Source: Chitinophagaceae bacterium IBVUCB1
GTDB lineage: Bacteria; Bacteroidota; Bacteroidia; Chitinophagales; Chitinophagaceae
DNA: 64,000 bases
Direction: 5' to 3'
NCBI GenBank assembly: GCA_002127285.1
Contig: NFUW01000002.1
Span: forward strand, 768,744 to 832,743
Positions within the stretch are counted from its first letter, which is position 1, and each line of letters begins with the position of its first letter. The notes under the pieces were generated by a model. The model had not been told where the DNA came from. It ran no database searches and saw nothing but the letters and a program-made list of their open reading frames with translations. A program made the position numbers and the translations under genes. Shown piece by piece: positions 1-64,000 of the stretch.

Positions 1-1602
1 AATTACATCATTTACTCCACTAGCTATGATGGGTCCTATAACAGGCCGTATCATCAATGCACCTGTAACGGTAGATGGCTGCCAATACCCTACTACATTA
101 TAGTAAAGATGATTGGCACCTTGCCTGTTAGCATCTAAACCTATATACAAACTATCGCTATTGGCAAGTGCTGGCTGTATGGTACCAATATAAAATGTAC
201 CGGCAGGCAATGCTACAGGTTGGTCGAATTTATACGTCCAATAAAAATCGTTTCGTAAATATTGAGGAAACAGAAAATCTTGCTGATACGCAATTTGGTC
301 TGAACCACCCGACAAGCCAATATTACGATATATGGCTACTGAAAAATATTTGGCATAAGCCATCGGTACTTGCCTGCCAAAGTATATCTGCACACCTGTT
401 ATGGTATCCGGTTCATTCAGATGAAACTCGATGGCTGTTTTGCCGGGTAATGTAGGGAACAGATTGAGGTAATAAGATTTTTCTGCCGTCCAGTCGTCGT
501 AAGCAAGAAAGTTGTAAAACTCCTGATCTAAGACGATGGTATCATTATCCTTATTATCCTGTGGGTTCAGCGATTCTATATAGTACTTATTTTCAAAAAT
601 ATAGTTATCGCGCGGGTTGATGAATGGAATGGTATTGGTATATGTGGGGAATGTAATAGTTGTAGTACCATATGCAGGTACATTTGTATTGTTTGTACCT
701 GCCGAAAATAAACCAACGCCTGTTGACTTTACCCTTGCACGATACGAATAACTTAAGTTGATAGCATTGCTGTAATTATTGCGGATGAATGCACTGTGCT
801 GTGATGCGCGTTCTTTGTTAGGGTCTGCCAAAAACTGTTTATAGGTCATGTAAGTATAATCATTGAGCATATAGGTAGGTTGGATATTGAGCGTAGCATC
901 ATTTATCAGGGTATCGTTCACCGTTCGCCCTGCACCTATGCGTATATAGTCTATATTCCACACATCGTCATTGGTATTTACAGATGCTTTATTTACAAAC
1001 CTGAACTGGAATGTATCGTGCAGGTAAAGCGTATCTGTAAGGGGTACAAGTACCTGCTTGAAAGTATCAAGTGGCGTTCCTTGCTTACCCCATACTTTTA
1101 CCCATGCCTGGTTTTTCTTTTTGAAATATAGCATCAGCGAATCTTGCGTTTCGGGACTGAAACCAAAACCTTGCGGCTGATAAAAAAAGCTGAAATAAAT
1201 ACTATCGGCCGGCGTATTGGCACTCAAATCAAAATCCTTCGACGTTAGGCTGTCTGCATATACCAATGCATTTACATTATTTGGCTCGTATGGTATACCG
1301 CTTGCATTCAGTCCGTCGAATGTAGCTACTCCACGGCTGATAGGCTGAACGCCCATTGTATTATTAATATATACCTGTGCATCTACCCACTTTTGATTAT
1401 CAGGCCACGTAGATACCTTAGTAAAGTCTTCAAAGAATGGAAGTGTCAGTGCAGCCGTTGTTTTGTGTGCATTTGTACTTTTTTCCGGCTTTGCATTGTA
1501 TTGTGTTTGCTGCGTGAGCGGGGCAACCATCTCTTGTGCAGTTGCGCACCATGTTTGCACACTGCAAAAGATGATGAAGATATATAGCTTATAATAATTC
1601 AC
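1..1602 (-). CDS. Secreted protein, probable T9SS cargo (C-terminus outside window)
   Basis: An open frame of 534 codons runs off the left edge on the minus strand. I place the start at a GTG whose G is also the last base of the TAG stop of the PASTA gene upstream (TAGTG), because the residues that follow form a clear signal peptide (MNYYKLYIFIIFCSVQTWC, then ATAQ). The first in-frame ATG is 25 codons in and would remove it. The mature part begins with a stretch typical of Bacteroidota cargo (LPFFEDF) and continues as beta-rich Ig/jelly-roll-like sequence without a recognisable catalytic motif. The T9SS tail expected of such proteins would lie beyond the edge and is not seen. The overlap implies translational coupling to the PASTA gene. 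Function unknown; export is well supported. Confidence 0.75.
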   Translation of the reverse strand, partial: MNYYKLYIFIIFCSVQTWCATAQEMVAPLTQQTQYNAKPEKSTNAHKTTAALTLPFFEDFTKVSTWPDNQKWVDAQVYINNTMGVQPISRGVATFDGLNASGIPYEPNNVNALVYADSLTSKDFDLSANTPADSIYFSFFYQPQGFGFSPETQDSLMLYFKKKNQAWVKVWGKQGTPLDTFKQVLVPLTDTLYLHDTFQFRFVNKASVNTNDDVWNIDYIRIGAGRTVNDTLINDATLNIQPTYMLNDYTYMTYKQFLADPNKERASQHSAFIRNNYSNAINLSYSYRARVKSTGVGLFSAGTNNTNVPAYGTTTITFPTYTNTIPFINPRDNYIFENKYYIESLNPQDNKDNDTIVLDQEFYNFLAYDDWTAEKSYYLNLFPTLPGKTAIEFHLNEPDTITGVQIYFGRQVPMAYAKYFSVAIYRNIGLSGGSDQIAYQQDFLFPQYLRNDFYWTYKFDQPVALPAGTFYIGTIQPALANSDSLYIGLDANRQGANHLYYNVVGYWQPSTVTGALMIRPVIGPIIASGVNDVI

Positions 1603-2468
1603 TATTCGAAGTCAGGGGTTTCGTTATTGCCTGTCTGTTGTTCTTCTGTATTAACATCACCTTGAGGCTTTTTATTGCGCTCCAACTCTTCAGGTGTTGG
1701 GTTTTGTTTTATGCGTATATCCACTATATCTCCCTGACGTATGCGGTTGGGTGCACCCAACTCGTTTTGCGATGATGGCATTTGACTAAATATCACCGCA
1801 TTGGCAGAATCTGTAATATCTCCTTCCCACAATGCTGTAATCGTCAGTCCGTTTCCGCTTAGCATAGATACCGCTTCGTTATACGTCAGCCCAATGACAT
1901 CGGGCACATTGAACTGGGTATTGCCTAAACCATCACCAATAATCAAGTCTATACGGCTACCTTGTGGCAGCATAGTGCCCGGGCGTATTTGCTGCCCTTT
2001 ATATAGCTGTTCTAATATTGCACCATTTGCGATGTCAGGACGGTAAGTAGTATCGCCCAGTATCAGGTTATTACTTTTCAATATCATCTCTGCACTGCGA
2101 AAAGACAGGTTTTGCAGATTGGGCATGGGTGTTAATGGTGGCTGTGCTTTGTTGACAGTAATAAATATTGTCCTGCCTGTTTTTACTATGGAACTTACTT
2201 CAGGCATCTGTGCCAGTACAATGTAGGCTTTCTTATTGGGGTCATATGCAGAGTCTATATCTACCTCAAAGCCAAGGCTTTCCAACTGACCAACTGCCAT
2301 CCTTACATCCCTATCTATCACTTGCGGCACTTTAGCTTCCGCGCCATGCCTTGTAATAAGGCCAAGGCTTACGAAAAAGATAATATACAACAATGCACAA
2401 AGCAGTAGTACAATCAGCAGATTGAACCTGAATGAACGCCTTGTTGTTTCTGTAATAGTAAACGCCAT
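1602..2468 (-). CDS. Membrane-anchored protein with three PASTA domains
   Basis: 288 residues. A short basic N-terminus is followed by one membrane segment at about residues 15-37, then three PASTA domains at about 45-108, 110-180 and 185-255, and an acidic, Glu/Asn-rich tail. PASTA domains bind muropeptides or peptidoglycan, usually as the sensor part of Ser/Thr kinases or penicillin-binding proteins. Here there is no kinase or transpeptidase domain, an architecture common in Bacteroidota. The gene lies 25 bp after ddl on the same strand, so a cell-wall role fits. Its stop overlaps the GTG start of the secreted protein downstream. The domain call is firm; the cellular role is inferred. Confidence 0.85.
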   Translation of the reverse strand: MAFTITETTRRSFRFNLLIVLLLCALLYIIFFVSLGLITRHGAEAKVPQVIDRDVRMAVGQLESLGFEVDIDSAYDPNKKAYIVLAQMPEVSSIVKTGRTIFITVNKAQPPLTPMPNLQNLSFRSAEMILKSNNLILGDTTYRPDIANGAILEQLYKGQQIRPGTMLPQGSRIDLIIGDGLGNTQFNVPDVIGLTYNEAVSMLSGNGLTITALWEGDITDSANAVIFSQMPSSQNELGAPNRIRQGDIVDIRIKQNPTPEELERNKKPQGDVNTEEQQTGNNETPDFE

Positions 2469-2493
2469 ACACTGCCAATGAAAGTACGAAAAA

Positions 2494-3492
2494 TTATCTA
2501 TTAGCCGTTTTCAGGCAGTCTTCAATAATTGAACCGTAAAAATCGATCAAGCTGATGTCTGCAGCCCTTACTTGCTGTGGTACAATACTATTTTCGCTCT
2601 GCCCCGGCATTGTATTTACCTCTAAAAAGAATAATTTGTTAGTACCTTTTTGCAGGATGAAGTCCATACGTACAATACCTCTGCAATTCAGGTGTCTGTA
2701 TATATAAGCGGCTTTATGCTCTAACTGCTCCCTTGTTTTGTCGTCAATAGGTGCAGGGGTTATCTCACTGGTAACGCCCGGAGTATATTTAGCTTCGTAG
2801 TCAAAAAATTCATTCTTGCTTACTATCTCTGTAGCGGGCAATGTTTTGAGGTAGCCGCCAACTTTATATACACCGATAGTAAGTTCCCTGCCTTCAATAA
2901 ACTCTTCTATCAATACCTGATCATCTTCGCCAAATGCTTTTTCAATAGCGGGCAGCAAGTCTTCTACTGCTTTAACCTTACTTACACCAAGGCTCGAGCC
3001 ACTTTCATTGGGTTTTACAAACATCGGCATCTGCAACTGTTCCAATATATTGCCTACAGAATAGGGTTCTCCCTTTATCAGGTGTACGGAGTTGGCTATG
3101 TTGACCACATTAAAAGCTTTTACAACTTTGTTGCAATAACTCTTATTGAATGTAAGGGCGGATACAATGGCATTGCATGTTGTATAAGGTATATTTAACA
3201 TGTCCAAATACCCCTGAATACGTCCGTCTTCACCTGGTGTACCATGAATGGCTATAAATACACAATCAAAATGTATTCGTTCACCACTTAATGTCAGTGA
3301 GAAGTCGTTTTTATCTACTTCTATTTTACTACCATCTGCCAAATCATACCACCAACCATCTCGCGTAACGATGATTTTGAATGTATTGTAAAGATTGGTG
3401 TCGAGGTTTTTTTCAATTGTTTGGGCTGTTTGTATAGAAATGACGTATTCTCCTGAATAGCCCCCTGCTAATAAAGCAATATTTTTCTTCAT
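2494..3492 (-). CDS. ddl: D-alanine--D-alanine ligase
   Basis: 332 residues, normal length for Ddl. It joins two D-alanines using ATP in the cytoplasm to make the dipeptide of peptidoglycan precursors. Visible landmarks are the N-terminal glycine-rich LLAGGYSGE, HGTPGEDGRIQG in the first substrate domain, the ATP-grasp lysine region FVKPNESGSSLGVSK, and the metal/substrate-binding EVNTMPGQSENS near the C-terminus. The last motif has GQ where many proteobacterial enzymes have GM, which is usual in Bacteroidota. It is the first gene of a probable ddl-PASTA-secreted protein unit and has a consensus -7 box 28 nt upstream of its ATG. Confidence 0.95.
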   Translation of the reverse strand: MKKNIALLAGGYSGEYVISIQTAQTIEKNLDTNLYNTFKIIVTRDGWWYDLADGSKIEVDKNDFSLTLSGERIHFDCVFIAIHGTPGEDGRIQGYLDMLNIPYTTCNAIVSALTFNKSYCNKVVKAFNVVNIANSVHLIKGEPYSVGNILEQLQMPMFVKPNESGSSLGVSKVKAVEDLLPAIEKAFGEDDQVLIEEFIEGRELTIGVYKVGGYLKTLPATEIVSKNEFFDYEAKYTPGVTSEITPAPIDDKTREQLEHKAAYIYRHLNCRGIVRMDFILQKGTNKLFFLEVNTMPGQSENSIVPQQVRAADISLIDFYGSIIEDCLKTANR

Positions 3493-3520
3493 TTATTAAT
3501 ATGTACTCGGGTGTTACAAT

Positions 3521-3528
3521 CAAAGGTA
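3521..3528 (-). promoter_or_regulatory. Bacteroidota -7 promoter box for ddl
   Basis: On the minus strand this reads TACCTTTG, a full match to the primary-sigma -7 consensus TAnnTTTG, 28 nt before the ddl ATG. No clear -33 TTTG is found about 20 bp further upstream, so the call rests on the -7 box and its position. Confidence 0.5.
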
Positions 3529-3675
3529 AAAGAAAAAAGATGGATGCTGTAATTATATTCTTAAAAATAAGGTACACTCAAACACACATGATATACAGGT
3601 TTTTAGAAGTGAAAAATCAGATTTTAAGGTTTATTATATATTTGATTACATACTTTTAAGATAAATAATATAACG

Positions 3676-4341
3676 ATGGCATATTTGAATAAAGACTTCA
3701 TCAACTTTTTCAAAAACCTGTCTGTAAACAATACAACAGCATGGTTTGATGAGAATAGAAAGACGTATGAAACGGCTGTAAAGCAACCATTTAAGCTATT
3801 GGTGGACGAGATGATAAAACGCATTAAAAAGCATCAACCCGAAATAGCCATTACGTCATCAGATGCCATCTTTCGCATCAACAAAGACATCCGTTTTTCT
3901 AAAGACAAAACGCCCTATAATACCCATGTAGGTGCCAACATATCCTCACAAGGGCGCAAGTCGAAAGAAGAACCGGGCTTTTACTTTCAGCTATCGCACG
4001 ATGGCATTATGGTATGTGGTGGTGTATATATGGTAGAGGCTGCTAACCTGCAAAAAATACGCAGCTATATTGCTGCCAATCAAAAAGCATTTGCCGCTTT
4101 GTACAACGACAAGACTTTTAAAGACACTTATGGCAGCATACAGGGCGAACAGAATAAAAAACTACCCGAAGACCTGAAAGCCGCTGCTACCAAAGAGCCA
4201 CTGATAGCCAACAAGCAATTTTACTATAGTGCCAAGATGAAAGCCAAAGCTATAACTGAAGACACGCTGCCTGACCAGCTAATGGAATACTACCATGCTG
4301 CTAAGAAAATGAACGATTTTCTAAAAAAAGCTATGCAATAA
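3676..4341 (+). CDS. DUF2461 family protein
   Basis: 221 residues, the full length of the DUF2461/TIGR02453 family. Characteristic parts are the N-terminal FFKNLSVNNTTAWFDENR, the central DIRFSKDKTPYNTHVGANIS, and FYFQLSHDGIMVCGGVYM. The family is cytosolic and widespread in bacteria and fungi; its biochemical function is not established. The gene stands alone on the plus strand, divergent from ddl, and its 3' end overlaps the convergent hydrolase gene by 11 bp. No regulatory clue is visible. Confidence 0.9.
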   Translation: MAYLNKDFINFFKNLSVNNTTAWFDENRKTYETAVKQPFKLLVDEMIKRIKKHQPEIAITSSDAIFRINKDIRFSKDKTPYNTHVGANISSQGRKSKEEPGFYFQLSHDGIMVCGGVYMVEAANLQKIRSYIAANQKAFAALYNDKTFKDTYGSIQGEQNKKLPEDLKAAATKEPLIANKQFYYSAKMKAKAITEDTLPDQLMEYYHAAKKMNDFLKKAMQ

Positions 4342-5014
4342 ACTGCTTTAGCATCCACGCAAGTGTTGTAGTGCTTACCTGCTCTATGGGGTGTGGCGTA
4401 TCAGGTAGCATACCCATTTGTGCATTGGGCAATGCCTTATATACAGCCAATGTTTCATCGAGGGTTATCATCTTATCCCTATCGCCCAGCAGTAGCAGGC
4501 ATGGATGTTGTATGTTGGCATAATCCTCTATTTGCAAGGGGGTATCTTGTCCCATAGCATGCAGCATAGTTATCGTGTGTTGCAGCACTTCTTTCCAATC
4601 GTTTGGACTATGTCGTTTGGCAAGCGCATTGGCAAATGCAGGTAACTTGGCAGCTATCTTTTCCGCATCCAGCATGGCGGTTTCTTTATGCGCAGTCGCT
4701 TCGTCCCAATAAAACTTAGTAGCCAATGTGGCTATCTTTCCTATCCTATCGGCATGGTGCCTGGCTATATACATAGCTACATATCCACCCATACTGTAGC
4801 CAAATACATCGGCTTGCATTATGTTGCAGGCATCCATATATCTCAATACATCCGTTGCGAATACAGCTATGGAAAAGCTTTGTGGAAAAGGTTCACCACC
4901 ATGCCCTGCAAACGATAAGCTATGTACTGTGTATGTATCTTTCAGTGCATCAGCTAATGGCGCAAGCTGGTCTTTAGCACCTATGGCACCGTGCAATAGT
5001 ATTAAATGCTTCAT
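4331..5014 (-). CDS. Alpha/beta hydrolase
   Basis: 227 residues from the ATG giving MKHLILLHGAIGAK. The frame opens 12 codons earlier, but the family's first strand and the HG oxyanion motif begin here. Catalytic elements are the nucleophile elbow GYSMGG (Ser), the acid in LLGDRDKM (Asp) and the late TPHPIEQ (His). It resembles small MenH/YbfF-type esterases, but nothing nearby indicates the substrate. No signal peptide, so probably cytosolic. It is convergent with the DUF2461 gene, overlapping its end by 11 bp. Confidence 0.85.
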   Translation of the reverse strand: MKHLILLHGAIGAKDQLAPLADALKDTYTVHSLSFAGHGGEPFPQSFSIAVFATDVLRYMDACNIMQADVFGYSMGGYVAMYIARHHADRIGKIATLATKFYWDEATAHKETAMLDAEKIAAKLPAFANALAKRHSPNDWKEVLQHTITMLHAMGQDTPLQIEDYANIQHPCLLLLGDRDKMITLDETLAVYKALPNAQMGMLPDTPHPIEQVSTTTLAWMLKQFIA

Positions 5015-5260
5015 AGAAACGCTAAAATATAGAATGTGAGGGTTATTCATGCAATAGTTTCATCAAGTGTTATGCCCATCTACTAACAAATTATAATATA
5101 CTCACCATGAACTCAACAACATTCTATACATAAACATCATTATCCTGTACTGTTGTTGTACTGTTATATACTATCCTGTACTTTCCTCTCCTTGCTTGAG
5201 CCACCCTAAAGCCTAGCTTAAGCCCCGCTTGATAAATGAATGATTATCATTACTCATCAC

Positions 5261-5297
5261 AAAACAAACAAAGCGTCCTTACGGGGACGCTTTGTTT
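5261..5297 (-). terminator. Rho-independent terminator of the small secreted protein gene
   Basis: Thirteen-bp perfect stem (arms 5266-5278 and 5285-5297) with a 6-nt loop. Read on the minus strand it is followed by a T-rich tract. It lies 24 bp after the stop of the gene at 5321-5872 and is one of the strongest hairpins in the window. Confidence 0.85.
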
Positions 5298-5320
5298 TAT
5301 TTCTGATTATATATTTATTA

Positions 5321-5872
5321 TTAAAGCTGAGTAGCAGTATAAACTACATCTACCGTATAAGTACCTGCAGGGTAAGTGAAACCAGGCTGTGCTTCGTAAC
5401 GTACGCTGAACAATTGGTTGCCACCGTTAGCTGCGTTTGTTATCAGGTTTTGTGCAGTTGATGTAAGACCTGCATAAGCTGTGTTGCTGAAAGGAGAAGC
5501 GATAGCACCACCTGTGCTGTTGGCAGATACCATCAAGCCCAACACACCACTTACAGGCATTACCGGAGCAGGTGTTACAGAACCTGTATAAGTAAAGTTT
5601 GCGTTGTTGGTACGAACCGTTACACCGAAACGACGGTTAGAACGTACACGCAGTTCTTGTGCAGATGAAGTAACACCGTTAGCGTAGTCATTCACTGTGT
5701 TGAAAGCCAGGTTAACAGCAGCACCTGTAGCAGTACCAGACCCTGTGAAAGTCAATTCGATTGCGTTGCTCAGGTTCAGATTAACTGTCTGTGTAGCAGT
5801 AGATGAAGGAGACTGTGCTTTAGCAGCAAAACCAGTGATACCCAGAGCGATGATTGCGATTACTTTTTTCAT
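5321..5872 (-). CDS. Small secreted beta-rich protein
   Basis: 183 residues. A signal peptide (MKKVIAIIALGITGFAAKAQ) is followed by a Ser/Thr/Asn/Ala-rich, Cys-free, beta-strand-like chain ending in YPAGTYTVDVVYTATQL. The ending resembles small surface proteins of the DUF4402 or WxL-like type, but I cannot assign a family with certainty. Signs of high expression are a full -33/-7 promoter, a long unstructured A/C-rich leader, restricted codon choice and a strong terminator of its own. It is monocistronic and divergent from the DUF6600 gene. A structural or surface-coat role is an inference. Confidence 0.75.
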   Translation of the reverse strand: MKKVIAIIALGITGFAAKAQSPSSTATQTVNLNLSNAIELTFTGSGTATGAAVNLAFNTVNDYANGVTSSAQELRVRSNRRFGVTVRTNNANFTYTGSVTPAPVMPVSGVLGLMVSANSTGGAIASPFSNTAYAGLTSTAQNLITNAANGGNQLFSVRYEAQPGFTYPAGTYTVDVVYTATQL

Positions 5873-5941
5873 TGTTGTTTGTTTTTGTTTGTTTGTTAAT
5901 GTTTGTTGTTAAAAAATTTGTTTTTGTTGTTGATTATGAAG

Positions 5942-5974
5942 CAAATATGGGGGTATGGAGCCCCGACAGTCAAA
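5942..5974 (-). promoter_or_regulatory. Promoter of the small secreted protein gene
   Basis: On the minus strand a -33 TTTG (5971-5974) is followed after 21 bp by CATATTTG (5942-5949), one mismatch from TAnnTTTG. The predicted leader is about 60 nt, nearly free of G and strongly A-rich, so unlikely to fold. The rest of 5873-6162 is the spacer to the divergent DUF6600 gene and shows no further clear motif. Confidence 0.55.
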
Positions 5975-6162
5975 TTTTCGGGCTTTGTTAACGCCTGCTT
6001 TGCAAGCGGTTAACAAACGGTTAACAGGCTTTAACACATGTAAAATAACCCGAAACCCTTTACAGATAAGCATTTCAACACCTTTTAGTCAACTTAACAT
6101 TTCCTTGTGAAAAACGGGAACTGCATTTGAACTATATATGCCAAACACAAAAACAAAGTAAA

Positions 6163-7569
6163 ATGAAAAGGGGGTTGATTACTATAATGAGTACGCTGCT
6201 GCTGAGTGTAGCCGTACCGTCCGTTACACTACCAACGTCAGCAAAGGCACAGCCGCATATGTCTGTATCTATACAAACTTTCTACGACGAGCTGGCACCT
6301 TACGGGCAATGGATAGACTATCAGGATTATGGATTTGTATGGCGACCGAGTGTGCGTGGCGATTTCCGCCCCTACTATACCAATGGACGATGGGCTATGA
6401 CACAGTATGGCAATACATGGGTATCTGACTACGATTGGGGTTGGGCACCCTTCCACTACGGCCGATGGACGTTTGACGACTACTATGGCTGGATATGGCT
6501 GCCCGATACCGAATGGGGCCCCGCATGGGTTACATGGCGCGATGGTAGTGAATACTATGGCTGGGCTCCTATGGCACCACGTGTCAGCATCAATGTATCA
6601 TTCGGGCCAAGGCACTATGTACCAAACGACTGGTGGGTATTTATACCATGCAGGCAGATGTATAGCCCGAGGTTTCACAACTATTGGCGCGGACCGCAAT
6701 ACAATACTACTATTATTAATAACACCACCATTATTAATAACACCTACGTCAACAACCGCAATACTTATGTATATGGGCCGCGTGGCAACGAGTTTGAACG
6801 CCGTACAGGGCAGCGTGTAAATGTGTATAATGTAAACAACGCTAATCGCCCGCAGCGCAGTAGCATACAGAACAATACGGTGAACCTGTATCGCCCGCAG
6901 GTAACAAACAACCCGCGAGGTAGCAATGCAAGACCCGAGCGTTTTGTACAGGCAGAAAGGCGTGGACGTGCTGCTGAAAACAATAACGTAGGCAGAACGG
7001 AAACCGCACGAGGTAATAATGAAATGCGCGAGCAAAGAGAACACAATTTTAGAAATGGTGAAGTACGCAACCGTGATATGCGCCAGCGGGAAGAAGTAGC
7101 TGTAGCCGAAAGACCATCACGAGAGTGGAACAGGAATAACGATGTACAAGCTACCGATAGCAGAGCCGAATGGCGCGAACAAAGACAAATGGAAGCACAG
7201 CGCGGACAGCAGCAAGACATAGAACGCCGCAGGCAGCAGCAGTGGGAAAATAACAGGCAACGTGAGGCACGCCCTGCCGAACCGCAACGGGTAGAAAGGC
7301 CGCAACAACGTGCGGAGCGCGCAGAGACTCAACAATGGGAACGCCCGCAACGCATGGAACGTGCAGAGCCCAGAGCAGAGCGTCCGCAACGTATGGAACG
7401 TTCTGAACCACAGCAATGGGAACGTCCGCAACGCATAGAGCGAACAGAGAGGCCGCAACGTGTGGAACAACCACAGCGTGCCGAAAGAAATGTGGAAAGA
7501 CAAGCACCTGCCCGCGAAGAGCGTGCAGCACCCGCAGAAAGGAGTGAGCGTATGGGCAGGGGCAGATAA
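6163..7569 (+). CDS. DUF6600-type secreted protein with Arg/Glu/Gln/Pro-rich tail
   Basis: 468 residues from the ATG giving MKRGLITIMSTLLLSVAV; an upstream TTG in frame would spoil this signal peptide. Residues about 40-180 are Trp/Tyr/Gly-rich with the DUF6600 pattern (YDELAPYGQWIDYQDYG, WVSDYDWGWAPFHYGRW, EYYGWAPMAP). A short Asn/Thr stretch (NNTTIINNTTIINNTYVNN) follows. The last 250 residues are low complexity, with degenerate units such as ERPQRMERSEPQQW, rich in both Arg and Glu and probably disordered. The globular domain should sit in the periplasm or outer envelope; its function is unknown. The antisense strand of the tail is open in several frames, which is a composition effect. Confidence 0.85.
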   Translation: MKRGLITIMSTLLLSVAVPSVTLPTSAKAQPHMSVSIQTFYDELAPYGQWIDYQDYGFVWRPSVRGDFRPYYTNGRWAMTQYGNTWVSDYDWGWAPFHYGRWTFDDYYGWIWLPDTEWGPAWVTWRDGSEYYGWAPMAPRVSINVSFGPRHYVPNDWWVFIPCRQMYSPRFHNYWRGPQYNTTIINNTTIINNTYVNNRNTYVYGPRGNEFERRTGQRVNVYNVNNANRPQRSSIQNNTVNLYRPQVTNNPRGSNARPERFVQAERRGRAAENNNVGRTETARGNNEMREQREHNFRNGEVRNRDMRQREEVAVAERPSREWNRNNDVQATDSRAEWREQRQMEAQRGQQQDIERRRQQQWENNRQREARPAEPQRVERPQQRAERAETQQWERPQRMERAEPRAERPQRMERSEPQQWERPQRIERTERPQRVEQPQRAERNVERQAPAREERAAPAERSERMGRGR

Positions 7570-7598
7570 ATAGTTGGTTTGTTGGTTAATGGTGAATG

Positions 7599-7620
7599 GG
7601 GCTCCCTCGCGGAGCCCTTT
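7599..7620 (+). terminator. Hairpin terminator between convergent genes
   Basis: Stem GGGCTCC/GGAGCCC (7599-7605 and 7611-7617) with a CTCGC loop and TTT after it. It lies between the DUF6600 gene and the convergent ROK gene and could serve both, though the T-tract is better on the plus strand. Confidence 0.6.
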
Positions 7621-7629
7621 CATATAATA

Positions 7630-8574
7630 TTACCATACCAATGCGCTGGCACCCAATATAGCAGCATCGGCATCTGGCAGTGCAGATTGCAATAGCTCTA
7701 TCTTGCCTTTATAAATATGCAGCAGGTTGTTTTCAAGATGTTTCTTAACGGGTTTCAGCAGCATATCGCCTGCTTTTGCCAGTCCGCCAAAAAACACAAT
7801 AGCCTGCGGCGAAGTGATGGCTACCACATCTGCCAGAGTTTGTCCTAATAACATACCTGTATAGTCAAACACATCCAATGCCAGTTTATCGCCCGTTAGT
7901 GCTACATCATACACCGTCTTGGATGTTATTTTACCTTTCATATCGCGCAGCAGGCTTTTATCCGTGCGCACATCCAGCCATTTCTCTGCCGTATATGCCA
8001 CGCCGGAGGCTGAGCAATATTTTTCAAGGCAGCCCATTCTGCCACAGCCACATTCCCTGCCATCGCGTACGGCTATCATATGCCCTACCTCGCCTGCAAA
8101 GCCATCGTGCCCGTACACCAATTGCCCGTTAGCTACTATACCGCTGCCAACACCCGTACCCAGTGTTATCATGATAAAGTCCTTCATGCCACGCGCTACG
8201 CCATATTGCATCTCGCCGATAGCAGCAGCATTGGCATCGTTGGTAATGGTGACTGACAGCCCGAACGCTTCTCTGAACATCTCTGCAATCGGTATAATGC
8301 CATGCCATTCCAGATTGGCTGCTTGTACTATTTCACCTGTATAATAATTACCATTGGGCGCACCTACACCTATGCCAGTTATATGCTGCCGTTTTACTTT
8401 TTTGATGAGCGGAGCCACTTCTTTAGCCAGTGCCTTTACGTATTGATGCGCTGTACTATAGCCCTTTGTAGGCATACTACCTTTAGCCAGTACCTGCCCC
8501 CGCCTGTCAACAATACCAAAAGCGGTATTGGTACCCCCAATATCAATGCCCAGTGCTAACGGTTGCTGCTCCAT
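7630..8574 (-). CDS. ROK family sugar kinase (glucokinase-like)
   Basis: 314 residues, typical ROK length. It would phosphorylate a hexose with ATP in the cytoplasm. Seen are the N-terminal phosphate loop GIDIGGTNTAFGIVD, the second phosphate motif LGTGVGSGIV, the substrate region TNDANAAAIGE, GHDGFAGEVGHM, and the ROK zinc signature CGCGRMGCLEKYCSA. No DNA-binding domain, so an enzyme and not a NagC-type repressor. It is divergent from a FucP/GluP-type sugar transporter 106 bp away, which supports a sugar uptake and phosphorylation pair. Glucose is the likely substrate, but mannose or N-acetylhexosamine cannot be excluded. Confidence 0.88.
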   Translation of the reverse strand: MEQQPLALGIDIGGTNTAFGIVDRRGQVLAKGSMPTKGYSTAHQYVKALAKEVAPLIKKVKRQHITGIGVGAPNGNYYTGEIVQAANLEWHGIIPIAEMFREAFGLSVTITNDANAAAIGEMQYGVARGMKDFIMITLGTGVGSGIVANGQLVYGHDGFAGEVGHMIAVRDGRECGCGRMGCLEKYCSASGVAYTAEKWLDVRTDKSLLRDMKGKITSKTVYDVALTGDKLALDVFDYTGMLLGQTLADVVAITSPQAIVFFGGLAKAGDMLLKPVKKHLENNLLHIYKGKIELLQSALPDADAAILGASALVW

Positions 8575-8680
8575 GCTTGTAGTATAAAAGTATCCGGATT
8601 GAATATAACCTCTAAAATAAAAAGTTTAAGATTTAGATTTTAGCATTTTGCGGTTTATATTAGTTGAATAACAAAGAATT

Positions 8681-9943
8681 ATGCAAAAAGAAAAGAATCA
8701 ATCATACATCACATCTTTGATACTGGTAGGATGCCTGTACTTTATATTCGGTTTCATTACTTGGCTCAACGGTACGCTGATACCTTTTCTGAAAGCAGTT
8801 TGCCAGTTAAATAATTTCCAGTCATACTTTGTAACCTTTGCCTTTTTTATATCCTATTTTGTGATGGCACTGCCATCGTCGGCTATACTGCGCAAAACGG
8901 GCTTTAAAAAAGGTATGAGCCTCGGGCTGTTGGTTATGGCTGCAGGTGCGCTGATGTTTATACCTGCCGCTATGCAGCGCAATTATACGTTCTTCCTTGC
9001 TGGTTTATTTACTGAGGGGTTGGGGCTTGCCATATTGCAAACGGCTGTCAACCCGTATGTAACTATACTGGGCCCTGCCGAAAGTGCTGCAAGCCGCATC
9101 AGCATGATGGGTATTGCCAACAAAGCAGCAGGCATGATAGTACCTGCGTACCTTGCAGGCATATTGTTGAAAGGCATTGATGGTATCAATGAGCAGGTAA
9201 AAACAGTAACCGATACGGCAGCAAAAGAACAACTACTGAACGAACTGGCGCAGCGCATTATTAATCCTTATGTAGTACTAACGATTGTACTGGTAGTACT
9301 GGCTTTGCTGATACGTGTTTCTCCCCTGCCGGATGTAAATAATGAAGAAGAAAATACCGATACCGCTATGCACCCAAGTATATGGCAACATACCTACTTA
9401 CTATTAGGTGCGCTATCTATATTCTGCTATGTAGGTGTAGAAGTAATTACGGGCGACTCCATCATCAGCTATGGCACATCGTTGGGCATACCTATTGACG
9501 AGGCTAAATGGTTTACATCCTTTACGCTGGGTTGCATGGTGGCTGGGTACGTGGCAGGTATTATCCTGACACCCCGCTTTATATCACAAGAAACATTTTT
9601 GCGTATATGTGCTATTCTTGGTATAGTACTAACCATAGGTGTGCTGACTACAACAGGTAAGACATCCATATATTTTCTGGCATCACTTGGCTTTGCACAT
9701 GCCATTATGTGGCCTGCCATATGGCCTATGTCGTTGAAAGGATTAGGGAAATTTACCAAAACAGGTTCTGCATTGCTTATAATGGGCATAGCAGGTGGTG
9801 CTATACTACCCCTGCTATATGGCTGGCAGGTAGATGCATCGGGCAACAGAGCAGCTTATTGGATAATGATACCTTGCTATGTATTCATTCTTTTCTTTGC
9901 CGTATGGGGACATAAGTTGGGATATAAAAAGCGTTATTTATAA
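8681..9943 (+). CDS. MFS sugar transporter, FucP/GluP family
   Basis: 420 residues with about 12 membrane segments. It starts in family style (SYITSLILVGCLYFIFGFIT, then TWLNGTLIP) and carries the family's hallmark TAVNPYVTILGP after the fourth segment. FucP/GluP proteins are proton-sugar symporters for fucose, glucose or galactose in the inner membrane. The divergent ROK kinase suggests glucose or a related hexose. No regulator is encoded beside it and I see no clear operator in the 106-bp gap. Confidence 0.9.
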   Translation: MQKEKNQSYITSLILVGCLYFIFGFITWLNGTLIPFLKAVCQLNNFQSYFVTFAFFISYFVMALPSSAILRKTGFKKGMSLGLLVMAAGALMFIPAAMQRNYTFFLAGLFTEGLGLAILQTAVNPYVTILGPAESAASRISMMGIANKAAGMIVPAYLAGILLKGIDGINEQVKTVTDTAAKEQLLNELAQRIINPYVVLTIVLVVLALLIRVSPLPDVNNEEENTDTAMHPSIWQHTYLLLGALSIFCYVGVEVITGDSIISYGTSLGIPIDEAKWFTSFTLGCMVAGYVAGIILTPRFISQETFLRICAILGIVLTIGVLTTTGKTSIYFLASLGFAHAIMWPAIWPMSLKGLGKFTKTGSALLIMGIAGGAILPLLYGWQVDASGNRAAYWIMIPCYVFILFFAVWGHKLGYKKRYL

Positions 9944-9970
9944 TATTCGTTACACACCGTTCACTCACCT

Positions 9971-9978
9971 TACCTTTG
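9971..9978 (+). promoter_or_regulatory. -7 promoter box TACCTTTG for the NTF2-like gene
   Basis: Full match to TAnnTTTG, followed by CA, 19 nt before the ATG at 9998. The implied leader is only about 12 nt. No good -33 element is visible. Confidence 0.5.
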
Positions 9979-9997
9979 CACGTTTACATACATTGCA

Positions 9998-10432
9998 ATG
10001 GATTTATTTCAGCTTATTAACGGACATTTCGATACATACGCAGCAGCTATCACAAACTATGACACCAAAGGCATGGGACATCATTTTGCAGTACCTTGCA
10101 CTTTTCTGTCTGCAGAAAAAACAACTACTTTCAGCGAAGCCAGTAAGTTGGAAGGGTTATTTAATCAAGGCATCGGTTTCTACAAACAGTTTGGCATCAC
10201 AAAAGCTGTTGCAGATGTACGCCACAAACGTTTAGTAGCTGCCAACATAGCACATGTAAAACTGCGATGGTTGTATTATAATACACACAACACCCTGCTC
10301 TACCATTGCGACTATGAGTATATATTAAAAGCAAATAAACACAACAGGTGGGAAATTGAAATGGCCATCTCCATCAACGAAAAAGAACAGATGGAAGCAT
10401 GGCTGAAAAGCATGAAAAAAGCCAACCCGTAG
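9998..10432 (+). CDS. NTF2/SnoaL-like small protein
   Basis: 144 residues, no signal peptide. The pattern of an amphipathic N-terminal helix (FDTYAAAITNYDTKGM), a short loop with aromatic residues and late antiparallel strands ending in RWEIEMAISIN is like the NTF2/SnoaL cone fold. Known members range from isomerases and hydrolases to binding proteins, and no catalytic set is recognisable here. Monocistronic by position. The 73 bp after it hold only an A/T-rich imperfect repeat (ATTACATCATAG twice, 26 bp apart). Confidence 0.65.
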   Translation: MDLFQLINGHFDTYAAAITNYDTKGMGHHFAVPCTFLSAEKTTTFSEASKLEGLFNQGIGFYKQFGITKAVADVRHKRLVAANIAHVKLRWLYYNTHNTLLYHCDYEYILKANKHNRWEIEMAISINEKEQMEAWLKSMKKANP

Positions 10433-10505
10433 GCTGGCTCAATACCATAGCTATTATTACATCATAGTCATCACAACCATCATTACATCATAGCAATCAT
10501 AGTCC

Positions 10506-11684
10506 TTACTTAAACGCATTCAGTCCTGTTACGTCCATACCTGTTATCAGCAGGTGTATGTCGTGTGTACCCTCGTAGGTAACAACAGATTCAAGATTCA
10601 TCATGTGGCGCATAATGCTGAATTCGCCCGTTATGCCCATACCACCCAATATCTGCCTTGCCTCTCTCGATACTTTCAGTGCTATATCGCAGCTATTGCG
10701 TTTTGCCATAGATATTTGTGCAGGTGTAGCACGGTCTTGGTCGCGCAGTACCCCCAATCGCCAGTTCAATAGTTGGCTCTTGGTTATTTCGGTAATCATC
10801 TCTGCCAGCTTCTTTTGCGTTAGCTGAAAGCCCGCTATCGGACGATCAAACTGTACACGTTGTTGCGCATAGCGCAGTGCCGTATCGTAGCAGTCCATAG
10901 CACAACCCAAAGCACCCCATGCTATACCATAACGTGCGCTCGACAGACAAGTCAACGGCCCTTTCAAACCTTTGATGTCTGGGAATATATTAGCCTTCGG
11001 TACTTTTACATTATCAAACACCAGTTCGCCTGTAGCAGATGCACGCAACGACCATTTGCCATGCGTTTCTGGTGTAGTAAAGCCTTCCATGCCACGCTCT
11101 ACTATCAAGCCACGTATTTCGCCTGTTTCGTCTTTTGCCCATACTACGGCAACATCTGCAAACGGGGCATTAGAAATCCACATCTTAGAGCCATTCAGTA
11201 TCACATGGTCGCCCGCGTCTTTATAGTTGGTGAGCATACCTGCGGGGTTCGAGCCATGGTTTGGCTCCGTAAGCCCGAAGCAACCCATCATCTCACCTGT
11301 TGCCAATTTTGGCAGGTACTTCATCTTCTGCTCCTCTGTACCAAACTTGTATATAGGGAACATAACTAAAGAACCCTGTACCGATGCCGTAGAACGGATG
11401 CCGCTATCGCCACGCTCCAACTCTTGCATCATGATACCGTACGAGATATAATCGAGCCCGGCACCACCGTATTTTTGGGGTACAAACGGGCCAAAACAGC
11501 CTGCTTCGCCCAGTCCTTTTATTATTTGCTTCGGAAACTCGGCACGCTGGGCATAATCTTCTATTATCGGGCTAATCTCTTTCTTTACGAAAGCACGTAC
11601 CGTGTCGCGTATCAGTTTGTGTTCGTCTGTCAGCAGTTCATCAACAAGGTAGTAATCGGGATGTTGATACAAGTCTTTTTGCAT
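10506..11684 (-). CDS. gcdH: Glutaryl-CoA dehydrogenase-like acyl-CoA dehydrogenase
   Basis: 392 residues. I start at MQKDLYQHPDY; an ORF extension of 30 codons upstream would run through the -7 promoter box. The enzyme is an FAD-dependent acyl-CoA dehydrogenase. The sequence follows glutaryl-CoA dehydrogenases closely: GIRSTASVQGSLVM with the substrate-binding Arg, GCFGLTEPNHGSNP at the FAD/substrate site, SLRASATGELVFD, RYGIAWGALG, and the catalytic Glu in TYEGTHDIHLLI. In that family it converts glutaryl-CoA to crotonyl-CoA in lysine and tryptophan breakdown, passing electrons to ETF. The family is clear; the exact substrate is inferred from similarity. No neighbouring pathway genes. Confidence 0.88.
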   Translation of the reverse strand: MQKDLYQHPDYYLVDELLTDEHKLIRDTVRAFVKKEISPIIEDYAQRAEFPKQIIKGLGEAGCFGPFVPQKYGGAGLDYISYGIMMQELERGDSGIRSTASVQGSLVMFPIYKFGTEEQKMKYLPKLATGEMMGCFGLTEPNHGSNPAGMLTNYKDAGDHVILNGSKMWISNAPFADVAVVWAKDETGEIRGLIVERGMEGFTTPETHGKWSLRASATGELVFDNVKVPKANIFPDIKGLKGPLTCLSSARYGIAWGALGCAMDCYDTALRYAQQRVQFDRPIAGFQLTQKKLAEMITEITKSQLLNWRLGVLRDQDRATPAQISMAKRNSCDIALKVSREARQILGGMGITGEFSIMRHMMNLESVVTYEGTHDIHLLITGMDVTGLNAFK

Positions 11685-11704
11685 AGCATTTGTTAAATGT
11701 GGCG

Positions 11705-11712
11705 CAAAGGTA
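11705..11712 (-). promoter_or_regulatory. -7 promoter box for the acyl-CoA dehydrogenase gene
   Basis: Minus strand TACCTTTG, 20 nt before the ATG at 11684. It supports the shorter reading frame, since it lies inside the longer one. Confidence 0.5.
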
Positions 11713-12013
11713 GCATTTTTGACAGTTGCGATATAGCTTTGTGTAAAATCTGCCTTTTCTACCCCACAAAGCATTCAACTATTGCGGTATAAGTAAAAAT
11801 CATACTACCGCAAACACAATCTGATAACGGATTTAGCGTTATTGTATGTGTTTTTGTGACAATTTGATTGCAGAACGGGTAGAAAACGGAACAGAATTTG
11901 CGGCATACTAAAATTATAGAAAAACGTTGAAACCATCAAACTTTTTTGGCAGTTCAAACGTCTATTATATATACACTTAAGACGGAATAGTTAATTATTA
12001 AATTTTATATTTT
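11713..12013. other. Divergent intergenic region upstream of rpoD
   Basis: About 300 bp without a gene. It holds an inverted repeat TTGCGGTA/TACCGCAA (11782-11789 and 11806-11813, 16-nt gap) of unknown role, and an AT-rich stretch before the rpoD start. I find no exact TAnnTTTG for rpoD itself; a weak candidate is TTTG at about 11897 with an AT-rich box 15 bp after it. Confidence 0.4.
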
Positions 12014-12871
12014 ATGAGGCAGTTAAAAATTGCCACCCAGATTACCAACCGCGACTCTCAAGCTGTTGAAAAGTATCTGCAGGAAATCAGCAAAATTTCG
12101 ATGATTACCCCTGAAGAGGAAACTACTCTTGCGCAGAAAATCCACATGGGCGACCAACGCGCATTGGAGAAACTCGTTAAGGCCAACTTGCGTTTCGTGG
12201 TATCTGTAGCAAAGCAGTACCAGCATCAGGGCTTGTCTTTAAGCGACCTTATCAACGAGGGTAATCTTGGTTTGATAAAAGCAGCACAACGCTTTGACGA
12301 AACCAAAGGCTTTAAGTTCATTTCTTATGCCGTATGGTGGATTCGTCAATCAATATTACAAGCATTGGCAGAACAAGGACGTTTGGTGCGCTTGCCACAA
12401 AATAAAATAGGTACGTATAACAAGGCCAATAAAGCATTCATCGCTTTTGAGCAGGAAAACGAGCGCGAGCCATCTACCGAAGAACTGGCAGAGATACTGG
12501 ATATGAGTGAAACTGAAATCACCAACATATTTACCAGCAATACACGCCATACATCGCTGGATGCACCTGTACACGAAGCGGAAGATGTGGCGATGGGCGA
12601 CCTGCTGGAAGGTGCTAACGATACGGATGATGATGTGATGAAAGACTCACTGCGCAATGAAATAAAGCGCATTTTGAAAACCCTCAGCGTACGCGAAGCC
12701 GAAATACTGGGTGCATACTTTGGGTTAGAAGGCGATAGTGGCCCTACAATAGAAGAAATAGGCGAAAAGTATGACCTGACTAAAGAGCGCATACGCCAAA
12801 TAAAAGAGCGTGCCATCAAGCGTTTGCAGAAAGCGCGTTACAGCAATGCTTTGAAAGTATATTTGGGCTAA
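12014..12871 (+). CDS. rpoD: Primary RNA polymerase sigma factor, RpoD/SigA type
   Basis: 285 residues, the usual short Bacteroidota primary sigma factor, which lacks region 1.1. The N-terminus MRQLKIATQITNRDSQAVEK leads into region 1.2 (KYLQEISKISMITPEEE). Region 2 is complete, with NLRFVVSVAKQYQHQGLSL, DLINEGNLGLIKAAQRFDE and FKFISYAVWWIRQSILQAL. Region 3 and the region 4 helix-turn-helix (PTIEEIGEKYDLTKERIRQI) follow. It recognises the TAnnTTTG-type promoters seen across this window. Monocistronic, with its own terminator. Confidence 0.95.
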   Translation: MRQLKIATQITNRDSQAVEKYLQEISKISMITPEEETTLAQKIHMGDQRALEKLVKANLRFVVSVAKQYQHQGLSLSDLINEGNLGLIKAAQRFDETKGFKFISYAVWWIRQSILQALAEQGRLVRLPQNKIGTYNKANKAFIAFEQENEREPSTEELAEILDMSETEITNIFTSNTRHTSLDAPVHEAEDVAMGDLLEGANDTDDDVMKDSLRNEIKRILKTLSVREAEILGAYFGLEGDSGPTIEEIGEKYDLTKERIRQIKERAIKRLQKARYSNALKVYLG

Positions 12872-12906
12872 TACCCATTGTTAATTACTTACTAAACATA
12901 ACAGAG

Positions 12907-12940
12907 CCGCGGGTAGTTTTACCTGCGGTTTCTTATTTTT
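12907..12940 (+). terminator. Rho-independent terminator of rpoD
   Basis: Nine-bp stem with one G-T pair (12907-12915 with 12920-12928), a 4-nt loop, then TTTCTTATTTTT. It ends 7 nt before the next ATG. Confidence 0.8.
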
Positions 12941-12947
12941 ATGAGCT

Positions 12948-13661
12948 ATGGACAATCAACAGCTAAAAACATCTGAAGAAAAAACCATCAACCTATATAA
13001 CAAGGCATACTCCGAAAACTATCGTGCCTACGACGAGAAGTTTATCACTGAGCCTTCTTATCCGCATTTTGGCGGCATCATCCGCAAACTGTCTGCTTCG
13101 TTTGGCAGGTCTGTATCTGTATTAGAGGTTGGCTGCGGTACAGGCAGGTATTTTCATTGTCTGCAAAACACGGCATCGCTAACGGGCATAGATATATCTG
13201 AACACATGCTGGAACTGGCAAGGCATCCGTTAAAAGAAGAGGAAGTGAACATACCCGATATACAACTAATAGCAGGTAGTGTGTACGAACACGATTTTGG
13301 CAATCAGCAATTTGATTTCATATACTCTGTTGGTGTGCTGGGCGAGCATGTACCACTCACCCCCTCTATGCTGGATAAATTGTATAAACTTTTGCATACA
13401 AACGGTGTTCTTTTTACAACCGTTGTAAATCTGGATGCACGTAAAAACCTGAAACGCAGATTGGCAGAAGCAGCCTACCCTATGATGCCGCAACGTGTAA
13501 GACAAGTACTGGACGAACGCTGGAAAAGCAATTACCTGACACTGAAACAACTAAAAGCACTCATGGTATCGTCGCCCTTTAGCAACTACGATATAGAAAA
13601 CTACATAAGCGAAGATAAAGGCTGGAAAGGCGGGCATTATGAAATAACGGCAAGAAAGTAG
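12948..13661 (+). CDS. SAM-dependent class I methyltransferase
   Basis: 237 residues. Motif I is VLEVGCGTGRYFHCL at about residues 62-76, followed by the acidic residue of motif II in LTGIDIS, and FDFIYSVGVLGEHV for motifs III-IV. This is the Methyltransf_11/25 type acting on small molecules or lipids; the substrate is not deducible. No membrane segment. It follows the rpoD terminator and is convergent with the polyprenyl synthase gene 8 bp away, so probably has its own promoter in the 70 bp after rpoD. Confidence 0.85.
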   Translation: MDNQQLKTSEEKTINLYNKAYSENYRAYDEKFITEPSYPHFGGIIRKLSASFGRSVSVLEVGCGTGRYFHCLQNTASLTGIDISEHMLELARHPLKEEEVNIPDIQLIAGSVYEHDFGNQQFDFIYSVGVLGEHVPLTPSMLDKLYKLLHTNGVLFTTVVNLDARKNLKRRLAEAAYPMMPQRVRQVLDERWKSNYLTLKQLKALMVSSPFSNYDIENYISEDKGWKGGHYEITARK

Positions 13662-13669
13662 TGGTTCTA

Positions 13670-14629
13670 CTATTTCTCTCTGCCAAGCAAATAGGTTGCC
13701 AAGTCGTGTAGCTGCTGCTTACGACTGCTTTGTACGGCTGCTTCTTCAAGATTATTAAATGCCAATTGAGAGTAATGTGCAACAGCTTGGCGACAAGCAA
13801 TATCAGCTCCAGTATTTGTAAACAAGGATAACATAGCAGGTACTTTCGCCTCATCATCTCGTGTCAATAATGCTTGTATGGCAGATAACTGTAGTGCATT
13901 TGCATTTTCCATAGCCTTTAACAGCAAGTATGTTTTTTTATTAGCGATAATATCACCACCCGGTATTTTACCGCTTTCAGCACCGTAAGCATCCAAATAA
14001 TCGTCTTGCAACTGAAAGGCTATACCCAGATTTTTGCCAAACTCATATAACTTGTCCGCATTACCTGTTGTTGCCCCACCTAATAACGCCCCCATTTTCA
14101 AGCTACATGCTAGCAATACAGACGTTTTAAGGGTAATCATCTCCATATATTCATCGAGCGAAACATCTTCTCTACTTTCAAAATCCATGTCTAATTGTTG
14201 TCCTTCGCATACCTCAATCGCAGTACGGTTGAACAGGTGTAAAACCTGTTGTAAAGCAGTTTTTATATGAGCCAACTGTTCATAAGCATAGATAGCCATT
14301 ACATCTCCACAGAGTATGCCTGCTGTCAACCCATTTCTGATATGTACAGTTGTTTGTCCACGGCGCAATGGGGCTTTATCCATAATATCATCGTGTATCA
14401 GGGTGAAATTATGAAACAGCTCTACGCTTGTTGCTGCACGGTAAGCATCTTCCGTAATATCTCCAAACAATTCATTAGCCATCAAGCATAGTACAGGACG
14501 CACACGTTTACCGCCTATACTCATAAAATAACGACATGGCTCATAGAGTGTTGCTGGACCAAGCGGGAAGGGCAAAGTATTATTCAGCCTTGTTTCGAAT
14601 ATTTCAACTAACTGCTCAAAGCTATGCAT
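13670..14629 (-). CDS. Polyprenyl diphosphate synthase
   Basis: 319 residues. It condenses isopentenyl diphosphate onto an allylic diphosphate to make the C20 or longer prenyl chain for menaquinone or carotenoids. The first Asp-rich motif is LIHDDIMDKAPLRRG and the second is LQDDYLDAYG; GGKRVRPVL near the N-terminus binds isopentenyl diphosphate. Chain length cannot be read safely from the sequence. The gene begins 3 bp after the RNase R stop, so the two are probably cotranscribed. Confidence 0.9.
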   Translation of the reverse strand: MHSFEQLVEIFETRLNNTLPFPLGPATLYEPCRYFMSIGGKRVRPVLCLMANELFGDITEDAYRAATSVELFHNFTLIHDDIMDKAPLRRGQTTVHIRNGLTAGILCGDVMAIYAYEQLAHIKTALQQVLHLFNRTAIEVCEGQQLDMDFESREDVSLDEYMEMITLKTSVLLACSLKMGALLGGATTGNADKLYEFGKNLGIAFQLQDDYLDAYGAESGKIPGGDIIANKKTYLLLKAMENANALQLSAIQALLTRDDEAKVPAMLSLFTNTGADIACRQAVAHYSQLAFNNLEEAAVQSSRKQQLHDLATYLLGREK

Positions 14630-14632
14630 GAA

Positions 14633-16663
14633 TTATCTTTTTCGTTTTGTTGTTTGCTTAGTTGTCTTTGTTTTATGTATTGCACTATGTATATTGCGCG
14701 AACGAGATGTATGGATGTTTTGAGGTAATTCTGCAAGCATATAATCAATTTGGCGCTTTTCTAAATTAGCACTTACCACACGCACTTTCACGTGATCGCC
14801 CATTCCCAATCGCAAACCCGTATGCCTTCCAACCAATGCATATTCACCTTCCTGCCACTCAAAATCATCTATATCGCGCAGGTCTGTTAGAGACACCATG
14901 CCTTCACACTTATGCAAAACCGTTTCTGCCCAAAAACCAAATGAAGATACGCCACTAATAACGGCTTCAAACTCATCGCCTACGTAGTCTTGCATATACT
15001 CCACCTGCTTGTATTTATTGGCTGCCCTTTCTGCTTCCATTGCTCGCCGTTCTTGGTCGCTGCAATGACGGCACTGTGCTTCCATGTGCTTTACAGGTTT
15101 CACCTTGTTGTCAAGACATTCTTGCAGTACACGGTGTACCATCACATCGGGGTATCGGCGAATAGGCGATGTGAAATGACAATAGTCTTGAAAGCCCAAT
15201 CCATAGTGACCAATATTATCTGTAGTATATACTGCTTTTGACATAGTGCGGATACCAAGGCTTTCCAACACATGCTGTTCGGGTTTTCCCTGCACCATCC
15301 TAAGCATTTCATTAAAAGACGCAGCAATACCTTCAGGACTATCTATATTAAATTTATAACCAAACCGTGCAGCAAATACAGTAAACATACTCAACTTGCT
15401 TTCATCAGGCGCATCGTGTACACGGTATGGGAATGGAACAGGCTTGTTATTTACAATAATGCCAGACACATACGCTGCTACTGTACGATTAGCCAACAGC
15501 ATACATTCTTCTATCAATTGGTGTGCTTCTTTACTTTCTTTTACTGTAATACCAATTGGCTTGCCCTTTTCATCCAATTTAAAACGCACCTCTTGAGATG
15601 AGAAATTAATAGCACCTTTTTTAAACCTTGCTTTGCGCAGATTTTGTGTCATTTCGTTCAGTAATAGTATTACATCTTTATGATCGCCATCTGCACCTTC
15701 AATTATCTCTTGCGCTTCTTCATAAGTATATCTTCGTACTGAGCGAATAATGGTACGCCCCAACCAATAGTCTTTTACTTTGCCTTGTTTATTTATTTCA
15801 AAAATGGCCGAGAACGTATATTTATCTTCATCAGGGCGTAATGAACATAATTCGTTAGACAACCTTTCGGGCAACATAGGCAATACCCTGTCTGGCAGAT
15901 ATACACTGGTAGCACGAAGAAAAGCTTCTTTATCTAAAGCACTACCCGCCTCTATATAATGGCTAACGTCTGCAATATGAACACCTAACTGAAAATTGCC
16001 ACCATTTAATGGCTTGTACGATATGGCATCATCAAAATCTTTAGCATCTACAGGGTCAATTGTAAACGTAAGTGTATCACGCATATCGCTGCGTTTCTTC
16101 ACCTCTGCGCTATCTACCCCCTCCGGATATCGTGCTGCTTCTTCCAATACATCGTCAGGGAAATGCAGCGGAAAGCCGTTTTCTGCTAAAATGCTTTTCA
16201 TGGCTACGTCGTTGGCTGCTTCGTGTGTCATTATACTAATCACTTCTCCAACCGGATTCTTGGATTTTGCAGTCCATTCTACAATCTTTGCCATTACATG
16301 GTCTCCATCCTTGGCATTATTCAATAGGTCTAAAGGGATGTAAACATCTACAGGCATTTTGTCACTATCAGGTATCAGAAATGCAAAATGTTGCTTTACC
16401 TGCAGCCTGCCGCTAAATTCTGTTTGTTTTCTTCGTATTACTTCTATAATAGTGCCTTCAGGTCTTGCCCCGAACTTACGGCCATGCTCAGGTACTTCTA
16501 CCCTCACCTCATCACCATGCAATGCATTTCCTAATTTCTCCGGGCGTATGCTGATATCTTTATCTAAACCATCTACAATAACGAATCCCCTGCCTGCACG
16601 GGTAATTTCTAATGTACCCTTGTACACCAGCCTGCTTTTCCCATCTTTCTTCTTCTTGCTCAT
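14633..16663 (-). CDS. rnr: Ribonuclease R
   Basis: 676 residues from MSKKKKDGKS; four extra codons upstream are possible. It is a processive 3'-5' exoribonuclease. Order: a Lys-rich start, OB/cold-shock domains (about 20-200), the RNB catalytic domain (about 220-560) with TIDPVDAKDFDDAI supplying the metal-binding aspartates, an S1 domain (about 595-655), and a basic tail of Lys, Arg and Thr. It lacks the long N-terminal helix-turn-helix region of the E. coli enzyme, as Bacteroidota homologues commonly do. A near-consensus -7 box (TATCTTTA on the minus strand, 16683-16690) lies 19 nt upstream. Confidence 0.93.
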   Translation of the reverse strand: MSKKKKDGKSRLVYKGTLEITRAGRGFVIVDGLDKDISIRPEKLGNALHGDEVRVEVPEHGRKFGARPEGTIIEVIRRKQTEFSGRLQVKQHFAFLIPDSDKMPVDVYIPLDLLNNAKDGDHVMAKIVEWTAKSKNPVGEVISIMTHEAANDVAMKSILAENGFPLHFPDDVLEEAARYPEGVDSAEVKKRSDMRDTLTFTIDPVDAKDFDDAISYKPLNGGNFQLGVHIADVSHYIEAGSALDKEAFLRATSVYLPDRVLPMLPERLSNELCSLRPDEDKYTFSAIFEINKQGKVKDYWLGRTIIRSVRRYTYEEAQEIIEGADGDHKDVILLLNEMTQNLRKARFKKGAINFSSQEVRFKLDEKGKPIGITVKESKEAHQLIEECMLLANRTVAAYVSGIIVNNKPVPFPYRVHDAPDESKLSMFTVFAARFGYKFNIDSPEGIAASFNEMLRMVQGKPEQHVLESLGIRTMSKAVYTTDNIGHYGLGFQDYCHFTSPIRRYPDVMVHRVLQECLDNKVKPVKHMEAQCRHCSDQERRAMEAERAANKYKQVEYMQDYVGDEFEAVISGVSSFGFWAETVLHKCEGMVSLTDLRDIDDFEWQEGEYALVGRHTGLRLGMGDHVKVRVVSANLEKRQIDYMLAELPQNIHTSRSRNIHSAIHKTKTTKQTTKRKR

Positions 16664-16765
16664 TGGCAAAATCAATATGATATAAAGATAAGCGCGAAAG
16701 CGTAAAGAACTACCATTATTTATTACCTGCGCATTAATAGTATTTGCAGTATATTAGGGATTATA

Positions 16766-18037
16766 ATGCAACTGAAGACTACAATAAATATACTACTACC
16801 AATTATAATATTAATTGAGGCATTTTCTTTACTATTTCTACACAAGCAAGGAATTACTGGCACCACATTTAATGCTATTCTGCATTTTATTTCTTCTGCT
16901 TCAATAGGTATATTGATTATACTTAAATTTTATAATCGACAATATACTATAGCAGATACAAAAAATGAAGTAGTAAAAAAAAACACTAGTATTATCCTAT
17001 TACTACTTGCAACTGCTTGGGTAGTAATAGATGCAGGTAATATTTTCAAGCAAATTGCAATTGACATAAACTGGTCAGACATTATACCTGCAATACAAAT
17101 TATAACCAAGCGATTTATAGCAGGAGAAAACCCTTATGCTCCTATGCTTGAAATTGGGTATAGTGGCCCGGTTGGATATATGCCGTTTCACTGGCTACCT
17201 TTCTGCATAGCAGAATTCTTGAAAGTAGACTACCGTTGGATTAGCATTTCTATATTAATAATTGCCATTACAACATTATTTTTTAGGCTATTGAAGTACA
17301 ATACAAACGCTGCGATACTTATTCTCGTTCTTATATCAGTATCTTATTTTCTTACTTCAAGGTACGGTATTGGTATAATGGCGGTAACGGTAGAATTACT
17401 TATTGCAGGATATTATATAATATTCACCATCGCCTTGAATAAAAAAAACTATTTATTTGCAGGCATTACACTTTCTTTATGTTTGTTGTCTCGTTATAGT
17501 TTAATTTTTTGGCTGCCAATGGCGGTATTTGTACTATGTATAAGCAATAACAAAAATTATTTATTAAAGACGGCTATTGTCAGTCTTATTATTGTATTGC
17601 TATGTTATATCATTCCTTTTTTGAGTAATGACTGGGGAGTATTATTTAAAACCAATTCTGGGTACGCAAATATGGACTATGAATGGTCTCGCACTTGTGA
17701 GAATAACGTACCTGCATGTAATCTATTTAACGGGATAGGATTTGCCCACTTGTTTTATAAGCATTACGGACAAGCCAACTTCCAAATAGCATTTGTGGTA
17801 TGCCGCACAGTATTTTTTATTGCATCAATCGGGGTATGCTTACTAATGGGGATATGGTATTGGAAGTATAAAACAAGCATTGACCATAGAATTTTCCTGA
17901 TGGCTTCGTTAAAAATATACCTTAGTGTGTTTTTTGCATTTATGATAGTACCCTACGACTACCTGATGATAACTGGATTATTTGTATCCATAGCACTTTA
18001 TGCAGAGCAGGCAAGATATAAAGCATCAGAAAGATGA
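16766..18037 (+). CDS. Polytopic membrane protein, possible GT87/DUF2029-type glycosyltransferase
   Basis: 423 residues with about 10-11 membrane segments. After the third segment comes a soluble loop (IITKRFIAGENPYAPMLE, then GPVGYMPFHWLPF) with the spacing and aromatic-proline pattern of lipid-sugar-dependent GT-C enzymes such as GT87. A catalytic acidic residue in the first loop is plausible (NWSDIIPA) but not proven. The DNA is visibly more AT-rich than the housekeeping genes around it. It may be translated with the next gene, 25 bp downstream. Function is an inference from topology. Confidence 0.6.
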   Translation: MQLKTTINILLPIIILIEAFSLLFLHKQGITGTTFNAILHFISSASIGILIILKFYNRQYTIADTKNEVVKKNTSIILLLLATAWVVIDAGNIFKQIAIDINWSDIIPAIQIITKRFIAGENPYAPMLEIGYSGPVGYMPFHWLPFCIAEFLKVDYRWISISILIIAITTLFFRLLKYNTNAAILILVLISVSYFLTSRYGIGIMAVTVELLIAGYYIIFTIALNKKNYLFAGITLSLCLLSRYSLIFWLPMAVFVLCISNNKNYLLKTAIVSLIIVLLCYIIPFLSNDWGVLFKTNSGYANMDYEWSRTCENNVPACNLFNGIGFAHLFYKHYGQANFQIAFVVCRTVFFIASIGVCLLMGIWYWKYKTSIDHRIFLMASLKIYLSVFFAFMIVPYDYLMITGLFVSIALYAEQARYKASER

Positions 18038-18062
18038 TTTATATTTAATATATATTACCTAC

Positions 18063-19091
18063 ATGAAATTACCCATTTACATATTGCTATTCTTTGCGCC
18101 AATGCCATGCTTGGCACAGAAATATAAAACCTGTAAGGTGTACCAGTACGAAGGAGATGATAGTACAAATGCTAAACTTGTACTAACAAAAAAATATTAC
18201 CTAAATGGCAAAATCTCATCTGCTATTTATGATAACTATAAAGCAATAAAGGATGAAGAAGACGATTATAGTGAAAATGGCGCAACATATTATACCTATA
18301 GAGACAGTTTTTTGATTGAAACTCTTACTGCACACAGAGCTAACACATGGAACATAGATGGACCAGTATTACTAAACACTTATCTTAATGGAGATAGTTT
18401 TCTAACATTGTACGAATACGTATTTGATAATAATAATAGAATAAAAAATAGAAAAATTATTAAAACAGAAAAAGCATTTCGTTGGGTATTATGCGGAATG
18501 ACAGCAGATTTATTAGACGATTCAAGCAATCAAGGTTTAGCTTTTAGAGAAGAATACTATAAAATGTTACGCGAGGCAGACAAGAATAAAAAATGGAACT
18601 CACCAACTACAACTATATATACATACGAATATGACAATTGCGGTATTATCGCAGAAGAGGCAGAATATAGAGAAGGCACATTTGTTGTAAGAAATAAATA
18701 CCTATATCAGTATGAGGATGTCAGAAGTGATTATAATTTACAATTAACCACTGATATGTGTCGTTTGACCTTAAAAGAAACCCTTACTTCTGATAATTAT
18801 ACCACTGGTTATCGCTTTAGCAAATACGATAAATACCTCTATGAAGAAAATAGGTTACGTGTATATGAAATATATGGACACAATATAAAACAGAGTAACT
18901 TTAATGATTCTGATTTGATAATAAAGGTGCCTTGTACACACTATTATTACAATAAAAAGAAACAACCAATAAGCAAAATCACTAATGACTATGTTATTCA
19001 TTACGAATATGACAATAATGCAAGACTAGCTAATCTGCAATTGCTTGAAGACGGTAAAGTTCAACTAACACATATTTACCAGTACGAATAA
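18063..19091 (+). CDS. Secreted protein of unknown function with YEYD-type repeats
   Basis: 342 residues from the ATG giving MKLPIYILLFFAPMPCLAQ, a signal peptide; a frame opening 21 codons earlier overlaps the previous gene. The chain holds repeated aromatic-acidic units (VYQYEGDD, TYEYDNCG, YQYEDV, HYEYDNNARL, YQYE) resembling the strand pattern of YD/RHS or MORN-like repeats, but not a full RHS protein. Very AT-rich, like the gene before it. No catalytic motif seen. Probably periplasmic or outer surface. Confidence 0.65.
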   Translation: MKLPIYILLFFAPMPCLAQKYKTCKVYQYEGDDSTNAKLVLTKKYYLNGKISSAIYDNYKAIKDEEDDYSENGATYYTYRDSFLIETLTAHRANTWNIDGPVLLNTYLNGDSFLTLYEYVFDNNNRIKNRKIIKTEKAFRWVLCGMTADLLDDSSNQGLAFREEYYKMLREADKNKKWNSPTTTIYTYEYDNCGIIAEEAEYREGTFVVRNKYLYQYEDVRSDYNLQLTTDMCRLTLKETLTSDNYTTGYRFSKYDKYLYEENRLRVYEIYGHNIKQSNFNDSDLIIKVPCTHYYYNKKKQPISKITNDYVIHYEYDNNARLANLQLLEDGKVQLTHIYQYE

Positions 19092-19094
19092 ACC

Positions 19095-20504
19095 TTATAA
19101 ATCTCCTAACCCAATAACCTGATGCTGTGCAGGTATTTCTACATCTCTAAAGCCTTTGCGTACCAGCCTATCTCTGAATGCTTGCTGTACTTCATATTCG
19201 CCATGCACTAAAAACAGTTTGCTAACAGCACGCGGGTCTTGACAAGATAGCCATTGGCTCATGTCTTCATAGTCGCCATGGGCACTCATACTGCTGATGC
19301 TTGCTACCTCTGCCTGTACATTGTATTGCTCACCAAAAATGGTTACTTCTTTTTTAGCTGCTTTTAGCTTACCACCAAGTGAGTTTGGCTCACAATAACC
19401 AACCAACAATACTGTGTTCTTTTTGTGGGCTATGTTGTGGGCTATGTGGTGCTTTACCCTACCCGCCTCAGCCATACCCGATGCGGATATGATAACACAA
19501 GGTTCGTTGCTCTCATTCAGCTTTTTAGAATCTTCTACATCTTCTATAAAATGCAGGTTCTTGAAGCCAAATACATCTTCATCTTTTTTCAACAGCTCGC
19601 GTACTGTTTTATTAAAACATTCGGGGTGTTGCTTAATTACTGCCGTAAGGTCAGTAGATAAAGGGCTATCTACATAATAGTTTACAGGTGGTAGACGGCG
19701 TTCAAGTTCCAGTCTGTTTAGCAAATATAATAACTCCTGCGTACGCCCAAGACTGAATGCAGGGATAATCAGTCTTCCTTTTTTATCCAAACATGTGTGT
19801 ATAATTTGTTGCAGTATCTTTTCTGTACCTGGCACTACTAAATCATGTAATTTATCCCCATAGGTAGATTCCATAATTATCACATCAGCTTGCGGGAAAT
19901 CTTCCGGAGAACGCAATATATCGTCATTATACCTGCCAATATCACCACTGAAAGTAAGGCGTATTTCCTTGCCATTCTCTTTGAGTTTCAGGTTGACGGC
20001 GGCACTGCCTAATATGTGGCCACAATCGGTATATAGCAATTCAACGTCATTATCAACTTCATAAGGTTGATTATAATCTACTTCCTGCAGAAGTGGCAAT
20101 ACATTTAGGGCATCATCTTCAGTATAAAGCGGTTCAATCAATTCGCGACCTTGTTGCTTTCGGCGTTTATTTACATGTCTTACGTCTGCCTCTTGTATGC
20201 GGGCAGAATCAAGGAGCATAATACGCATGAGAGATGCAGTTGCTATTGTACAAAATATTTTACCCTTGTAACCATCTTTTACCAATTTTGGCAGCAACCC
20301 TATATGGTCTATATGCCCATGCGATATGATAACATGCGTCAATTCTTTAGGTTCAAAACCCCATTCTGTATTTAGCCTATCAGTATCTCTACCCATTCCC
20401 TGAAAAAGTCCGCAATCAAGCAATATTTTTTTACCCGATTTGAAATGTATGATATGCTTTGACCCTGTAACCGTGCGTGCTGCTCCGTGAAAAGATAGTT
20501 TCAT
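19095..20504 (-). CDS. Metallo-beta-lactamase fold/beta-CASP RNA-processing nuclease
   Basis: 469 residues. The N-terminal metallo-beta-lactamase domain has SHGHIDHIGLLP, TDCGHILGSAA and FSGDIG; the beta-CASP insert follows, with the ESTYGDKLHD segment, PAFSLGRTQELLYLL and ISASGMAEAGRVKHH; the C-terminal RMMBL part has VASISSMSAHGDYEDM and LVHGE. The family includes CPSF-73-like and YkoX/KH-less bacterial nucleases that cleave RNA with two zinc ions. It is not RNase J, which has a different C-terminus. Convergent with the previous gene, 3 bp apart. Confidence 0.88.
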   Translation of the reverse strand: MKLSFHGAARTVTGSKHIIHFKSGKKILLDCGLFQGMGRDTDRLNTEWGFEPKELTHVIISHGHIDHIGLLPKLVKDGYKGKIFCTIATASLMRIMLLDSARIQEADVRHVNKRRKQQGRELIEPLYTEDDALNVLPLLQEVDYNQPYEVDNDVELLYTDCGHILGSAAVNLKLKENGKEIRLTFSGDIGRYNDDILRSPEDFPQADVIIMESTYGDKLHDLVVPGTEKILQQIIHTCLDKKGRLIIPAFSLGRTQELLYLLNRLELERRLPPVNYYVDSPLSTDLTAVIKQHPECFNKTVRELLKKDEDVFGFKNLHFIEDVEDSKKLNESNEPCVIISASGMAEAGRVKHHIAHNIAHKKNTVLLVGYCEPNSLGGKLKAAKKEVTIFGEQYNVQAEVASISSMSAHGDYEDMSQWLSCQDPRAVSKLFLVHGEYEVQQAFRDRLVRKGFRDVEIPAQHQVIGLGDL

Positions 20505-20556
20505 ATACTACGTTTGTACTACCGAAGATAATGAATATGCTAAGTTGGTACTAATA

Positions 20557-20583
20557 AAAATGCCCTCTGTCAGAGGGCATTTT
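20557..20583 (-). terminator. Rho-independent terminator of the parvulin gene
   Basis: Twelve-bp stem AAAATGCCCTCT/AGAGGGCATTTT with a 3-nt loop, followed on the minus strand by TTATTAG. It lies 20 bp after the stop at 20603. Confidence 0.8.
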
Positions 20584-20602
20584 ATGTTAAAATATCATCA
20601 AA

Positions 20603-22567
20603 CTATTTCACCATACTCTTAAATACTGTTTCATCTAGTTTTACGGGATATTTAGCACGTAATTCTTCATGCCATTTCTTTTCAAGATAATCCTGATATT
20701 CTGCTACAATATATCCTTTTGCTTCAATCAAAGATTTGGGCATTGGTGTATTGTACACATCATCTACACGTACTACACTATATGAACCATTTTCATTTTT
20801 CTTAGATTTAGTAAACTTACCTTTTATCAATTCAGATTGAGGAAAATCTTTATATTTTGAAAATTCATACCTACCATGTATTACAGTTACCGCATCAGGA
20901 TTTTCTTCAGTGTTTAATTTTTTCATAAAATCTTCATCTTTAACATCTTTCTTGCTAAACAATTTTTGCGCTTCTTTCAGAGTTGTTTCATTTTTGAAAG
21001 TATAGATAGCACCACTGAATCCGGGTTCCCACATATACTTATTCTTCTTGGTTTCGTAAAATGCTTTAAGCCCTATAGTGTCTTTTGACGCTTTAGACCA
21101 AACGTTTCTGTCCATGAGTTCAAAAAGCATAATACCATCGGCGTAATCATCCATAAATGCTTTGAATTCGGCATTTTCTTCTATTAATCTATATTCTTGG
21201 TAATCATTAATAATATTGTTCAGATACAAATTATAGACATCTTTCAATACAGCACTACGCACTCCCATTATCCTACCCCTTGTCAAGTTATCCATAAACT
21301 TCATTAACTCAAACTGAGTGTATTCTTTTTTGTTAAATGTGAACAGCGTTTTATTCATGTTGCGAAAATCGTTTAACATAAATGTATTTGCAGTTTTGCC
21401 GGTATCGGGCAATACACTTATTTTATTCAGCAGTTCCTGGTAGTTATCATTAAATTCTTTAAACCCGTTTTGTTCTTTTATTTTAGCAATATATAAATCT
21501 TTAGCTGTTTGCGAACGGGCATCATTTTCAACTTTTTTCTTAATCATCGTCCGCAACGATTCATAAGATTGTAATGGAGTTTTACTAATCAGTTTAATGA
21601 TGTGCAATCCATATTCTGTTTCAACAGGTTCCGAGATATCTCCTGGTTTTTTGAGACCAAAGGCTACTTTTTCAAATGATGGAGTCATTTCACCGACACC
21701 AAACGCCTTCAACACACCACCTTCGTTTATAGAAAATTTATCTTCTGAGTATTTTTTCACAACATCTTCAAAATTAGCACCAGCTTTAAGTTCAGCCAGG
21801 GCCGTTTCGATTTTCTTCTTTGCCTCCTGCACAGCCTCATCACCTTTAGATTTCTGAATATTAACCAATACTTGTGCTACTTGCACTTGACCTACTGCAG
21901 GGCGTCTGTCCAATACTTTTACGATATGATAACCAAATTGAGTACGGAAGGGTTTGGATACTTTCCCTACTGGCGTAGTATATGCTGCATTCTCAAATTG
22001 ATATACAGTTTGCAATGAAGTAAAATAACCGATATCGCCTCCACGTTTTTTAGAGTCTGGGTCGTCGGAATACTTTTCTGCCATTGCAGCAAAATCTGCC
22101 TTTCCTTTTATTATGGCATTGTATATACTGTCTATCTTATTATATGGCTGAACAGTATCTTTTGACTGAACAAATTGAGAAGAATAAACAAGTATATGTG
22201 CAACCCTCACATCTTCTTTCATTCTGTCATATACTTCTTTTATTAGCTTTTCAGTCATTTGCTCATCAGTAAGATAGTTTTTAGCTAATTGCTTACGATA
22301 ATTTGTAAGTTCGTAGTTGATAGAAGACATGGTATCTACTCTTTGTATCCTAGCTTCTTTTACTTTCATTTTGAAAAGTGAATACAAATCCAAATACTCT
22401 CTCAGTGCTTTTTCAGACATGTCAGGCTTGCCATTAATGCTGTTTTTTTGATAAACTTTCAAAAATTCATCTTTTGACACATTATTATTGCCATAATTAA
22501 AAAGCGTCTGTGCATAGGTGTTTCCAAGCACTATAAAAGCAATACAAAATAAGATCAGCTTTCGCAT
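20603..22567 (-). CDS. Periplasmic peptidyl-prolyl isomerase with two parvulin domains
   Basis: 654 residues with a signal peptide (MRKLILFCIAFIVLGNTYAQ). It is built like SurA/PpiD chaperones: an N-terminal helical part, a first parvulin domain at about 118-222 (AHILVYSS, KRGGDIGYFTS, FGYHIVKVLDR), a second at about 228-335 (VAQVLVNIQKS, NEGGVLKAFGVGEM, YGLHIIKLISK), and a long charged C-terminal region. It should assist folding of outer-membrane or secreted proteins, of which this genome encodes many. A single-gene unit with its own terminator; the gene 32 bp upstream is on the same strand. Confidence 0.9.
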   Translation of the reverse strand: MRKLILFCIAFIVLGNTYAQTLFNYGNNNVSKDEFLKVYQKNSINGKPDMSEKALREYLDLYSLFKMKVKEARIQRVDTMSSINYELTNYRKQLAKNYLTDEQMTEKLIKEVYDRMKEDVRVAHILVYSSQFVQSKDTVQPYNKIDSIYNAIIKGKADFAAMAEKYSDDPDSKKRGGDIGYFTSLQTVYQFENAAYTTPVGKVSKPFRTQFGYHIVKVLDRRPAVGQVQVAQVLVNIQKSKGDEAVQEAKKKIETALAELKAGANFEDVVKKYSEDKFSINEGGVLKAFGVGEMTPSFEKVAFGLKKPGDISEPVETEYGLHIIKLISKTPLQSYESLRTMIKKKVENDARSQTAKDLYIAKIKEQNGFKEFNDNYQELLNKISVLPDTGKTANTFMLNDFRNMNKTLFTFNKKEYTQFELMKFMDNLTRGRIMGVRSAVLKDVYNLYLNNIINDYQEYRLIEENAEFKAFMDDYADGIMLFELMDRNVWSKASKDTIGLKAFYETKKNKYMWEPGFSGAIYTFKNETTLKEAQKLFSKKDVKDEDFMKKLNTEENPDAVTVIHGRYEFSKYKDFPQSELIKGKFTKSKKNENGSYSVVRVDDVYNTPMPKSLIEAKGYIVAEYQDYLEKKWHEELRAKYPVKLDETVFKSMVK

Positions 22568-22599
22568 AAGGTGTATGTTTCAGTTTGTATTATGGTTGT

Positions 22600-24033
22600 T
22601 TATTTTTTCTTTTCCAAAGCTTCCAAAAGCCCTGCAATATTACTATAATCAATTCTTTTTGCTCTGATTATCTTTTTTTCATCAAGTACATATATAATTG
22701 GCGTCATATATACATTGTAATCATGCCTGAAATTGGACAATCTTTTGGGGTCCCAAACATGTACCCATTCTTCAAGTTTATGTTCTTTTATATAGTCTTT
22801 CCATAATTTCTCTTCGTCGTATGTAGAAACAGCATACATACTTACTCCTTTCTTCTTTAAAACTGCTCTGTATAATGAATCAATTTTAGGCATTTCTTCT
22901 TTACAATGCCCACAATCAGGAGACCAGAAAACCAATACTGTATATTTAGCTTTTTGGGTGTGTAAGGTTTGTTCTTTTCCGTTAGCATCAGTAAGCTTTA
23001 TATCTGGAGCAATATTTCCTATCACATTAGGAGCAATTTTTCTTGCAGATGATATATACTTCTCTAATTCTTCTGGTGTAAGCCATATTGCATAGCCTTT
23101 CATGTAGTAATTTTCAACCAGATATACGAAAACTGCATCCATCCCCATTATTTTGCTGTTTTCAGCATTATACGTGAGCCACCATAAAGAATATTTAAAC
23201 AATTCAGGTGATTTTGCAGTTTTTTGCAACAAGAATTTGCACTCTTTAATAACACTATCTTCGTGCGGGTATGTTAGTTTATTGATGTATTCATCCAACC
23301 TGATATCATATATTGGAGTATGTATTAGCCTATCGTCAGAAAAATCAAAACCATCCCAATAATGGGTTTTATAATATCTATACGCAAAAGAAGAATCGTT
23401 TGTCTTACCGTCTGATAAATAATGTGGCCCAGTAGGTACGGTAGGCATGCTCAAAGCATTAAATATCTTAGCTAACAATGCATTCGGACTTTTCGATACG
23501 TAGTCTTTTCTATAATTGTTCAACCCTTCTGCAGATGCTACAAGTTTTTTGGTAATGATTGCAGAATCATTTGCAGTTTTTGCGTTGTTATACTCAAATT
23601 CAATGTCTTGTTGCTTTTTACTAAATGATAGCAAATATCTACCATATTCTACAAACGCATTATTATCTTCTGAATTTTTAAACTGAAGTCCCGATGGTAG
23701 ATCTTTTACAGTTACAGTAATAGACATATCCTTTCCATTATCCAGCAGAAAATCAAAATAAGTTTTCTTATCAGATAATAATATAAGATAAATACCACCA
23801 AGAATTTTAGTATCGCTTTTCAGAATTGCATTACCGTTTTTATCAATCTTTGCAGAGTCTGTTTTATAAATTGTAGGTAATGGTTTACCAAAGTAATGAG
23901 CAAGATAGACTGTACTATCTTTTATATCGGTAAACTTTAGTTGTATAGAATAACCATCTTTGGCTAATACAGAATGACCATGTATTACTGATATTAAAAG
24001 TAAGGCTACAATCCTTGTTAACGTTTTATGCAT
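22600..24033 (-). CDS. Exported DUF4369-DUF5106-thioredoxin protein, copy 1
   Basis: 477 residues from MHKTLTRIVALLLISVIHG, a signal peptide. The frame opens 13 codons earlier, inside the upstream gene. Residues about 25-125 match the DUF4369 pattern (VYLAHYFGKPLPTIYKTDS), the middle is the DUF5106 helical domain, and about 335-477 is a TlpA-like thioredoxin domain with the redox motif FWSPDCGHCKEEMPKID. Such proteins act as periplasmic thiol-disulfide reductases. It lies 7 bp after a paralogue of nearly the same length (476 residues), so the pair arose by tandem duplication. Confidence 0.88.
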   Translation of the reverse strand: MHKTLTRIVALLLISVIHGHSVLAKDGYSIQLKFTDIKDSTVYLAHYFGKPLPTIYKTDSAKIDKNGNAILKSDTKILGGIYLILLSDKKTYFDFLLDNGKDMSITVTVKDLPSGLQFKNSEDNNAFVEYGRYLLSFSKKQQDIEFEYNNAKTANDSAIITKKLVASAEGLNNYRKDYVSKSPNALLAKIFNALSMPTVPTGPHYLSDGKTNDSSFAYRYYKTHYWDGFDFSDDRLIHTPIYDIRLDEYINKLTYPHEDSVIKECKFLLQKTAKSPELFKYSLWWLTYNAENSKIMGMDAVFVYLVENYYMKGYAIWLTPEELEKYISSARKIAPNVIGNIAPDIKLTDANGKEQTLHTQKAKYTVLVFWSPDCGHCKEEMPKIDSLYRAVLKKKGVSMYAVSTYDEEKLWKDYIKEHKLEEWVHVWDPKRLSNFRHDYNVYMTPIIYVLDEKKIIRAKRIDYSNIAGLLEALEKKK

Positions 24034-24040
24034 AGGTATA

Positions 24041-25471
24041 TTATAGTTTACCTTCTTTTTTCTTTTTTTCAAGTATATCTAAAAGTGTAATTACGTTTTC
24101 GTGATCTAGTTTCTTACCCCTGATTATTTTTTTCTCATCCAGCAAATAAACAGATGGTGTCCCATACACATCATAATCAGCTTTATAATTTGATGTATGA
24201 TTGGGATTGTGAACGTGTATCCAGTCTTTCAATTTGTGTTTTTCCAAAAAGTCTTTCCACAACTTATCTTCATCACCTACCTTGACTGCAAATATTTTCA
24301 CACCCTTATCTTTCAGTGATGCTTTATATACAGAATCAATCTTAGGTATCTCTGTTTGGCAATGCCCGCAGTCTGGCGACCAAAATATTAAAAGTGTGTA
24401 TTTAGAATTTACGGATGATAACTTAATATCTTTGCCATCAAGGCCTACTAAACTAAGTTCTGGCGCAATGTTACCAATAACGTTAGGAGCTACTTTTTGT
24501 GCCCTATCTACATACTTTTTCAACGTCTCATTATCCATCCAGTAAGCATCACCTTTCATGTGATAATTCTCTACCATATAAACAAATACTTCATCCATGC
24601 CCATCACCTTGCTGTTTTGTGCCCATTGCGTTACCCAATGCAAAGTATATTTAAATAACTCCTTTCTGCCTCTGGTTTTAGCAAGTAATATATCTGCTTC
24701 TTTTTCAACAGAGTCTGGCAAGGGTAATACCAACTTATTAAAGTATTCATCAAGCCTTGTGTCGTATAACGGCGTGTGTATCAACCTATCATCGGTAAAA
24801 TCAAACCCATCCCAATAATGAGACTTATAGTAATTGTAGCCAAAAGCACTATCTACAGTTCCGTCTGGCATATAATGGGTACCTGCTGGAACTTCAGGTA
24901 CTTTGAGTGCGTTGAATATTTTTGTGAGTAAAGTATTCGGGTATTGTTTCGTATAATCAGTTCTATAATTGGTCAATTCTTTACCCAGTTTTTTACCTTT
25001 TTCGTATACAGCTACGGTATCTGTTTTTGTTTTAGCCTTAGCCAGTTCACTTTCAAGTGCTTGATTCTTTTTACCGAAATCGCCAAGAAAGTTCATGTAT
25101 TTTGTAAACCTCTCATTTTCAGCTGATCCTGCAAATTGCAAAGTACCCGTAATATCTCTGCTTGATACATTAATGGAAAAATTATCTCCATTATTCAATA
25201 ATATTTCGAAATATCTGGTTTTATCTTCAAACAATATCATGTATATACCACCTAGAGTAGTATCCTTTGATGAAAGCACTGCGATTCCGTTTTTATCTAC
25301 TTTGGCAGAGTCTGCTTTATATATTGTTGGTAATGGTTTGCCGAAATAATGGGCTAGGTAAATCATAGAGTCTTTGTAGTCAGAAAATTTGATGCGGATT
25401 TTATAACCATCCGCAGCTTTTGTACCAATAGCCAACAATAAAAATAATAAAGAAAATACTGTATGTTTCAT
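24041..25471 (-). CDS. Exported DUF4369-DUF5106-thioredoxin protein, copy 2
   Basis: 476 residues with a signal peptide (MKHTVFSLLFLLLAIGTKA). Same architecture as its downstream paralogue, with shared blocks such as VYLAHYFGKPLPTIYK versus IYLAHYFGKPLPTIYK, HYWDGFDFTDDRLIHTP and APNVIGNIAP, and the redox motif FWSPDCGHCQTEIPKID. The residues after CGHC differ between copies (KEEM versus QTEI), which could alter partner choice. This copy is upstream and probably sets expression of both. Target proteins unknown; cytochrome c or envelope thiol proteins are candidates. Confidence 0.88.
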   Translation of the reverse strand: MKHTVFSLLFLLLAIGTKAADGYKIRIKFSDYKDSMIYLAHYFGKPLPTIYKADSAKVDKNGIAVLSSKDTTLGGIYMILFEDKTRYFEILLNNGDNFSINVSSRDITGTLQFAGSAENERFTKYMNFLGDFGKKNQALESELAKAKTKTDTVAVYEKGKKLGKELTNYRTDYTKQYPNTLLTKIFNALKVPEVPAGTHYMPDGTVDSAFGYNYYKSHYWDGFDFTDDRLIHTPLYDTRLDEYFNKLVLPLPDSVEKEADILLAKTRGRKELFKYTLHWVTQWAQNSKVMGMDEVFVYMVENYHMKGDAYWMDNETLKKYVDRAQKVAPNVIGNIAPELSLVGLDGKDIKLSSVNSKYTLLIFWSPDCGHCQTEIPKIDSVYKASLKDKGVKIFAVKVGDEDKLWKDFLEKHKLKDWIHVHNPNHTSNYKADYDVYGTPSVYLLDEKKIIRGKKLDHENVITLLDILEKKKKEGKL

Positions 25472-25630
25472 AACCTGTAATTGGTGAAAATAACTGTTTT
25501 TGCAGAATTAGAACTATAGCACTGCTAAACAGAATTGTCAAATTTATATGATACAGACAGCGTATCCTACATGAATGGATGTAAATTTGCTGCTTATTAA
25601 CTTATTTCTAACAATCTCTTACACAATATC

Positions 25631-27043
25631 TTGGCTCGAAAAAAGAAACCTGAAATAAAAGGACTTGAAATAACAGCTTACGCAGCAGAAGGTAAAAGCA
25701 TAGCCGTACTAGAGGATGGAAAAGTCTTATTTGTAGACAATGCCATACCAGGTGATGTAGTCAATGTGCGTATTGTAAAAAATAAAAAAAGTTGGGCTGA
25801 GGGCAAGGTAACCAGTATTATACAACCATCCCATAAACGTATTGAGCCTTTTTGTGAGCATTTTGGGATATGTGGTGGCTGCAAATGGCAAATGGTACCC
25901 TACGAGCAACAAATTGCATATAAACAGCAACAGGTTCAAGACCAGCTAACCCGTATTGGCCATATCGAGTTACCCGAATTGCAGCTAATATCAGGCAGCC
26001 CCAAACAACAGTACTATAGAAACAAGCTTGAATTTACGTTTAGCAAGCATAGATATCGAACCTATGAAGAAATAGCCGATGCAGGAGATACAATATTGCC
26101 CATACAACCTGCTCTGGGCTTTCATGCACCCGGCTTATTCGATAAAGTAGTAGAAATAAATAAATGTTACTTGCAAAACGAGCCTACCAATAAACTACTT
26201 GCAGTATTAAGGAAATATACAGAAAAGCACAATTTTCAATATTATGATTACAAGGCTCATACCGGTTGGCTTCGCAATGCTGTAATCAGGGTAACAAGAA
26301 CAGGAGAAGTACTCATAAACATTGTAATGCAGCATGAAAATAAACAACAAAGAGTAGCATTATTAGAACATTTATTGAGTGAAATACCTGAAATAACTAC
26401 CCTACACTACACGATCAACCCTAAAGTAAATGACAGTATACATGATTTAGAAGTACATACGTACTTTGGTAAAGGATATATAGAAGAAACATTAGAAGGT
26501 TTCAGATTTAAAATATCTCCAAAATCATTCTTTCAAACCAATACTTACCAAGCTGAAAATCTGTATAGAATAACGAGGAATTTTGCCGGATTGAGCGGAA
26601 AAGAAGTGCTATATGACTTGTATTGCGGAACCGGCAGTATCGGTATTTTTTGTTCAAATAATGCTTCAAAAATTATTGGTATTGAAGTAGTTGCAGATGC
26701 GGTTAAAGATGCCAAATTAAATGCAGCGAATAACAATCTGACCAATTGTTTATTTTACGCAGGCGATGTAGCAAATATTTGTACCGACGACTTTTTTGCA
26801 GAACATGGAAGGCCTGATGTTATTATTACAGACCCCCCACGTGCAGGTATGCACGAAAAGTTGATACAACAATTACTCAAGATGAAAGCACCAAAAATAG
26901 TATATGTGAGTTGCAACCCTGCTACTCAAGCTAGAGACCTGCAATTGCTTGATGAAGCATACAAAGTAACAAGATTGCAACCCGTAGATATGTTTCCGCA
27001 TACCCACCACATAGAAAACGTGGCTTTATTAGAACTCCGATAA
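25631..27043 (+). CDS. rlmD: 23S rRNA (uracil-C5)-methyltransferase, RlmD/TrmA family
   Basis: 470 residues. The start is a TTG giving MARKKKPEIKGLEIT; the first in-frame ATG lies about 75 codons in, beyond the TRAM domain, so TTG is required. An N-terminal TRAM domain (about 1-60) is followed by the iron-sulfur cysteines (CEHFGICGGCKW plus a later Cys in INKCYL). The SAM site is LYDLYCGTGSIGIF, and ITDPPRAGMH plus VYVSCNPATQARDL carry the catalytic Cys. It methylates a uridine in rRNA (or tRNA, for TrmA). RlmD versus RlmCD is a guess by similarity. Confidence 0.9.
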   Translation: MARKKKPEIKGLEITAYAAEGKSIAVLEDGKVLFVDNAIPGDVVNVRIVKNKKSWAEGKVTSIIQPSHKRIEPFCEHFGICGGCKWQMVPYEQQIAYKQQQVQDQLTRIGHIELPELQLISGSPKQQYYRNKLEFTFSKHRYRTYEEIADAGDTILPIQPALGFHAPGLFDKVVEINKCYLQNEPTNKLLAVLRKYTEKHNFQYYDYKAHTGWLRNAVIRVTRTGEVLINIVMQHENKQQRVALLEHLLSEIPEITTLHYTINPKVNDSIHDLEVHTYFGKGYIEETLEGFRFKISPKSFFQTNTYQAENLYRITRNFAGLSGKEVLYDLYCGTGSIGIFCSNNASKIIGIEVVADAVKDAKLNAANNNLTNCLFYAGDVANICTDDFFAEHGRPDVIITDPPRAGMHEKLIQQLLKMKAPKIVYVSCNPATQARDLQLLDEAYKVTRLQPVDMFPHTHHIENVALLELR

Positions 27044-27047
27044 CTGC

Positions 27048-27299
27048 TTACTCAAACATACAATCGTTGGTAGTTACTGTTGTGTCATTTCCGGAAACGG
27101 TTGCAGACGACCAATCTGAACACCAACCTTTTGCTTTATTTCTAGTAGTTCTATAGTCTTCTTTTGTTATTGATAATGAGGTAACACTGTCATTTACCTT
27201 TGTAGTTGTAGTGCATGAACACTTGAAGTCTCTTTTACAAGAAATAAGAGAACATGTTACAACCAAAAAAGCAGACGCAAATACAAATGATTTAGCCAT
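27048..27299 (-). CDS. Small putative lipoprotein
   Basis: 83 residues: MAKSFVFASAFLVVTCSLIS, then a lipobox Cys (SLISC), then KRDFKCSC. The mature part is about 60 residues, rich in Ser/Thr, with further cysteines that could pair (CSC, GWCSDW, DCMFE). No family recognised. It is convergent with rlmD, 4 bp apart, and divergent from a Ycf48-like lipoprotein. Low complexity is modest and the start is unambiguous, so a real gene is likely. Confidence 0.7.
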   Translation of the reverse strand: MAKSFVFASAFLVVTCSLISCKRDFKCSCTTTTKVNDSVTSLSITKEDYRTTRNKAKGWCSDWSSATVSGNDTTVTTNDCMFE

Positions 27300-27306
27300 A
27301 GAAGTA

Positions 27307-27314
27307 TATATTTG
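27307..27314 (+). promoter_or_regulatory. Possible -7 box for the Ycf48-like lipoprotein
   Basis: TATATTTG matches TAnnTTTG about 100 nt before the ATG at 27418. The long distance makes this weaker than the other boxes. Confidence 0.3.
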
Positions 27315-27417
27315 AAATTAAAAGTATAAAATAAATCATATGGATGCAACCCTGCTATCCATTTTGCAAAAATGCAGAGCAAAAAAGTTTTCACTGGTAA
27401 AATTGTACATTGTAGTT

Positions 27418-28377
27418 ATGAAGTGTATACTCACGTTTTTATTCGTTTGTAGTATAGTTTTTACTGCATGTGAAAAGGAAAAAATAACACCTCAGCAAAC
27501 TACAACAATTAGTACAGGCACAACTGCCAATTTGTATAAAGTTCTTATCACAAAAGACAATACTATTATTGTAACAGGGGGCAAAAGATATGAAACATCA
27601 GAAATGTTAATTTCCAGAGATAATGGTAACACTTGGCAACTGCAATCAATACCCGAAGCAGGTAAAGCATTGCATACTATTTGCCAGGGACCCAATGACA
27701 ATCTTTTTGCCACAGGTATAGATAGTAAACTACTAATATCTAAAGATGATGGAAAAACGTGGCAATTAAGACAACTGAGTATCTGGAGACCATGTAATGG
27801 TATAGCTTTTGATAAAAAATACTTCGGCTATGTAATATCTGACGAAGCACAGAAAAAAGGAATTATCGCAACTATTAATATTGATGGAGAAATATTAAAT
27901 AAACAAGAATACCCATTTGGACTAAATGATATACAATTAGATGGAGATACTGTTTTTATTAGTGGTTATGGAGCAATATTAAAAACAACTAATCAGGGGC
28001 AGACATGGCAATACTTAGATATTAAAAACGACAACTTTACTGCAATTGCTTATACTAATACAAGAAAACTTTGGGTATGCGGCTCTGGTGGTAGTATTTA
28101 TCGTTCTTATGATGCGGGAAACAGCTGGGAAAAACTAAGAAACGGCAACAGCATTACAAAGAAAAAATATGTCTTTCGCGATATAATCTTCATTAATGAT
28201 AATGAAGGCTGGGCTATTGGTGATGAAGGTTTGATAATTCATACTAATGACGCCGGAGATTCATGGAAAGAAATAGAACAATTTACTAAGGCTGGGCTGA
28301 GAAGTATTACCCAGATGCAAGATGGCACCCTACTTATTTGCGGCGAACAAGGCGGCTTATATAAGCTGAAGCCATGA
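27418..28377 (+). CDS. Ycf48/Asp-box beta-propeller lipoprotein
   Basis: 319 residues from the ATG giving MKCILTFLFVCSIVFTACEKE, a lipoprotein signal with Cys at the lipobox (FTAC). An earlier in-frame ATG at 27340 gives 26 extra residues that would mask the signal. The mature chain has at least five Asp-box units (SRDNGNTWQ, SKDDGKTWQ, TTNQGQTWQ, SYDAGNSWE, TNDAGDSWK) spaced about 40-60 residues, as in Ycf48-like propellers. Such proteins bind ligands or assist assembly; no catalytic role can be inferred. Confidence 0.8.
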   Translation: MKCILTFLFVCSIVFTACEKEKITPQQTTTISTGTTANLYKVLITKDNTIIVTGGKRYETSEMLISRDNGNTWQLQSIPEAGKALHTICQGPNDNLFATGIDSKLLISKDDGKTWQLRQLSIWRPCNGIAFDKKYFGYVISDEAQKKGIIATINIDGEILNKQEYPFGLNDIQLDGDTVFISGYGAILKTTNQGQTWQYLDIKNDNFTAIAYTNTRKLWVCGSGGSIYRSYDAGNSWEKLRNGNSITKKKYVFRDIIFINDNEGWAIGDEGLIIHTNDAGDSWKEIEQFTKAGLRSITQMQDGTLLICGEQGGLYKLKP

Positions 28378-28413
28378 TTTATTTACTAACCCAAATAAGT
28401 CGGTTATTAGGGT

Positions 28414-28421
28414 TATCTTTG
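28414..28421 (+). promoter_or_regulatory. -7 promoter box TATCTTTG for lysS
   Basis: Full match to TAnnTTTG followed by CA, 39 nt before the lysS ATG. A -33 element is not evident. Confidence 0.5.
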
Positions 28422-28460
28422 CACACATTTCATTACATCTATTAAGTATATACAATATAT

Positions 28461-29981
28461 ATGCAAGCTACGTTAAGCGAACAGGAAGTAGTAAGGCGCG
28501 AAAAACTGAGTGAACTGGAGCAATTAGGCATTAATCCCTACCCTGCTCCGCTGTACGAAATAACACATACTGCTAAGGAAATAAAGGACAATTATACCGA
28601 AGAGAATAAAGCGGATTACAAGCAAGTATCTGTAGCTGGCCGTATCATGAGTGTACGTGATATGGGCAAAGCAAACTTTGCAGTGCTTCAAGACAGTACA
28701 GGACGCATACAGATATACATAAAAGGAGATGAAATATGCCCTGGCGATGATAAAACATTGTATAATACGGTTTGGAAAAAGCTGCTGGACTTAGGTGATA
28801 TTATTGGCGTAAAGGGCTATGTATTTACTACCAAAACGGGTGAAACATCTATACATGTTCAGGAGTTTACACTACTCACAAAATCGCTACGCCCATTACC
28901 TGTTGTAAAAGAAAAAGATGGAGAGGCGTTTGATGCGGTTACTGATATAGAGTTCAAATACCGTCAGCGGTATGCCGATCTGATTGTTAATCCTGCAGTA
29001 AAAGACACTTTCACCAAAATAACTAAAATGAAAAATGCCATCAGGGAATACCTGAATGAGCATGGCGCATTGGAAGTAGATACACCCGTGCTGCAAAGCA
29101 TCCCCGGTGGTGCTACCGCCCGTCCGTTTACCACACACCATAATGCATTAGACATACCATTATACCTGCGTATTGCTAATGAGCTATACCTGAAACGCCT
29201 GATAGTTGGTGGTTTTGATTGGGTGTTCGAATTCAGCCGCAACTTCCGAAACGAAGGTATGGATAGGACGCACAACCCTGAATTTACTATTCTCGAATTT
29301 TACGTTGCGTATAAAGACTATTTGTGGATGATGGACACCACAGAGCAACTATTAGAGAAAACTGCCATTGCTACAAATGGCACACCAGTTGCCAATGTAA
29401 ATGGTGTAGAAATTAGCTTTAAAGCGCCCTACAAGCGCATCAGCATATATGATGCAATCAAAGAACATACAGGCATAGACATCAGCCAAATGAATGAAGA
29501 TGGATTGCGAGATGTGTGTAAGCAACTGCATATAGAAACTGATGCAAGTATGGGTAAAGGAAAGCTGATAGACGAAATATTTGGTGGCAAATGCGAGAAG
29601 CACTACATACAGCCAACATTCATCATAGACTACCCTATCGAGATGAGCCCGTTGACAAAAAAGCATAGGGAAAAAGCCGGGTTGGTTGAACGCTTTGAAT
29701 TGATAGTAAACGGCAAAGAAATAGCCAATGCGTATAGCGAGTTGAATGACCCGATTGACCAGCGCGAACGCTTTGAAGAACAAGTAGCACTGATGGAACG
29801 AGGTGATGATGAAGCAATGTATATAGACTACGACTTTCTGCGCGCATTAGAATACGGGATGCCACCTACTGCAGGTATTGGTATTGGTATAGAACGGCTG
29901 GCTATGCTACTTACAAGCAATGTGTCTATACAAGATGTATTACTCTTTCCGCAAATGAGGCCTGAAAAAACAACTGAATAA
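28461..29981 (+). CDS. lysS: Lysyl-tRNA synthetase, class II
   Basis: 506 residues, standard length. It charges tRNA-Lys. An N-terminal OB-fold anticodon-binding domain occupies about residues 55-160 ([16 protein letters not shown]). The catalytic domain has motif 2 in [15 protein letters not shown] and motif 3 in [33 protein letters not shown] and [14 protein letters not shown] are the active-site segments that separate LysRS from AspRS and AsnRS. A single-gene unit with a terminator shared with the convergent trmH. Confidence 0.96.
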
Positions 29982-29988
29982 TTAAAAA

Positions 29989-30024
29989 AACTAATCCCAC
30001 CATATTGAGTGGGATTAGTTTTTA
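29989..30024. terminator. Bidirectional terminator between lysS and trmH
   Basis: Twelve-bp perfect stem AACTAATCCCAC/GTGGGATTAGTT (29989-30000 and 30009-30020) with an 8-nt loop. It is flanked by A-tracts on the left and T-tracts on the right, so it can end transcription from both sides; the trmH stop codon abuts it. Confidence 0.8.
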
Positions 30025-30630
30025 TTCAAAGCCTTCTGTTTCTGCACCAACAAGTCCCCATTTATCAGCTAAAGCTGCACGTTGCTCAATCGGTAACCTA
30101 GTTTCTCCATTGTACATCCCCTTTGCTTCACGCTGACGGTATGCTTCATAAAGCGATACAGCACATGCCACGGATATATTGAGTGACTTCACCATACCCA
30201 CTTGCGGTATTACAAAATTTCCATTACAATACTGTAAACATTCTTCTGTAACGCCTGCATGTTCATTACCAAATACTAAAGCTACAGGTTGTGCCATATT
30301 CAATTCGTACAAAGACACAGCTTGCTTGCCAAGATGAGTAGCGTATATGTTGTGAAACTTTTCCTTAACTGCAGCCATACACTCAGCCGTATTATCAAAC
30401 TGGTGAATAGTGAGCCATCCCGCCGCGCTGGCAGAACTTTTCTTGCCAAATTTGGCATGGCGTTTAATGATATTGTTCAGCACAAATATTTCTTGAATAC
30501 CCACAGAATCGCAAGTACGCATTACGGCAGCTATATTATGAGGGTCAAATATATTTTCCATTACAACCGTCAGGTCAGGCTGGCGGTGTGTCAATACCCT
30601 TGTTATACGTTCTCTTCTTTCAGGTGTCAT
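30022..30630 (-). CDS. trmH: tRNA (guanosine-18-2'-O)-methyltransferase
   Basis: 202 residues, a SPOUT-fold enzyme. The start MTPERRERITRVLTHRQPDL and the next block DPHNIAAVMRTCDSVGI follow TrmH. The knot region is VALVFGNEHAGVTEEC, then VIPQVGMVKSLNISVACAV with the Asn-Ser-type SAM contact. It methylates the ribose of G18 in tRNA. Convergent with lysS. The match is stronger to TrmH than to the RlmB branch because the N-terminal substrate-binding domain of RlmB is absent. Confidence 0.88.
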   Translation of the reverse strand: MTPERRERITRVLTHRQPDLTVVMENIFDPHNIAAVMRTCDSVGIQEIFVLNNIIKRHAKFGKKSSASAAGWLTIHQFDNTAECMAAVKEKFHNIYATHLGKQAVSLYELNMAQPVALVFGNEHAGVTEECLQYCNGNFVIPQVGMVKSLNISVACAVSLYEAYRQREAKGMYNGETRLPIEQRAALADKWGLVGAETEGFE

Positions 30631-30670
30631 AATACAGCAGATAAATCATAAATACCTGAACAGCCAGGCA

Positions 30671-31066
30671 TTAATTAAAATGCTCTAAAACAACCGAAAT
30701 GGCGTTATTAGTCAGCGGTTTGTTTAAAAACTGTTTTACTGAACTATAGCCTTTTACTTTTGCTATATCATTCTCATTAATGGAAGAAGATAACATGTAA
30801 ATAGAATAGCCTTGCCTGATAGCTTCGGGTAAATTTTCAAAAGCTTCTACAAACTCAAAACCATTCATAACAGGCATTTGTATATCTACAAAAACAACGG
30901 TTTGTGTAGTAGTTACTGGTAAGGTTTTAATATAAACTAGCGCATCTGTAGCCTGTTGAAAGGCATTGACAGTTTCAGACCTACCTGTATTTTTTATTAT
31001 TTTCTCTGCAATAAAGCAGTCAAGCTTACTATCGTCTACTACTATAAAATTTAAAGGAGTGTTCAT
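30671..31066 (-). CDS. Stand-alone receiver-domain response regulator
   Basis: 131 residues, one CheY-like receiver and nothing else. The acidic pair is D11-D12 (FIVVDDSK), the phosphorylated residue D61 (VVFVDIQMPVMNGFEF), the signalling residue is Ser in MLSSS, and the conserved Lys is K116 (FLNKPL). As a single-domain regulator it should pass phosphate on or act by protein contact. It is the last gene of a five-gene run and begins 3 bp after the receiver-kinase hybrid, so it is a likely partner of the kinases upstream. Confidence 0.88.
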   Translation of the reverse strand: MNTPLNFIVVDDSKLDCFIAEKIIKNTGRSETVNAFQQATDALVYIKTLPVTTTQTVVFVDIQMPVMNGFEFVEAFENLPEAIRQGYSIYMLSSSINENDIAKVKGYSSVKQFLNKPLTNNAISVVLEHFN

Positions 31067-31069
31067 TGT

Positions 31070-32161
31070 TTACTTACTTGGTATTGTAACTATAAAAGTA
31101 GTGCCTTCACCGGGCTTAGATTGTACGTCTATCTTTCCATTCAACTTGCCTAACGCATCTTTCACATTGTACAAACCAAAGCCAGAGCCAACTTCTTCAT
31201 TCGTAGCTCTGAAGAACATATTGAATATCTGTCCGATATTATTCTCATGTATGCCTATGCCATTATCTTTTACTGCAATAATAGCCTGACCTTTAATAAC
31301 TTCAATATTCAGATTAACTAACTTATCGGCTTTGCTTTTCTGCTGATATTTAAACGCGTTTGACAATAAATTGTTTAGAATAATCTTCAATGACACATCA
31401 TCTGAACGAAATGTTTCAGTTTGATTAACAATATAGTCAAACTTTACATTGTTCATCTTACTTGTTACTTCGTAAATATCGCATACTTCTTTAGATAGGT
31501 CTGCAAATTGTATATCTTCTATCTCTACTTCGCCACGGCGGATACTATAATAATCGTGCAGGTTTTGTATGTAGTTATCCAATCGCAACATAGCATTCTC
31601 CATCATATCCAGCATGCTCTTTATCTCCGCTACATCGTCTGTGTTTTTAGACAGGTCTATAATGCCTAATACGCTCAATATAGGGCCACGCATATCGTGT
31701 GTGGCACTATAGGCAAACTTATCCAACTCGTTATATGCCTTCTGTAACTCTTCGTTTTTTATGGCTAATAATGCAGTAGTAATATAAAACTTATGTGCCT
31801 GGTCTATTGAGGAGCGTATATCTTCTTCAGACCACGGTTTTTTAATATACCTGAATACATGCCCACGGTTGATGGCATTGATTACTGACTCTATATCTGC
31901 GTATCCGGTGATTAATATCCTGACAGGATTGGGAAATTCTTTGCGTATTTCCTCAAAAAATTCAACACCTGTTTTATCAGGCATTTTCTGGTCGCTCAGT
32001 ATTACGCTTATATCAGGGTTCTGTCGTAGATGGTTGATAGCCTCATCTGTATTATTGGCTATATAAACATTGTAGTCAAAACGGAATGATGCTTTGAAAC
32101 TGACGAGATTATTCTGCTCGTCATCAATGTATAGTACCTTTATTTTATCCTTACTGCTCAC
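31070..32161 (-). CDS. Receiver-histidine kinase hybrid (REC-HisKA-HATPase)
   Basis: 363 residues, soluble. Receiver domain at about 8-122 with D13-D14, phosphorylatable D57 (VILSDQKMPDKTG) and K108; a short helix; HisKA with H155 in YSATHDMRGPILS; and a HATPase_c domain at about 255-360 (ILNNLLSNAFKYQ, AVKDNGIGI, GSGFGLYNV). The order receiver first, kinase second means its kinase is probably controlled by phosphate received from another kinase. The start is a GTG overlapping the stop of the upstream sensor kinase (TAGTG), giving tight coupling. Its receiver is close to the stand-alone protein at 37162. Confidence 0.9.
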   Translation of the reverse strand: MSSKDKIKVLYIDDEQNNLVSFKASFRFDYNVYIANNTDEAINHLRQNPDISVILSDQKMPDKTGVEFFEEIRKEFPNPVRILITGYADIESVINAINRGHVFRYIKKPWSEEDIRSSIDQAHKFYITTALLAIKNEELQKAYNELDKFAYSATHDMRGPILSVLGIIDLSKNTDDVAEIKSMLDMMENAMLRLDNYIQNLHDYYSIRRGEVEIEDIQFADLSKEVCDIYEVTSKMNNVKFDYIVNQTETFRSDDVSLKIILNNLLSNAFKYQQKSKADKLVNLNIEVIKGQAIIAVKDNGIGIHENNIGQIFNMFFRATNEEVGSGFGLYNVKDALGKLNGKIDVQSKPGEGTTFIVTIPSK

Positions 32162-34326
32162 TAAGCAATATTTAAATTTTGATGGATAATCGGAATTTCA
32201 ATGATAAACTCAGTACCTACTCCCATTTCAGAATTTACGGTAATTGTACCATTATGTTTCACAATAGTATTATATGCAATTGACAATCCCAAACCAGTAC
32301 CCTCACCTACATCTTTTGTAGTAAAGAAAGGTTCAAATAACTTTTTCTTTGTTTCTTCGGTCATACCCGTACCGTTGTCCCTCACGCTTATTAATACGTT
32401 TCGATCATTAGCACTGGTAGATATGGTTAATGCCCCACCCTTTTCCTCCTGATACCTTGCTTTTATAGCATACAAGGCATTAGAAATTATGTTCATAAAT
32501 ACCTGGTTTAGTTTGCCGGGGTAGCACTCTACTAAAGGCAATTCTGAATATTGCTTAATTATCTCTATCCTGTTGTCAAGTTGATTATTGACTATTACTA
32601 ATGTAGAATCTATACCATCGTTAATGTCGGCACGTTTCAAGTCGTCTTCGTCAAGACGAGAGAATATACGCAACCCTTTTACTATTTCGGCAGTTCGGCT
32701 GGAGCCTTCATTAATACCATTTATCAGGTAGTCAATTTCAGTTTTCAGGTAATCGAAATCGTATTCCTGTTTTAAATCTTCAATCTGTTGTTTTTTATCC
32801 TCCAAAGTGCCATCAGACAATGAAATACCTTCAATCTGATTAAGCATTTCAATCACCATTTCTACGTCGCGCTTCAATGGTTTTACATTTGAAGTAACAA
32901 AGTTTATCGGATTATTAATTTCGTGAGCTATACCTGCTGTCAACTGACCAAGCGATGCCATTTTCTCAGACTCTACCAGTTGCATCTCTGCTTCTTTCAA
33001 GTCTTTCAGGGTTTTGTTCAGTTCATCGTTCGATGCCCTTAATTCTTGAGTGCGTTCTGTTACTTTTGCCTCAAGCACTACGTTTTGTTCTCTTACTATG
33101 CGTGCATTCTCTTCTACGGCCTTCAAGGTTTGTGCTTGCGCAACTTCTCTTTCTTTTCTAAGAATATTAATTTTATCAGCCAATGCAAATGACAGCAACA
33201 CTACTTCGATAGCAGAGCCGATGGCTAAAATGGAAGAGGTAAAGTTGTTATATGCAAATACACCAAAGTCTTTTAAAACAAATACAGTAGCTCCTAATAA
33301 CAAAATCGTCCATGCTACAATAAAAAACAATGCAGACTTGTTCCCTTTCTTTAGTACTACGAAAGACAGATACAATACATATAGAGAACCAACAATAGTA
33401 TTTAGTTGCATCACGCTAAAGCTGAGCATTTTCAGTCCAGCGAAAACTGCAACTATGGCAAATACAAATATACCAATCAGGATATTCAGGCCTTTTGTTA
33501 GTTTAGGGGCTAATATGCGCGTTTGCAAAAACTCCTTTACAAATACCATGGCAGCAAGGCCGCCTAATGAGGGAAAAAGGTAAACGCTGTTTTGCGCCAT
33601 CCAAGTAGAGCCGGGCCAAAGAAAACGAAACGCATAACCTGACAAACTCGCTTGCGATAGTGCCAATGCGAGAATGTATAAAACATAGTACAGATAGCCT
33701 TTATCCTTTGTAGTAAAGTATATGAACAGATTATAAAATAGCATCACTAATATGATGCCAAAGAATAGCCCGTAAATCACGTCTTTATTCATTAAAGACT
33801 CAAAAACAGACTTGGTATCACCTACAAACATGGGTAACACCATCTGTTCCCCACTCTTTACCCTTAAATAAAAAGTTTGTGTCTCTCCTTGCTCTATGTC
33901 AAGAGCAAATACATGGTTCTGGTTGTTGTATAAACGCTCGTTATATTTTTTAAATTCACCCTCTGCCTGTTTCGTGATACTACCATCCGGTTTAATACTA
34001 TATAATATCGCCTCGTCTATAGTGGGTTGGTCTAATTCAAGCAATAGTTTATTATTCCTGGTGTTGTTTTGTATCTGAAACCTAACCCAAAATGCATTAG
34101 GGCTTACACCTAAATTGGGAACATCTGAGAATGACTCCTTAAATCGCTGAGAATTAATAACATCAGGCAACGTCATTTTGCCTGTCGAATCTTCAAAAAT
34201 AGCAACATACTTGCCTATTGATTTTGTAATCCCATCGTTTGAAAAAGACAAGATAGGCTGCGCTACGGACTTGAAACCTTGTAATAGTAATAAGAAGAAA
34301 ATCAATACGACTTTCAGGTAATTCAT
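32161..34326 (-). CDS. 7TMR-DISM sensor histidine kinase
   Basis: 721 residues. After a signal peptide (VVLIFFLLLLQGFKSVAQ) comes an extracytoplasmic 7TMR-DISMED2 beta domain (about 30-165, with VPNLGVSPNAFWVRF). Seven membrane segments follow (about 180-385), then a coiled coil (about 390-455). HisKA follows (GQLTAGIAHEINNPINFV, His at about 467) and HATPase_c (NIISNALYAI, VRDNGTGM, GTGLGLSIAY). The DISM sensor is thought to bind small molecules, often carbohydrate-like. It sits between the oxidase gene (57 bp) and the receiver-kinase gene (overlap) in the putative signalling operon. Confidence 0.92.
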   Translation of the reverse strand: MNYLKVVLIFFLLLLQGFKSVAQPILSFSNDGITKSIGKYVAIFEDSTGKMTLPDVINSQRFKESFSDVPNLGVSPNAFWVRFQIQNNTRNNKLLLELDQPTIDEAILYSIKPDGSITKQAEGEFKKYNERLYNNQNHVFALDIEQGETQTFYLRVKSGEQMVLPMFVGDTKSVFESLMNKDVIYGLFFGIILVMLFYNLFIYFTTKDKGYLYYVLYILALALSQASLSGYAFRFLWPGSTWMAQNSVYLFPSLGGLAAMVFVKEFLQTRILAPKLTKGLNILIGIFVFAIVAVFAGLKMLSFSVMQLNTIVGSLYVLYLSFVVLKKGNKSALFFIVAWTILLLGATVFVLKDFGVFAYNNFTSSILAIGSAIEVVLLSFALADKINILRKEREVAQAQTLKAVEENARIVREQNVVLEAKVTERTQELRASNDELNKTLKDLKEAEMQLVESEKMASLGQLTAGIAHEINNPINFVTSNVKPLKRDVEMVIEMLNQIEGISLSDGTLEDKKQQIEDLKQEYDFDYLKTEIDYLINGINEGSSRTAEIVKGLRIFSRLDEDDLKRADINDGIDSTLVIVNNQLDNRIEIIKQYSELPLVECYPGKLNQVFMNIISNALYAIKARYQEEKGGALTISTSANDRNVLISVRDNGTGMTEETKKKLFEPFFTTKDVGEGTGLGLSIAYNTIVKHNGTITVNSEMGVGTEFIIEIPIIHQNLNIA

Positions 34327-34383
34327 TGCAGCATATTTACAGCTAACAAAATAGCTTCTTTATCATTATGAAACAAATATTGG

Positions 34384-35994
34384 CTACAGAATATTATATC
34401 TGCCCGGTGCCATGATATTATTCGGGTCGATTGCTTGTTTAATTTTTGAAAGAAATCGTATATATGAATCGTCAATACCAGCTTTGCTTTTCATTTGCAT
34501 ACCCATAGTAGTGTCCCTATAAGGGAAAAAACCATTTTCTTTTAGGGTGCTATTTAACTCTGCATAACATGCAGCGGCTAACTCGTCTTCTCCCTCAGCT
34601 TCTCTGTCCCAGTTTATAGACCCTATAATATTTATGGCACGCTCCGTCATGCATTGCAATGAAATGGCGGGCTCAAAAGGGTATTTGTAAACAATATTGT
34701 TGATAATGTCTATAGCCTTGCCAATGTCGTGCCCTGTGAATGGGACAATGGGCGAAAACCATATCATGCCACATTTATCCGCATCAGGGTTCATTATTTC
34801 GGGCAATGGTTTACGTTTGCGCCAATAGGTCTGTTTTATGGGGGTATTTTCAGGAATACCTATATATTTTCTGAGCAAATAAGAACGCAAAGCATCTGCT
34901 TCCCTATCGCCCGTTATACCATTGTAATGATTATGCAGTGTTTGCAACATTTCTTCCTTAGCAATTTCTACAACAAATAGCTCATCCACAAACGGTTTTA
35001 ATTCAGCTTCAATAATCGAAGCCTGAATATGCCCGTGTTCTTTACTTACAGAGCGGATGCTAATCTCTCCATTCCAGGTATTGGCTAAAGGGGCAAATGG
35101 AGTTGTTTTACGAATTACTTCCAATACCTCATTTGGATGGGTTTTACCAGGAGTACAACTATCAAATGGGTATTGCATAACAGTAGATAGCACCCTAAAG
35201 TCATTGTACATTGTAATGGTAGGCCGCACTAACCCACTGGCAGTCAAGTCCTGCAATTTGTCCATTAATGCAGGCAGTCTATTATTATCTTTCAGCCTGT
35301 ATGCGACTAATTGAAAATATTCCGGCAATTTCATCAACCATTGCGTTAATTTGGTTACAATTCCAAAATTTGATTGTGAAAATAAACCATCAATAGATGG
35401 TCCTGACCCCCACCTATAAACATTTGTTGCTGTATGGCTACCATACCTTGCAAAACCAGAAGCTACCAATTCTCCATTCGGAAGCACTGCCTCTATACCG
35501 CACACTGATGCAAAGCGGTCGGCATACAATCCGGTACCAATCCCCCTCTCAATAGCATTGCCAACAAGGCTGGAGCCAGTACTACCACCAGTAGCACTCA
35601 GTATTAATTCCGATTTTTTTTCTCTTAAAAATTCAAATAATTGCTGAAACGTAACCCCCGGCTCTAATGTTACATAACCTAATTGTTCATTGTAATCTAG
35701 TATCCGGTTCATATTGCTCAACTCTACCAATATGCTGTTATCAGCTACAGGCACTCTTGAACCATAGCCCCAATTGCAACCACGGCTGATTGGATAAACA
35801 GGTATAGCAAATTCATTTGCCAACACAATACATTGCTGCAACTGCTCTGTATTTGCAGGCTTTATTGACAAACGAATTTTCTGATTTGTATGATAATTTG
35901 TGGTTTCAGCAGCTTGCAGATACGCCATGTCCGTTAACACATTATCATCTCCAACTATGTCTTTAAGCTTTCGTACCAATATATCTTGTTCCAT
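34384..35994 (-). CDS. FAD-binding oxidoreductase, VAO/PCMH family
   Basis: 536 residues, cytosolic. The FAD-binding PP-loop domain at about 10-240 has YPISRGCNWGYGSRVP, GYVTLEPGVTFQQL, LSATGGSTGSSLVGNAIERG and YADRFASVCGIEAVLPNG; the substrate cap follows, and the end DPNNIMAPGRYN is family-typical. The stretch GPSIDGLFSQSNFGIVTKLT matches p-cresol methylhydroxylase and vanillyl-alcohol oxidase closely, so a 4-substituted phenol or similar donor is likely. A covalent FAD link cannot be judged from sequence. It lies 6 bp after the GNAT gene and 57 bp before the sensor kinase. Confidence 0.85.
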   Translation of the reverse strand: MEQDILVRKLKDIVGDDNVLTDMAYLQAAETTNYHTNQKIRLSIKPANTEQLQQCIVLANEFAIPVYPISRGCNWGYGSRVPVADNSILVELSNMNRILDYNEQLGYVTLEPGVTFQQLFEFLREKKSELILSATGGSTGSSLVGNAIERGIGTGLYADRFASVCGIEAVLPNGELVASGFARYGSHTATNVYRWGSGPSIDGLFSQSNFGIVTKLTQWLMKLPEYFQLVAYRLKDNNRLPALMDKLQDLTASGLVRPTITMYNDFRVLSTVMQYPFDSCTPGKTHPNEVLEVIRKTTPFAPLANTWNGEISIRSVSKEHGHIQASIIEAELKPFVDELFVVEIAKEEMLQTLHNHYNGITGDREADALRSYLLRKYIGIPENTPIKQTYWRKRKPLPEIMNPDADKCGMIWFSPIVPFTGHDIGKAIDIINNIVYKYPFEPAISLQCMTERAINIIGSINWDREAEGEDELAAACYAELNSTLKENGFFPYRDTTMGMQMKSKAGIDDSYIRFLSKIKQAIDPNNIMAPGRYNIL

Positions 35995-36000
35995 CTTCTA

Positions 36001-36708
36001 CTATAAATTTGGGATTTTCAAATCATATACTACATCAAGAGTGCGCCCTTTCGGACCCGTTTCATATTTATGCTGAAAAGGCTGCTTCCTTAAATCAAAT
36101 ATTATTTCCCTCTCTTCAGTTTCAGCAGTAGGCAGGTTTTCTGTATCGTTTATTATTACTGCGGTAGCTATCAGGTCTTCTTTTGGGTAGTAAAATGTAC
36201 CGTTATTACCCAAGAAAGTGGCAATTTCAAAGCCTACACGTGCACTGTTTTTCACTGTTGCAGGAGCACATAAGCCAAACATAGTAGTAAGCCTTAGCTG
36301 CTCTGTAATGGCAACAGCAGCTCTGCCAAGGTACATACTGCCAATGCCTAAACCTGCTACTTCCCTGCTATTCCACAAGCCACAAAACTCAGCAGTACCT
36401 CTTGTTGCGTAGTCCTTTACAGCATCATGTACGCTGGTGTCCATATCTTTTACCGCCTTTTCAATAGGTAGTTGATACCTGCCACCTGCAACTTGAACAC
36501 GAGCACCACCGTACACTTTTTCTCCGTCTTCAGACTCTACTAATATTACGTAAGTATCGGGGTCTTCAAACCACTCTACGTTAGCAGAGGTTATCATAGT
36601 TATACCGTATATCTTTAACACCTTCATATGCCCATCAACAAATTTGTGGCAAGACAACTTGTCATCAGGTGCCCTGAAAGCTTTTATAACAATTTTTATA
36701 TCACTCAT
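36001..36708 (-). CDS. GNAT-like protein resembling LuxI/FeeM acyl-transferring synthases
   Basis: 235 residues, no signal peptide. The arrangement resembles autoinducer and N-acyl amino acid synthases. A mid-sequence strand ends in GEKVYGGARVQ, like the position in LuxI where substrate-proximal strand residues precede an Arg. A later segment (AEFCGLWNSREVAGLGIGSM) carries the Glu/Arg-like pattern and glycine turn, and RLTTMFGLCAPATVKNSARV matches the helix-strand after the acyl-CoA/ACP site. No plain GNAT R-x-x-G-x-A loop is seen. It is the first gene of a run with the oxidase and phosphorelay genes. The fold call is moderate; the reaction is a hypothesis. Confidence 0.5.
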   Translation of the reverse strand: MSDIKIVIKAFRAPDDKLSCHKFVDGHMKVLKIYGITMITSANVEWFEDPDTYVILVESEDGEKVYGGARVQVAGGRYQLPIEKAVKDMDTSVHDAVKDYATRGTAEFCGLWNSREVAGLGIGSMYLGRAAVAITEQLRLTTMFGLCAPATVKNSARVGFEIATFLGNNGTFYYPKEDLIATAVIINDTENLPTAETEEREIIFDLRKQPFQHKYETGPKGRTLDVVYDLKIPNL

Positions 36709-37161
36709 ACCTCGAATGCAACATAATTGGTATTGATAGATAAGGGCATTCTCTTGTTTGCTTGTCTGAGTGTAGCAGAAATGCAGTGTTTTTTACTCAA
36801 TGTTTCGAAAATGCAGTTATCAACCTCTATATTATCTGTAATAGGTTACAATATTTGCAAACTACTCGCTAATAAAATTCAACATTAATGTACAGAAATA
36901 ATTCTACAATACCAATCGCTATGCTAAATTGCAGCCATTATGACATATGAATTTGAATGCAATTTCTGATACAATCGTTTTGCAATGTATCGCTTGTGCA
37001 CTTCGTTCCTCAGGTATTATAAAATCAAAATTAACCACCGGTGTTATTAAAATTCAAAAAAAAACTACATAAAACATCGAAATCCGATTTCGTATGCTTA
37101 ACTTGTAGTAAGAATAGCCTTGTAACTTTACCCCAATATTATCTTAATAAGAGCTTAATAC
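36709..37161. other. Divergent intergenic region with palindromes
   Basis: 453 bp between the GNAT-led operon and the divergent receiver gene. AT-rich, no open frame of note. It contains the palindrome-like CGAAATCCGATTTCG (37078-37092) and CACCGGTG (37036-37043), both possible operator sites. The minus-strand promoter of the operon is not obvious by TAnnTTTG matching, which may mean dependence on an activator or another sigma factor. Confidence 0.4.
37103..37130 (+). promoter_or_regulatory. Possible promoter of the receiver gene
   Basis: TTG (37103-37105), then after 17 bp TAACTTTA (37123-37130), one mismatch from TAnnTTTG, 31 nt before the ATG at 37162. It lies just after the CGAAATCCGATTTCG palindrome. 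Confidence 0.35.
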
Positions 37162-37626
37162 ATGGCAGAAAATAAAATAAGTGTATTGTACGTTGATGAT
37201 GAGCAAAATAACCTCATCTCCTTTAAGGCTACTTTTCGCATTAAATACAATATATATACTGCCATAAGCGGAGAAGAAGCTATAAAAATACTAAACAATA
37301 ATCCCATAGATATTATCATAACAGACCAACGAATGCCAAACATGACGGGAGTTCAGTTTTTAGAATCAATACTGGAAAGCTACCCCGACCCCATGCGCAT
37401 ACTCCTTACAGGATATGCTGACTTAAATGCAGTTATTGATGCTGTTAATAAAGGCAAGATTTTCCATTATCTCACCAAGCCATGGAATGAAGAAGAATTA
37501 GACATGACTATCAAACGAGCTTTCGAGGTATACACACTTCGCAGAGACGAAAAAGAATTGACTGAAAAACTTGGCGTTACAAACGCACAACTTGAGTTTT
37601 TGCTAAGGCAGCAACTATTGTCATAA
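37162..37626 (+). CDS. Stand-alone receiver-domain response regulator
   Basis: 154 residues. The receiver is complete: D12-D13 (VLYVDDEQNN), phosphorylatable D55 (IIITDQRMPNMTG), the Thr of LLTGYAD and K106 (HYLTKPW). A charged helical tail of about 35 residues (RRDEKELTEKLG and on) replaces an output domain and may dimerise. The receiver is very like the N-terminus of the receiver-kinase hybrid at 31070-32161 (DDEQNNLISFKATFR versus DDEQNNLVSFKASFR). It is divergent from the signalling operon, and could be a phosphate sink or alternative partner. Confidence 0.88.
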   Translation: MAENKISVLYVDDEQNNLISFKATFRIKYNIYTAISGEEAIKILNNNPIDIIITDQRMPNMTGVQFLESILESYPDPMRILLTGYADLNAVIDAVNKGKIFHYLTKPWNEEELDMTIKRAFEVYTLRRDEKELTEKLGVTNAQLEFLLRQQLLS

Positions 37627-37654
37627 TCCGCTGCAATGGCTACAGCCATTTTAT

Positions 37655-37662
37655 TAGTTTTG
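37655..37662 (+). promoter_or_regulatory. -7 promoter box TAGTTTTG for the GT2 gene
   Basis: Full match to TAnnTTTG, followed by CA, 19 nt before the ATG at 37682. Confidence 0.45.
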
Positions 37663-37681
37663 CAAATAGCAACACATATTC

Positions 37682-38455
37682 ATGCCTAAACTAAGCGTAG
37701 TAGTCATAACGCTCAATGAAGAAAAGAACATCACTCGTTGCCTTGATTCTGTTAAAGGCATAGCCGATGAAATACTCATCGTTGACAGCCATTCTACAGA
37801 TAATACTGTAACTATAGCAAAGCAATATGGTGCAAATGTTATTTCACAACACTTCCTAGGTCATATTGAACAGAAAAATTTTGCTGCTCAAAAAGCACAG
37901 TATGACTGGGTCTTATCATTGGATGCCGACGAATGCCTCAGCACTGAATTAGCTGATAGCATCTTAGCTGTAAAAAAGAATCCAACTTATGATGCATATA
38001 AGTTTCCAAGATTAAATAATTTTTGTGGTAAATGGATAAGGCATTGTGGCTGGTATCCGGATGCTAAAATTCGTCTATTTAACCGTACAAAAGGTAACTG
38101 GACTGGAGAAAACCCACATGACAAGTGGATTTTAAATAATAAGGAAAAGGAAGGAGACCTACGTGGCGACTTGCTGCATTACAGCTTTAACAGCATATCA
38201 GACTATGTCAAAAAAGTAGATAAATATTCTGAAATTGCTGCTAGAGCAAGAGCAGATAAAGGGGTTAAATACAGTATCTTTAAAATTATTATCGTGCCAA
38301 AATGGAAGTTTTTTGCAGACTTTGTTTTGAAACTAGGTTTTTTAGATGGGTATTATGGATGGTTGGCATGTAGGTTAAGTGCTATGGAAACAATGATTAA
38401 ATATGCGAAAACAAGGCAGTATGCACAGTGGAAAAAAGATGGGAAAAGCTACTGA
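37682..38455 (+). CDS. Family 2 glycosyltransferase, WaaE/KdtX-like
   Basis: 257 residues, a GT-A fold. N-terminus LSVVVITLNEEKNITRCLDS, then DEILIVDSHSTDNT; the metal-binding DxD-type motif is SLDADECLS, and the acceptor region is GENPHDKW. The closest known relatives are WaaE/KdtX-like enzymes that add a glucose to lipopolysaccharide core. It would be a cytosolic or membrane-associated transferase for LPS or another glycan. Its end overlaps the rluF start by 17 bp, so the two are cotranscribed although unrelated in function. Confidence 0.85.
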   Translation: MPKLSVVVITLNEEKNITRCLDSVKGIADEILIVDSHSTDNTVTIAKQYGANVISQHFLGHIEQKNFAAQKAQYDWVLSLDADECLSTELADSILAVKKNPTYDAYKFPRLNNFCGKWIRHCGWYPDAKIRLFNRTKGNWTGENPHDKWILNNKEKEGDLRGDLLHYSFNSISDYVKKVDKYSEIAARARADKGVKYSIFKIIIVPKWKFFADFVLKLGFLDGYYGWLACRLSAMETMIKYAKTRQYAQWKKDGKSY

Positions 38456-39299
38456 TGAAGGTGGCATCAGCCTTAATAAATACATTAGCTCTACAGGTTT
38501 TTGCTCTCGCAGAGATGCAGATGAATACATCAGGCAAAAACGAGTTACTATAAACGGCAAGATTGCTTCACTTGGCTCCAGAGTAGGTACAGGTGATAAA
38601 ATTGCGATAGATGGCGAACTGGTTAAGCAGAAAACAAACAATAGATCCGTTTACATTGCACTTAATAAACCAGTTGGCATCACATCTACTACTGATACAA
38701 AAGACAAAACAAACATAATTTCATTTCTGAATTACCCCAAGCGAATCTTCCCAATAGGCAGGCTGGACAAAGATTCTGACGGATTGATACTATTAACCAA
38801 TGATGGAGATATTGTAAACAAGATACTGCGTGCAGAAAATAATCATGAAAAAGAATACATCGTTACAGTTGACAAAGCTATTACGCCCGATTTTGTTATA
38901 AAAATGAGTAATGGGTTACCAATACTCGGTACTACCACCAACAATTGTTTTGTAAAACAAGAAGGCAGCCGTAAGTTTCGCATTATACTCACACAAGGGC
39001 TCAACAGGCAAATCCGCCGTATGTGTGAGTACCTTGGCTATGAAGTAAAAAAATTGACACGTATACGCATCATGAATATAGAATTGGGCACACTACCCAT
39101 CGGTAAATGGCGGCATCTAAACAACGATGAAATTACAACGATTGAAAAGCAGATAGCTACAAATACGAATAAAATAGCTAAAGAGCCCGTCCAAAAACAA
39201 GTGACCATTCAGAAAACAGCCATTATTAAAGATAAAGAGCAAGTTAAATCCGTTGAAAAAAAACAACGTAGTTATAAAGATTGGCGTAACAAACGTTAA
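38439..39299 (+). CDS. rluF: 23S rRNA pseudouridine synthase RluF
   Basis: 286 residues from MGKATDEGGISLNKYI; earlier ATGs in the frame lie inside the GT2 gene. An S4 domain at about 10-65 (LNKYISSTGFCSRRDADEYI) precedes the catalytic domain with the Asp in FPIGRLDKDSDGLILLTN. Long blocks match E. coli RluF, including ILRAENNHEKEYIVTVDKAI and LTQGLNRQIRRMCEYLGYEV. A basic Lys/Gln-rich tail of about 60 residues follows. RluF makes pseudouridine at 23S rRNA position 2604 (and in some hosts tRNA-Tyr). Confidence 0.92.
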   Translation: MGKATDEGGISLNKYISSTGFCSRRDADEYIRQKRVTINGKIASLGSRVGTGDKIAIDGELVKQKTNNRSVYIALNKPVGITSTTDTKDKTNIISFLNYPKRIFPIGRLDKDSDGLILLTNDGDIVNKILRAENNHEKEYIVTVDKAITPDFVIKMSNGLPILGTTTNNCFVKQEGSRKFRIILTQGLNRQIRRMCEYLGYEVKKLTRIRIMNIELGTLPIGKWRHLNNDEITTIEKQIATNTNKIAKEPVQKQVTIQKTAIIKDKEQVKSVEKKQRSYKDWRNKR

Positions 39300-39372
39300 T
39301 AAATATACAATGTGCAATAAATAGTAGGGGTTATTAGCATAATTTTAGTTCTAAATAAAAAAGAACTTAATT

Positions 39373-39795
39373 ATGAAAGACGCAATTAAAACCTTTTCTG
39401 TTGCTGCATTATCTGCTATGTTTGTTATGGGAGTTTATTCATTTAAACCTGCAGATAATGCTACAAGCGCTACTAGCTCTGTAGTTTATGAGTACAAACA
39501 ATTCTCTACTATAGAATCTGTAATACCTGGCGGACTTGGCCGTTCGCGCATATTAACAACAGATGACAATGGGCAAATGATAGAAAAAGATCTAAAAAAT
39601 TTCTACAGTATGGTTGGTATTAACTTTGGCAATATAGCTAATAACGACCGTGCTATTGTTGATCGTATTAACCAGTACAGCAACGAAGGCTGGGAGCTTA
39701 TGCAAGTATCAACAGGCTCTCATGCACAAAATTCTGATGGCAGCAGCTCTGGTGGATTATTCATTACGCGTTATCTATTTAAAAGAGCAAAGTAA
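39373..39795 (+). CDS. Exported DUF4177-like protein
   Basis: 140 residues with a hydrophobic N-terminus that could be a signal or anchor (TFSVAALSAMFVMGVYSF). The rest fits the DUF4177 pattern: YEYKQFST near the start of the domain, the block NQYSNEGWELMQVSTG, and a final strand RYLFKRAK. DUF4177 proteins are small and of unknown function. Monocistronic by position. It is convergent with the next glycosyltransferase, 7 bp apart. Confidence 0.75.
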   Translation: MKDAIKTFSVAALSAMFVMGVYSFKPADNATSATSSVVYEYKQFSTIESVIPGGLGRSRILTTDDNGQMIEKDLKNFYSMVGINFGNIANNDRAIVDRINQYSNEGWELMQVSTGSHAQNSDGSSSGGLFITRYLFKRAK

Positions 39796-39802
39796 ATCTA
39801 TT

Positions 39803-40987
39803 TTAAATTTTACAAATAGATTGCAGGTATTGCACCAATTTGTGTGCAATACCATCCCAGCCAAATCTTGACTGTATTACAGCCATACCTGCACTACCTG
39901 TTTGCTGTCTTAATGATTGATTATCGAGCAATGCTATCACACTTTCGGCAAAGGCTTGTGGCTCTGTTTGCATAATAGCTCCCTGCCCGCTTTCTATACA
40001 CAACCCTTTGAAGCCGATGTTGGAACATACTACGGGCACACCCATTGCCATGGCTTCCAGCACTTTGTTTTGTGTGCCTGCACCAAAGCGTAGGGGTGCT
40101 ACTACCACACTGGCATCGTTATATACTGTTGCCAAATCTTTTACAAAACCCGTTATCAATACATCGGCAGATGCCAGTTGCTGCACTTTTTTTACAGGCC
40201 GCTGCCCTGCTATGATGAACTTTGCCTGTGGGTGGCGTTGCTTAATAATGGGGAAAATATCGTTTACGAAATACTGAACGGCATCTACATTGGGGGCATA
40301 ATCCATATTGCCTGTAAAGAGTACGGTATGATTGTGGCTGTAATCGTGCCCACCTGCTTTGAAGGTATCTAAATCTACCCCATTTGGCAGTAGCTGTATG
40401 TTATCTATGCCGTGCTGTGTTTTCAAATATGCCAAATCTTCGGCAGAGCACACCAGCGACATATCGTATTGCCGCATCACAGCCTCATACTTCAATACGC
40501 GCTTTTGTTCTGTGTAGGTAAACAGTTTCAGCAATGGGTTCCGTTGTGCCTGCATTCTGCGCTGCCAGTATAGCGAAAAGGCATCGGGCATATCCAGTAT
40601 GCGGGGTATTTGTTTGGCATCTGCCAGATAAGGACTCATGCGCAGGTGTTGCACATGGATGGCATCAAATTTACCATTCGTCAATACTTCTGTCAGCTTT
40701 TGCCGCATAGCAGCCGAGCGAAAGTATAATACTTGCAATGGCGTTGCATCCCACAAAGCGGCAAAGCAGTTGAGTGCCGATTGCCATTTGGGCAAATACA
40801 CAAAATGTACTTTGGTAAATATTTTTTCGAGCTCGGCTTTGTAGCCAAGGTCTTCTTTGGTTTGCGCAAATGTAAGCAGGTGCAGTTCGTGCTGTTTCGA
40901 TAACCTTTTGGCAAGGTTATATATCTTCAGCTTATCGCCCCGATAGGGCGGATATGGCACACGATTGGCAAAGAAGAGAAACTTCAA
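39803..40987 (-). CDS. GT4-type glycosyltransferase (STP1/TIGR03087-like)
   Basis: 394 residues. N-terminus MKFLFFANRVPYPPYRGDKL with the early Gly-rich nucleotide-sugar site, then a Rossmann half and a GT-B C-terminal half with GNMDYAPNVDAVQYF and the donor-site block VVVAPLRFGAGTQNKVLEAM, Glu included. It resembles PEP-CTERM/EpsH-associated sugar transferases, though no exosortase is seen here. It would act in the cytosol on a lipid-linked or surface polysaccharide. First of four GT4-like genes clustered around ribBA. Confidence 0.85.
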   Translation of the reverse strand: MKFLFFANRVPYPPYRGDKLKIYNLAKRLSKQHELHLLTFAQTKEDLGYKAELEKIFTKVHFVYLPKWQSALNCFAALWDATPLQVLYFRSAAMRQKLTEVLTNGKFDAIHVQHLRMSPYLADAKQIPRILDMPDAFSLYWQRRMQAQRNPLLKLFTYTEQKRVLKYEAVMRQYDMSLVCSAEDLAYLKTQHGIDNIQLLPNGVDLDTFKAGGHDYSHNHTVLFTGNMDYAPNVDAVQYFVNDIFPIIKQRHPQAKFIIAGQRPVKKVQQLASADVLITGFVKDLATVYNDASVVVAPLRFGAGTQNKVLEAMAMGVPVVCSNIGFKGLCIESGQGAIMQTEPQAFAESVIALLDNQSLRQQTGSAGMAVIQSRFGWDGIAHKLVQYLQSICKI

Positions 40988-41014
40988 AACGGCTTTTGAG
41001 TTTTTTGCAAAATA

Positions 41015-42214
41015 CTATTTTAAAATATCGTGCCCCAGTTTATCGCGTTTGGTTTGCAGATAGAATTCGTTATGCGGATTGGGTGTTATCTCTATGGCTA
41101 CATTATCTACTATTTCCAAACCATAGCCTAAGAGCCCTGCACGTTTGCGCGGGTTATTGCTCATCAGGCATATTTTAGATACACCCAAATGTCGCAGTAT
41201 CTGTGCGCCCACACCATAGTCGCGCTGGTCGTTTTTAAAGCCCAATGCCAGGTTGGCTTCTACGGTATCTTTACCTTCTTCTTGCAGTTTGTAGGCTTTC
41301 AGTTTATTCATCAGCCCTATGCCCCTGCCTTCTTGGTTCATGTATAGTACCAATCCCTTACCTGCCACATCTACCATCTCCATCGCTTTTTGCAATTGTT
41401 CGCCGCAATCGCAGCGTAGCGAGTGCAGTATATCGCCCGTGAAGCAAGAGCTGTGTACACGCACCAAAACGGGTTCGTCTTTTGCCCAATCCCCTTTCTT
41501 CAAAGCCAGATGATGTTCGCCTGTATTCGTTTGGCGAAAGGCAATCAGTTCAAAATCGCCATGCTTGGTAGGCATCTGCACACGCACTTCTTCTTCTATC
41601 AGGCTTTCGGTGCGCAGGCGGTATGCTATCAAGTCTTTTATGGAGATGATTTTGAGGTCGAATTTTTTAGCTATTTCCATCAATTCGGGCAGGCGTGCCA
41701 TCGTGCCGTCATCGTTCATTATTTCTACCAACACACCAGCAGGCTCAAAACCAGCCAATCGGGCAAGGTCAACCGTAGCCTCAGTATGCCCCGAACGGCG
41801 CAACACACCCTCGCCACGCGCACGCAGCGGGAAGATATGGCCGGGGCGGCCTAAGTCTTCAGGTTTTGTATCGGGGTTTATCAATGCCTGTACGGTCTTT
41901 GCACGGTCGTGTGCAGATATACCCGTTGTGCATCCTTGCCCTATCAAATCTACCGATACGGTAAATGGTGTTTGGTGCAATACGGTATTGTCCTGTACCA
42001 TCAGGTTCAGGTTCAGTTCGGCGCAACGCTCTTCTGTAATAGGCGCACATATCAACCCGCGTCCGTATTTGGACATGAAGTTGATTATCTCAGGGGTAAC
42101 ATTGCGGGCAGCAGTTACAAAATCGCCCTCGTTTTCGCGGTCTTCGTCATCTACTACTATCAGTAGTTTGCCATTCCTAAGGTCTTCCAGTGCTGATTCT
42201 ATCGTATCTAACAT
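41015..42214 (-). CDS. ribBA: Bifunctional RibBA: DHBP synthase and GTP cyclohydrolase II
   Basis: 399 residues from [16 protein letters not shown]; a 15-codon extension upstream would cover the -7 promoter box. The N-terminal half (about 1-205) has DHBP synthase motifs [14 protein letters not shown] and [15 protein letters not shown]. The C-terminal half (about 206-395) is GTP cyclohydrolase II with the zinc cysteines in [20 protein letters not shown] and [13 protein letters not shown]. The two activities start riboflavin synthesis from ribulose 5-phosphate and GTP. It sits among sugar transferase genes but has its own promoter. Confidence 0.95.
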
Positions 42215-42256
42215 AATATTATTTGAATGCCTGATATTTAAACAAATATCAATGCA

Positions 42257-42264
42257 CAAAGTTA
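42257..42264 (-). promoter_or_regulatory. -7 promoter box for ribBA
   Basis: Minus strand TAACTTTG, a full TAnnTTTG match, 42 nt before the chosen ATG at 42214 and inside the longer frame, so it argues for the shorter protein. I see no FMN riboswitch-like folding in the short leader. Confidence 0.45.
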
Positions 42265-42356
42265 CAACCTATTGCACGCATTTAGCGAAAAAGCACATTG
42301 ATATTATTGACGAAACGGTAAATACCATACATTGAAAAGCAACAAATTACAGGCTA

Positions 42357-43568
42357 TTATCTACTGTTCATCAAAGCGGTCAATGTACCAGAGAGTTTGC
42401 CAGCCAAAAACGGCGCATTGTACGATGCAGCAACTAATTCTTTTGCATGGCCGGCAATAGCCTGCGCGGCTATTTTGTCTTGCAGCATTATGCTGATAGC
42501 ATCGGCAAATGCCTGTGGCGTGTTTGCCATCAGGTAGTGCTGCCCGTCTATGGCATCTATACCCTGCATACCTACCGATGTACTGATAACTACCTTACCC
42601 GCCGCCATTGCTTCTAATATCTTTACCCGAATACCACCGCCCGAACGTAGCGGCACTATCAGTATTTTTTTATCGCTGATGAAAGATTGAGCGTCAGCTA
42701 CCTCGCCCATACAATGCAGACCATTGCTGTTGTAAGCATTAAACACATCGGGCATATTTCTGCCGGCAAAGTAAAATTCAAAATCCGGGTTTTGTGCTCT
42801 AACGGTTTGCCACACTTCTTTGGCAAACCAATGGATGGCATCCTGATTGGGCAGCCAGTCCATAGCACCTATATGGTAACCGCACCATTTTTCATCTGCT
42901 TGTTGCACTTGGGTATCCGTATTAATGCCGAATGGTATAGTAATAACCTGCGGGTGTTTAGCATGCTCATCTACCACTTGCGCATCGGTAGCCGTAATGG
43001 GTATCAGCACATCGTATTGCTGCCATACTTTTTTTTCATAATTGCGGATGCGGGCAGATAAATTGGAAATATACCACTTTTTGAATAGGTTCTTTTCGGC
43101 AGCAGCTACCCTTTGCCATACCTGCCATTCTATATTGTGTAGTCTTAGCGTTATCAGTGCAATGGTAGCCTCGCGGATGGCTGGCAGGTAGCCCGATAAA
43201 AACACGCTTTCAACCTGTACCACATCTGGCTGAAAACTATCAATAGCCTGCAAAATAGCCTGCTGAAAAACAGGCTTTGTAAACCGCGTAGCGTGATTGG
43301 GTTGGCTGCTGAATAACAGGTTTTGCAATACCTGTGCGGGTGTTACCTCATTATTAATATCTACCGTTTGAAACCTGTAAATATCTTTATATAAACCTGC
43401 CAATACATCCTTGCCCAGATGATGCCTGCTGGTATTCATACTCAGCAAGTACACATCCCATCCTTGCGATGCGTAGCCGCGTACCATGGCATCGGTAGCC
43501 ATATTGCCGCCATCGTGCAGCGGATATGGCACCCTGTTGGTAAGTATGAGTATGCGTTTGGCAGGCAT
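42357..43568 (-). CDS. GT4-type glycosyltransferase
   Basis: 403 residues from MPAKRILILTNRVPYPLHDGG; a 42-residue extension in the frame lies in the divergent promoter area and lacks family similarity. The N-terminal half binds acceptor; the C-terminal half has HIGAMDWLPNQDAIHWF and the donor site LIVPLRSGGGIRVKILEAMA with the catalytic-site Glu. Its start motif NRVPYP is shared with the gene at 39803. It is divergent from the next GT with an 88-bp gap. Product glycan unknown. Confidence 0.85.
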   Translation of the reverse strand: MPAKRILILTNRVPYPLHDGGNMATDAMVRGYASQGWDVYLLSMNTSRHHLGKDVLAGLYKDIYRFQTVDINNEVTPAQVLQNLLFSSQPNHATRFTKPVFQQAILQAIDSFQPDVVQVESVFLSGYLPAIREATIALITLRLHNIEWQVWQRVAAAEKNLFKKWYISNLSARIRNYEKKVWQQYDVLIPITATDAQVVDEHAKHPQVITIPFGINTDTQVQQADEKWCGYHIGAMDWLPNQDAIHWFAKEVWQTVRAQNPDFEFYFAGRNMPDVFNAYNSNGLHCMGEVADAQSFISDKKILIVPLRSGGGIRVKILEAMAAGKVVISTSVGMQGIDAIDGQHYLMANTPQAFADAISIMLQDKIAAQAIAGHAKELVAASYNAPFLAGKLSGTLTALMNSR

Positions 43569-43656
43569 AGTGCGAATTACCAAAATAAAACGCAAGTTTA
43601 AAACGTTTATTTTTACACCATTGTGCAGAAAGCAGTATTTTACCTGCATACAGAGC

Positions 43657-44757
43657 ATGAAAAGAGCTACCCGTATTGTTTTTACTGTTACCAACGACCT
43701 GAATTATGACCAGCGCATGATGCGCATCTGCACCACATTGGCAGAGGCGGGTTATGATGTAATACTCGTGGGCTTTTTGCGCAAAGACAGCCAGCCACTG
43801 GCAAGCAGGCCATACAAACAAAAGCGGCTACCCGTCGTAGCTGAAAAAGGCAAGCTGATGTATGCGGATTTTTGGCTCAAATTATTTTTCTACCTGCTGT
43901 TTCGCCCAACGGACATCATGTGTTGCATAGACCTTGATACCATGCTGCCCGTATATTATGCATCTGCCATCAGAAGAAAGAAAAGGGTGCATGATGCGCA
44001 CGAATTGTTTGTAGAATTGAAAGAAGTAATAACGCGCCCTGCCATCAGCAAGATGTGGAATGGTATTGCAAACAGGTATGTACCCCGCTTTCCAAATGGC
44101 TATACGGTTGGCAAAGGCATTGTTACCGAACTGAAGAAACGTTATGGGGTAGATTATGCATTGGTACGCAACATCACGGTATTGCAACCCGTAACGATAC
44201 CCGAGAAAAAAGAGAAATACATATTGTATCAAGGCGCGGTAAACGTAGGGCGTAGATTTGAAGAATTGATACCTGCCATGCAGTATGTAGATGCACCACT
44301 CATTATATGTGGCGGTGGCAATTTTTTTGAAGAAACAAAAGCATTGATACAACAATACGGGCTGCAAGACAAAGTGAAACTGAAAGGCTACCTGCCGCCC
44401 GATGAATTGAAACAATACACCATCGGCGCATGGGTGGGTATTACACTGTTTGAGGAAACAAGCCTGAGCAACCGCCTGTCTTTAGCCAATCGTTTTTTTG
44501 ACTATATGCATAATGGCGTACCGCAGTTGTGCATCAAGTACGAAGAATATGAGCAGGTGAATGCGGAATACGAAGTAGCAAGCCTGATAGCCAACCCAAC
44601 ACCCGAAGGCATTGCAACCGCATTAAACAAACTGTTGCAAGACGAGGCGTATCATAAAAGATTGCAAGACAACTGCCTGCAAGCAAGAGAAAAATATTGC
44701 TGGCAGGAAGAAGCTAAAACACTACTAAATTTTTACGAGCAGCTTGCCAACAAATAA
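43657..44757 (+). CDS. GT4-like glycosyltransferase
   Basis: 366 residues from MKRATRIVFTVTNDLNYDQR; the frame opens 57 codons earlier inside the divergent gene. Visible GT-B parts are TNDLNYDQRMMRICTTLAEA at the N-terminus, a hinge at VHDAHELFVELKEV, and in the C-terminal half LYQGAVNVGRRFEELI, CGGGNFFEETKAL and GITLFEETSLSNRLSLANRF with donor-site Glu. No membrane segment, though FWLKLFFYLLFRPTDIMCC could touch the membrane. It overlaps the start of the next GT by 14 bp, so both are one unit. Confidence 0.82.
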   Translation: MKRATRIVFTVTNDLNYDQRMMRICTTLAEAGYDVILVGFLRKDSQPLASRPYKQKRLPVVAEKGKLMYADFWLKLFFYLLFRPTDIMCCIDLDTMLPVYYASAIRRKKRVHDAHELFVELKEVITRPAISKMWNGIANRYVPRFPNGYTVGKGIVTELKKRYGVDYALVRNITVLQPVTIPEKKEKYILYQGAVNVGRRFEELIPAMQYVDAPLIICGGGNFFEETKALIQQYGLQDKVKLKGYLPPDELKQYTIGAWVGITLFEETSLSNRLSLANRFFDYMHNGVPQLCIKYEEYEQVNAEYEVASLIANPTPEGIATALNKLLQDEAYHKRLQDNCLQAREKYCWQEEAKTLLNFYEQLANK

Positions 44758-45868
44758 GCTACATATCATATCGTTCGACGTGCCCTACCCGCCCGACTAT
44801 GGCGGGGCAATAGATGTGTATTATAAAATAAAAGCACTGCACAACGCAGGCGCAGAGATATACCTGCACTGCTTTGCATACGGCAGGCAGCCAAGCCTTG
44901 CATTGCAATCGCTATGCAAAGAGGTGTGGTACTATCCGCGCAAGACAGGCGTAGCAGGTATGTCTTTATCATTACCCTATATTGTCAACTCTCGCAGAAG
45001 TGAGGCATTGTTGCAAAGGCTGATGAGCATTAACGCGCCTATATTGTTTGAGGGCATACACAGCACCTATTACATCAATCATCCGGCACTGGCAGGCAGG
45101 AAGAAAGCCATACGTGCCCATAATATTGAAGGCGAGTATTACAAACTGCTTGCCGCTAAAGAGCCTAATATGCTGAAACGCGCTTATTATAATATTGAGG
45201 CTACATTTGCCAACAAATATGAGCGCAATGTAAATGCAGACATCTGGTTGCCCTTATCTATGGAAGATGAAAAACACTTCAGCCAACTGCACCCTAAAGC
45301 AAAGCATCAATTTATCGCACCTTTTCATCCGTACAGTAGTGTAGAAACCTTGCTTGGTAGCGGCACGTATTGCTTGTATCATGGCAATCTATCTCACCCT
45401 GAAAATATAGAAGCTGCTTTGTTTTTGACAAACGAAGTGTTTAATTATATTGATACACCGCTTATTATAGCCGGCAGGCAACCCGATAACAGAATCGCCA
45501 ATGCCATAGCAAGCAAGGCTCATTGCAAACTGATAGCCAACCCCGATGAGGCAACCATGCAGCAATTGATAACTGATGCACATATTCATATATTACCTAC
45601 TTTTCAGCAAAGTGGTATGAAGTTGAAACTGCTGTATGCCTTATTTAAAGGCAGGCATATAGTAGCCAATAAAGAGATGCTGTATGGTACCGGTTTACAT
45701 GATGCGTGTCATATTGCTACTGATGCAAACAGCTTCAAGCAACAGATACAGGCTTTGATGCAACAGCCATTCGCCGCTACTGATATAGAGAAACGCAGTA
45801 GCTTATTAGCACAAAATTATAACAACGATAAAAACGCGGCAGCTATACTTACATGGCTGCAGGGGTAA
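44744..45868 (+). CDS. GT4-like glycosyltransferase with TTG start
   Basis: 374 residues. The start is TTG (MPTNKLHIISFDVPYPPDYG), overlapping the previous gene by 14 bp; a stop lies five codons before and no ATG occurs until well into the conserved domain, so TTG is required. Family features are FDVPYPPDYGGAIDVYYKIK (same VPYP start as two neighbours), a hinge at RAHNIEGEYYKLL, and in the C-terminal half YHGNLSHPENIEAALF and HILPTFQQSGMKLKLLYAL. Its 3' end overlaps the convergent ftsE by 20 bp. Confidence 0.82.
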   Translation: MPTNKLHIISFDVPYPPDYGGAIDVYYKIKALHNAGAEIYLHCFAYGRQPSLALQSLCKEVWYYPRKTGVAGMSLSLPYIVNSRRSEALLQRLMSINAPILFEGIHSTYYINHPALAGRKKAIRAHNIEGEYYKLLAAKEPNMLKRAYYNIEATFANKYERNVNADIWLPLSMEDEKHFSQLHPKAKHQFIAPFHPYSSVETLLGSGTYCLYHGNLSHPENIEAALFLTNEVFNYIDTPLIIAGRQPDNRIANAIASKAHCKLIANPDEATMQQLITDAHIHILPTFQQSGMKLKLLYALFKGRHIVANKEMLYGTGLHDACHIATDANSFKQQIQALMQQPFAATDIEKRSSLLAQNYNNDKNAAAILTWLQG

Positions 45869-46538
45869 TCTCTCTGATGCCACCATGCTCTATACGCACT
45901 ACACGGGCAGGGTATTTTTGAATAATACCATAGTCATGCGTAGCCATGATGAATGCGGTATGATAATCGCGGCAGATATTGAATAGTAGCTGCATGATTT
46001 CGTCAGTCGTATCGGGGTCCAGATTACCCGTTGGTTCATCTGCAATTATCAGCTTAGGGTTGTTGAGCAATGCCCTTGCTATGTCCACACGTTGCTGCTC
46101 GCCGCCAGACATTTCGTAAGGCATTTTGAAGCCCTTGCCACGCAGGCCTACTTTATTCAGTACGTTTTCTATTTTTTCTTTCATCAGGGCTTTGTCTTTC
46201 CAGCCTGTAGCTGTCAGCACAAATTCAAGGTTATCGTGCACGTTCCTATCCGTCAGCAAACGGAAATCCTGAAACACTATACCGAGGTTGCGGCGCAACA
46301 GTGGCACGGTTTGCCATGTCAGTTTTTTCAGGTCGAAGCCAGCTACCTGCCCATCACCTTCGCGCAGATACAGATCTCCGTACAGGGTTTTCAGCAGGCT
46401 CGATTTACCGCTGCCAGTTTTGCCAATCATGTACACAAATTCACCTTTGCCAACCTCAAAATTTACATTGCTGAGTATAAGGCTTTTCCCCTGATATATA
46501 TTGCCGCTTCGTATAGAAGCGATGTTAGAATCGTTCAT
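45849..46538 (-). CDS. ftsE: Cell-division ABC ATPase FtsE
   Basis: 229 residues. Walker A is [14 protein letters not shown], the signature [15 protein letters not shown], Walker [14 protein letters not shown], and the switch His is in MATHDYG. The Q-loop (VFQDFRLL) and the family's DEPTGNLD fit FtsE, the ATPase that works with FtsX to activate cell-wall hydrolases at the division septum. No ftsX is adjacent in this window. Alternatively a LolD/MacB-type ATPase, but those have a different N-terminus. It has its own -7 box 22 nt before the ATG. Confidence 0.88.
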
Positions 46539-46560
46539 CGTGGTGTTGAATACTTTGAAA

Positions 46561-46568
46561 CAAAAGTA
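46561..46568 (-). promoter_or_regulatory. -7 promoter box for ftsE
   Basis: Minus strand TACTTTTG, a TAnnTTTG match, 22 nt before the ATG at 46538. Confidence 0.45.
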
Positions 46569-46601
46569 ATAGTTATATCGTGTATGTTTTCCTAAAATTC
46601 T

Positions 46602-46635
46602 AAAAATAACAACGCCCCCGTAATCGGGGGCGTTG
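46602..46635 (-). terminator. Rho-independent terminator of the M43 protease gene
   Basis: Eleven-bp GC-rich stem (46610-46620 with 46625-46635), TAAT-type loop, followed on the minus strand by GTTATTTTTAG. It lies 24 bp after the stop at 46660. Confidence 0.85.
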
Positions 46636-46659
46636 CAAGCTTATATAAAAACCAATGGA

Positions 46660-49026
46660 TTAATTAACCACCAGTTTTTCTGTTTTTGTTTGTGTACCGG
46701 ATACTACGTTTACCAGATACATGCCTTTGCTCAGCAGCGCGTTAGCAGGTATTTCTACACGGCTTATGTTTTGCTGCAGTACTTCTTCAGTACGGTAAAC
46801 AACCTTGCCTGTAATATCTGTAACAACGATAGTAGTATTAGCACCCATGTTGCCTTTTATCACTACATAAGCATTGCTGTTTGTAGGGTTTGGTGCAATA
46901 GCGATATTATGGTCTTTCCCAACTAATGTATTAACACCTGCAGGGAATGGACTTATGTTGATACGATCGATATAGTAGTTGTTGCCTACACCAATTTCAC
47001 CAAAAGTTGCATTGTCTGAAGCTGGCTTATACCTAAAGCGGAAGAAAACTTTTGATTGTCTGGCTGCATTAGGCACGTTGATACTTTTTAAATCCCAATC
47101 ATTCATGGAAAGAGGTGCAAATGGTATTGCTTGGGAACCTCTCATTAAGTCTCCTTTTGTGAGCACTGAAAACCTGTTCCAGTTAACACCACAATCTATA
47201 GAATATGCAATTTCTAGGCTATCGTTCATTAATGCAGCATTTGATGTACGCCAAACACCTGCATACATGAAGTTCAGGTTACAAATACCACTTGACAATG
47301 AAGACAAATCAAATGCTGGTGTAAAGAAATCATCTACATCACCTGTAAGTTTCAATCCAGTAGTAGTTGGCGACCATACTGCGGGTGCGCCTGTAAAGAT
47401 ATCAATAGATGTCCTTGAATCATATCCTTTATAAACTATACACGATTGGTCATAAAAGCCATGTGTATTTGACAATTGCCATTTAAACATGTTGTTATAA
47501 TAGTTGAAAATAGGCCATTTTTCATTGTCAGTATTGTTACTGAATTCCTGAAAATATCCCGGTTGTAACGTGTAATTAGGGTCGGCAGCATATACATCGG
47601 TGCGCTCAATAGTAGAATCACCGGCATTAGATGTTACTTTCAATGTAGTTTTAATCCATCCATGACCTGCTTCAGGTACATCAATGCTCACATTATTTGT
47701 AGAGGCTGTAGCAGGATTAGCGTTATTGCTGAACGTCCATTGAACACTGGTAATAGTATCTCTCCAACTTTGATTTTTGAAATTAAACTTTCTACTACCA
47801 CCAGCACACAAGAAGTAAGACCTTTCATTTGAAAGCCCTACTACCTTTTCTACAGAATAATCAGCAACTGGTTTCAAGTCAGGCTTGTTAGCTAAAAGTC
47901 CATTATTCGCGTTCACGATCCCTGTAACCTCCCAGTTAAATGGATCAATCAATGTATTTCTATTACCAACTGTGCTCTTTAATGCTGAGCGCATTCTATC
48001 AACTTGTTGATGCGTAAACATGATGGGGCAGTCTGCATAATCCATTATGTTCTGTACGTTGGTTGTATCAGGATAGTCGGCTGTATCAACGCGTATCTGA
48101 GAGCCAACTACTGTATTGAAAGTTTTGTAGTAACCATTTGCACAAGTTGAATCATATAGTACAACTGGCAACCCACAATTACCGCCTGTAGCAGGTCCAC
48201 CAGGTCCTGAACTAAAGTGACCTTTTGTGGGTGGCGTATCATCTACCTCATCATCGCCACAAGATAAACCTACACTTTGCCCACTATTATTCCATGGGTG
48301 AAATAAATTGAGGCAGTGTCCTACTTCATGTTCATAAGTTTTATTACTAGTCATGAAGTTTGTACCTCCTATTACACCATCATAATAAGGAAAAGCACCT
48401 GCAGTCGATGGGAAAGTAGCGTAAGCTGCAACAACGCCACCACTAACACCACGACCAACACGCCTTACCAACCAAATATTTAAGTACCTATTGGGGGGCC
48501 ATAAATCCAATTTACCTTGGTCATCACCACCACTTGTTAAATAACTTTGCCTCCTAGTAATACCAGTTGTAGGATTTCCAAGGGGGTCTTTACCAGCTAA
48601 TACAAGTTGTATACGTGGGTTACCAATATATGGCTTGAATGTTGGTATAACACTTGAAGTGTCAGCATTCTTTTTCAAGAATGTTTGGTTCATTTTCTTA
48701 ATCCACTCATACACTTCATTATCTGATACATACTCAGTACCATAATCATGCACAATATGAACTGCAACAGGTATATATACAGAGGGATATGCAGAATCTT
48801 TAGTTGGTGTGTAGGGATAAATCTTCTGACTACTCACACTGGCAGCAAGTTGTTTTGCCAGCATATGCATCCTATACTCTTGTTCTAGTTGATCCTGATA
48901 CTGCTGTATTACCGGATACTTCTTTTTAAGTTGGCTATTTACTTCATCAGAAGCACAATGTTGTGCCAATGCAGGCAACACAGCACCAAAAAATGCAGAA
49001 AGTAATAAAATAGATTTTTTTATCAT
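46660..49026 (-). CDS. Secreted M43-family metalloprotease with T9SS type A tail
   Basis: 788 residues with a signal peptide (LLLSAFFGAVLPALAQ). The catalytic domain at about 95-360 has the zinc motif YEHEVGHCLNLFHPW (HExxHxxGxxH-type) and the late Met-turn region IMDYADCPIMF, as in cytophagalysin/pappalysin. A PKD-like or Ig-like part (SVQWTFSNNANPAT) follows, then a jelly-roll region (about 520-690). The C-terminal T9SS type A sorting domain (about 710-788) contains IAPNPTNSNAYVVIKGN and ends TKTEKLVVN. Exported across the outer membrane and probably cell-attached or released. A consensus -33/-7 promoter and its own terminator frame it. Confidence 0.92.
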   Translation of the reverse strand: MIKKSILLLSAFFGAVLPALAQHCASDEVNSQLKKKYPVIQQYQDQLEQEYRMHMLAKQLAASVSSQKIYPYTPTKDSAYPSVYIPVAVHIVHDYGTEYVSDNEVYEWIKKMNQTFLKKNADTSSVIPTFKPYIGNPRIQLVLAGKDPLGNPTTGITRRQSYLTSGGDDQGKLDLWPPNRYLNIWLVRRVGRGVSGGVVAAYATFPSTAGAFPYYDGVIGGTNFMTSNKTYEHEVGHCLNLFHPWNNSGQSVGLSCGDDEVDDTPPTKGHFSSGPGGPATGGNCGLPVVLYDSTCANGYYKTFNTVVGSQIRVDTADYPDTTNVQNIMDYADCPIMFTHQQVDRMRSALKSTVGNRNTLIDPFNWEVTGIVNANNGLLANKPDLKPVADYSVEKVVGLSNERSYFLCAGGSRKFNFKNQSWRDTITSVQWTFSNNANPATASTNNVSIDVPEAGHGWIKTTLKVTSNAGDSTIERTDVYAADPNYTLQPGYFQEFSNNTDNEKWPIFNYYNNMFKWQLSNTHGFYDQSCIVYKGYDSRTSIDIFTGAPAVWSPTTTGLKLTGDVDDFFTPAFDLSSLSSGICNLNFMYAGVWRTSNAALMNDSLEIAYSIDCGVNWNRFSVLTKGDLMRGSQAIPFAPLSMNDWDLKSINVPNAARQSKVFFRFRYKPASDNATFGEIGVGNNYYIDRINISPFPAGVNTLVGKDHNIAIAPNPTNSNAYVVIKGNMGANTTIVVTDITGKVVYRTEEVLQQNISRVEIPANALLSKGMYLVNVVSGTQTKTEKLVVN

Positions 49027-49061
49027 TTGTATTTTATTATAATACTTATAAAATGTAGTTT

Positions 49062-49094
49062 CAAAGATAGATATTCCTGTTAATAAAAAGCAAA
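49062..49094 (-). promoter_or_regulatory. Promoter of the M43 protease gene
   Basis: Minus strand TTTG (49091-49094), 21 bp, then TATCTTTG (49062-49069), a full -33/-7 pair with the same spacing as at 5942-5974. The box ends 35 nt before the ATG. Confidence 0.6.
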
Positions 49095-49167
49095 GTTTTT
49101 TGTCACAGTAATACTATTTAATTGTCATAAATGTTTAATAAAAGAGGTGCAAAATTTATTGTAAAAA

Positions 49168-52100
49168 TCAACGTACCAGTACTACCTGCCCTTTCTTTTC
49201 AATTGTTCTGCCATCAGAGCATTTGTATTTCAGATAGTAATGGTATGTGCCATTGTCCTGTGGGTTACCTTTAAATGTACCGTCCCATCCATCTTGCTGA
49301 TTTCGTGTTTCAAAGATTTTCTGTCCCCAACGGTTAACAATCATAAAGCTCGATATACTTTGATTACCAGGTGTTATTATCCTGAACTTATCGTTTTTAC
49401 CATCTCCGTTGGGAGAAAACGCATCCGGCAACACGACTTCACAACATGACTCTGTATTAATATATACGCTATCCGTTGCCTCGCATCCCCATATATTATT
49501 CAACTTCAGGTACAGATAGCCAGTTTGCGGTACACTTGCTTGTGCAATATGTTCTTGGATATAGTAATAATATGCATTACCATACCATGTGTATAGATGT
49601 TTATCCTCGTACTTATTACCAATTAACTCTATACTATCACCTGCACATATGCCATTCCTGCTTATTCTTTCAATCTTGGCTACAGGCAGCAGGTGCACTT
49701 CAGTAGTATCCGTATATGGTTTGGATATGCAGCCATTGTTTGCCTGCAGCCTCAGTGTCACAATCTTTCTACCCAATGTTGTCCATACAACACCATACCG
49801 TTCGTTTCTTATTGAGTCTATAATAATACCCCCATCAGTGTTCCATAAGCATTGTGTGTTTACTATTGTTCTGGGCAATAGCATCACTTTTTCCTGCAAA
49901 CAAACATCCGCCGGCATTTCAAACTTCGCATCGGGTACATTATTCACACGTATTACCATGCTGTCTTTTGCAGTGCATACACCGTTTGTAACAGTAAGGC
50001 GCACTACCCTGCTGCCACTATCTGCCCAGTTAATCAAATAGGGCCCACTTGTATTGCCTTGTATTATAGTACTGCCATCAAAAGCCCATGTATGTGTAAT
50101 GGCGTTTGTGTATAGATTCTTATCATTGATAATAACAGTGTCACCAACACAAATAGTTGTTTTATCAGCTTCCACATCCGGTGTTAATTCCGGTAAGATG
50201 ATTACTGTTACTTCTTTTTTGTCACTTTCACAACCATTAAAGCTTGTTTGTGATACATACCATTTATATACGCCGGCAGTATTAGTAGGCGGAGTTGGGG
50301 CAGTAGCCAGTAAAACGCCACCTGTTGCCTGCGTGTACCATCTGATGGCGCTGCCTGTTGCCTGCAACGGTTTTGAGGCATCGTATTGGCAATAACGCAC
50401 TGTATCATCAGATGCAGGCACCAAAGGTTTGGCAAGTATTATTACTTGCATCCTTGTTCTGGGGCTTTCGCAATTGCTGATTTTTTGTGTAACATAATAA
50501 TACTGGCTGCCTGCGATAATGGTTGGGGGTGTTGGAGCTGTGGTACTCGGTGTGCCACCTATAGGCACTGTGTACCATTGCAGATTGCTACCGGTAGCTG
50601 TTAGCGGCGATGACGCATCGCCCTGACAATAGTTTATCAACAAATTGGCAGACGGAGCTAATGGAACAGGGCTTACCAACACAACCGTACTGTCTAATGG
50701 TGATAAACAACCATTTAGCGTAACCCTTACTTTATACACTCCCGAGTTCAGGACGGTTACACCCGGTATTGACGGAAATTGATTGGTATCTGCAAATGAC
50801 AACGGTCCCGTCCATGCATAAGAGCCTCCCGGCACAGATGCTGCCCATAATTGCAATGTATTGCCCTCACACAATGGTCCGTTATTTGTAGCTGTGGGAG
50901 AAGGCGGAGTTGGCTTTACTAATACGTCAGTAGTATCGGGTATTGATATGCAATTGTTTTTAGTAACTGTTAATATGTATGGTCCGCTTTGTGATGGCAA
51001 TGAAGCTGTAATGATCGGATTTTGAGTAGTGGTACTAAAGCTGTTTGGACCTGTCCATGACCATGTAACGCCTGTAGAATCACTATTGCCAAACAATCTG
51101 ATAGTCTCTCCCTGACATATCGGGGTATTGTTATTAGCAATGGCAAGTGGTGGTGCGGGGTCGTTAAGTGTTATGGGGCCTATTTGATTGGAAGTACAAT
51201 TATTAATAGTTGCAGTTATATTATTATAGGCTCCTGCAGACAGCCCGTTTATCACTACCCTACCATTGATATCTGCCGTTAGTGATACAGGAGTTTGTGC
51301 TATTGTGTTTCTTGTATAGTTAATTGTGTAAGTGAGATTATTAGTAAGCCCTGCTATAATTATTGTGCCGTTTGTACCAAAGCAGGTAGTTGGATTGGTT
51401 TTTGTAAAGTAGGTTATTGTTGGTGGTATCGGATCTACCAATAATACAGGTAATAACGGGTCTGAAACGCAACCATTAGGAGATGTAACGGTAATGCCTG
51501 TATATGCCCCTGCTGTCAAGCCACTGATAGTTAGCGTACCAAGGGCTGATGTAGTAATGATGATTGATGGTTGTGGTATTGTATTCTTCTTGTAATTAAC
51601 CGTAAAGTTGGTATTAGCAACAAGACCTGAAATAGTAATGCTGCCATTACTACCCTGGCATGTAGTAGGATGAGTAATAGCAAAGCCGGATATTATGGGT
51701 GCTGGCAAAGCAAACACAGTAACAGTAGTACTTGACGATGGTGACGGGCAACCGTTAACGGTAGCGACCACTGTATATGTACCCGAAAAAGACGGTTGCG
51801 CGTTTGTTCTTATCGGGTTTTGCAAAGACGATGTGTAAGCACCAGGGCCTATCCATGTATAAGTAGCCCCGGCAATGGTATCTGCTGTTAGCAATAATGT
51901 ATTGCCAGTACATATTGGCCCATTATTACTTGCTGCAGGAATACGTGGCGTAGGGTGCACAGTAACGATTGTTGTGTCTGGTATTGAGACACAATTATTA
52001 AGTGTAGCTGTAACAATATAGTTGCCCGATTGTGAGGGTTGGCCATTTATTAATACGGGGTTTTGTAAACTACTGCTAAAACCACCAGGACCTGTCCATG

Positions 52101-55100
52101 AATAAGTAACACCTGGTACTGAGTTGGCAAATAGCTTTATGGTATCTCCCTGACAGACAGGTGTATTATTACTGTTGGATACTACAGGGGGCAAGGGATC
52201 TGACAATGTAACGGGGCCTACACTGTTTGATGTACAATTATTTATAGTAGCTCTGATGTTTGTATACACACCGGCACCTAAGCCCGATATGACAATACGC
52301 CCAGAGGTGTTAGCTGTAAGTGTTTGTGTCGTTTGCGGAACAGCATTCTTGCTATAATCTACAGTATAAGTATTACCAGACACAAGCCCGCTGATAGTAA
52401 TAGACCCCTGACTGCCGGCACAACTTACAGGGTCTGACGAATCTGCCAATGCTATGACTGGCGGCAAGGGGTCAACTATCGTGTATGGGCCAAGTGTGTT
52501 GGACTGACAGTTATTTATTACAACTTGAATATTGTTATATACACCTGCAGTCAATCCGGTTACAACAACATTTCCGGAACTATTGGCTGTTAATGACAAT
52601 GGTGTTTGCGCAATACTATTCTTTGTATAGTTAACCGTATAGGTAGATGCATTGGTAAGTCCTGATATGGTTATCGTGCCTTCAGCACCTGTACAAGTAG
52701 TTGTATTTGTAAATGTGGCAGTGATAGTTGGCGGTATCGGGTCTACGAGCGTAATAGCTTGCAAACTGTCAGACGTACAGTTATTGAGCGTAACGCTGAG
52801 GCGGCTATAAGTGCCAGAAGTAAGATTATTGATAACAATCCTGCCACTGATATTTGATAGTAATATCTGAACAGGTTGTGCAAATCCGTTTTTACTAAAC
52901 CCTACTGTATAGTTGGTAGCAGGTTTTAATCCATACAAAGAGATACTACCATCACTACCAAAGCAGGTGGTTGGATTAGTAAAAGAAAAACTATCAATTT
53001 CGGGCAGATGGTTTATCAATACCGTTACCGTATCGGGCAAAGACTTACAACCGTTCACGGTAGCAATTACGATATAATCCCCTTTCATAAACGTATCAGC
53101 GTTTACCCTTGCAGGATTTTGTACTGACGAAGTATATAACAACGGACCTGTCCAGCCGTAAGTAGCACCTGTAACTGTTGTAGATGTTAACTGCAATGTG
53201 CTGCCGCTGCATAACGGGCTGTTGCTTCCTGCAACAGGTGTGGCAGGTGTTGGTTTAATTAATACAGTAGTGGCAACAGGTATAGCTGGGCAATTGTTTT
53301 TACTTGCATTAACGGTATAAGTACCCGACTGAGATGGGATTGCATTAACTATCTGAGGGTTTTGTATAGATGAAGTAAAGCCAGATGGCCCTGTCCACGA
53401 CCAAGCAACACCTGAAGAGTCGCTGGTAGCGAATAGCTTTAGTGTATCGCCCTGGCATATAGGGCTATTGCTTGTGGCTGTCAACACAGGCGCCTGCGGG
53501 TTTATCAGTACAATGGGAGCAATCGTATCCGATATACACCCATTCAGTGTGGCCCTAATCTTACTGTAGATGCCTGCTGATAAATTATTAATAACTACTT
53601 GCCCATTGATGGTTGATGCAATGCTTGTAGTCGGCTGTACTACACTGTTTTTAAAATAGCTGATTATATACGTAGTGTTTGGGCGCATACCTTTCAATGT
53701 TATGCTGCCATCACTACCCAAACAAGTAGTAGGGTTGGTGTATGAATAGCTATCTATTGCAGGTATATGATTTACAATGGCAGTAGTAGTATCGGGAAAC
53801 GACAAACAACCAGCTACTGTAACCGTGACAATGTAATTTCCGCTTCTGAATGTATCAGCATTGGTAATACTTGGGTTTTGCAACGTAGAAGTAAAGCTCA
53901 ATGGTCCTGTCCAGCTATAAGTAGCGCCTGTTACAAAATTGGTACTTAGGTTAAGCGTACTACCGGCACAAAGAGGGCTGTTATTACTGGCATTGGGTGT
54001 TGGTGGTGTTGGTTTCACTAACACGCTTGTTGAAGCTGTATCTGAAACACAGTTATTTTTTGTAGCAGTAACGCGGTATATGCCTGTCATAGACGCAGTA
54101 CTGTTGACTAATAAGGGGTTTTGTATTGAAGACGTATAACTCAATGGCCCGACCCATGCCCATGTAACACCTGTAGAATCGCTTGTGGCAAATAACTTTA
54201 GTGTATCACCCTGGCAAATAGGGCTATTATTTGATGCTGAAATAACTGGTTTATTCGGGTTGACAAGGGTTATTGCTGAGATACTATCTGACGTACACCC
54301 GTTAAGCAGCACTACAATACTCGAATATACGCCTGCTGTAAGCCCTGACAATGTAATAGTGCCAGTACCCGTAGAAGATGTAAACACGGCAGGTTGTAAC
54401 ACACCATTCTTTTTATACTCCACAACATGCGAAGCAGATGGCTTTAATCCGAAAAGTGTTATAGTACCATTATTACCACCGCACGTAGTAGGATGCGTAA
54501 AACTAAAAGTATCTATCTCGGGGGTATGGTATATGACAACTGTTGTAGTAGCCAGTGCAGAAGGACAATTATTTACAAATGCCCTTACGCTGTATACACC
54601 TGCGTTCGGGGTATCTACATTGGGTAATGAAGGTGTTCGTCCGGTAGCGTTGTAAGATTGAGGGCCTGTCCATACATAGCTGGCACCTGTTATTACGCTT
54701 GCCGTAAGTTGCAATGTGCTGCCGGAACACAAAGGCCCGTTATTTGATGCAGTTGGTGCAGATGGCAATGCATTTACAACAACGGCAACAGATGCTGCAT
54801 TAGATATACAATTGTTCTTAGTAGCCGTTACCGTATATGTACCTGTGCGGGTAGTAGCCGCGCTGGTTATAATTGGGTTTTGAGATGTGGATATAAAACT
54901 CAATGGCCCTGCCCACGCCCAAGTAACGCCTGCTGAGTCGCTGGTGGCGAATAGTTTTAGCGTATCGCCCTGGCATATGGGGGTATTGCTGCTTGCAGAT
55001 ATAACAGGTGCTTGGGGACTGGTAAGAATAATAGGTGCTATAGTATCTGAACGGCAAAATGCAGTGCTGACAGTTAGTTGTGAATAAGTTCCTGCAACGA

Positions 55101-57273
55101 GCGATGTAAGTACCAAACTACCAGTAGAAGATGTAGTGGACGATATGGTAGTAACAGGCACACCATTCAGATTATAATCTACCGAATAATTGGTAGAGCC
55201 TGCTAAACCGTTCAGGACAATCATACCATTGGCCCCACCACAGGTAGTGGGGTTGGTAAATGATGAACCGGTAATAACAGGTTTTACATTTATAACAACA
55301 TTAGTATTTACATTTGGCGACTTACAACCATCCAGTGTTGTAAATACTGTATAGGTTCCAGCGTTTGCTAATTGCACATTTGTAATAGCTGGATTTTGCA
55401 TTGATGCACTAAAGCTATTAGGCCCTGTCCATGTATAGCCAACACCCGTTATAGTAGACGCAGTCAAGTTCAGGGTACTACCCGTACATAATGGTCCATT
55501 ATTATTTGCGGTTGGCGTGGCAGGTAACGGTTTTACCAAGACATTTACCGTATCGGGCAAAGAAAAACACCCTTGCCTGAATGAACGGAGTATATAATTT
55601 CCGGAATTGACAACGGGTGTATTAACTAATGTGGGATTTTGTAAACTGGAGTTAAAACTGTTTGGTCCAGTCCATCTATATCCATTGCCAGCGGCTGCTG
55701 TTGTAGAAAAGAGTTTCAATGTGTCGCCCTGGCAAATAGGTGTTATGGCAGTTGCACTAAGTGTATCATTTCTAATGTCCCGCACATTAACAGTAACGGT
55801 ATCACTGTTTTTGCTGCAAAATTGAGATGAACTATTGGTAACGGTGTATTGTGTATTGACCAATGGCTTGGCAAAGGGCTGCTTACAAGTAGTACAGCTT
55901 AGCGTACTGATGGGCGCACCACCTGGCAATACCGCCCATGTAAAAGCTGAACCCCCAACTGCCAGAAGCGATACGGAATCGCCGTAGCATATTGTGGTAT
56001 CTCGTATTATATCAGTGATTGGCCATATGTAAATAGGCAGCACAAAGGTTTGTGCTACTATAACGCCAGGGCTAACACATGTAGAGTCTTTGGCAGTAAC
56101 GGAAAAAACACGCAACCCTGTATCTAACGTATTTGGTGTCCATACAAAGCAACCACGTACAGAGTCTGTTCTTTGCCCAGTATAGGTAGTAACGGCACCG
56201 GGTGTGGCAGAGGCTGCATTGTCTGATGCTACAATGACGGCTGCCGTATCGGTCGACTTGAGGTCGAAACAAAAACTAAGCTGCACACCCGCACATGCTT
56301 CTATACGCCCGTTGGCTAACGAGCCGCCCGTTACCGTGCTATTGACCGTATTGACGATAGGTGCGGTAACACTACAGTTGATAACCTGAACCTGTATATC
56401 GCGCATTACATAGCCTATCAGCACACCATTACGGTACTCTCGTATGCGCACTGTCAACGTACTGGCACCTGTAAGTCCGGGTGTAAAAGTCATTTGACCA
56501 GTTGAGGGGCTGATTGAGAATGTATTGTTTGTTTGCAGTGGATTGTTGGTAAGGTTGTATGACGGCGATGCAGTGGCGAACGTCATATTGCTGGTAGTGG
56601 GTGGGCAGGCTGCGTTGGTTTGCAAGGGCATCAGCAGGTCGAAAGAAAGTGAATCGGAATTGGGATCTACACCACCATTGTTGTAAGTATATGGCTGGTT
56701 GATGCAGATAGACGGTACCGGTTTTACAGAAAAATAGGGCGATGAATTGCCCTGCGCAACAAGATTATTCAGTGTAGCCTCTGCATGAAAGATTACATTT
56801 GAAGCATTTACCAGATTGCCACTCGCATTCCTGTTTGGTATGTTGGTACTGAAGCGCCAAAAATTGCACCTCGATGGTAAAGTAACATTAGCTGCATACC
56901 ACCACTCTCTATAGCCTGGCACTGTGGATGAAGTATTGGTGCAGCGTGTACCATTGCCCGGGCAACCCAGCGTAACAGGAGAGCCATTAGCACTGCTATC
57001 AGGTAGCTTACTTATTTTATTTAGCGTGATCGTGCCGCCTTGCGAGTTGCAGGTGTTGCGGTAGCAAAGCGATACGCTGTTTGGCTCGCCTGCACCCGAG
57101 CAATCTCTGTAGAATTTGAATATGATTTTGTAAGTAGAATCGCTAATCCATTCATATGCTATCTCACCACCTGCAGCGTGTGTAGCAAAAGCTTTGTTAC
57201 CACCTAATGTAATAAGCGCTAAAAGCAACAAACATGAAATGATGTGCAGAATAGTTTTGTTTGTATGCAACAT
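49168..57273 (-). CDS. Giant repeat protein with T9SS type B (CHU_C) tail
   Basis: 2701 residues. A signal peptide (ISCLLLLALITLGGNKAFA) is followed by an N-terminal beta domain with Cys pairs (about 30-310), a cadherin/Ig-like part (about 310-490), then an array of Ig-like units of three kinds. Two shorter units (YCQGDASSPLTATGSNLQWY and YCQYDASKPLQATGSAIRWY), three PKD-type units (about 2340-2610), and a gliding-motility-associated C-terminal domain (LPDAFSPNGDGKND to the end) follow. The last domain is the T9SS type B signal, so the protein is exported to the surface as an adhesin-like filament. Ligand unknown. It has no neighbour in the same unit. Confidence 0.9.
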   Translation of the reverse strand: MLHTNKTILHIISCLLLLALITLGGNKAFATHAAGGEIAYEWISDSTYKIIFKFYRDCSGAGEPNSVSLCYRNTCNSQGGTITLNKISKLPDSSANGSPVTLGCPGNGTRCTNTSSTVPGYREWWYAANVTLPSRCNFWRFSTNIPNRNASGNLVNASNVIFHAEATLNNLVAQGNSSPYFSVKPVPSICINQPYTYNNGGVDPNSDSLSFDLLMPLQTNAACPPTTSNMTFATASPSYNLTNNPLQTNNTFSISPSTGQMTFTPGLTGASTLTVRIREYRNGVLIGYVMRDIQVQVINCSVTAPIVNTVNSTVTGGSLANGRIEACAGVQLSFCFDLKSTDTAAVIVASDNAASATPGAVTTYTGQRTDSVRGCFVWTPNTLDTGLRVFSVTAKDSTCVSPGVIVAQTFVLPIYIWPITDIIRDTTICYGDSVSLLAVGGSAFTWAVLPGGAPISTLSCTTCKQPFAKPLVNTQYTVTNSSSQFCSKNSDTVTVNVRDIRNDTLSATAITPICQGDTLKLFSTTAAAGNGYRWTGPNSFNSSLQNPTLVNTPVVNSGNYILRSFRQGCFSLPDTVNVLVKPLPATPTANNNGPLCTGSTLNLTASTITGVGYTWTGPNSFSASMQNPAITNVQLANAGTYTVFTTLDGCKSPNVNTNVVINVKPVITGSSFTNPTTCGGANGMIVLNGLAGSTNYSVDYNLNGVPVTTISSTTSSTGSLVLTSLVAGTYSQLTVSTAFCRSDTIAPIILTSPQAPVISASSNTPICQGDTLKLFATSDSAGVTWAWAGPLSFISTSQNPIITSAATTRTGTYTVTATKNNCISNAASVAVVVNALPSAPTASNNGPLCSGSTLQLTASVITGASYVWTGPQSYNATGRTPSLPNVDTPNAGVYSVRAFVNNCPSALATTTVVIYHTPEIDTFSFTHPTTCGGNNGTITLFGLKPSASHVVEYKKNGVLQPAVFTSSTGTGTITLSGLTAGVYSSIVVLLNGCTSDSISAITLVNPNKPVISASNNSPICQGDTLKLFATSDSTGVTWAWVGPLSYTSSIQNPLLVNSTASMTGIYRVTATKNNCVSDTASTSVLVKPTPPTPNASNNSPLCAGSTLNLSTNFVTGATYSWTGPLSFTSTLQNPSITNADTFRSGNYIVTVTVAGCLSFPDTTTAIVNHIPAIDSYSYTNPTTCLGSDGSITLKGMRPNTTYIISYFKNSVVQPTTSIASTINGQVVINNLSAGIYSKIRATLNGCISDTIAPIVLINPQAPVLTATSNSPICQGDTLKLFATSDSSGVAWSWTGPSGFTSSIQNPQIVNAIPSQSGTYTVNASKNNCPAIPVATTVLIKPTPATPVAGSNSPLCSGSTLQLTSTTVTGATYGWTGPLLYTSSVQNPARVNADTFMKGDYIVIATVNGCKSLPDTVTVLINHLPEIDSFSFTNPTTCFGSDGSISLYGLKPATNYTVGFSKNGFAQPVQILLSNISGRIVINNLTSGTYSRLSVTLNNCTSDSLQAITLVDPIPPTITATFTNTTTCTGAEGTITISGLTNASTYTVNYTKNSIAQTPLSLTANSSGNVVVTGLTAGVYNNIQVVINNCQSNTLGPYTIVDPLPPVIALADSSDPVSCAGSQGSITISGLVSGNTYTVDYSKNAVPQTTQTLTANTSGRIVISGLGAGVYTNIRATINNCTSNSVGPVTLSDPLPPVVSNSNNTPVCQGDTIKLFANSVPGVTYSWTGPGGFSSSLQNPVLINGQPSQSGNYIVTATLNNCVSIPDTTIVTVHPTPRIPAASNNGPICTGNTLLLTADTIAGATYTWIGPGAYTSSLQNPIRTNAQPSFSGTYTVVATVNGCPSPSSSTTVTVFALPAPIISGFAITHPTTCQGSNGSITISGLVANTNFTVNYKKNTIPQPSIIITTSALGTLTISGLTAGAYTGITVTSPNGCVSDPLLPVLLVDPIPPTITYFTKTNPTTCFGTNGTIIIAGLTNNLTYTINYTRNTIAQTPVSLTADINGRVVINGLSAGAYNNITATINNCTSNQIGPITLNDPAPPLAIANNNTPICQGETIRLFGNSDSTGVTWSWTGPNSFSTTTQNPIITASLPSQSGPYILTVTKNNCISIPDTTDVLVKPTPPSPTATNNGPLCEGNTLQLWAASVPGGSYAWTGPLSFADTNQFPSIPGVTVLNSGVYKVRVTLNGCLSPLDSTVVLVSPVPLAPSANLLINYCQGDASSPLTATGSNLQWYTVPIGGTPSTTAPTPPTIIAGSQYYYVTQKISNCESPRTRMQVIILAKPLVPASDDTVRYCQYDASKPLQATGSAIRWYTQATGGVLLATAPTPPTNTAGVYKWYVSQTSFNGCESDKKEVTVIILPELTPDVEADKTTICVGDTVIINDKNLYTNAITHTWAFDGSTIIQGNTSGPYLINWADSGSRVVRLTVTNGVCTAKDSMVIRVNNVPDAKFEMPADVCLQEKVMLLPRTIVNTQCLWNTDGGIIIDSIRNERYGVVWTTLGRKIVTLRLQANNGCISKPYTDTTEVHLLPVAKIERISRNGICAGDSIELIGNKYEDKHLYTWYGNAYYYYIQEHIAQASVPQTGYLYLKLNNIWGCEATDSVYINTESCCEVVLPDAFSPNGDGKNDKFRIITPGNQSISSFMIVNRWGQKIFETRNQQDGWDGTFKGNPQDNGTYHYYLKYKCSDGRTIEKKGQVVLVR
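50670..55760 (-). repeat. A-B-C higher-order repeat array within the giant protein
   Basis: Unit A begins SNxPICQGDTLKLFA, unit B begins NNxPLCxGSTLxL, unit C begins xFTNPTTCxGSxGxI. In protein order the units read ABC, ABC, ABC, ABCCC, ABCC, AB. Measured at the CTGGCA/CTGACA that encodes part of CQGD (55729, 54970, 54211, 53452, 52150, 51112), three successive intervals are exactly 759 bp (253 codons). The later ones are 1302 and 1038 bp, as expected for two and one extra C units. The copies differ in sequence, so the period is kept by codon-level indel intolerance or by duplication of whole 759-bp units. Confidence 0.85.
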
Positions 57274-57317
57274 GTTGGCTTGCTTTCCGTATTTAGACGC
57301 ATAAATATACCTAATTA

Positions 57318-57347
57318 TTAGTGGTTGTTAAGGTTTTTAACCACTAA
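57318..57347 (-). promoter_or_regulatory. Inverted repeat in the leader of the giant protein gene
   Basis: Nine-bp perfect arms TTAGTGGTT/AACCACTAA (57318-57326 and 57339-57347), 12 nt apart, 45 bp upstream of the ATG. Could be an operator or a leader hairpin. A TATATTTA box on the minus strand (57302-57309) lies between it and the ATG, one mismatch from the -7 consensus. Confidence 0.4.
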
Positions 57348-57493
57348 ACTGGAAAACGAATTATTATTTTATTTAAATCGAAAGGGGTTTATAAATAATG
57401 GGTTAAAAAGTGGTTAGGTGCAGAGTTAAAAACAAGATTAGGAATAAAAAATGCTTTAGGGTAAATAAGCTACTTTACATAACAACACACAAC

Positions 57494-57940
57494 TCATTTA
57501 TCATCAAAATGATAAGTGAAGTGTATTGCATTCATTTCGCTATCGTATTTCGTTTTCCTGTAAAAGTTTACCGCATCCTTGTCGTCAGATTCTGCTTCTA
57601 CATAAGCATCTTCAAAACCGTTTTCCTTACAATACCTGCAAACTTCCGCCATCAGCAATTTACCGATACCCCTACCCTGAAACGCCGGACTTACCCCAAC
57701 ATCGTATATATAAGCAATCGGTTTTGTGCTATAGTATCTGTGTAAAACATAGATTGTCAATCCGCCGACAACTGTATTATTTTGCCTTGCTACAAATACG
57801 ATAAAGTTGGGGTTTGCAAGTAATGCACCTAACTGCTCATTATCGGCCATTTGTTCCTTGCTTTCAAAAACATCTTTGAAGATTTCTATTAAGTTTCTGA
57901 AATCAGAGATGTTGCTATCATTCAGTTTTATTATTTCCAT
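57494..57940 (-). CDS. GNAT acetyltransferase resembling AAC(3)-I
   Basis: 148 residues, a complete GNAT fold. The acetyl-CoA loop is VSPAFQGRGIGKLLMAEV (the Q/R-x-x-G-x-G pattern). The chain follows aminoglycoside 3-N-acetyltransferase I along its length: LLANPNFIVFVA, TVVGGLTIYVL, IAYIYDVGV, and the acidic AYVEAESDDKDAVNFY near the aminoglycoside site. Whether it acetylates aminoglycosides is not shown; chromosomal AAC(3)-I-like proteins of environmental Bacteroidota may have other amines as substrates. Monocistronic, between two T9SS cargo genes. Confidence 0.72.
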   Translation of the reverse strand: MEIIKLNDSNISDFRNLIEIFKDVFESKEQMADNEQLGALLANPNFIVFVARQNNTVVGGLTIYVLHRYYSTKPIAYIYDVGVSPAFQGRGIGKLLMAEVCRYCKENGFEDAYVEAESDDKDAVNFYRKTKYDSEMNAIHFTYHFDDK

Positions 57941-58047
57941 TGCTGATTATGAAACGTTATACCATCTTGTGTATTCTCACTATTCAAGGTATTTTAAAAG
58001 ATGTTGTGAACTACTAAAATTTTGCGATTTGTGCAATTATTTACTTG

Positions 58048-59355
58048 TCAAAGCATATTGATTGTATGATAGTATGATAGCCCTGATGCAGTTTGAACAC
58101 GCACCATATATGTAGCAGATGATAAATGTCGCATATCAATAACGCCAGACGGATTGGAATACGTCTGCACAAGTTTTCCCTGCATAGAATAGACTTGAAT
58201 GGATTTTATTTTTTCATTTGTGCGGTTGCTTATGTACAATAACCCGGTTGTGGGGTTAGGGTATATGTCTATTGCAACTTTTGCATGGTTGGCACTTTCT
58301 ACAGATGTTGGTACAAATACTTTGCCGTAACTCGTGTCTTTGCAATTGGTTGTAGCATTAGTAGCTACCAGCATCACGGTCTTATCGCCCATCACCGTGT
58401 AACTATGAATGGGGTTTTGTAATGCGGATGTGTTTCCATCGCCAAAATACCAATTGTAGCTTGTTGCGTTTACAGATTTGTTTGTAAATGTAAAGAACGG
58501 CCCTGCATTACTATATGTGAAATCAGATGCCAGCTCGTACTGCCCTATATGCCAGTGCAGCATACTATCGAATGCTACTTTTTTTGCTGCTGTCCGTATA
58601 TTGGTAGCATCTGTTGTGTTCAGCGTATAGTTGTAGGTGCTTGTTAGTGTCGGGTCTTTTCTAAACATGGATGTATAAAAGCTGAGTGCCCCTGCATAAG
58701 AGCCTGCGGGCGAAGGGTGGCTTTCGTCTGTATCGTACAATTCAATGCCTGCATGGTTTTTGCGTATGTACCGCCACACCGCACCCACGGGCGATACGGC
58801 TGCTTTGATGCTATCTGCAGCCATCATGTAGCGCAGGTGCAGTACACTATCCATAGCCGTATAGCTGCAATAATGTGGCCAGTTAAAGTTGATGGTGTAT
58901 TGTTGGCACAATTGGTTGTCGCTGAATTTGCGCCCCCACGTCATATACATGATAGTTTGCGCGCAAGGATTGTATTTATCTATCACACTATCCAGCTTGC
59001 GCACAAAGGGGAAGAAGCCTGTAGCCACAAAATCGTTTGGCAGGGCAGGTGTCTGGCTTTGGTCTTGCAGCACCACATAGTCCCAACCGCCTTTCATTAT
59101 TTTGGAGATTGTAGCGGGGTTCGATTCAAAATGCTCTTTCAGTGTCATCCCCCCAGGTGTTTCCATTTCCCATATTACCGTATCGCCCGATGCATTGGCT
59201 ATATTTGCCAGTATCTGTGGCAGGTTGTTTACACTGGTATAGCTATTGCCTATGAACAGCACCCTGAGTTTTTTGCCTGCTGTAGCCGTGATGGCAGTAA
59301 GCAGGCACGATAACAACAGATATGTAAAAAGCCGCATACGCATTTCTTTATGCAT
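58048..59355 (-). CDS. Secreted SGNH-type hydrolase-like protein with PKD and T9SS tail
   Basis: 435 residues from MHKEMRMRLFTYLLL; MRMRLF four codons on is an equally good start, and the frame opens further upstream. A signal peptide precedes LRVLFIGNSYTSVNNLPQ, whose GNSYT matches the block I serine of SGNH hydrolases; the late DESHPSPAGSYAGAL would supply Asp and His. A PKD domain (about 285-350, with NWYFGDGNTSALQNPIHSY) and a T9SS type A tail (DIYPNPTTGLLYISN to the end) follow. An esterase acting on a surface or plant polysaccharide is likely, substrate unknown. Confidence 0.8.
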   Translation of the reverse strand: MHKEMRMRLFTYLLLSCLLTAITATAGKKLRVLFIGNSYTSVNNLPQILANIANASGDTVIWEMETPGGMTLKEHFESNPATISKIMKGGWDYVVLQDQSQTPALPNDFVATGFFPFVRKLDSVIDKYNPCAQTIMYMTWGRKFSDNQLCQQYTINFNWPHYCSYTAMDSVLHLRYMMAADSIKAAVSPVGAVWRYIRKNHAGIELYDTDESHPSPAGSYAGALSFYTSMFRKDPTLTSTYNYTLNTTDATNIRTAAKKVAFDSMLHWHIGQYELASDFTYSNAGPFFTFTNKSVNATSYNWYFGDGNTSALQNPIHSYTVMGDKTVMLVATNATTNCKDTSYGKVFVPTSVESANHAKVAIDIYPNPTTGLLYISNRTNEKIKSIQVYSMQGKLVQTYSNPSGVIDMRHLSSATYMVRVQTASGLSYYHTINML

Positions 59356-59560
59356 GTAATATAGACAGATTTTCAACCCCATACGTTGGCGGTTTGTCAT
59401 TTAACAATGCTTACAATAACAGCTACAATACGTCTGTTTATGATAGTATTAACCGTCTGTTTACTTTAAGTGCAAAACTGTAACTGCGGGTTATAAATAG
59501 TGGGTGTTCTAAATGTTACTTGGGGTTTAAGATGCTTTGTGAAATAGTTTACAAAAAAAA

Positions 59561-59680
59561 TCTCCCTTAGAAGGGAGACGATACTGCGTATAGCAGTATC
59601 AGAGGGATGTTAACCCGCGTAGAGAGGCACAACACGAGTACACATCCTCCGTCACTGCGGGACACCTCCTTCTAAGGAGG
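59561..59680. repeat. Palindromic REP/MITE-like element 1
   Basis: A non-coding element of about 120 bp. It starts with a hairpin TCTCCCTT/AAGGGAGA (59561-59578) and ends with the hairpin CCTCCTT/AAGGAGG (59665-59680). The two ends are inverted copies of a 16-nt core in which four bases differ; the differences form two compensating base-pair changes. A second hairpin GATACTGC/GCAGTATC lies at 59580-59600. Inside, GGATGT (59605-59610) pairs with ACATCC (59642-59647) and CCCGC (59614-59618) with GCGGG (59657-59661), in interleaved order, so a pseudoknot is possible. No ORF. It probably belongs to a dispersed repeat family. Confidence 0.7.
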
Positions 59681-59701
59681 AATTTTATTTGCTGTTCTCC
59701 C

Positions 59702-59877
59702 GCTGTTCCAAATGTTCCGTAAGGCATTTGGAAATAAGAATAGTACTCCGTTCTCTGAACGGCATTATTAGCTATCATGCTGCATCAAGGCACTATCAAC
59801 TATTGTGTTTCAAATCCCGTTCAGAGAACGGCTGTTTATTAATAGTTCAAGATGCCTTGCAGAACATCTTGAACAGC
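59702..59877. repeat. Palindromic element 2 with 61-bp inverted ends
   Basis: A 176-bp element. The left arm (59702-59762) and the reverse complement of the right arm (59817-59877) are collinear over exactly 61 nt. Each arm begins GCTG, then a 9-bp hairpin with a 10-nt loop (TTCCAAATG/CATTTGGAA left; TTCAAGATG/CATCTTGAA right), a 14-nt spacer and a 6-bp hairpin CCGTTC/GAACGG that is identical in both copies. In the first 32 nt six bases differ, and four of these form two compensated base-pair changes in the stem. The central 54 bp have no obvious feature. No ORF or clear target-site duplication is seen. Confidence 0.75.
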
Positions 59878-59904
59878 TAAACTAAAGTCAAATAGTTTCA
59901 AATA

Positions 59905-60345
59905 TTATTCAACATACCTTTCAATTTCTTTCTTTGCAAACTGCATAGCCTCCTCTTCTGAATTAAAAAAATATCTTTGGCCAAAAGCTAGATGTGTACT
60001 CAAATTATTGAGAGATTCATGATTTTTTTTTGATGTAATTACTAAGACTTTTTTATCAATTTTTTCACCATCATATTCCATTTCACCAAAAAAATTAATT
60101 ATCCTAGATATAGTATTGCCCCATTTATATTCCAATTCTGTTAAATCAATAATAATCACCATGGGGTTCAAAGCAAAATAATGCCCAGCTAATATAAAAT
60201 GCATAAAAATTCCGTCTAAGTTACCAAAGCTACCTTCTCCATAAATACCAGAGTATTTTATAGCCAATGTAGTTTCATCATCAGTGACAAAGCTTTGATA
60301 TTTAATAGCGCTAATTTTAAAAATGTCTATTTCTTTAATATCCAT
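59905..60345 (-). CDS. Hypothetical protein, STAS-like fold possible
   Basis: 146 residues, no signal peptide. The segment NPMVIIIDLTELEYKWGNTI and then KKVLVITSKKNHESLNNL with FFNSEEEAMQFAKKEIERY have the strand-helix spacing of STAS/SpoIIAA-like domains, where an acidic DLTELEY strand is typical. No phosphorylatable Ser is evident in the usual place. AT-rich like the next gene, and separated from it by about 106 bp. May be part of a small accessory pair near tRNA genes. No function can be assigned. Confidence 0.5.
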   Translation of the reverse strand: MDIKEIDIFKISAIKYQSFVTDDETTLAIKYSGIYGEGSFGNLDGIFMHFILAGHYFALNPMVIIIDLTELEYKWGNTISRIINFFGEMEYDGEKIDKKVLVITSKKNHESLNNLSTHLAFGQRYFFNSEEEAMQFAKKEIERYVE

Positions 60346-60451
60346 AGTATATTAATTTTCCGCCTTTGTTGGTGTTCTTCACCTGCAAGCACCACTATTT
60401 AAAAAATCAACACTTGAAAATATGAAAAAGATAAGATCGGCAATAAATAAC

Positions 60452-60709
60452 TTATTTCTTCTGAATAACTAAGTCCGTAGAGTTTTCATTCAGAGAATTA
60501 TACTTGTCAAAATGCAAGTGACATCCATTAGGTACTGAATCTTGAGCTAGATTTAAAAAATGATTAGCTATAGATAATAATCCTTCTTTGTTTGCTGAAA
60601 TAGTAATTATTTCATTTTCATAAACCACATCAATATCAAATCCATCGATCCACTTATATTTTATCCCGCTATTCTTGTCATACACTGGTATATCCAATTT
60701 AATTTCCAT
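60452..60709 (-). CDS. Small protein resembling immunity protein Imm32
   Basis: 85 residues. The core EIITISANKEGLLSIANHFL, then NLAQDSVPNGCHLHFD, resembles the Imm32 family of polymorphic-toxin immunity proteins, which carry a NKEGLLxLA(N/K)HLLxLA core and a later His-x-His near an Asp. No toxin gene is found nearby in this window, so it could be an orphan immunity protein. It is followed by the STAS-like gene on the same strand and lies beside tRNA genes, a frequent location of acquired DNA. A Shine-Dalgarno-like GGGAAAG precedes the ATG. Confidence 0.5.
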   Translation of the reverse strand: MEIKLDIPVYDKNSGIKYKWIDGFDIDVVYENEIITISANKEGLLSIANHFLNLAQDSVPNGCHLHFDKYNSLNENSTDLVIQKK

Positions 60710-60881
60710 GTCTTTCCCTTTTAGTTATTAAGTAATATATAAACATGAATATTCTCTTTTACCATCATTTTGTCAGGTTTTGCAGAATTTGGAACTCTGA
60801 ATTTATTCAATATTTATTATTTCACAATGCAAATAGATTGAGCATATAAGTAGGGAATGTTGTACCTATGTTGTACCCAAC

Positions 60882-60908
60882 AAAAAAGCCGCTTCAAATG
60901 AAGCGGCT
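60882..60908 (-). terminator. Rho-independent terminator after tRNA-Leu
   Basis: Eight-bp stem AGCCGCTT/AAGCGGCT (60887-60894 and 60901-60908), extendable to 9 bp, followed on the minus strand by six T residues. It begins 8 bp after the tRNA end. Confidence 0.85.
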
Positions 60909-60916
60909 GAAACCTG

Positions 60917-61002
60917 TGCCCCGGGCGGGACTTGAACCCGCACACGCATTGCTGCATACAGGATTTTAAGTCCTGCGCGTCTACCAATTCCACCACCAGG
61001 GC
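60917..61002 (-). tRNA. tRNA-Leu, anticodon TAA
   Basis: 86 nt, a class II tRNA with a long variable arm, as expected for leucine. The acceptor stem GCCCTGG pairs with CCGGGGC (one G-T pair), followed by the discriminator A. The anticodon loop reads ACTTAAAAT, giving TAA, and the T-arm has GGGTTCAAGTCCC. The CCA end is not encoded. Confidence 0.93.
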
Positions 61003-61024
61003 TTTGCAAACGGTAGATGTATGC

Positions 61025-61056
61025 AAAAAAAATTCCAAACCTATCAGGCTTGGAAT
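61025..61056 (-). terminator. Rho-independent terminator between the two tRNA genes
   Basis: Stem ATTCCAA/TTGGAAT (61032-61038 and 61050-61056) with a short inner pairing, followed on the minus strand by eight T residues. It lies 6 bp after the end of tRNA-Gly, so the two tRNAs are not simply cotranscribed. Confidence 0.75.
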
Positions 61057-61062
61057 CCTTAG

Positions 61063-61135
61063 AGCGGAAGACGAGACTCGAACCCGCGACCCTCACCTTG
61101 GCAAGGTGATGCTCTACCAACTGAGCTACTTCCGC
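61063..61135 (-). tRNA. tRNA-Gly, anticodon GCC
   Basis: 73 nt with a perfect acceptor stem GCGGAAG/CTTCCGC and discriminator T. The anticodon loop reads CTTGCCAAG, giving GCC. D-arm and T-arm (GGGTTCGAGTC) are standard. The CCA end is not encoded. Confidence 0.93.
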
Positions 61136-61161
61136 ATGTGTTTTTAAGAACTTTGGGACTG

Positions 61162-61169
61162 CAAAGATA
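61162..61169 (-). promoter_or_regulatory. -7 promoter box for tRNA-Gly
   Basis: Minus strand TATCTTTG, a full TAnnTTTG match, 26 nt before the tRNA 5' end. Confidence 0.5.
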
Positions 61170-61301
61170 GGGGACTGCCAATAATATCCAAACGCAATTT
61201 CAAAAAAATATTTCTCTAAACTGTTTGCTGCTATTGCAGTACAGGCATCGTGCATCATACCAAAATATTTCAGATAAATAGGCATCCTCTCAATCATCGC
61301 T

Positions 61302-61309
61302 TACCTTTG
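61302..61309 (+). promoter_or_regulatory. -7 promoter box TACCTTTG for ccmB
   Basis: Full match 11 nt before the ATG at 61321, so the leader would be only a few nucleotides. No -33 element stands out. Confidence 0.45.
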
Positions 61310-61320
61310 GGCATCGCAAT

Positions 61321-61971
61321 ATGAACCAACTGCTTTCTTTAGTAAAAAAAGACCTGCTGATAGAGTGGCGGCAAAAGCATACCCTGTTTGGTGTGCTGCT
61401 ATATGTGGGTGCTACGGTGTTTGCGATATACATAATGAATGGCCAGCCCGATGTAAAAGTGTGGAATGCCCTGTTTTGGATTACGCAACTGTTTGTAGCC
61501 GTCAACTCGGTGGCCAAGAGTTTTTTGCAGGAACATCCCAATCGTTTCAGGTATTATTTCACTATCGTGCGGCCATCAACCTTTCTGCTTGCCAAGATGC
61601 TGTATAGCATTGTACTGATGCTGGGCATCAGCTTAGTGAGCCTGCTGTTGTTCACCATTATGCTGGGCAATCCGTTGAGCCAAACGGCGGTGTTCATCGG
61701 CGTTACGGCGGCGGGCAGTATCAGCCTGTCTGCAGTGTTTACTTTTTTATCGGCCATAGCGGCAAGGGCGCAGCAAAACGCCGCCCTGATGGCTATACTG
61801 GGTTTTCCGTTGGTGATACCCGTACTGATGATGCTGAAAAGTCTGGCACTGTCTGCCATATCGCCCGTTTACCAGTCGGGCTGGTGGATGCTGATGTTGG
61901 TGGTACTTGCGTTGAGTATCATGGTCGTCATATTAGGGTTAATTCTATTCCCGTTTTTGTGGCAGGAATAA
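61321..61971 (+). CDS. ccmB: Heme exporter membrane protein CcmB
   Basis: 216 residues with about six membrane segments. The start LVKKDLLIEWRQKHTLFG and the block SFLQEHPNRFRYYFTIVRPS match CcmB, the membrane subunit of the CcmAB ATPase that frees holo-CcmE during cytochrome c maturation. CcmA, its ATPase, is not in the window. It begins the group ccmB, ccmC, ccmD, a Bacteroidota arrangement. Confidence 0.88.
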   Translation: MNQLLSLVKKDLLIEWRQKHTLFGVLLYVGATVFAIYIMNGQPDVKVWNALFWITQLFVAVNSVAKSFLQEHPNRFRYYFTIVRPSTFLLAKMLYSIVLMLGISLVSLLLFTIMLGNPLSQTAVFIGVTAAGSISLSAVFTFLSAIAARAQQNAALMAILGFPLVIPVLMMLKSLALSAISPVYQSGWWMLMLVVLALSIMVVILGLILFPFLWQE

Positions 61972-62008
61972 TGGCAGGCAACACTCATCTAAAAGCCGAT
62001 TATTACCT

Positions 62009-62016
62009 TACCTTTG
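62009..62016 (+). promoter_or_regulatory. -7 promoter box TACCTTTG for ccmC
   Basis: Full match 20 nt before the ccmC ATG, in the 65-bp gap after ccmB. It suggests that ccmC can be expressed separately. Confidence 0.45.
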
Positions 62017-62036
62017 GCAAAATTTTTTAGCCGCTT

Positions 62037-62702
62037 ATGCGTAGCAGTTGGTGGAAGATACTTTGCGTCATACTATTGGCTTATGCCATCATCGGCGGTT
62101 TGTTATTACCTGTACCTGCCAGGCATATACTGAACGAAACGGTGCGCAATCTCTACTTTCATGTACCCATGTGGTTTGGCATGATGCTGCTGTTTGGTTA
62201 TTCCTTTTACTATTCACTGATGTACCTGCGCAGGCAGCAGATGGAATACGACATCAAAGCTGTAGCCTACTTGAAGATAGGTGTGCTTTTTAGCTGCCTT
62301 GGCATGATAACGGGTATGGAATGGGCTACCTACACATGGGGAGAGCCCTGGAGCAACGACCCTAAGCAACTGGCTACTGCCATCTGTATGCTCTCCTACT
62401 TTGCCTACCTGATACTGCGTGGCGGTATTAAAGATGAAGAAAAACGCGCCAAAATATCGGCAGTATATAATGTATTCGCCTTTGCGCTGATGATACCCCT
62501 GTTGTTTGTATTGCCCCGCATGGTAGATTCGCTGCACCCCGGCAATGGCGGCAACCCCGGCTTTAATGCTTACGACCTCGATAGCCGTATGCGCCTGGTG
62601 TTCTACCCTGCTGTTATCGGTTGGTTTTTACTGGGTATGTGGATGAGCACATTACACGCCCGTATAAATATATTACGCTACAAAAAGGAAAATACATTTT
62701 AA
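62037..62702 (+). CDS. ccmC: Cytochrome c biogenesis protein CcmC/CcsA type
   Basis: 221 residues with about six membrane segments. The heme-handling Trp-rich motif is seen as TYTWGEPWSNDPKQ, and conserved His residues precede (FHVPMWF) and follow it (LHPGNGG), fitting the heme ligands of CcmC. It transfers heme to CcmE in the periplasm. The size is as usual for CcmC and smaller than CcsA/ResC proteins. Next to ccmD, 12 bp away. Confidence 0.88.
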   Translation: MRSSWWKILCVILLAYAIIGGLLLPVPARHILNETVRNLYFHVPMWFGMMLLFGYSFYYSLMYLRRQQMEYDIKAVAYLKIGVLFSCLGMITGMEWATYTWGEPWSNDPKQLATAICMLSYFAYLILRGGIKDEEKRAKISAVYNVFAFALMIPLLFVLPRMVDSLHPGNGGNPGFNAYDLDSRMRLVFYPAVIGWFLLGMWMSTLHARINILRYKKENTF

Positions 62703-62714
62703 GATTATCCTACA

Positions 62715-62921
62715 ATGCAGAAACTATCTATATTATTCATTTTACTCATTACAAGCCTTGCCGCGCAAGCGCAGGAAAACGCCCCCGAAATGGCTGATAA
62801 GTTCAGGGCAGATGGTAAAATATACGTTGTGGTTTTAGTATTAGCCACTATCTTTGCGGGGATTATTGCTTACCTGATACGTTTGGATCGCAAAATCAGC
62901 AAACTGGAAAAAGAAAATTAA
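62715..62921 (+). CDS. ccmD: CcmD family protein
   Basis: 68 residues. A signal-like N-terminus (LSILFILLITSLAAQAQ), a short spacer, then one membrane segment (IYVVVLVLATIFAGIIAYLI) and a charged C-terminus (RLDRKISKLEKEN). CcmD is a small adapter for CcmC and CcmAB in heme delivery. Assigned by size, topology and its place after ccmC; sequence alone would be weak. Confidence 0.75.
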   Translation: MQKLSILFILLITSLAAQAQENAPEMADKFRADGKIYVVVLVLATIFAGIIAYLIRLDRKISKLEKEN

Positions 62922-62954
62922 TATTATCCAATTTATTAATAATTAAACATCAAT

Positions 62955-64000
62955 ATGGCAGCAACAGCTACTGAGACAACCCCAAAGCATTACAGCTTCT
63001 TTCAGGGTGTGGAACGCAACTTTGACAAAGCAGCTACATACACCCGATTTGAGAAAGGTATATTGGAGCAAATCAAAGCTTGTAACTCTATTTACCAAAT
63101 GAAATTTCCCGTACGCATCGGCGATAAGATTGAGGTAATAGAGGCATACCGTGTACAGCACTCTCACCACAAACTGCCATGTAAAGGCGGCATCCGTTAT
63201 AGCATGGATGTGAATCAGGACGAGGTGATGGCACTGGCCGCGTTGATGACATATAAATGCGCTATCGTTAACGTACCATTTGGTGGCGGTAAGGGTGGTA
63301 TCAAAATCAACCCCAAAAACTACACGGTTTTTGAACTGGAAAAGATAACACGCCGTTATGCATCAGAACTGGTAAAGAAAAACTTTATAGGCCCTGGTAT
63401 TGACGTACCCGCACCCGACTATGGTACAGGCGCGCGCGAAATGAGCTGGATTGTAGATACCTACGCATCGCTGAAACCGGGTGAAGTAGATGCAATGGGC
63501 TGCGTAACGGGTAAACCCGTAAGCCAGGGTGGCGTACGCGGACGTACAGAGGCTACAGGCCTTGGTGTATTCTACGGCATACGCGAGCTGTGCAATGTAA
63601 AAGAAGATATGGATCGCCTTGGTTTAACGACGGGCGTAAAAGATAAAAGAGTCATCGTACAGGGATTGGGTAATGTTGGCTACCACGCTGCTAAATTCTT
63701 CCACGAGGGTGGTTCTAAAATTGTAGGCCTTGCAGAATACGAAGGCGGTATCTACAATGCCAACGGGCTGGATCTGGAAGCTGTTGTGGCACACCGCAAA
63801 GCTACAGGTTCTATCCTCGGCTTCCCCGGTGCTACTGATTACAAAAACGGTTTCGACGTAATAGAACAAGACTGCGACATACTGATACCTGCTGCGTTGG
63901 AAAACGTTATCAATGCAGATAACGCTGACCGTATAAAAGCAAAAATAATAGGAGAAGGCGCTAATGGCCCATTGACACCCGAAGCAGATGAAATACTGCT
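62955..64000 (+). CDS. Glu/Leu/Phe/Val dehydrogenase, probably glutamate dehydrogenase (C-terminus outside window)
   Basis: 348 complete codons before the right edge. The Elfv N-terminal domain has [15 protein letters not shown] and the catalytic Lys region [20 protein letters not shown], then [20 protein letters not shown]. The nucleotide-binding domain carries [20 protein letters not shown] and [12 protein letters not shown], then [16 protein letters not shown]. These are the features of glutamate dehydrogenase, which interconverts glutamate and 2-oxoglutarate. Whether NAD or NADP is preferred cannot be judged safely. It is 33 bp after ccmD and may be read with it. Confidence 0.9.

What the first reader, a model, noticed from the sequence alone, without database searches (positions are those of the whole stretch)
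30671..37626. Signalling operon with a LuxI/FeeM-like GNAT, a VAO-type oxidase and a phosphorelay
Five genes run on the minus strand with gaps of 6 and 57 bp, a 1-bp overlap and a 3-bp gap: GNAT-like protein, VAO/PCMH flavin oxidase, 7TMR-DISM kinase, receiver-kinase hybrid and stand-alone receiver. A fourth receiver gene is divergent across 453 bp. A small-molecule-making pair beside an extracellular-ligand kinase fits a secreted signal with its own sensor. Seen: gene order, overlaps, domains. Known: VAO enzymes oxidise 4-substituted phenols, DISM domains bind small ligands. Inferred: product, sensing and coupling; the GNAT substrate is unknown.
Basis: partly seen in the sequence, partly recalled or inferred. 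Interest (0 to 1): 0.72.

Follow-up and report, generated by a model that had tools for sequence, protein, structure and literature searches.

The report
Predicted bacterial signal operon with sensor
This stretch of a Bacteroidota genome looks like a self-contained communication system, in which an enzyme that probably joins a fatty acid to an amino acid sits beside the membrane sensor that may detect the product, and in relatives the finishing enzyme and the sensing half of that receptor appear to change together.

Summary
[quoted passage not shown] The same 7TMR-DISM kinase lies beside it in 74 of 75 loci viewed; the other is cut by a contig end. Synthase and kinase occur in the same 23 of 59 genomes. 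The VAO oxidase is one of several interchangeable enzymes: most loci carry a ThiF or ThiF-nitroreductase protein of the Rv1355c/TrzS type, whose namesake makes acyl-oxazolones; three carry a methyltransferase, two nothing. In close relatives the kinase's sensor half tends to go with the biosynthetic genes, its kinase half with the flanks; tree tests reject one shared history, strongly in one case, modestly for the VAO case. Signal-specificity loci such as comQXP vary in this way. Best reading: an N-acyl aromatic amino acid is made, finished here by a phenol oxidase (perhaps to dehydrotyrosine) and sensed by the adjacent kinase. Product, binding and output are inferred. The pieces are known kinds; my searches found no report of this combination. 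New variant of a known kind.

The parts
36001..36708 (-). GNAT/FeeM-fold protein, predicted N-acyl amino acid synthase (conserved core)
   Evidence: AF2 model pLDDT 88.7, pTM 0.88; best PDB matches are FeeM chains, E 7.8e-8, TM-score by target length up to 0.80, then AHL synthases mixed from rank 13 with ordinary acetyltransferases; 42 relatives
34384..35994 (-). VAO/PCMH-family flavin oxidase, the interchangeable tailoring enzyme of this genome
   Evidence: FAD_binding_4 78.8 bits; phmmer to 8s7s E 7.7e-65 and to p-cresol methylhydroxylase E 1.8e-58; phenol-binding Tyr77, Tyr492, Arg493 kept, flavin-linking His and catalytic Asp not kept
32161..34326 (-). 7TMR-DISM histidine kinase, predicted receptor; the only DISMED2 protein found in this genome
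   Evidence: Pfam; single PF07696 match in own genome; orthologs over 500 bits only in the 23 of 59 genomes that carry the synthase
33217..34326 (-). sensor plus 7TM part of the kinase (residues 1-370 as cut for the trees), whose history tends to go with the biosynthetic genes
   Evidence: domain-wise identity and AU tests
31070..32161 (-). receiver-histidine kinase hybrid
   Evidence: Pfam; found beside the DISM kinase in 40 of 42 named loci, the other two being cut by contig ends
30671..31066 (-). stand-alone receiver, present in a subset of loci
   Evidence: Pfam 44 bits
37162..37626 (+). divergent receiver protein
   Evidence: Pfam 74.8 bits; near the operon in 26 of 42 named loci plus a weak hit in L008, not seen in the Chitinophaga loci; close homolog missing in 3 congeneric genomes that also lack synthase and kinase
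36709..37161 (.). divergent intergenic region; no clearly conserved block found between close relatives
   Evidence: mean column identity 52% in 6 sequences

Best explanation
A self-sensing small-molecule signal system. (1) The FeeM-fold protein joins an acyl chain to an amino acid, most likely aromatic (inferred from the fold and from the enzymes that accompany it). (2) A tailoring enzyme finishes the product. In this genome it is a VAO-type phenol oxidase that probably oxidises the tyrosine side chain of N-acyl-tyrosine at the benzylic carbon; the quinone methide would rearrange to N-acyl-dehydrotyrosine or be trapped internally. Most relatives use a ThiF cyclase, with or without a fused nitroreductase desaturase, which should give acyl-oxazolones; three loci have a methyltransferase; two have nothing. 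(3) The product reaches the periplasm or medium and binds the DISMED2/7TM part of the adjacent kinase. (4) The signal passes to the receiver-kinase hybrid and the receivers. Shown: gene content and order, predicted fold, exact co-occurrence of synthase and kinase in 59 genomes, interchange of tailoring enzymes, and discordant histories within the kinase gene. Inferred: substrate, product, export, binding, phosphotransfer and output.
For: Fold: FeeM first, then AHL synthases. Kinase downstream on the same strand in 74 of 75 loci: 41 of 42 named, 22 of 22 relatives, 11 of 11 from the phylum draw; L040 ends at a contig edge (9 of the 33 unnamed loci repeat named ones). Synthase in 23 of 59 genomes, own included; kinase orthologs over 500 bits in the same 23; 3 congeners lack synthase, kinase and a close divergent receiver alike. 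Tailoring enzymes: ThiF-nitroreductase at 780.9 bits against a cut-off of 476 for the Rv1355c family, with proven acyl-oxazolone chemistry for Rv1355c/TrzS (abstract; sections); ThiF alone; VAO; ICMT-type and SAM methyltransferases. Sensor against enzyme: window vs L003 (other enzyme) synthase 87, sensor 28, 7TM 52, kinase 77%; window vs L002 (same enzyme) 88, 60, 82, 88%; L003 vs L005 (same enzyme) 87, 48, 74, 78%. AU tests, L009 group: kinase N-part rejects the flank grouping, p 1.8e-8, and kinase C-part rejects the cassette grouping, p 8.4e-4. VAO group: p 0.016, 0.030, 0.039. A Bacteroidota strain (Olivibacter) makes N-acyl tyrosines and N-acyl phenylalanine as D/L mixtures (abstract and passages).
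Against: No product or ligand is known for any locus. The four VAO proteins of operons lack the flavin-linking histidine and the window lacks the catalytic aspartate of characterised oxidases, both of which are nearly or fully conserved in the VAO set of PMC10404669 (passages), so phenol oxidation is a homology guess. For L007 the extracellular domain is no closer to the other VAO loci (41-42%) than to L009, which has the other enzyme (43%); only the 7TM part (60-62 against 50%) and the tree group it with VAO. The three VAO-specific AU tests are modest, the synthase tree is poorly resolved, and all clades were named after a first look at trees. Sensor domains evolve fast in any case; same-enzyme pairs are the only control. 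None of the receivers carries a DNA-binding domain in Pfam, so the output is unknown. No sequence family confirms the synthase activity. Two loci have synthase and kinase with no tailoring enzyme. In the VAO case the synthase did not move with enzyme and sensor. My guess that L003/L005/L006 got their cassette from an L008-like source was not borne out (p 0.043 against).
Confidence: 0.6

Rival explanations
1. A regulated natural-product operon: the N-acyl amino acid is an antimicrobial or surfactant, and the kinase senses an external cue (membrane stress, competitor lipid) that switches production on; the product itself is not the ligand.
For: Related N-acyl tyrosines have antimicrobial activity, and oxazolones have proposed stress links (section). 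Kinases often control neighbouring biosynthetic genes (general knowledge).
Against: In the L009 group the sensing half of the kinase shares its history with synthase and ThiF-nitroreductase rather than with its own kinase half, and more weakly so in the VAO group; an external cue gives no clear reason for that.
Confidence: 0.22
2. The kinase senses the product, but only as feedback or self-protection within the producing cell, not as a signal between cells.
For: Tight operon coupling. In the Trz pathway the tryptazolones are more abundant in cells while acyl-tryptophan is mainly in the medium (abstract).
Against: The sensor domain is of a family described as extracellular (7TMR-DISM extracellular 2), and strong variation of the sensor between close relatives is more typical of population-level signals.
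Confidence: 0.12
3. An aromatic-compound sensing and oxidation operon: the VAO oxidises environmental 4-alkylphenols and the acyltransferase modifies amines; the signalling genes respond to phenols.
For: The VAO/PCMH family acts on 4-substituted phenols, and the phenol-binding triad is kept.
Against: In most loci the gene beside the synthase is an enzyme with no link to environmental phenols (ThiF, ThiF-nitroreductase, methyltransferase), or there is none.
Confidence: 0.04

Closest known systems
TyzACB and TrzAS acyl-oxazolone pathways (mycobacteria, Rhodococcus), OxzAB (Pseudoalteromonas), NasY clusters (Stieleria, Massilia, Thalassotalea)
   Same: N-acyltransferase beside ThiF cyclase and nitroreductase-type desaturase; TyzA's model is also closest to FeeM and BjaI (section). 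Most relatives of the window carry ThiF or ThiF-nitroreductase proteins of the Rv1355c/TrzS type
   Different: The window genome has a VAO oxidase instead and no Rv1355c-type protein over cut-off; here the genes are tied to a DISM kinase. Words for kinase or two-component systems, searched in the three main papers, gave no such link (terms differed by paper). The trz paper does propose a signalling role and notes cyclic-di-GMP genes next door
AinS/AinR and LuxM/LuxN (Vibrio)
   Same: Signal synthase gene directly upstream of its receptor gene, co-transcribed, both diverging more than most other genes (AinS/AinR: passages; that the receptors are membrane kinases, and LuxM/LuxN, are recalled)
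   Different: Different synthase family and product; no tailoring-enzyme gene; kinase sensor here is DISMED2 with 7TM
ComQXPA (Bacillus)
   Same: Modifying enzyme and N-terminal part of the kinase are variable (passages)
   Different: Peptide signal; here the modifying enzymes themselves are non-homologous alternatives
FeeM
   Same: Top structural match; [quoted passage not shown]
   Different: 13-14% identity in the structural alignment; not tied to a kinase (recalled)
Vanillyl-alcohol oxidase, eugenol oxidase, 4-ethylphenol oxidase, PCMH
   Same: FAD domain and phenol-binding Tyr/Tyr/Arg
   Different: Flavin-linking His and, in the window, catalytic Asp replaced; operon context; substrate unknown

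Membership tests
GNAT / autoinducer-synthase fold | fold shared by FeeM and AHL synthases | tested here: met
   ordinary GNAT acetyltransferases also match from rank 13
N-acyl amino acid synthase (FeeM type) | match to a curated sequence family | tested here: not met
   window protein: no Pfam family over cut-off, no NCBIfam match; PF13444 absent from own genome; of 38 members, 4 hit DUF3182 and 2 hit Acetyltransf_1 at E 0.01 or better (cut-offs not shown there)
N-acyl amino acid synthase (FeeM type) | forms N-acyl amino acids | not testable with these tools
   needs an assay
LuxI AHL synthase | match to the LuxI sequence family | tested here: not met
   not among the Pfam families hit by any of 38 members at E 0.01 or better
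Acyl-oxazolone (tyz/trz) cluster | acyltransferase with ThiF cyclase and nitroreductase-type oxidase | tested here: not met
   window: none. Named relatives: ThiF-nitroreductase in 20 of 42, ThiF in 18, one cut locus shows only the nitroreductase end, VAO in 3
VAO/PCMH flavoproteins | FAD_binding_4 domain and sequence similarity in both halves | tested here: met
VAO/PCMH 4-phenol oxidases | phenol-binding Tyr108, Tyr503, Arg504 (VAO numbering) | tested here: met
   Tyr77, Tyr492, Arg493 kept in 5 of 5; role from PMC10404669 passages. The match to VAO numbering is by my reading of the alignment to 8s7s
VAO/PCMH 4-phenol oxidases | flavin-linking His422 and catalytic Asp170 | tested here: not met
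   the His-His of 8s7s aligns with Ile-Asn in 4 of 4 operon copies; no Asp in the window's stretch, while L007 and L101 have one a few residues on
Synthase-histidine kinase quorum-sensing pair | synthase gene next to membrane kinase gene | tested here: met
   74 of 75 loci, counting those with one tailoring gene between
Synthase-histidine kinase quorum-sensing pair | kinase senses the product in a density-dependent way | not testable with these tools
   needs experiment
Specificity-switching (pherotype) locus | biosynthetic gene and sensor part share a history that differs from the kinase part | tested here: met
   strong for the L009 group, modest for the VAO group, where L007's extracellular domain is not diagnostic

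The most novel reading that the evidence does not exclude
A previously undescribed family of quorum-sensing systems in Bacteroidota that uses N-acyl amino acids. The signalling 'dialect' would be changed by swapping non-homologous finishing enzymes (ThiF cyclase, ThiF-nitroreductase, VAO oxidase, methyltransferases) together with the sensor half of the receptor, while the kinase half and the relay stay.
Probability: 0.45. Interest if true: 0.88.

Novelty: new variant of a known kind. Interest (0 to 1): 0.76.

Why it matters
[quoted passage not shown] A conserved operon that ties this chemistry to a dedicated membrane kinase gives that question a direct genetic handle, in genera with named isolates such as Chitinophaga. 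The exchange of unlike enzymes together with the receptor's sensing half would also be an unusual way for a communication system to change its specificity.

Tried and rejected
Sequence-family searches for the synthase gave little: DUF3182 at 16.8 bits lies under its cut-off of 26 (4 of 38 members hit it at E 0.01 or better, best 6.5e-5), and phmmer against PDB found only an unrelated sugar-binding protein at E 0.92. PADLOC: no family in 6 proteins at E 0.001. Plasmids and phages: no synthase relative on plasmids, no VAO relative in phages, distant VAO relatives (under 60% identity) on 75 plasmid records. A clearly conserved block in the divergent region was not found. The AF2 model of the VAO protein was poor (pLDDT 50.9) and was not used. 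A link of the L003/L005/L006 enzyme to L008 was tested and rejected at p 0.043. A DISM paralogue as a control for fast sensor evolution was not available, because only one DISMED2 protein was found in the genome; I did not try other kinases as a control. Literature searches. None of the listings shown was about a synthase-ThiF-DISM kinase operon, but the library holds open-licence papers only, and searches listed 15 of 345, 15 of 73, 6 of 90 and 6 of 14.
Full report
WHAT IS THERE. Pfam confirms the oxidase (FAD_binding_4), the DISM kinase (DISMED2, 7TM, HATPase; HisKA 22.4 bits, under its cut-off of 26.9), the receiver-kinase hybrid (HisKA 23.8 bits) and the two receivers. The divergent gene is the third, not the fourth, receiver-bearing gene. 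The SpoU methylase 40 bp downstream (30022-30630) was matched in only 2 of the 42 named relatives, L001 and L002 (some loci are cut short), and I do not count it in.

THE GNAT-LIKE PROTEIN. Sequence families do not name it. A model from 38 homologs (pLDDT 88.7, pTM 0.88) matches FeeM best (E 7.8e-8; TM-score by target length 0.72-0.80 for the six chains listed), then the AHL synthases BjaI, MesI, EsaI, RpaI and LasI, mixed from rank 13 with ordinary acetyltransferases such as SpeG. The published comparison of TyzA, the mycobacterial N-acyl-tyrosine synthase, also finds FeeM and BjaI closest (PMC10404671, section read). Catalysis is not shown.

THE NEIGHBOURHOOD IS CONSERVED, THE OXIDASE IS NOT. 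A scan of genome contigs gave 42 loci, all in records titled as Bacteroidota except L003, titled Azovibrio but 99-100% identical to L004 over this operon and probably misbinned. The DISM kinase lies downstream of the synthase on the same strand, with at most one tailoring gene between, in 41 of 42; the remaining locus, L040, ends at a contig edge. In 22 loci from related genomes it is 22 of 22, and in 11 further loci from a draw over the phylum 11 of 11. In the phylum draw 13 of 395 genomes carry the synthase, own genome included.

In 59 genomes (own and relatives) the synthase occurs in 23, and kinase orthologs over 500 bits occur in exactly the same 23; in one, G001, the kinase is split over two contigs, and most genomes had only 19 candidates scored. 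Three genomes of the same genus without the synthase (G002, G008, G012; 98, 91 and 91% complete) also lack the kinase, and their only hits to the divergent receiver were distant, at most 64.2 bits.

The tailoring enzyme varies. Named loci: ThiF-nitroreductase 20, ThiF alone 18, VAO 3, and one contig-edge locus where only the nitroreductase end is visible. Loci of relatives: ThiF-nitroreductase 13, VAO 3, ThiF 3, SAM methyltransferase 1, nothing 2. Phylum loci: ThiF 6 (one, L124, on a short contig showing only its end), ThiF-nitroreductase 3, ICMT-type methyltransferase 2 (families). The place varies too: VAO and the methyltransferases lie between synthase and kinase, while the named ThiF-nitroreductase genes lie there in 5 of 20 (L003-L006, L008) and upstream of the synthase in the other 15; ThiF alone lies between in 15 of 18. 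The ThiF-nitroreductase protein of L003 scores 780.9 bits against a cut-off of 476 for NCBI's 'Rv1355c family'; ThiF alone of L018 scores 468.1 over half of the model. Rv1355c is TrzS, shown to cyclise and desaturate N-acyl-tryptophan to an oxazolone (PMC12856293: abstract and two sections read). The window genome has no such protein: its best hit, 41.6 bits, covers only a ThiF-like stretch, while 13 of 59 genomes pass the cut-off in the same search.

THE SENSOR TENDS TO GO WITH THE BIOSYNTHETIC GENES. Among close relatives, window against L003, which has the other enzyme, is 87% identical in the divergent receiver, 87% in the synthase, 77% in the kinase domain and 87/78% in the two halves of the hybrid, but 28% in the extracellular domain and 52% in the 7TM part. 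Window against L002 (same enzyme) gives 88, 60, 82 and 88% for synthase, sensor, 7TM and kinase. L003 against L005 (same enzyme) gives 87, 48, 74 and 78%. The step lies near residues 360-390 of the kinase. L009 is the clearest case: its flanks are close to the window (GT2 79, receiver 86, hybrid 87/78, kinase 79%), but its synthase, sensor and 7TM part are not (57, 35, 46%); these resemble L010 (77, 49, 61%), although the flanks of L009 and L010 differ (GT2 60, hybrid 69/68%). Against the pattern: L007, a VAO locus, has an extracellular domain no closer to the other VAO loci (41-42%) than to L009 (43%); only its 7TM part is (60-62 against 50%).

Trees of 17 chosen loci plus the window: for the L009 group, the N-part of the kinase joins L009, L010, L012 and L080 (100/98) and rejects the flank grouping at p 1.8e-8. 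The synthase does likewise (91/87, p 0.002), and a tree of 19 ThiF-nitroreductase proteins has the same group (100/100). The kinase C-part rejects that group (p 8.4e-4), and so do the hybrid and the joined flanks (p 7.6e-6). One reported p value, 8.9e-49 for the hybrid, I take only as 'rejected'. For the VAO group the N-part places the four VAO loci together (89/91) and rejects the grouping of window, L001 and L002 with L003/L005/L006 at p 0.016, while synthase (p 0.030) and flanks (p 0.039) reject the VAO grouping. These tests are modest, the synthase tree is poorly resolved, and all clades were named after a first look. The synthase thus moved with the cassette in the L009 case but stayed in the VAO case. 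Same-enzyme pairs are the only control for fast sensor evolution.

THE OXIDASE. It is similar in both halves to 8s7s and to p-cresol methylhydroxylase (that 8s7s is a 4-ethylphenol oxidase is recalled). The residues that hold the phenol (Tyr, Tyr, Arg) are kept in all five aligned copies; the flavin-linking His is missing in the four operon copies, and the window has no Asp where the base should be, though L007 and L101 have one a few residues on (roles from passages in PMC5646868 and PMC10404669). VAO works through a quinone methide. Applied to N-acyl-tyrosine this would give N-acyl-dehydrotyrosine, and desaturation of N-acyl-tyrosine is what the nitroreductase TyzC does (abstract). Replacement of one desaturation route by another is therefore my proposal for the swap; it is an inference. 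A solitary homolog with a histidine at the linking position lies outside the operon in L101, and a like copy is in L102.

CHEMICAL HINTS. An Olivibacter strain, described as Bacteroidetes, yields N-acyl tyrosines and N-acyl phenylalanine as D/L mixtures (1:16, 1:1.7, 1.6:1; PMC8433624, abstract and passages). Oxazolones racemise easily (general knowledge), so these could be their breakdown products. I did not check whether that strain has the operon.

COMPARISON AND NOVELTY. A synthase gene next to its receptor gene is known from AinS/AinR (PMC5601948 passages) and LuxM/LuxN (recalled). Variability of modifying enzyme and sensor end is known from ComQXPA (PMC4008528 passages). N-acyl amino acid synthase with ThiF and nitroreductase is known, and the trz paper already suggests that oxazolones may be signals and notes cyclic-di-GMP genes beside trzAS. 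I found no paper that joins the three, in searches of an open-licence library. I therefore file it as a new variant of a known kind, with the bolder reading kept at 0.45.

WEIGHTS. Operon and domains: certain. FeeM-like fold: about 0.95. An N-acyl amino acid product: about 0.75. Product sensed by the adjacent kinase: about 0.65. Dehydrotyrosine as the VAO product: about 0.35.

Noticed in passing
L003 (JANLJF010000075.1): Record titled Azovibrio restrictus MAG, but its operon is 99-100% identical to a Bacteroidota-titled locus (L004); probably a binning error.
   Followed up: partly
L101:8364-9998 and L102:1706-3340: VAO homolog (49% identical) away from the signalling operon; in L101 it lies next to a gene that reads like proline dehydrogenase and keeps a histidine where characterised VAO enzymes bind flavin.
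   Followed up: partly
L129 (plasmid NZ_CP104168.1, 34558-36168): A 36% identical VAO relative on a plasmid of the endosymbiont Candidatus Megaera polyxenophila, between IS200/IS605 and Tn3-family transposase genes.
   Followed up: no
L083:8956-9717; L120:7262-7903; L122:8203-8844: Methyltransferases (Methyltransf_25 type, and ICMT type) between synthase and kinase; they suggest methylation of the product.
   Followed up: partly
window 30022-30630: SpoU-type RNA methylase 40 bp downstream of the last receiver; matched in only 2 of the 42 named relatives (L001, L002), so probably not part of the system.
   Followed up: partly
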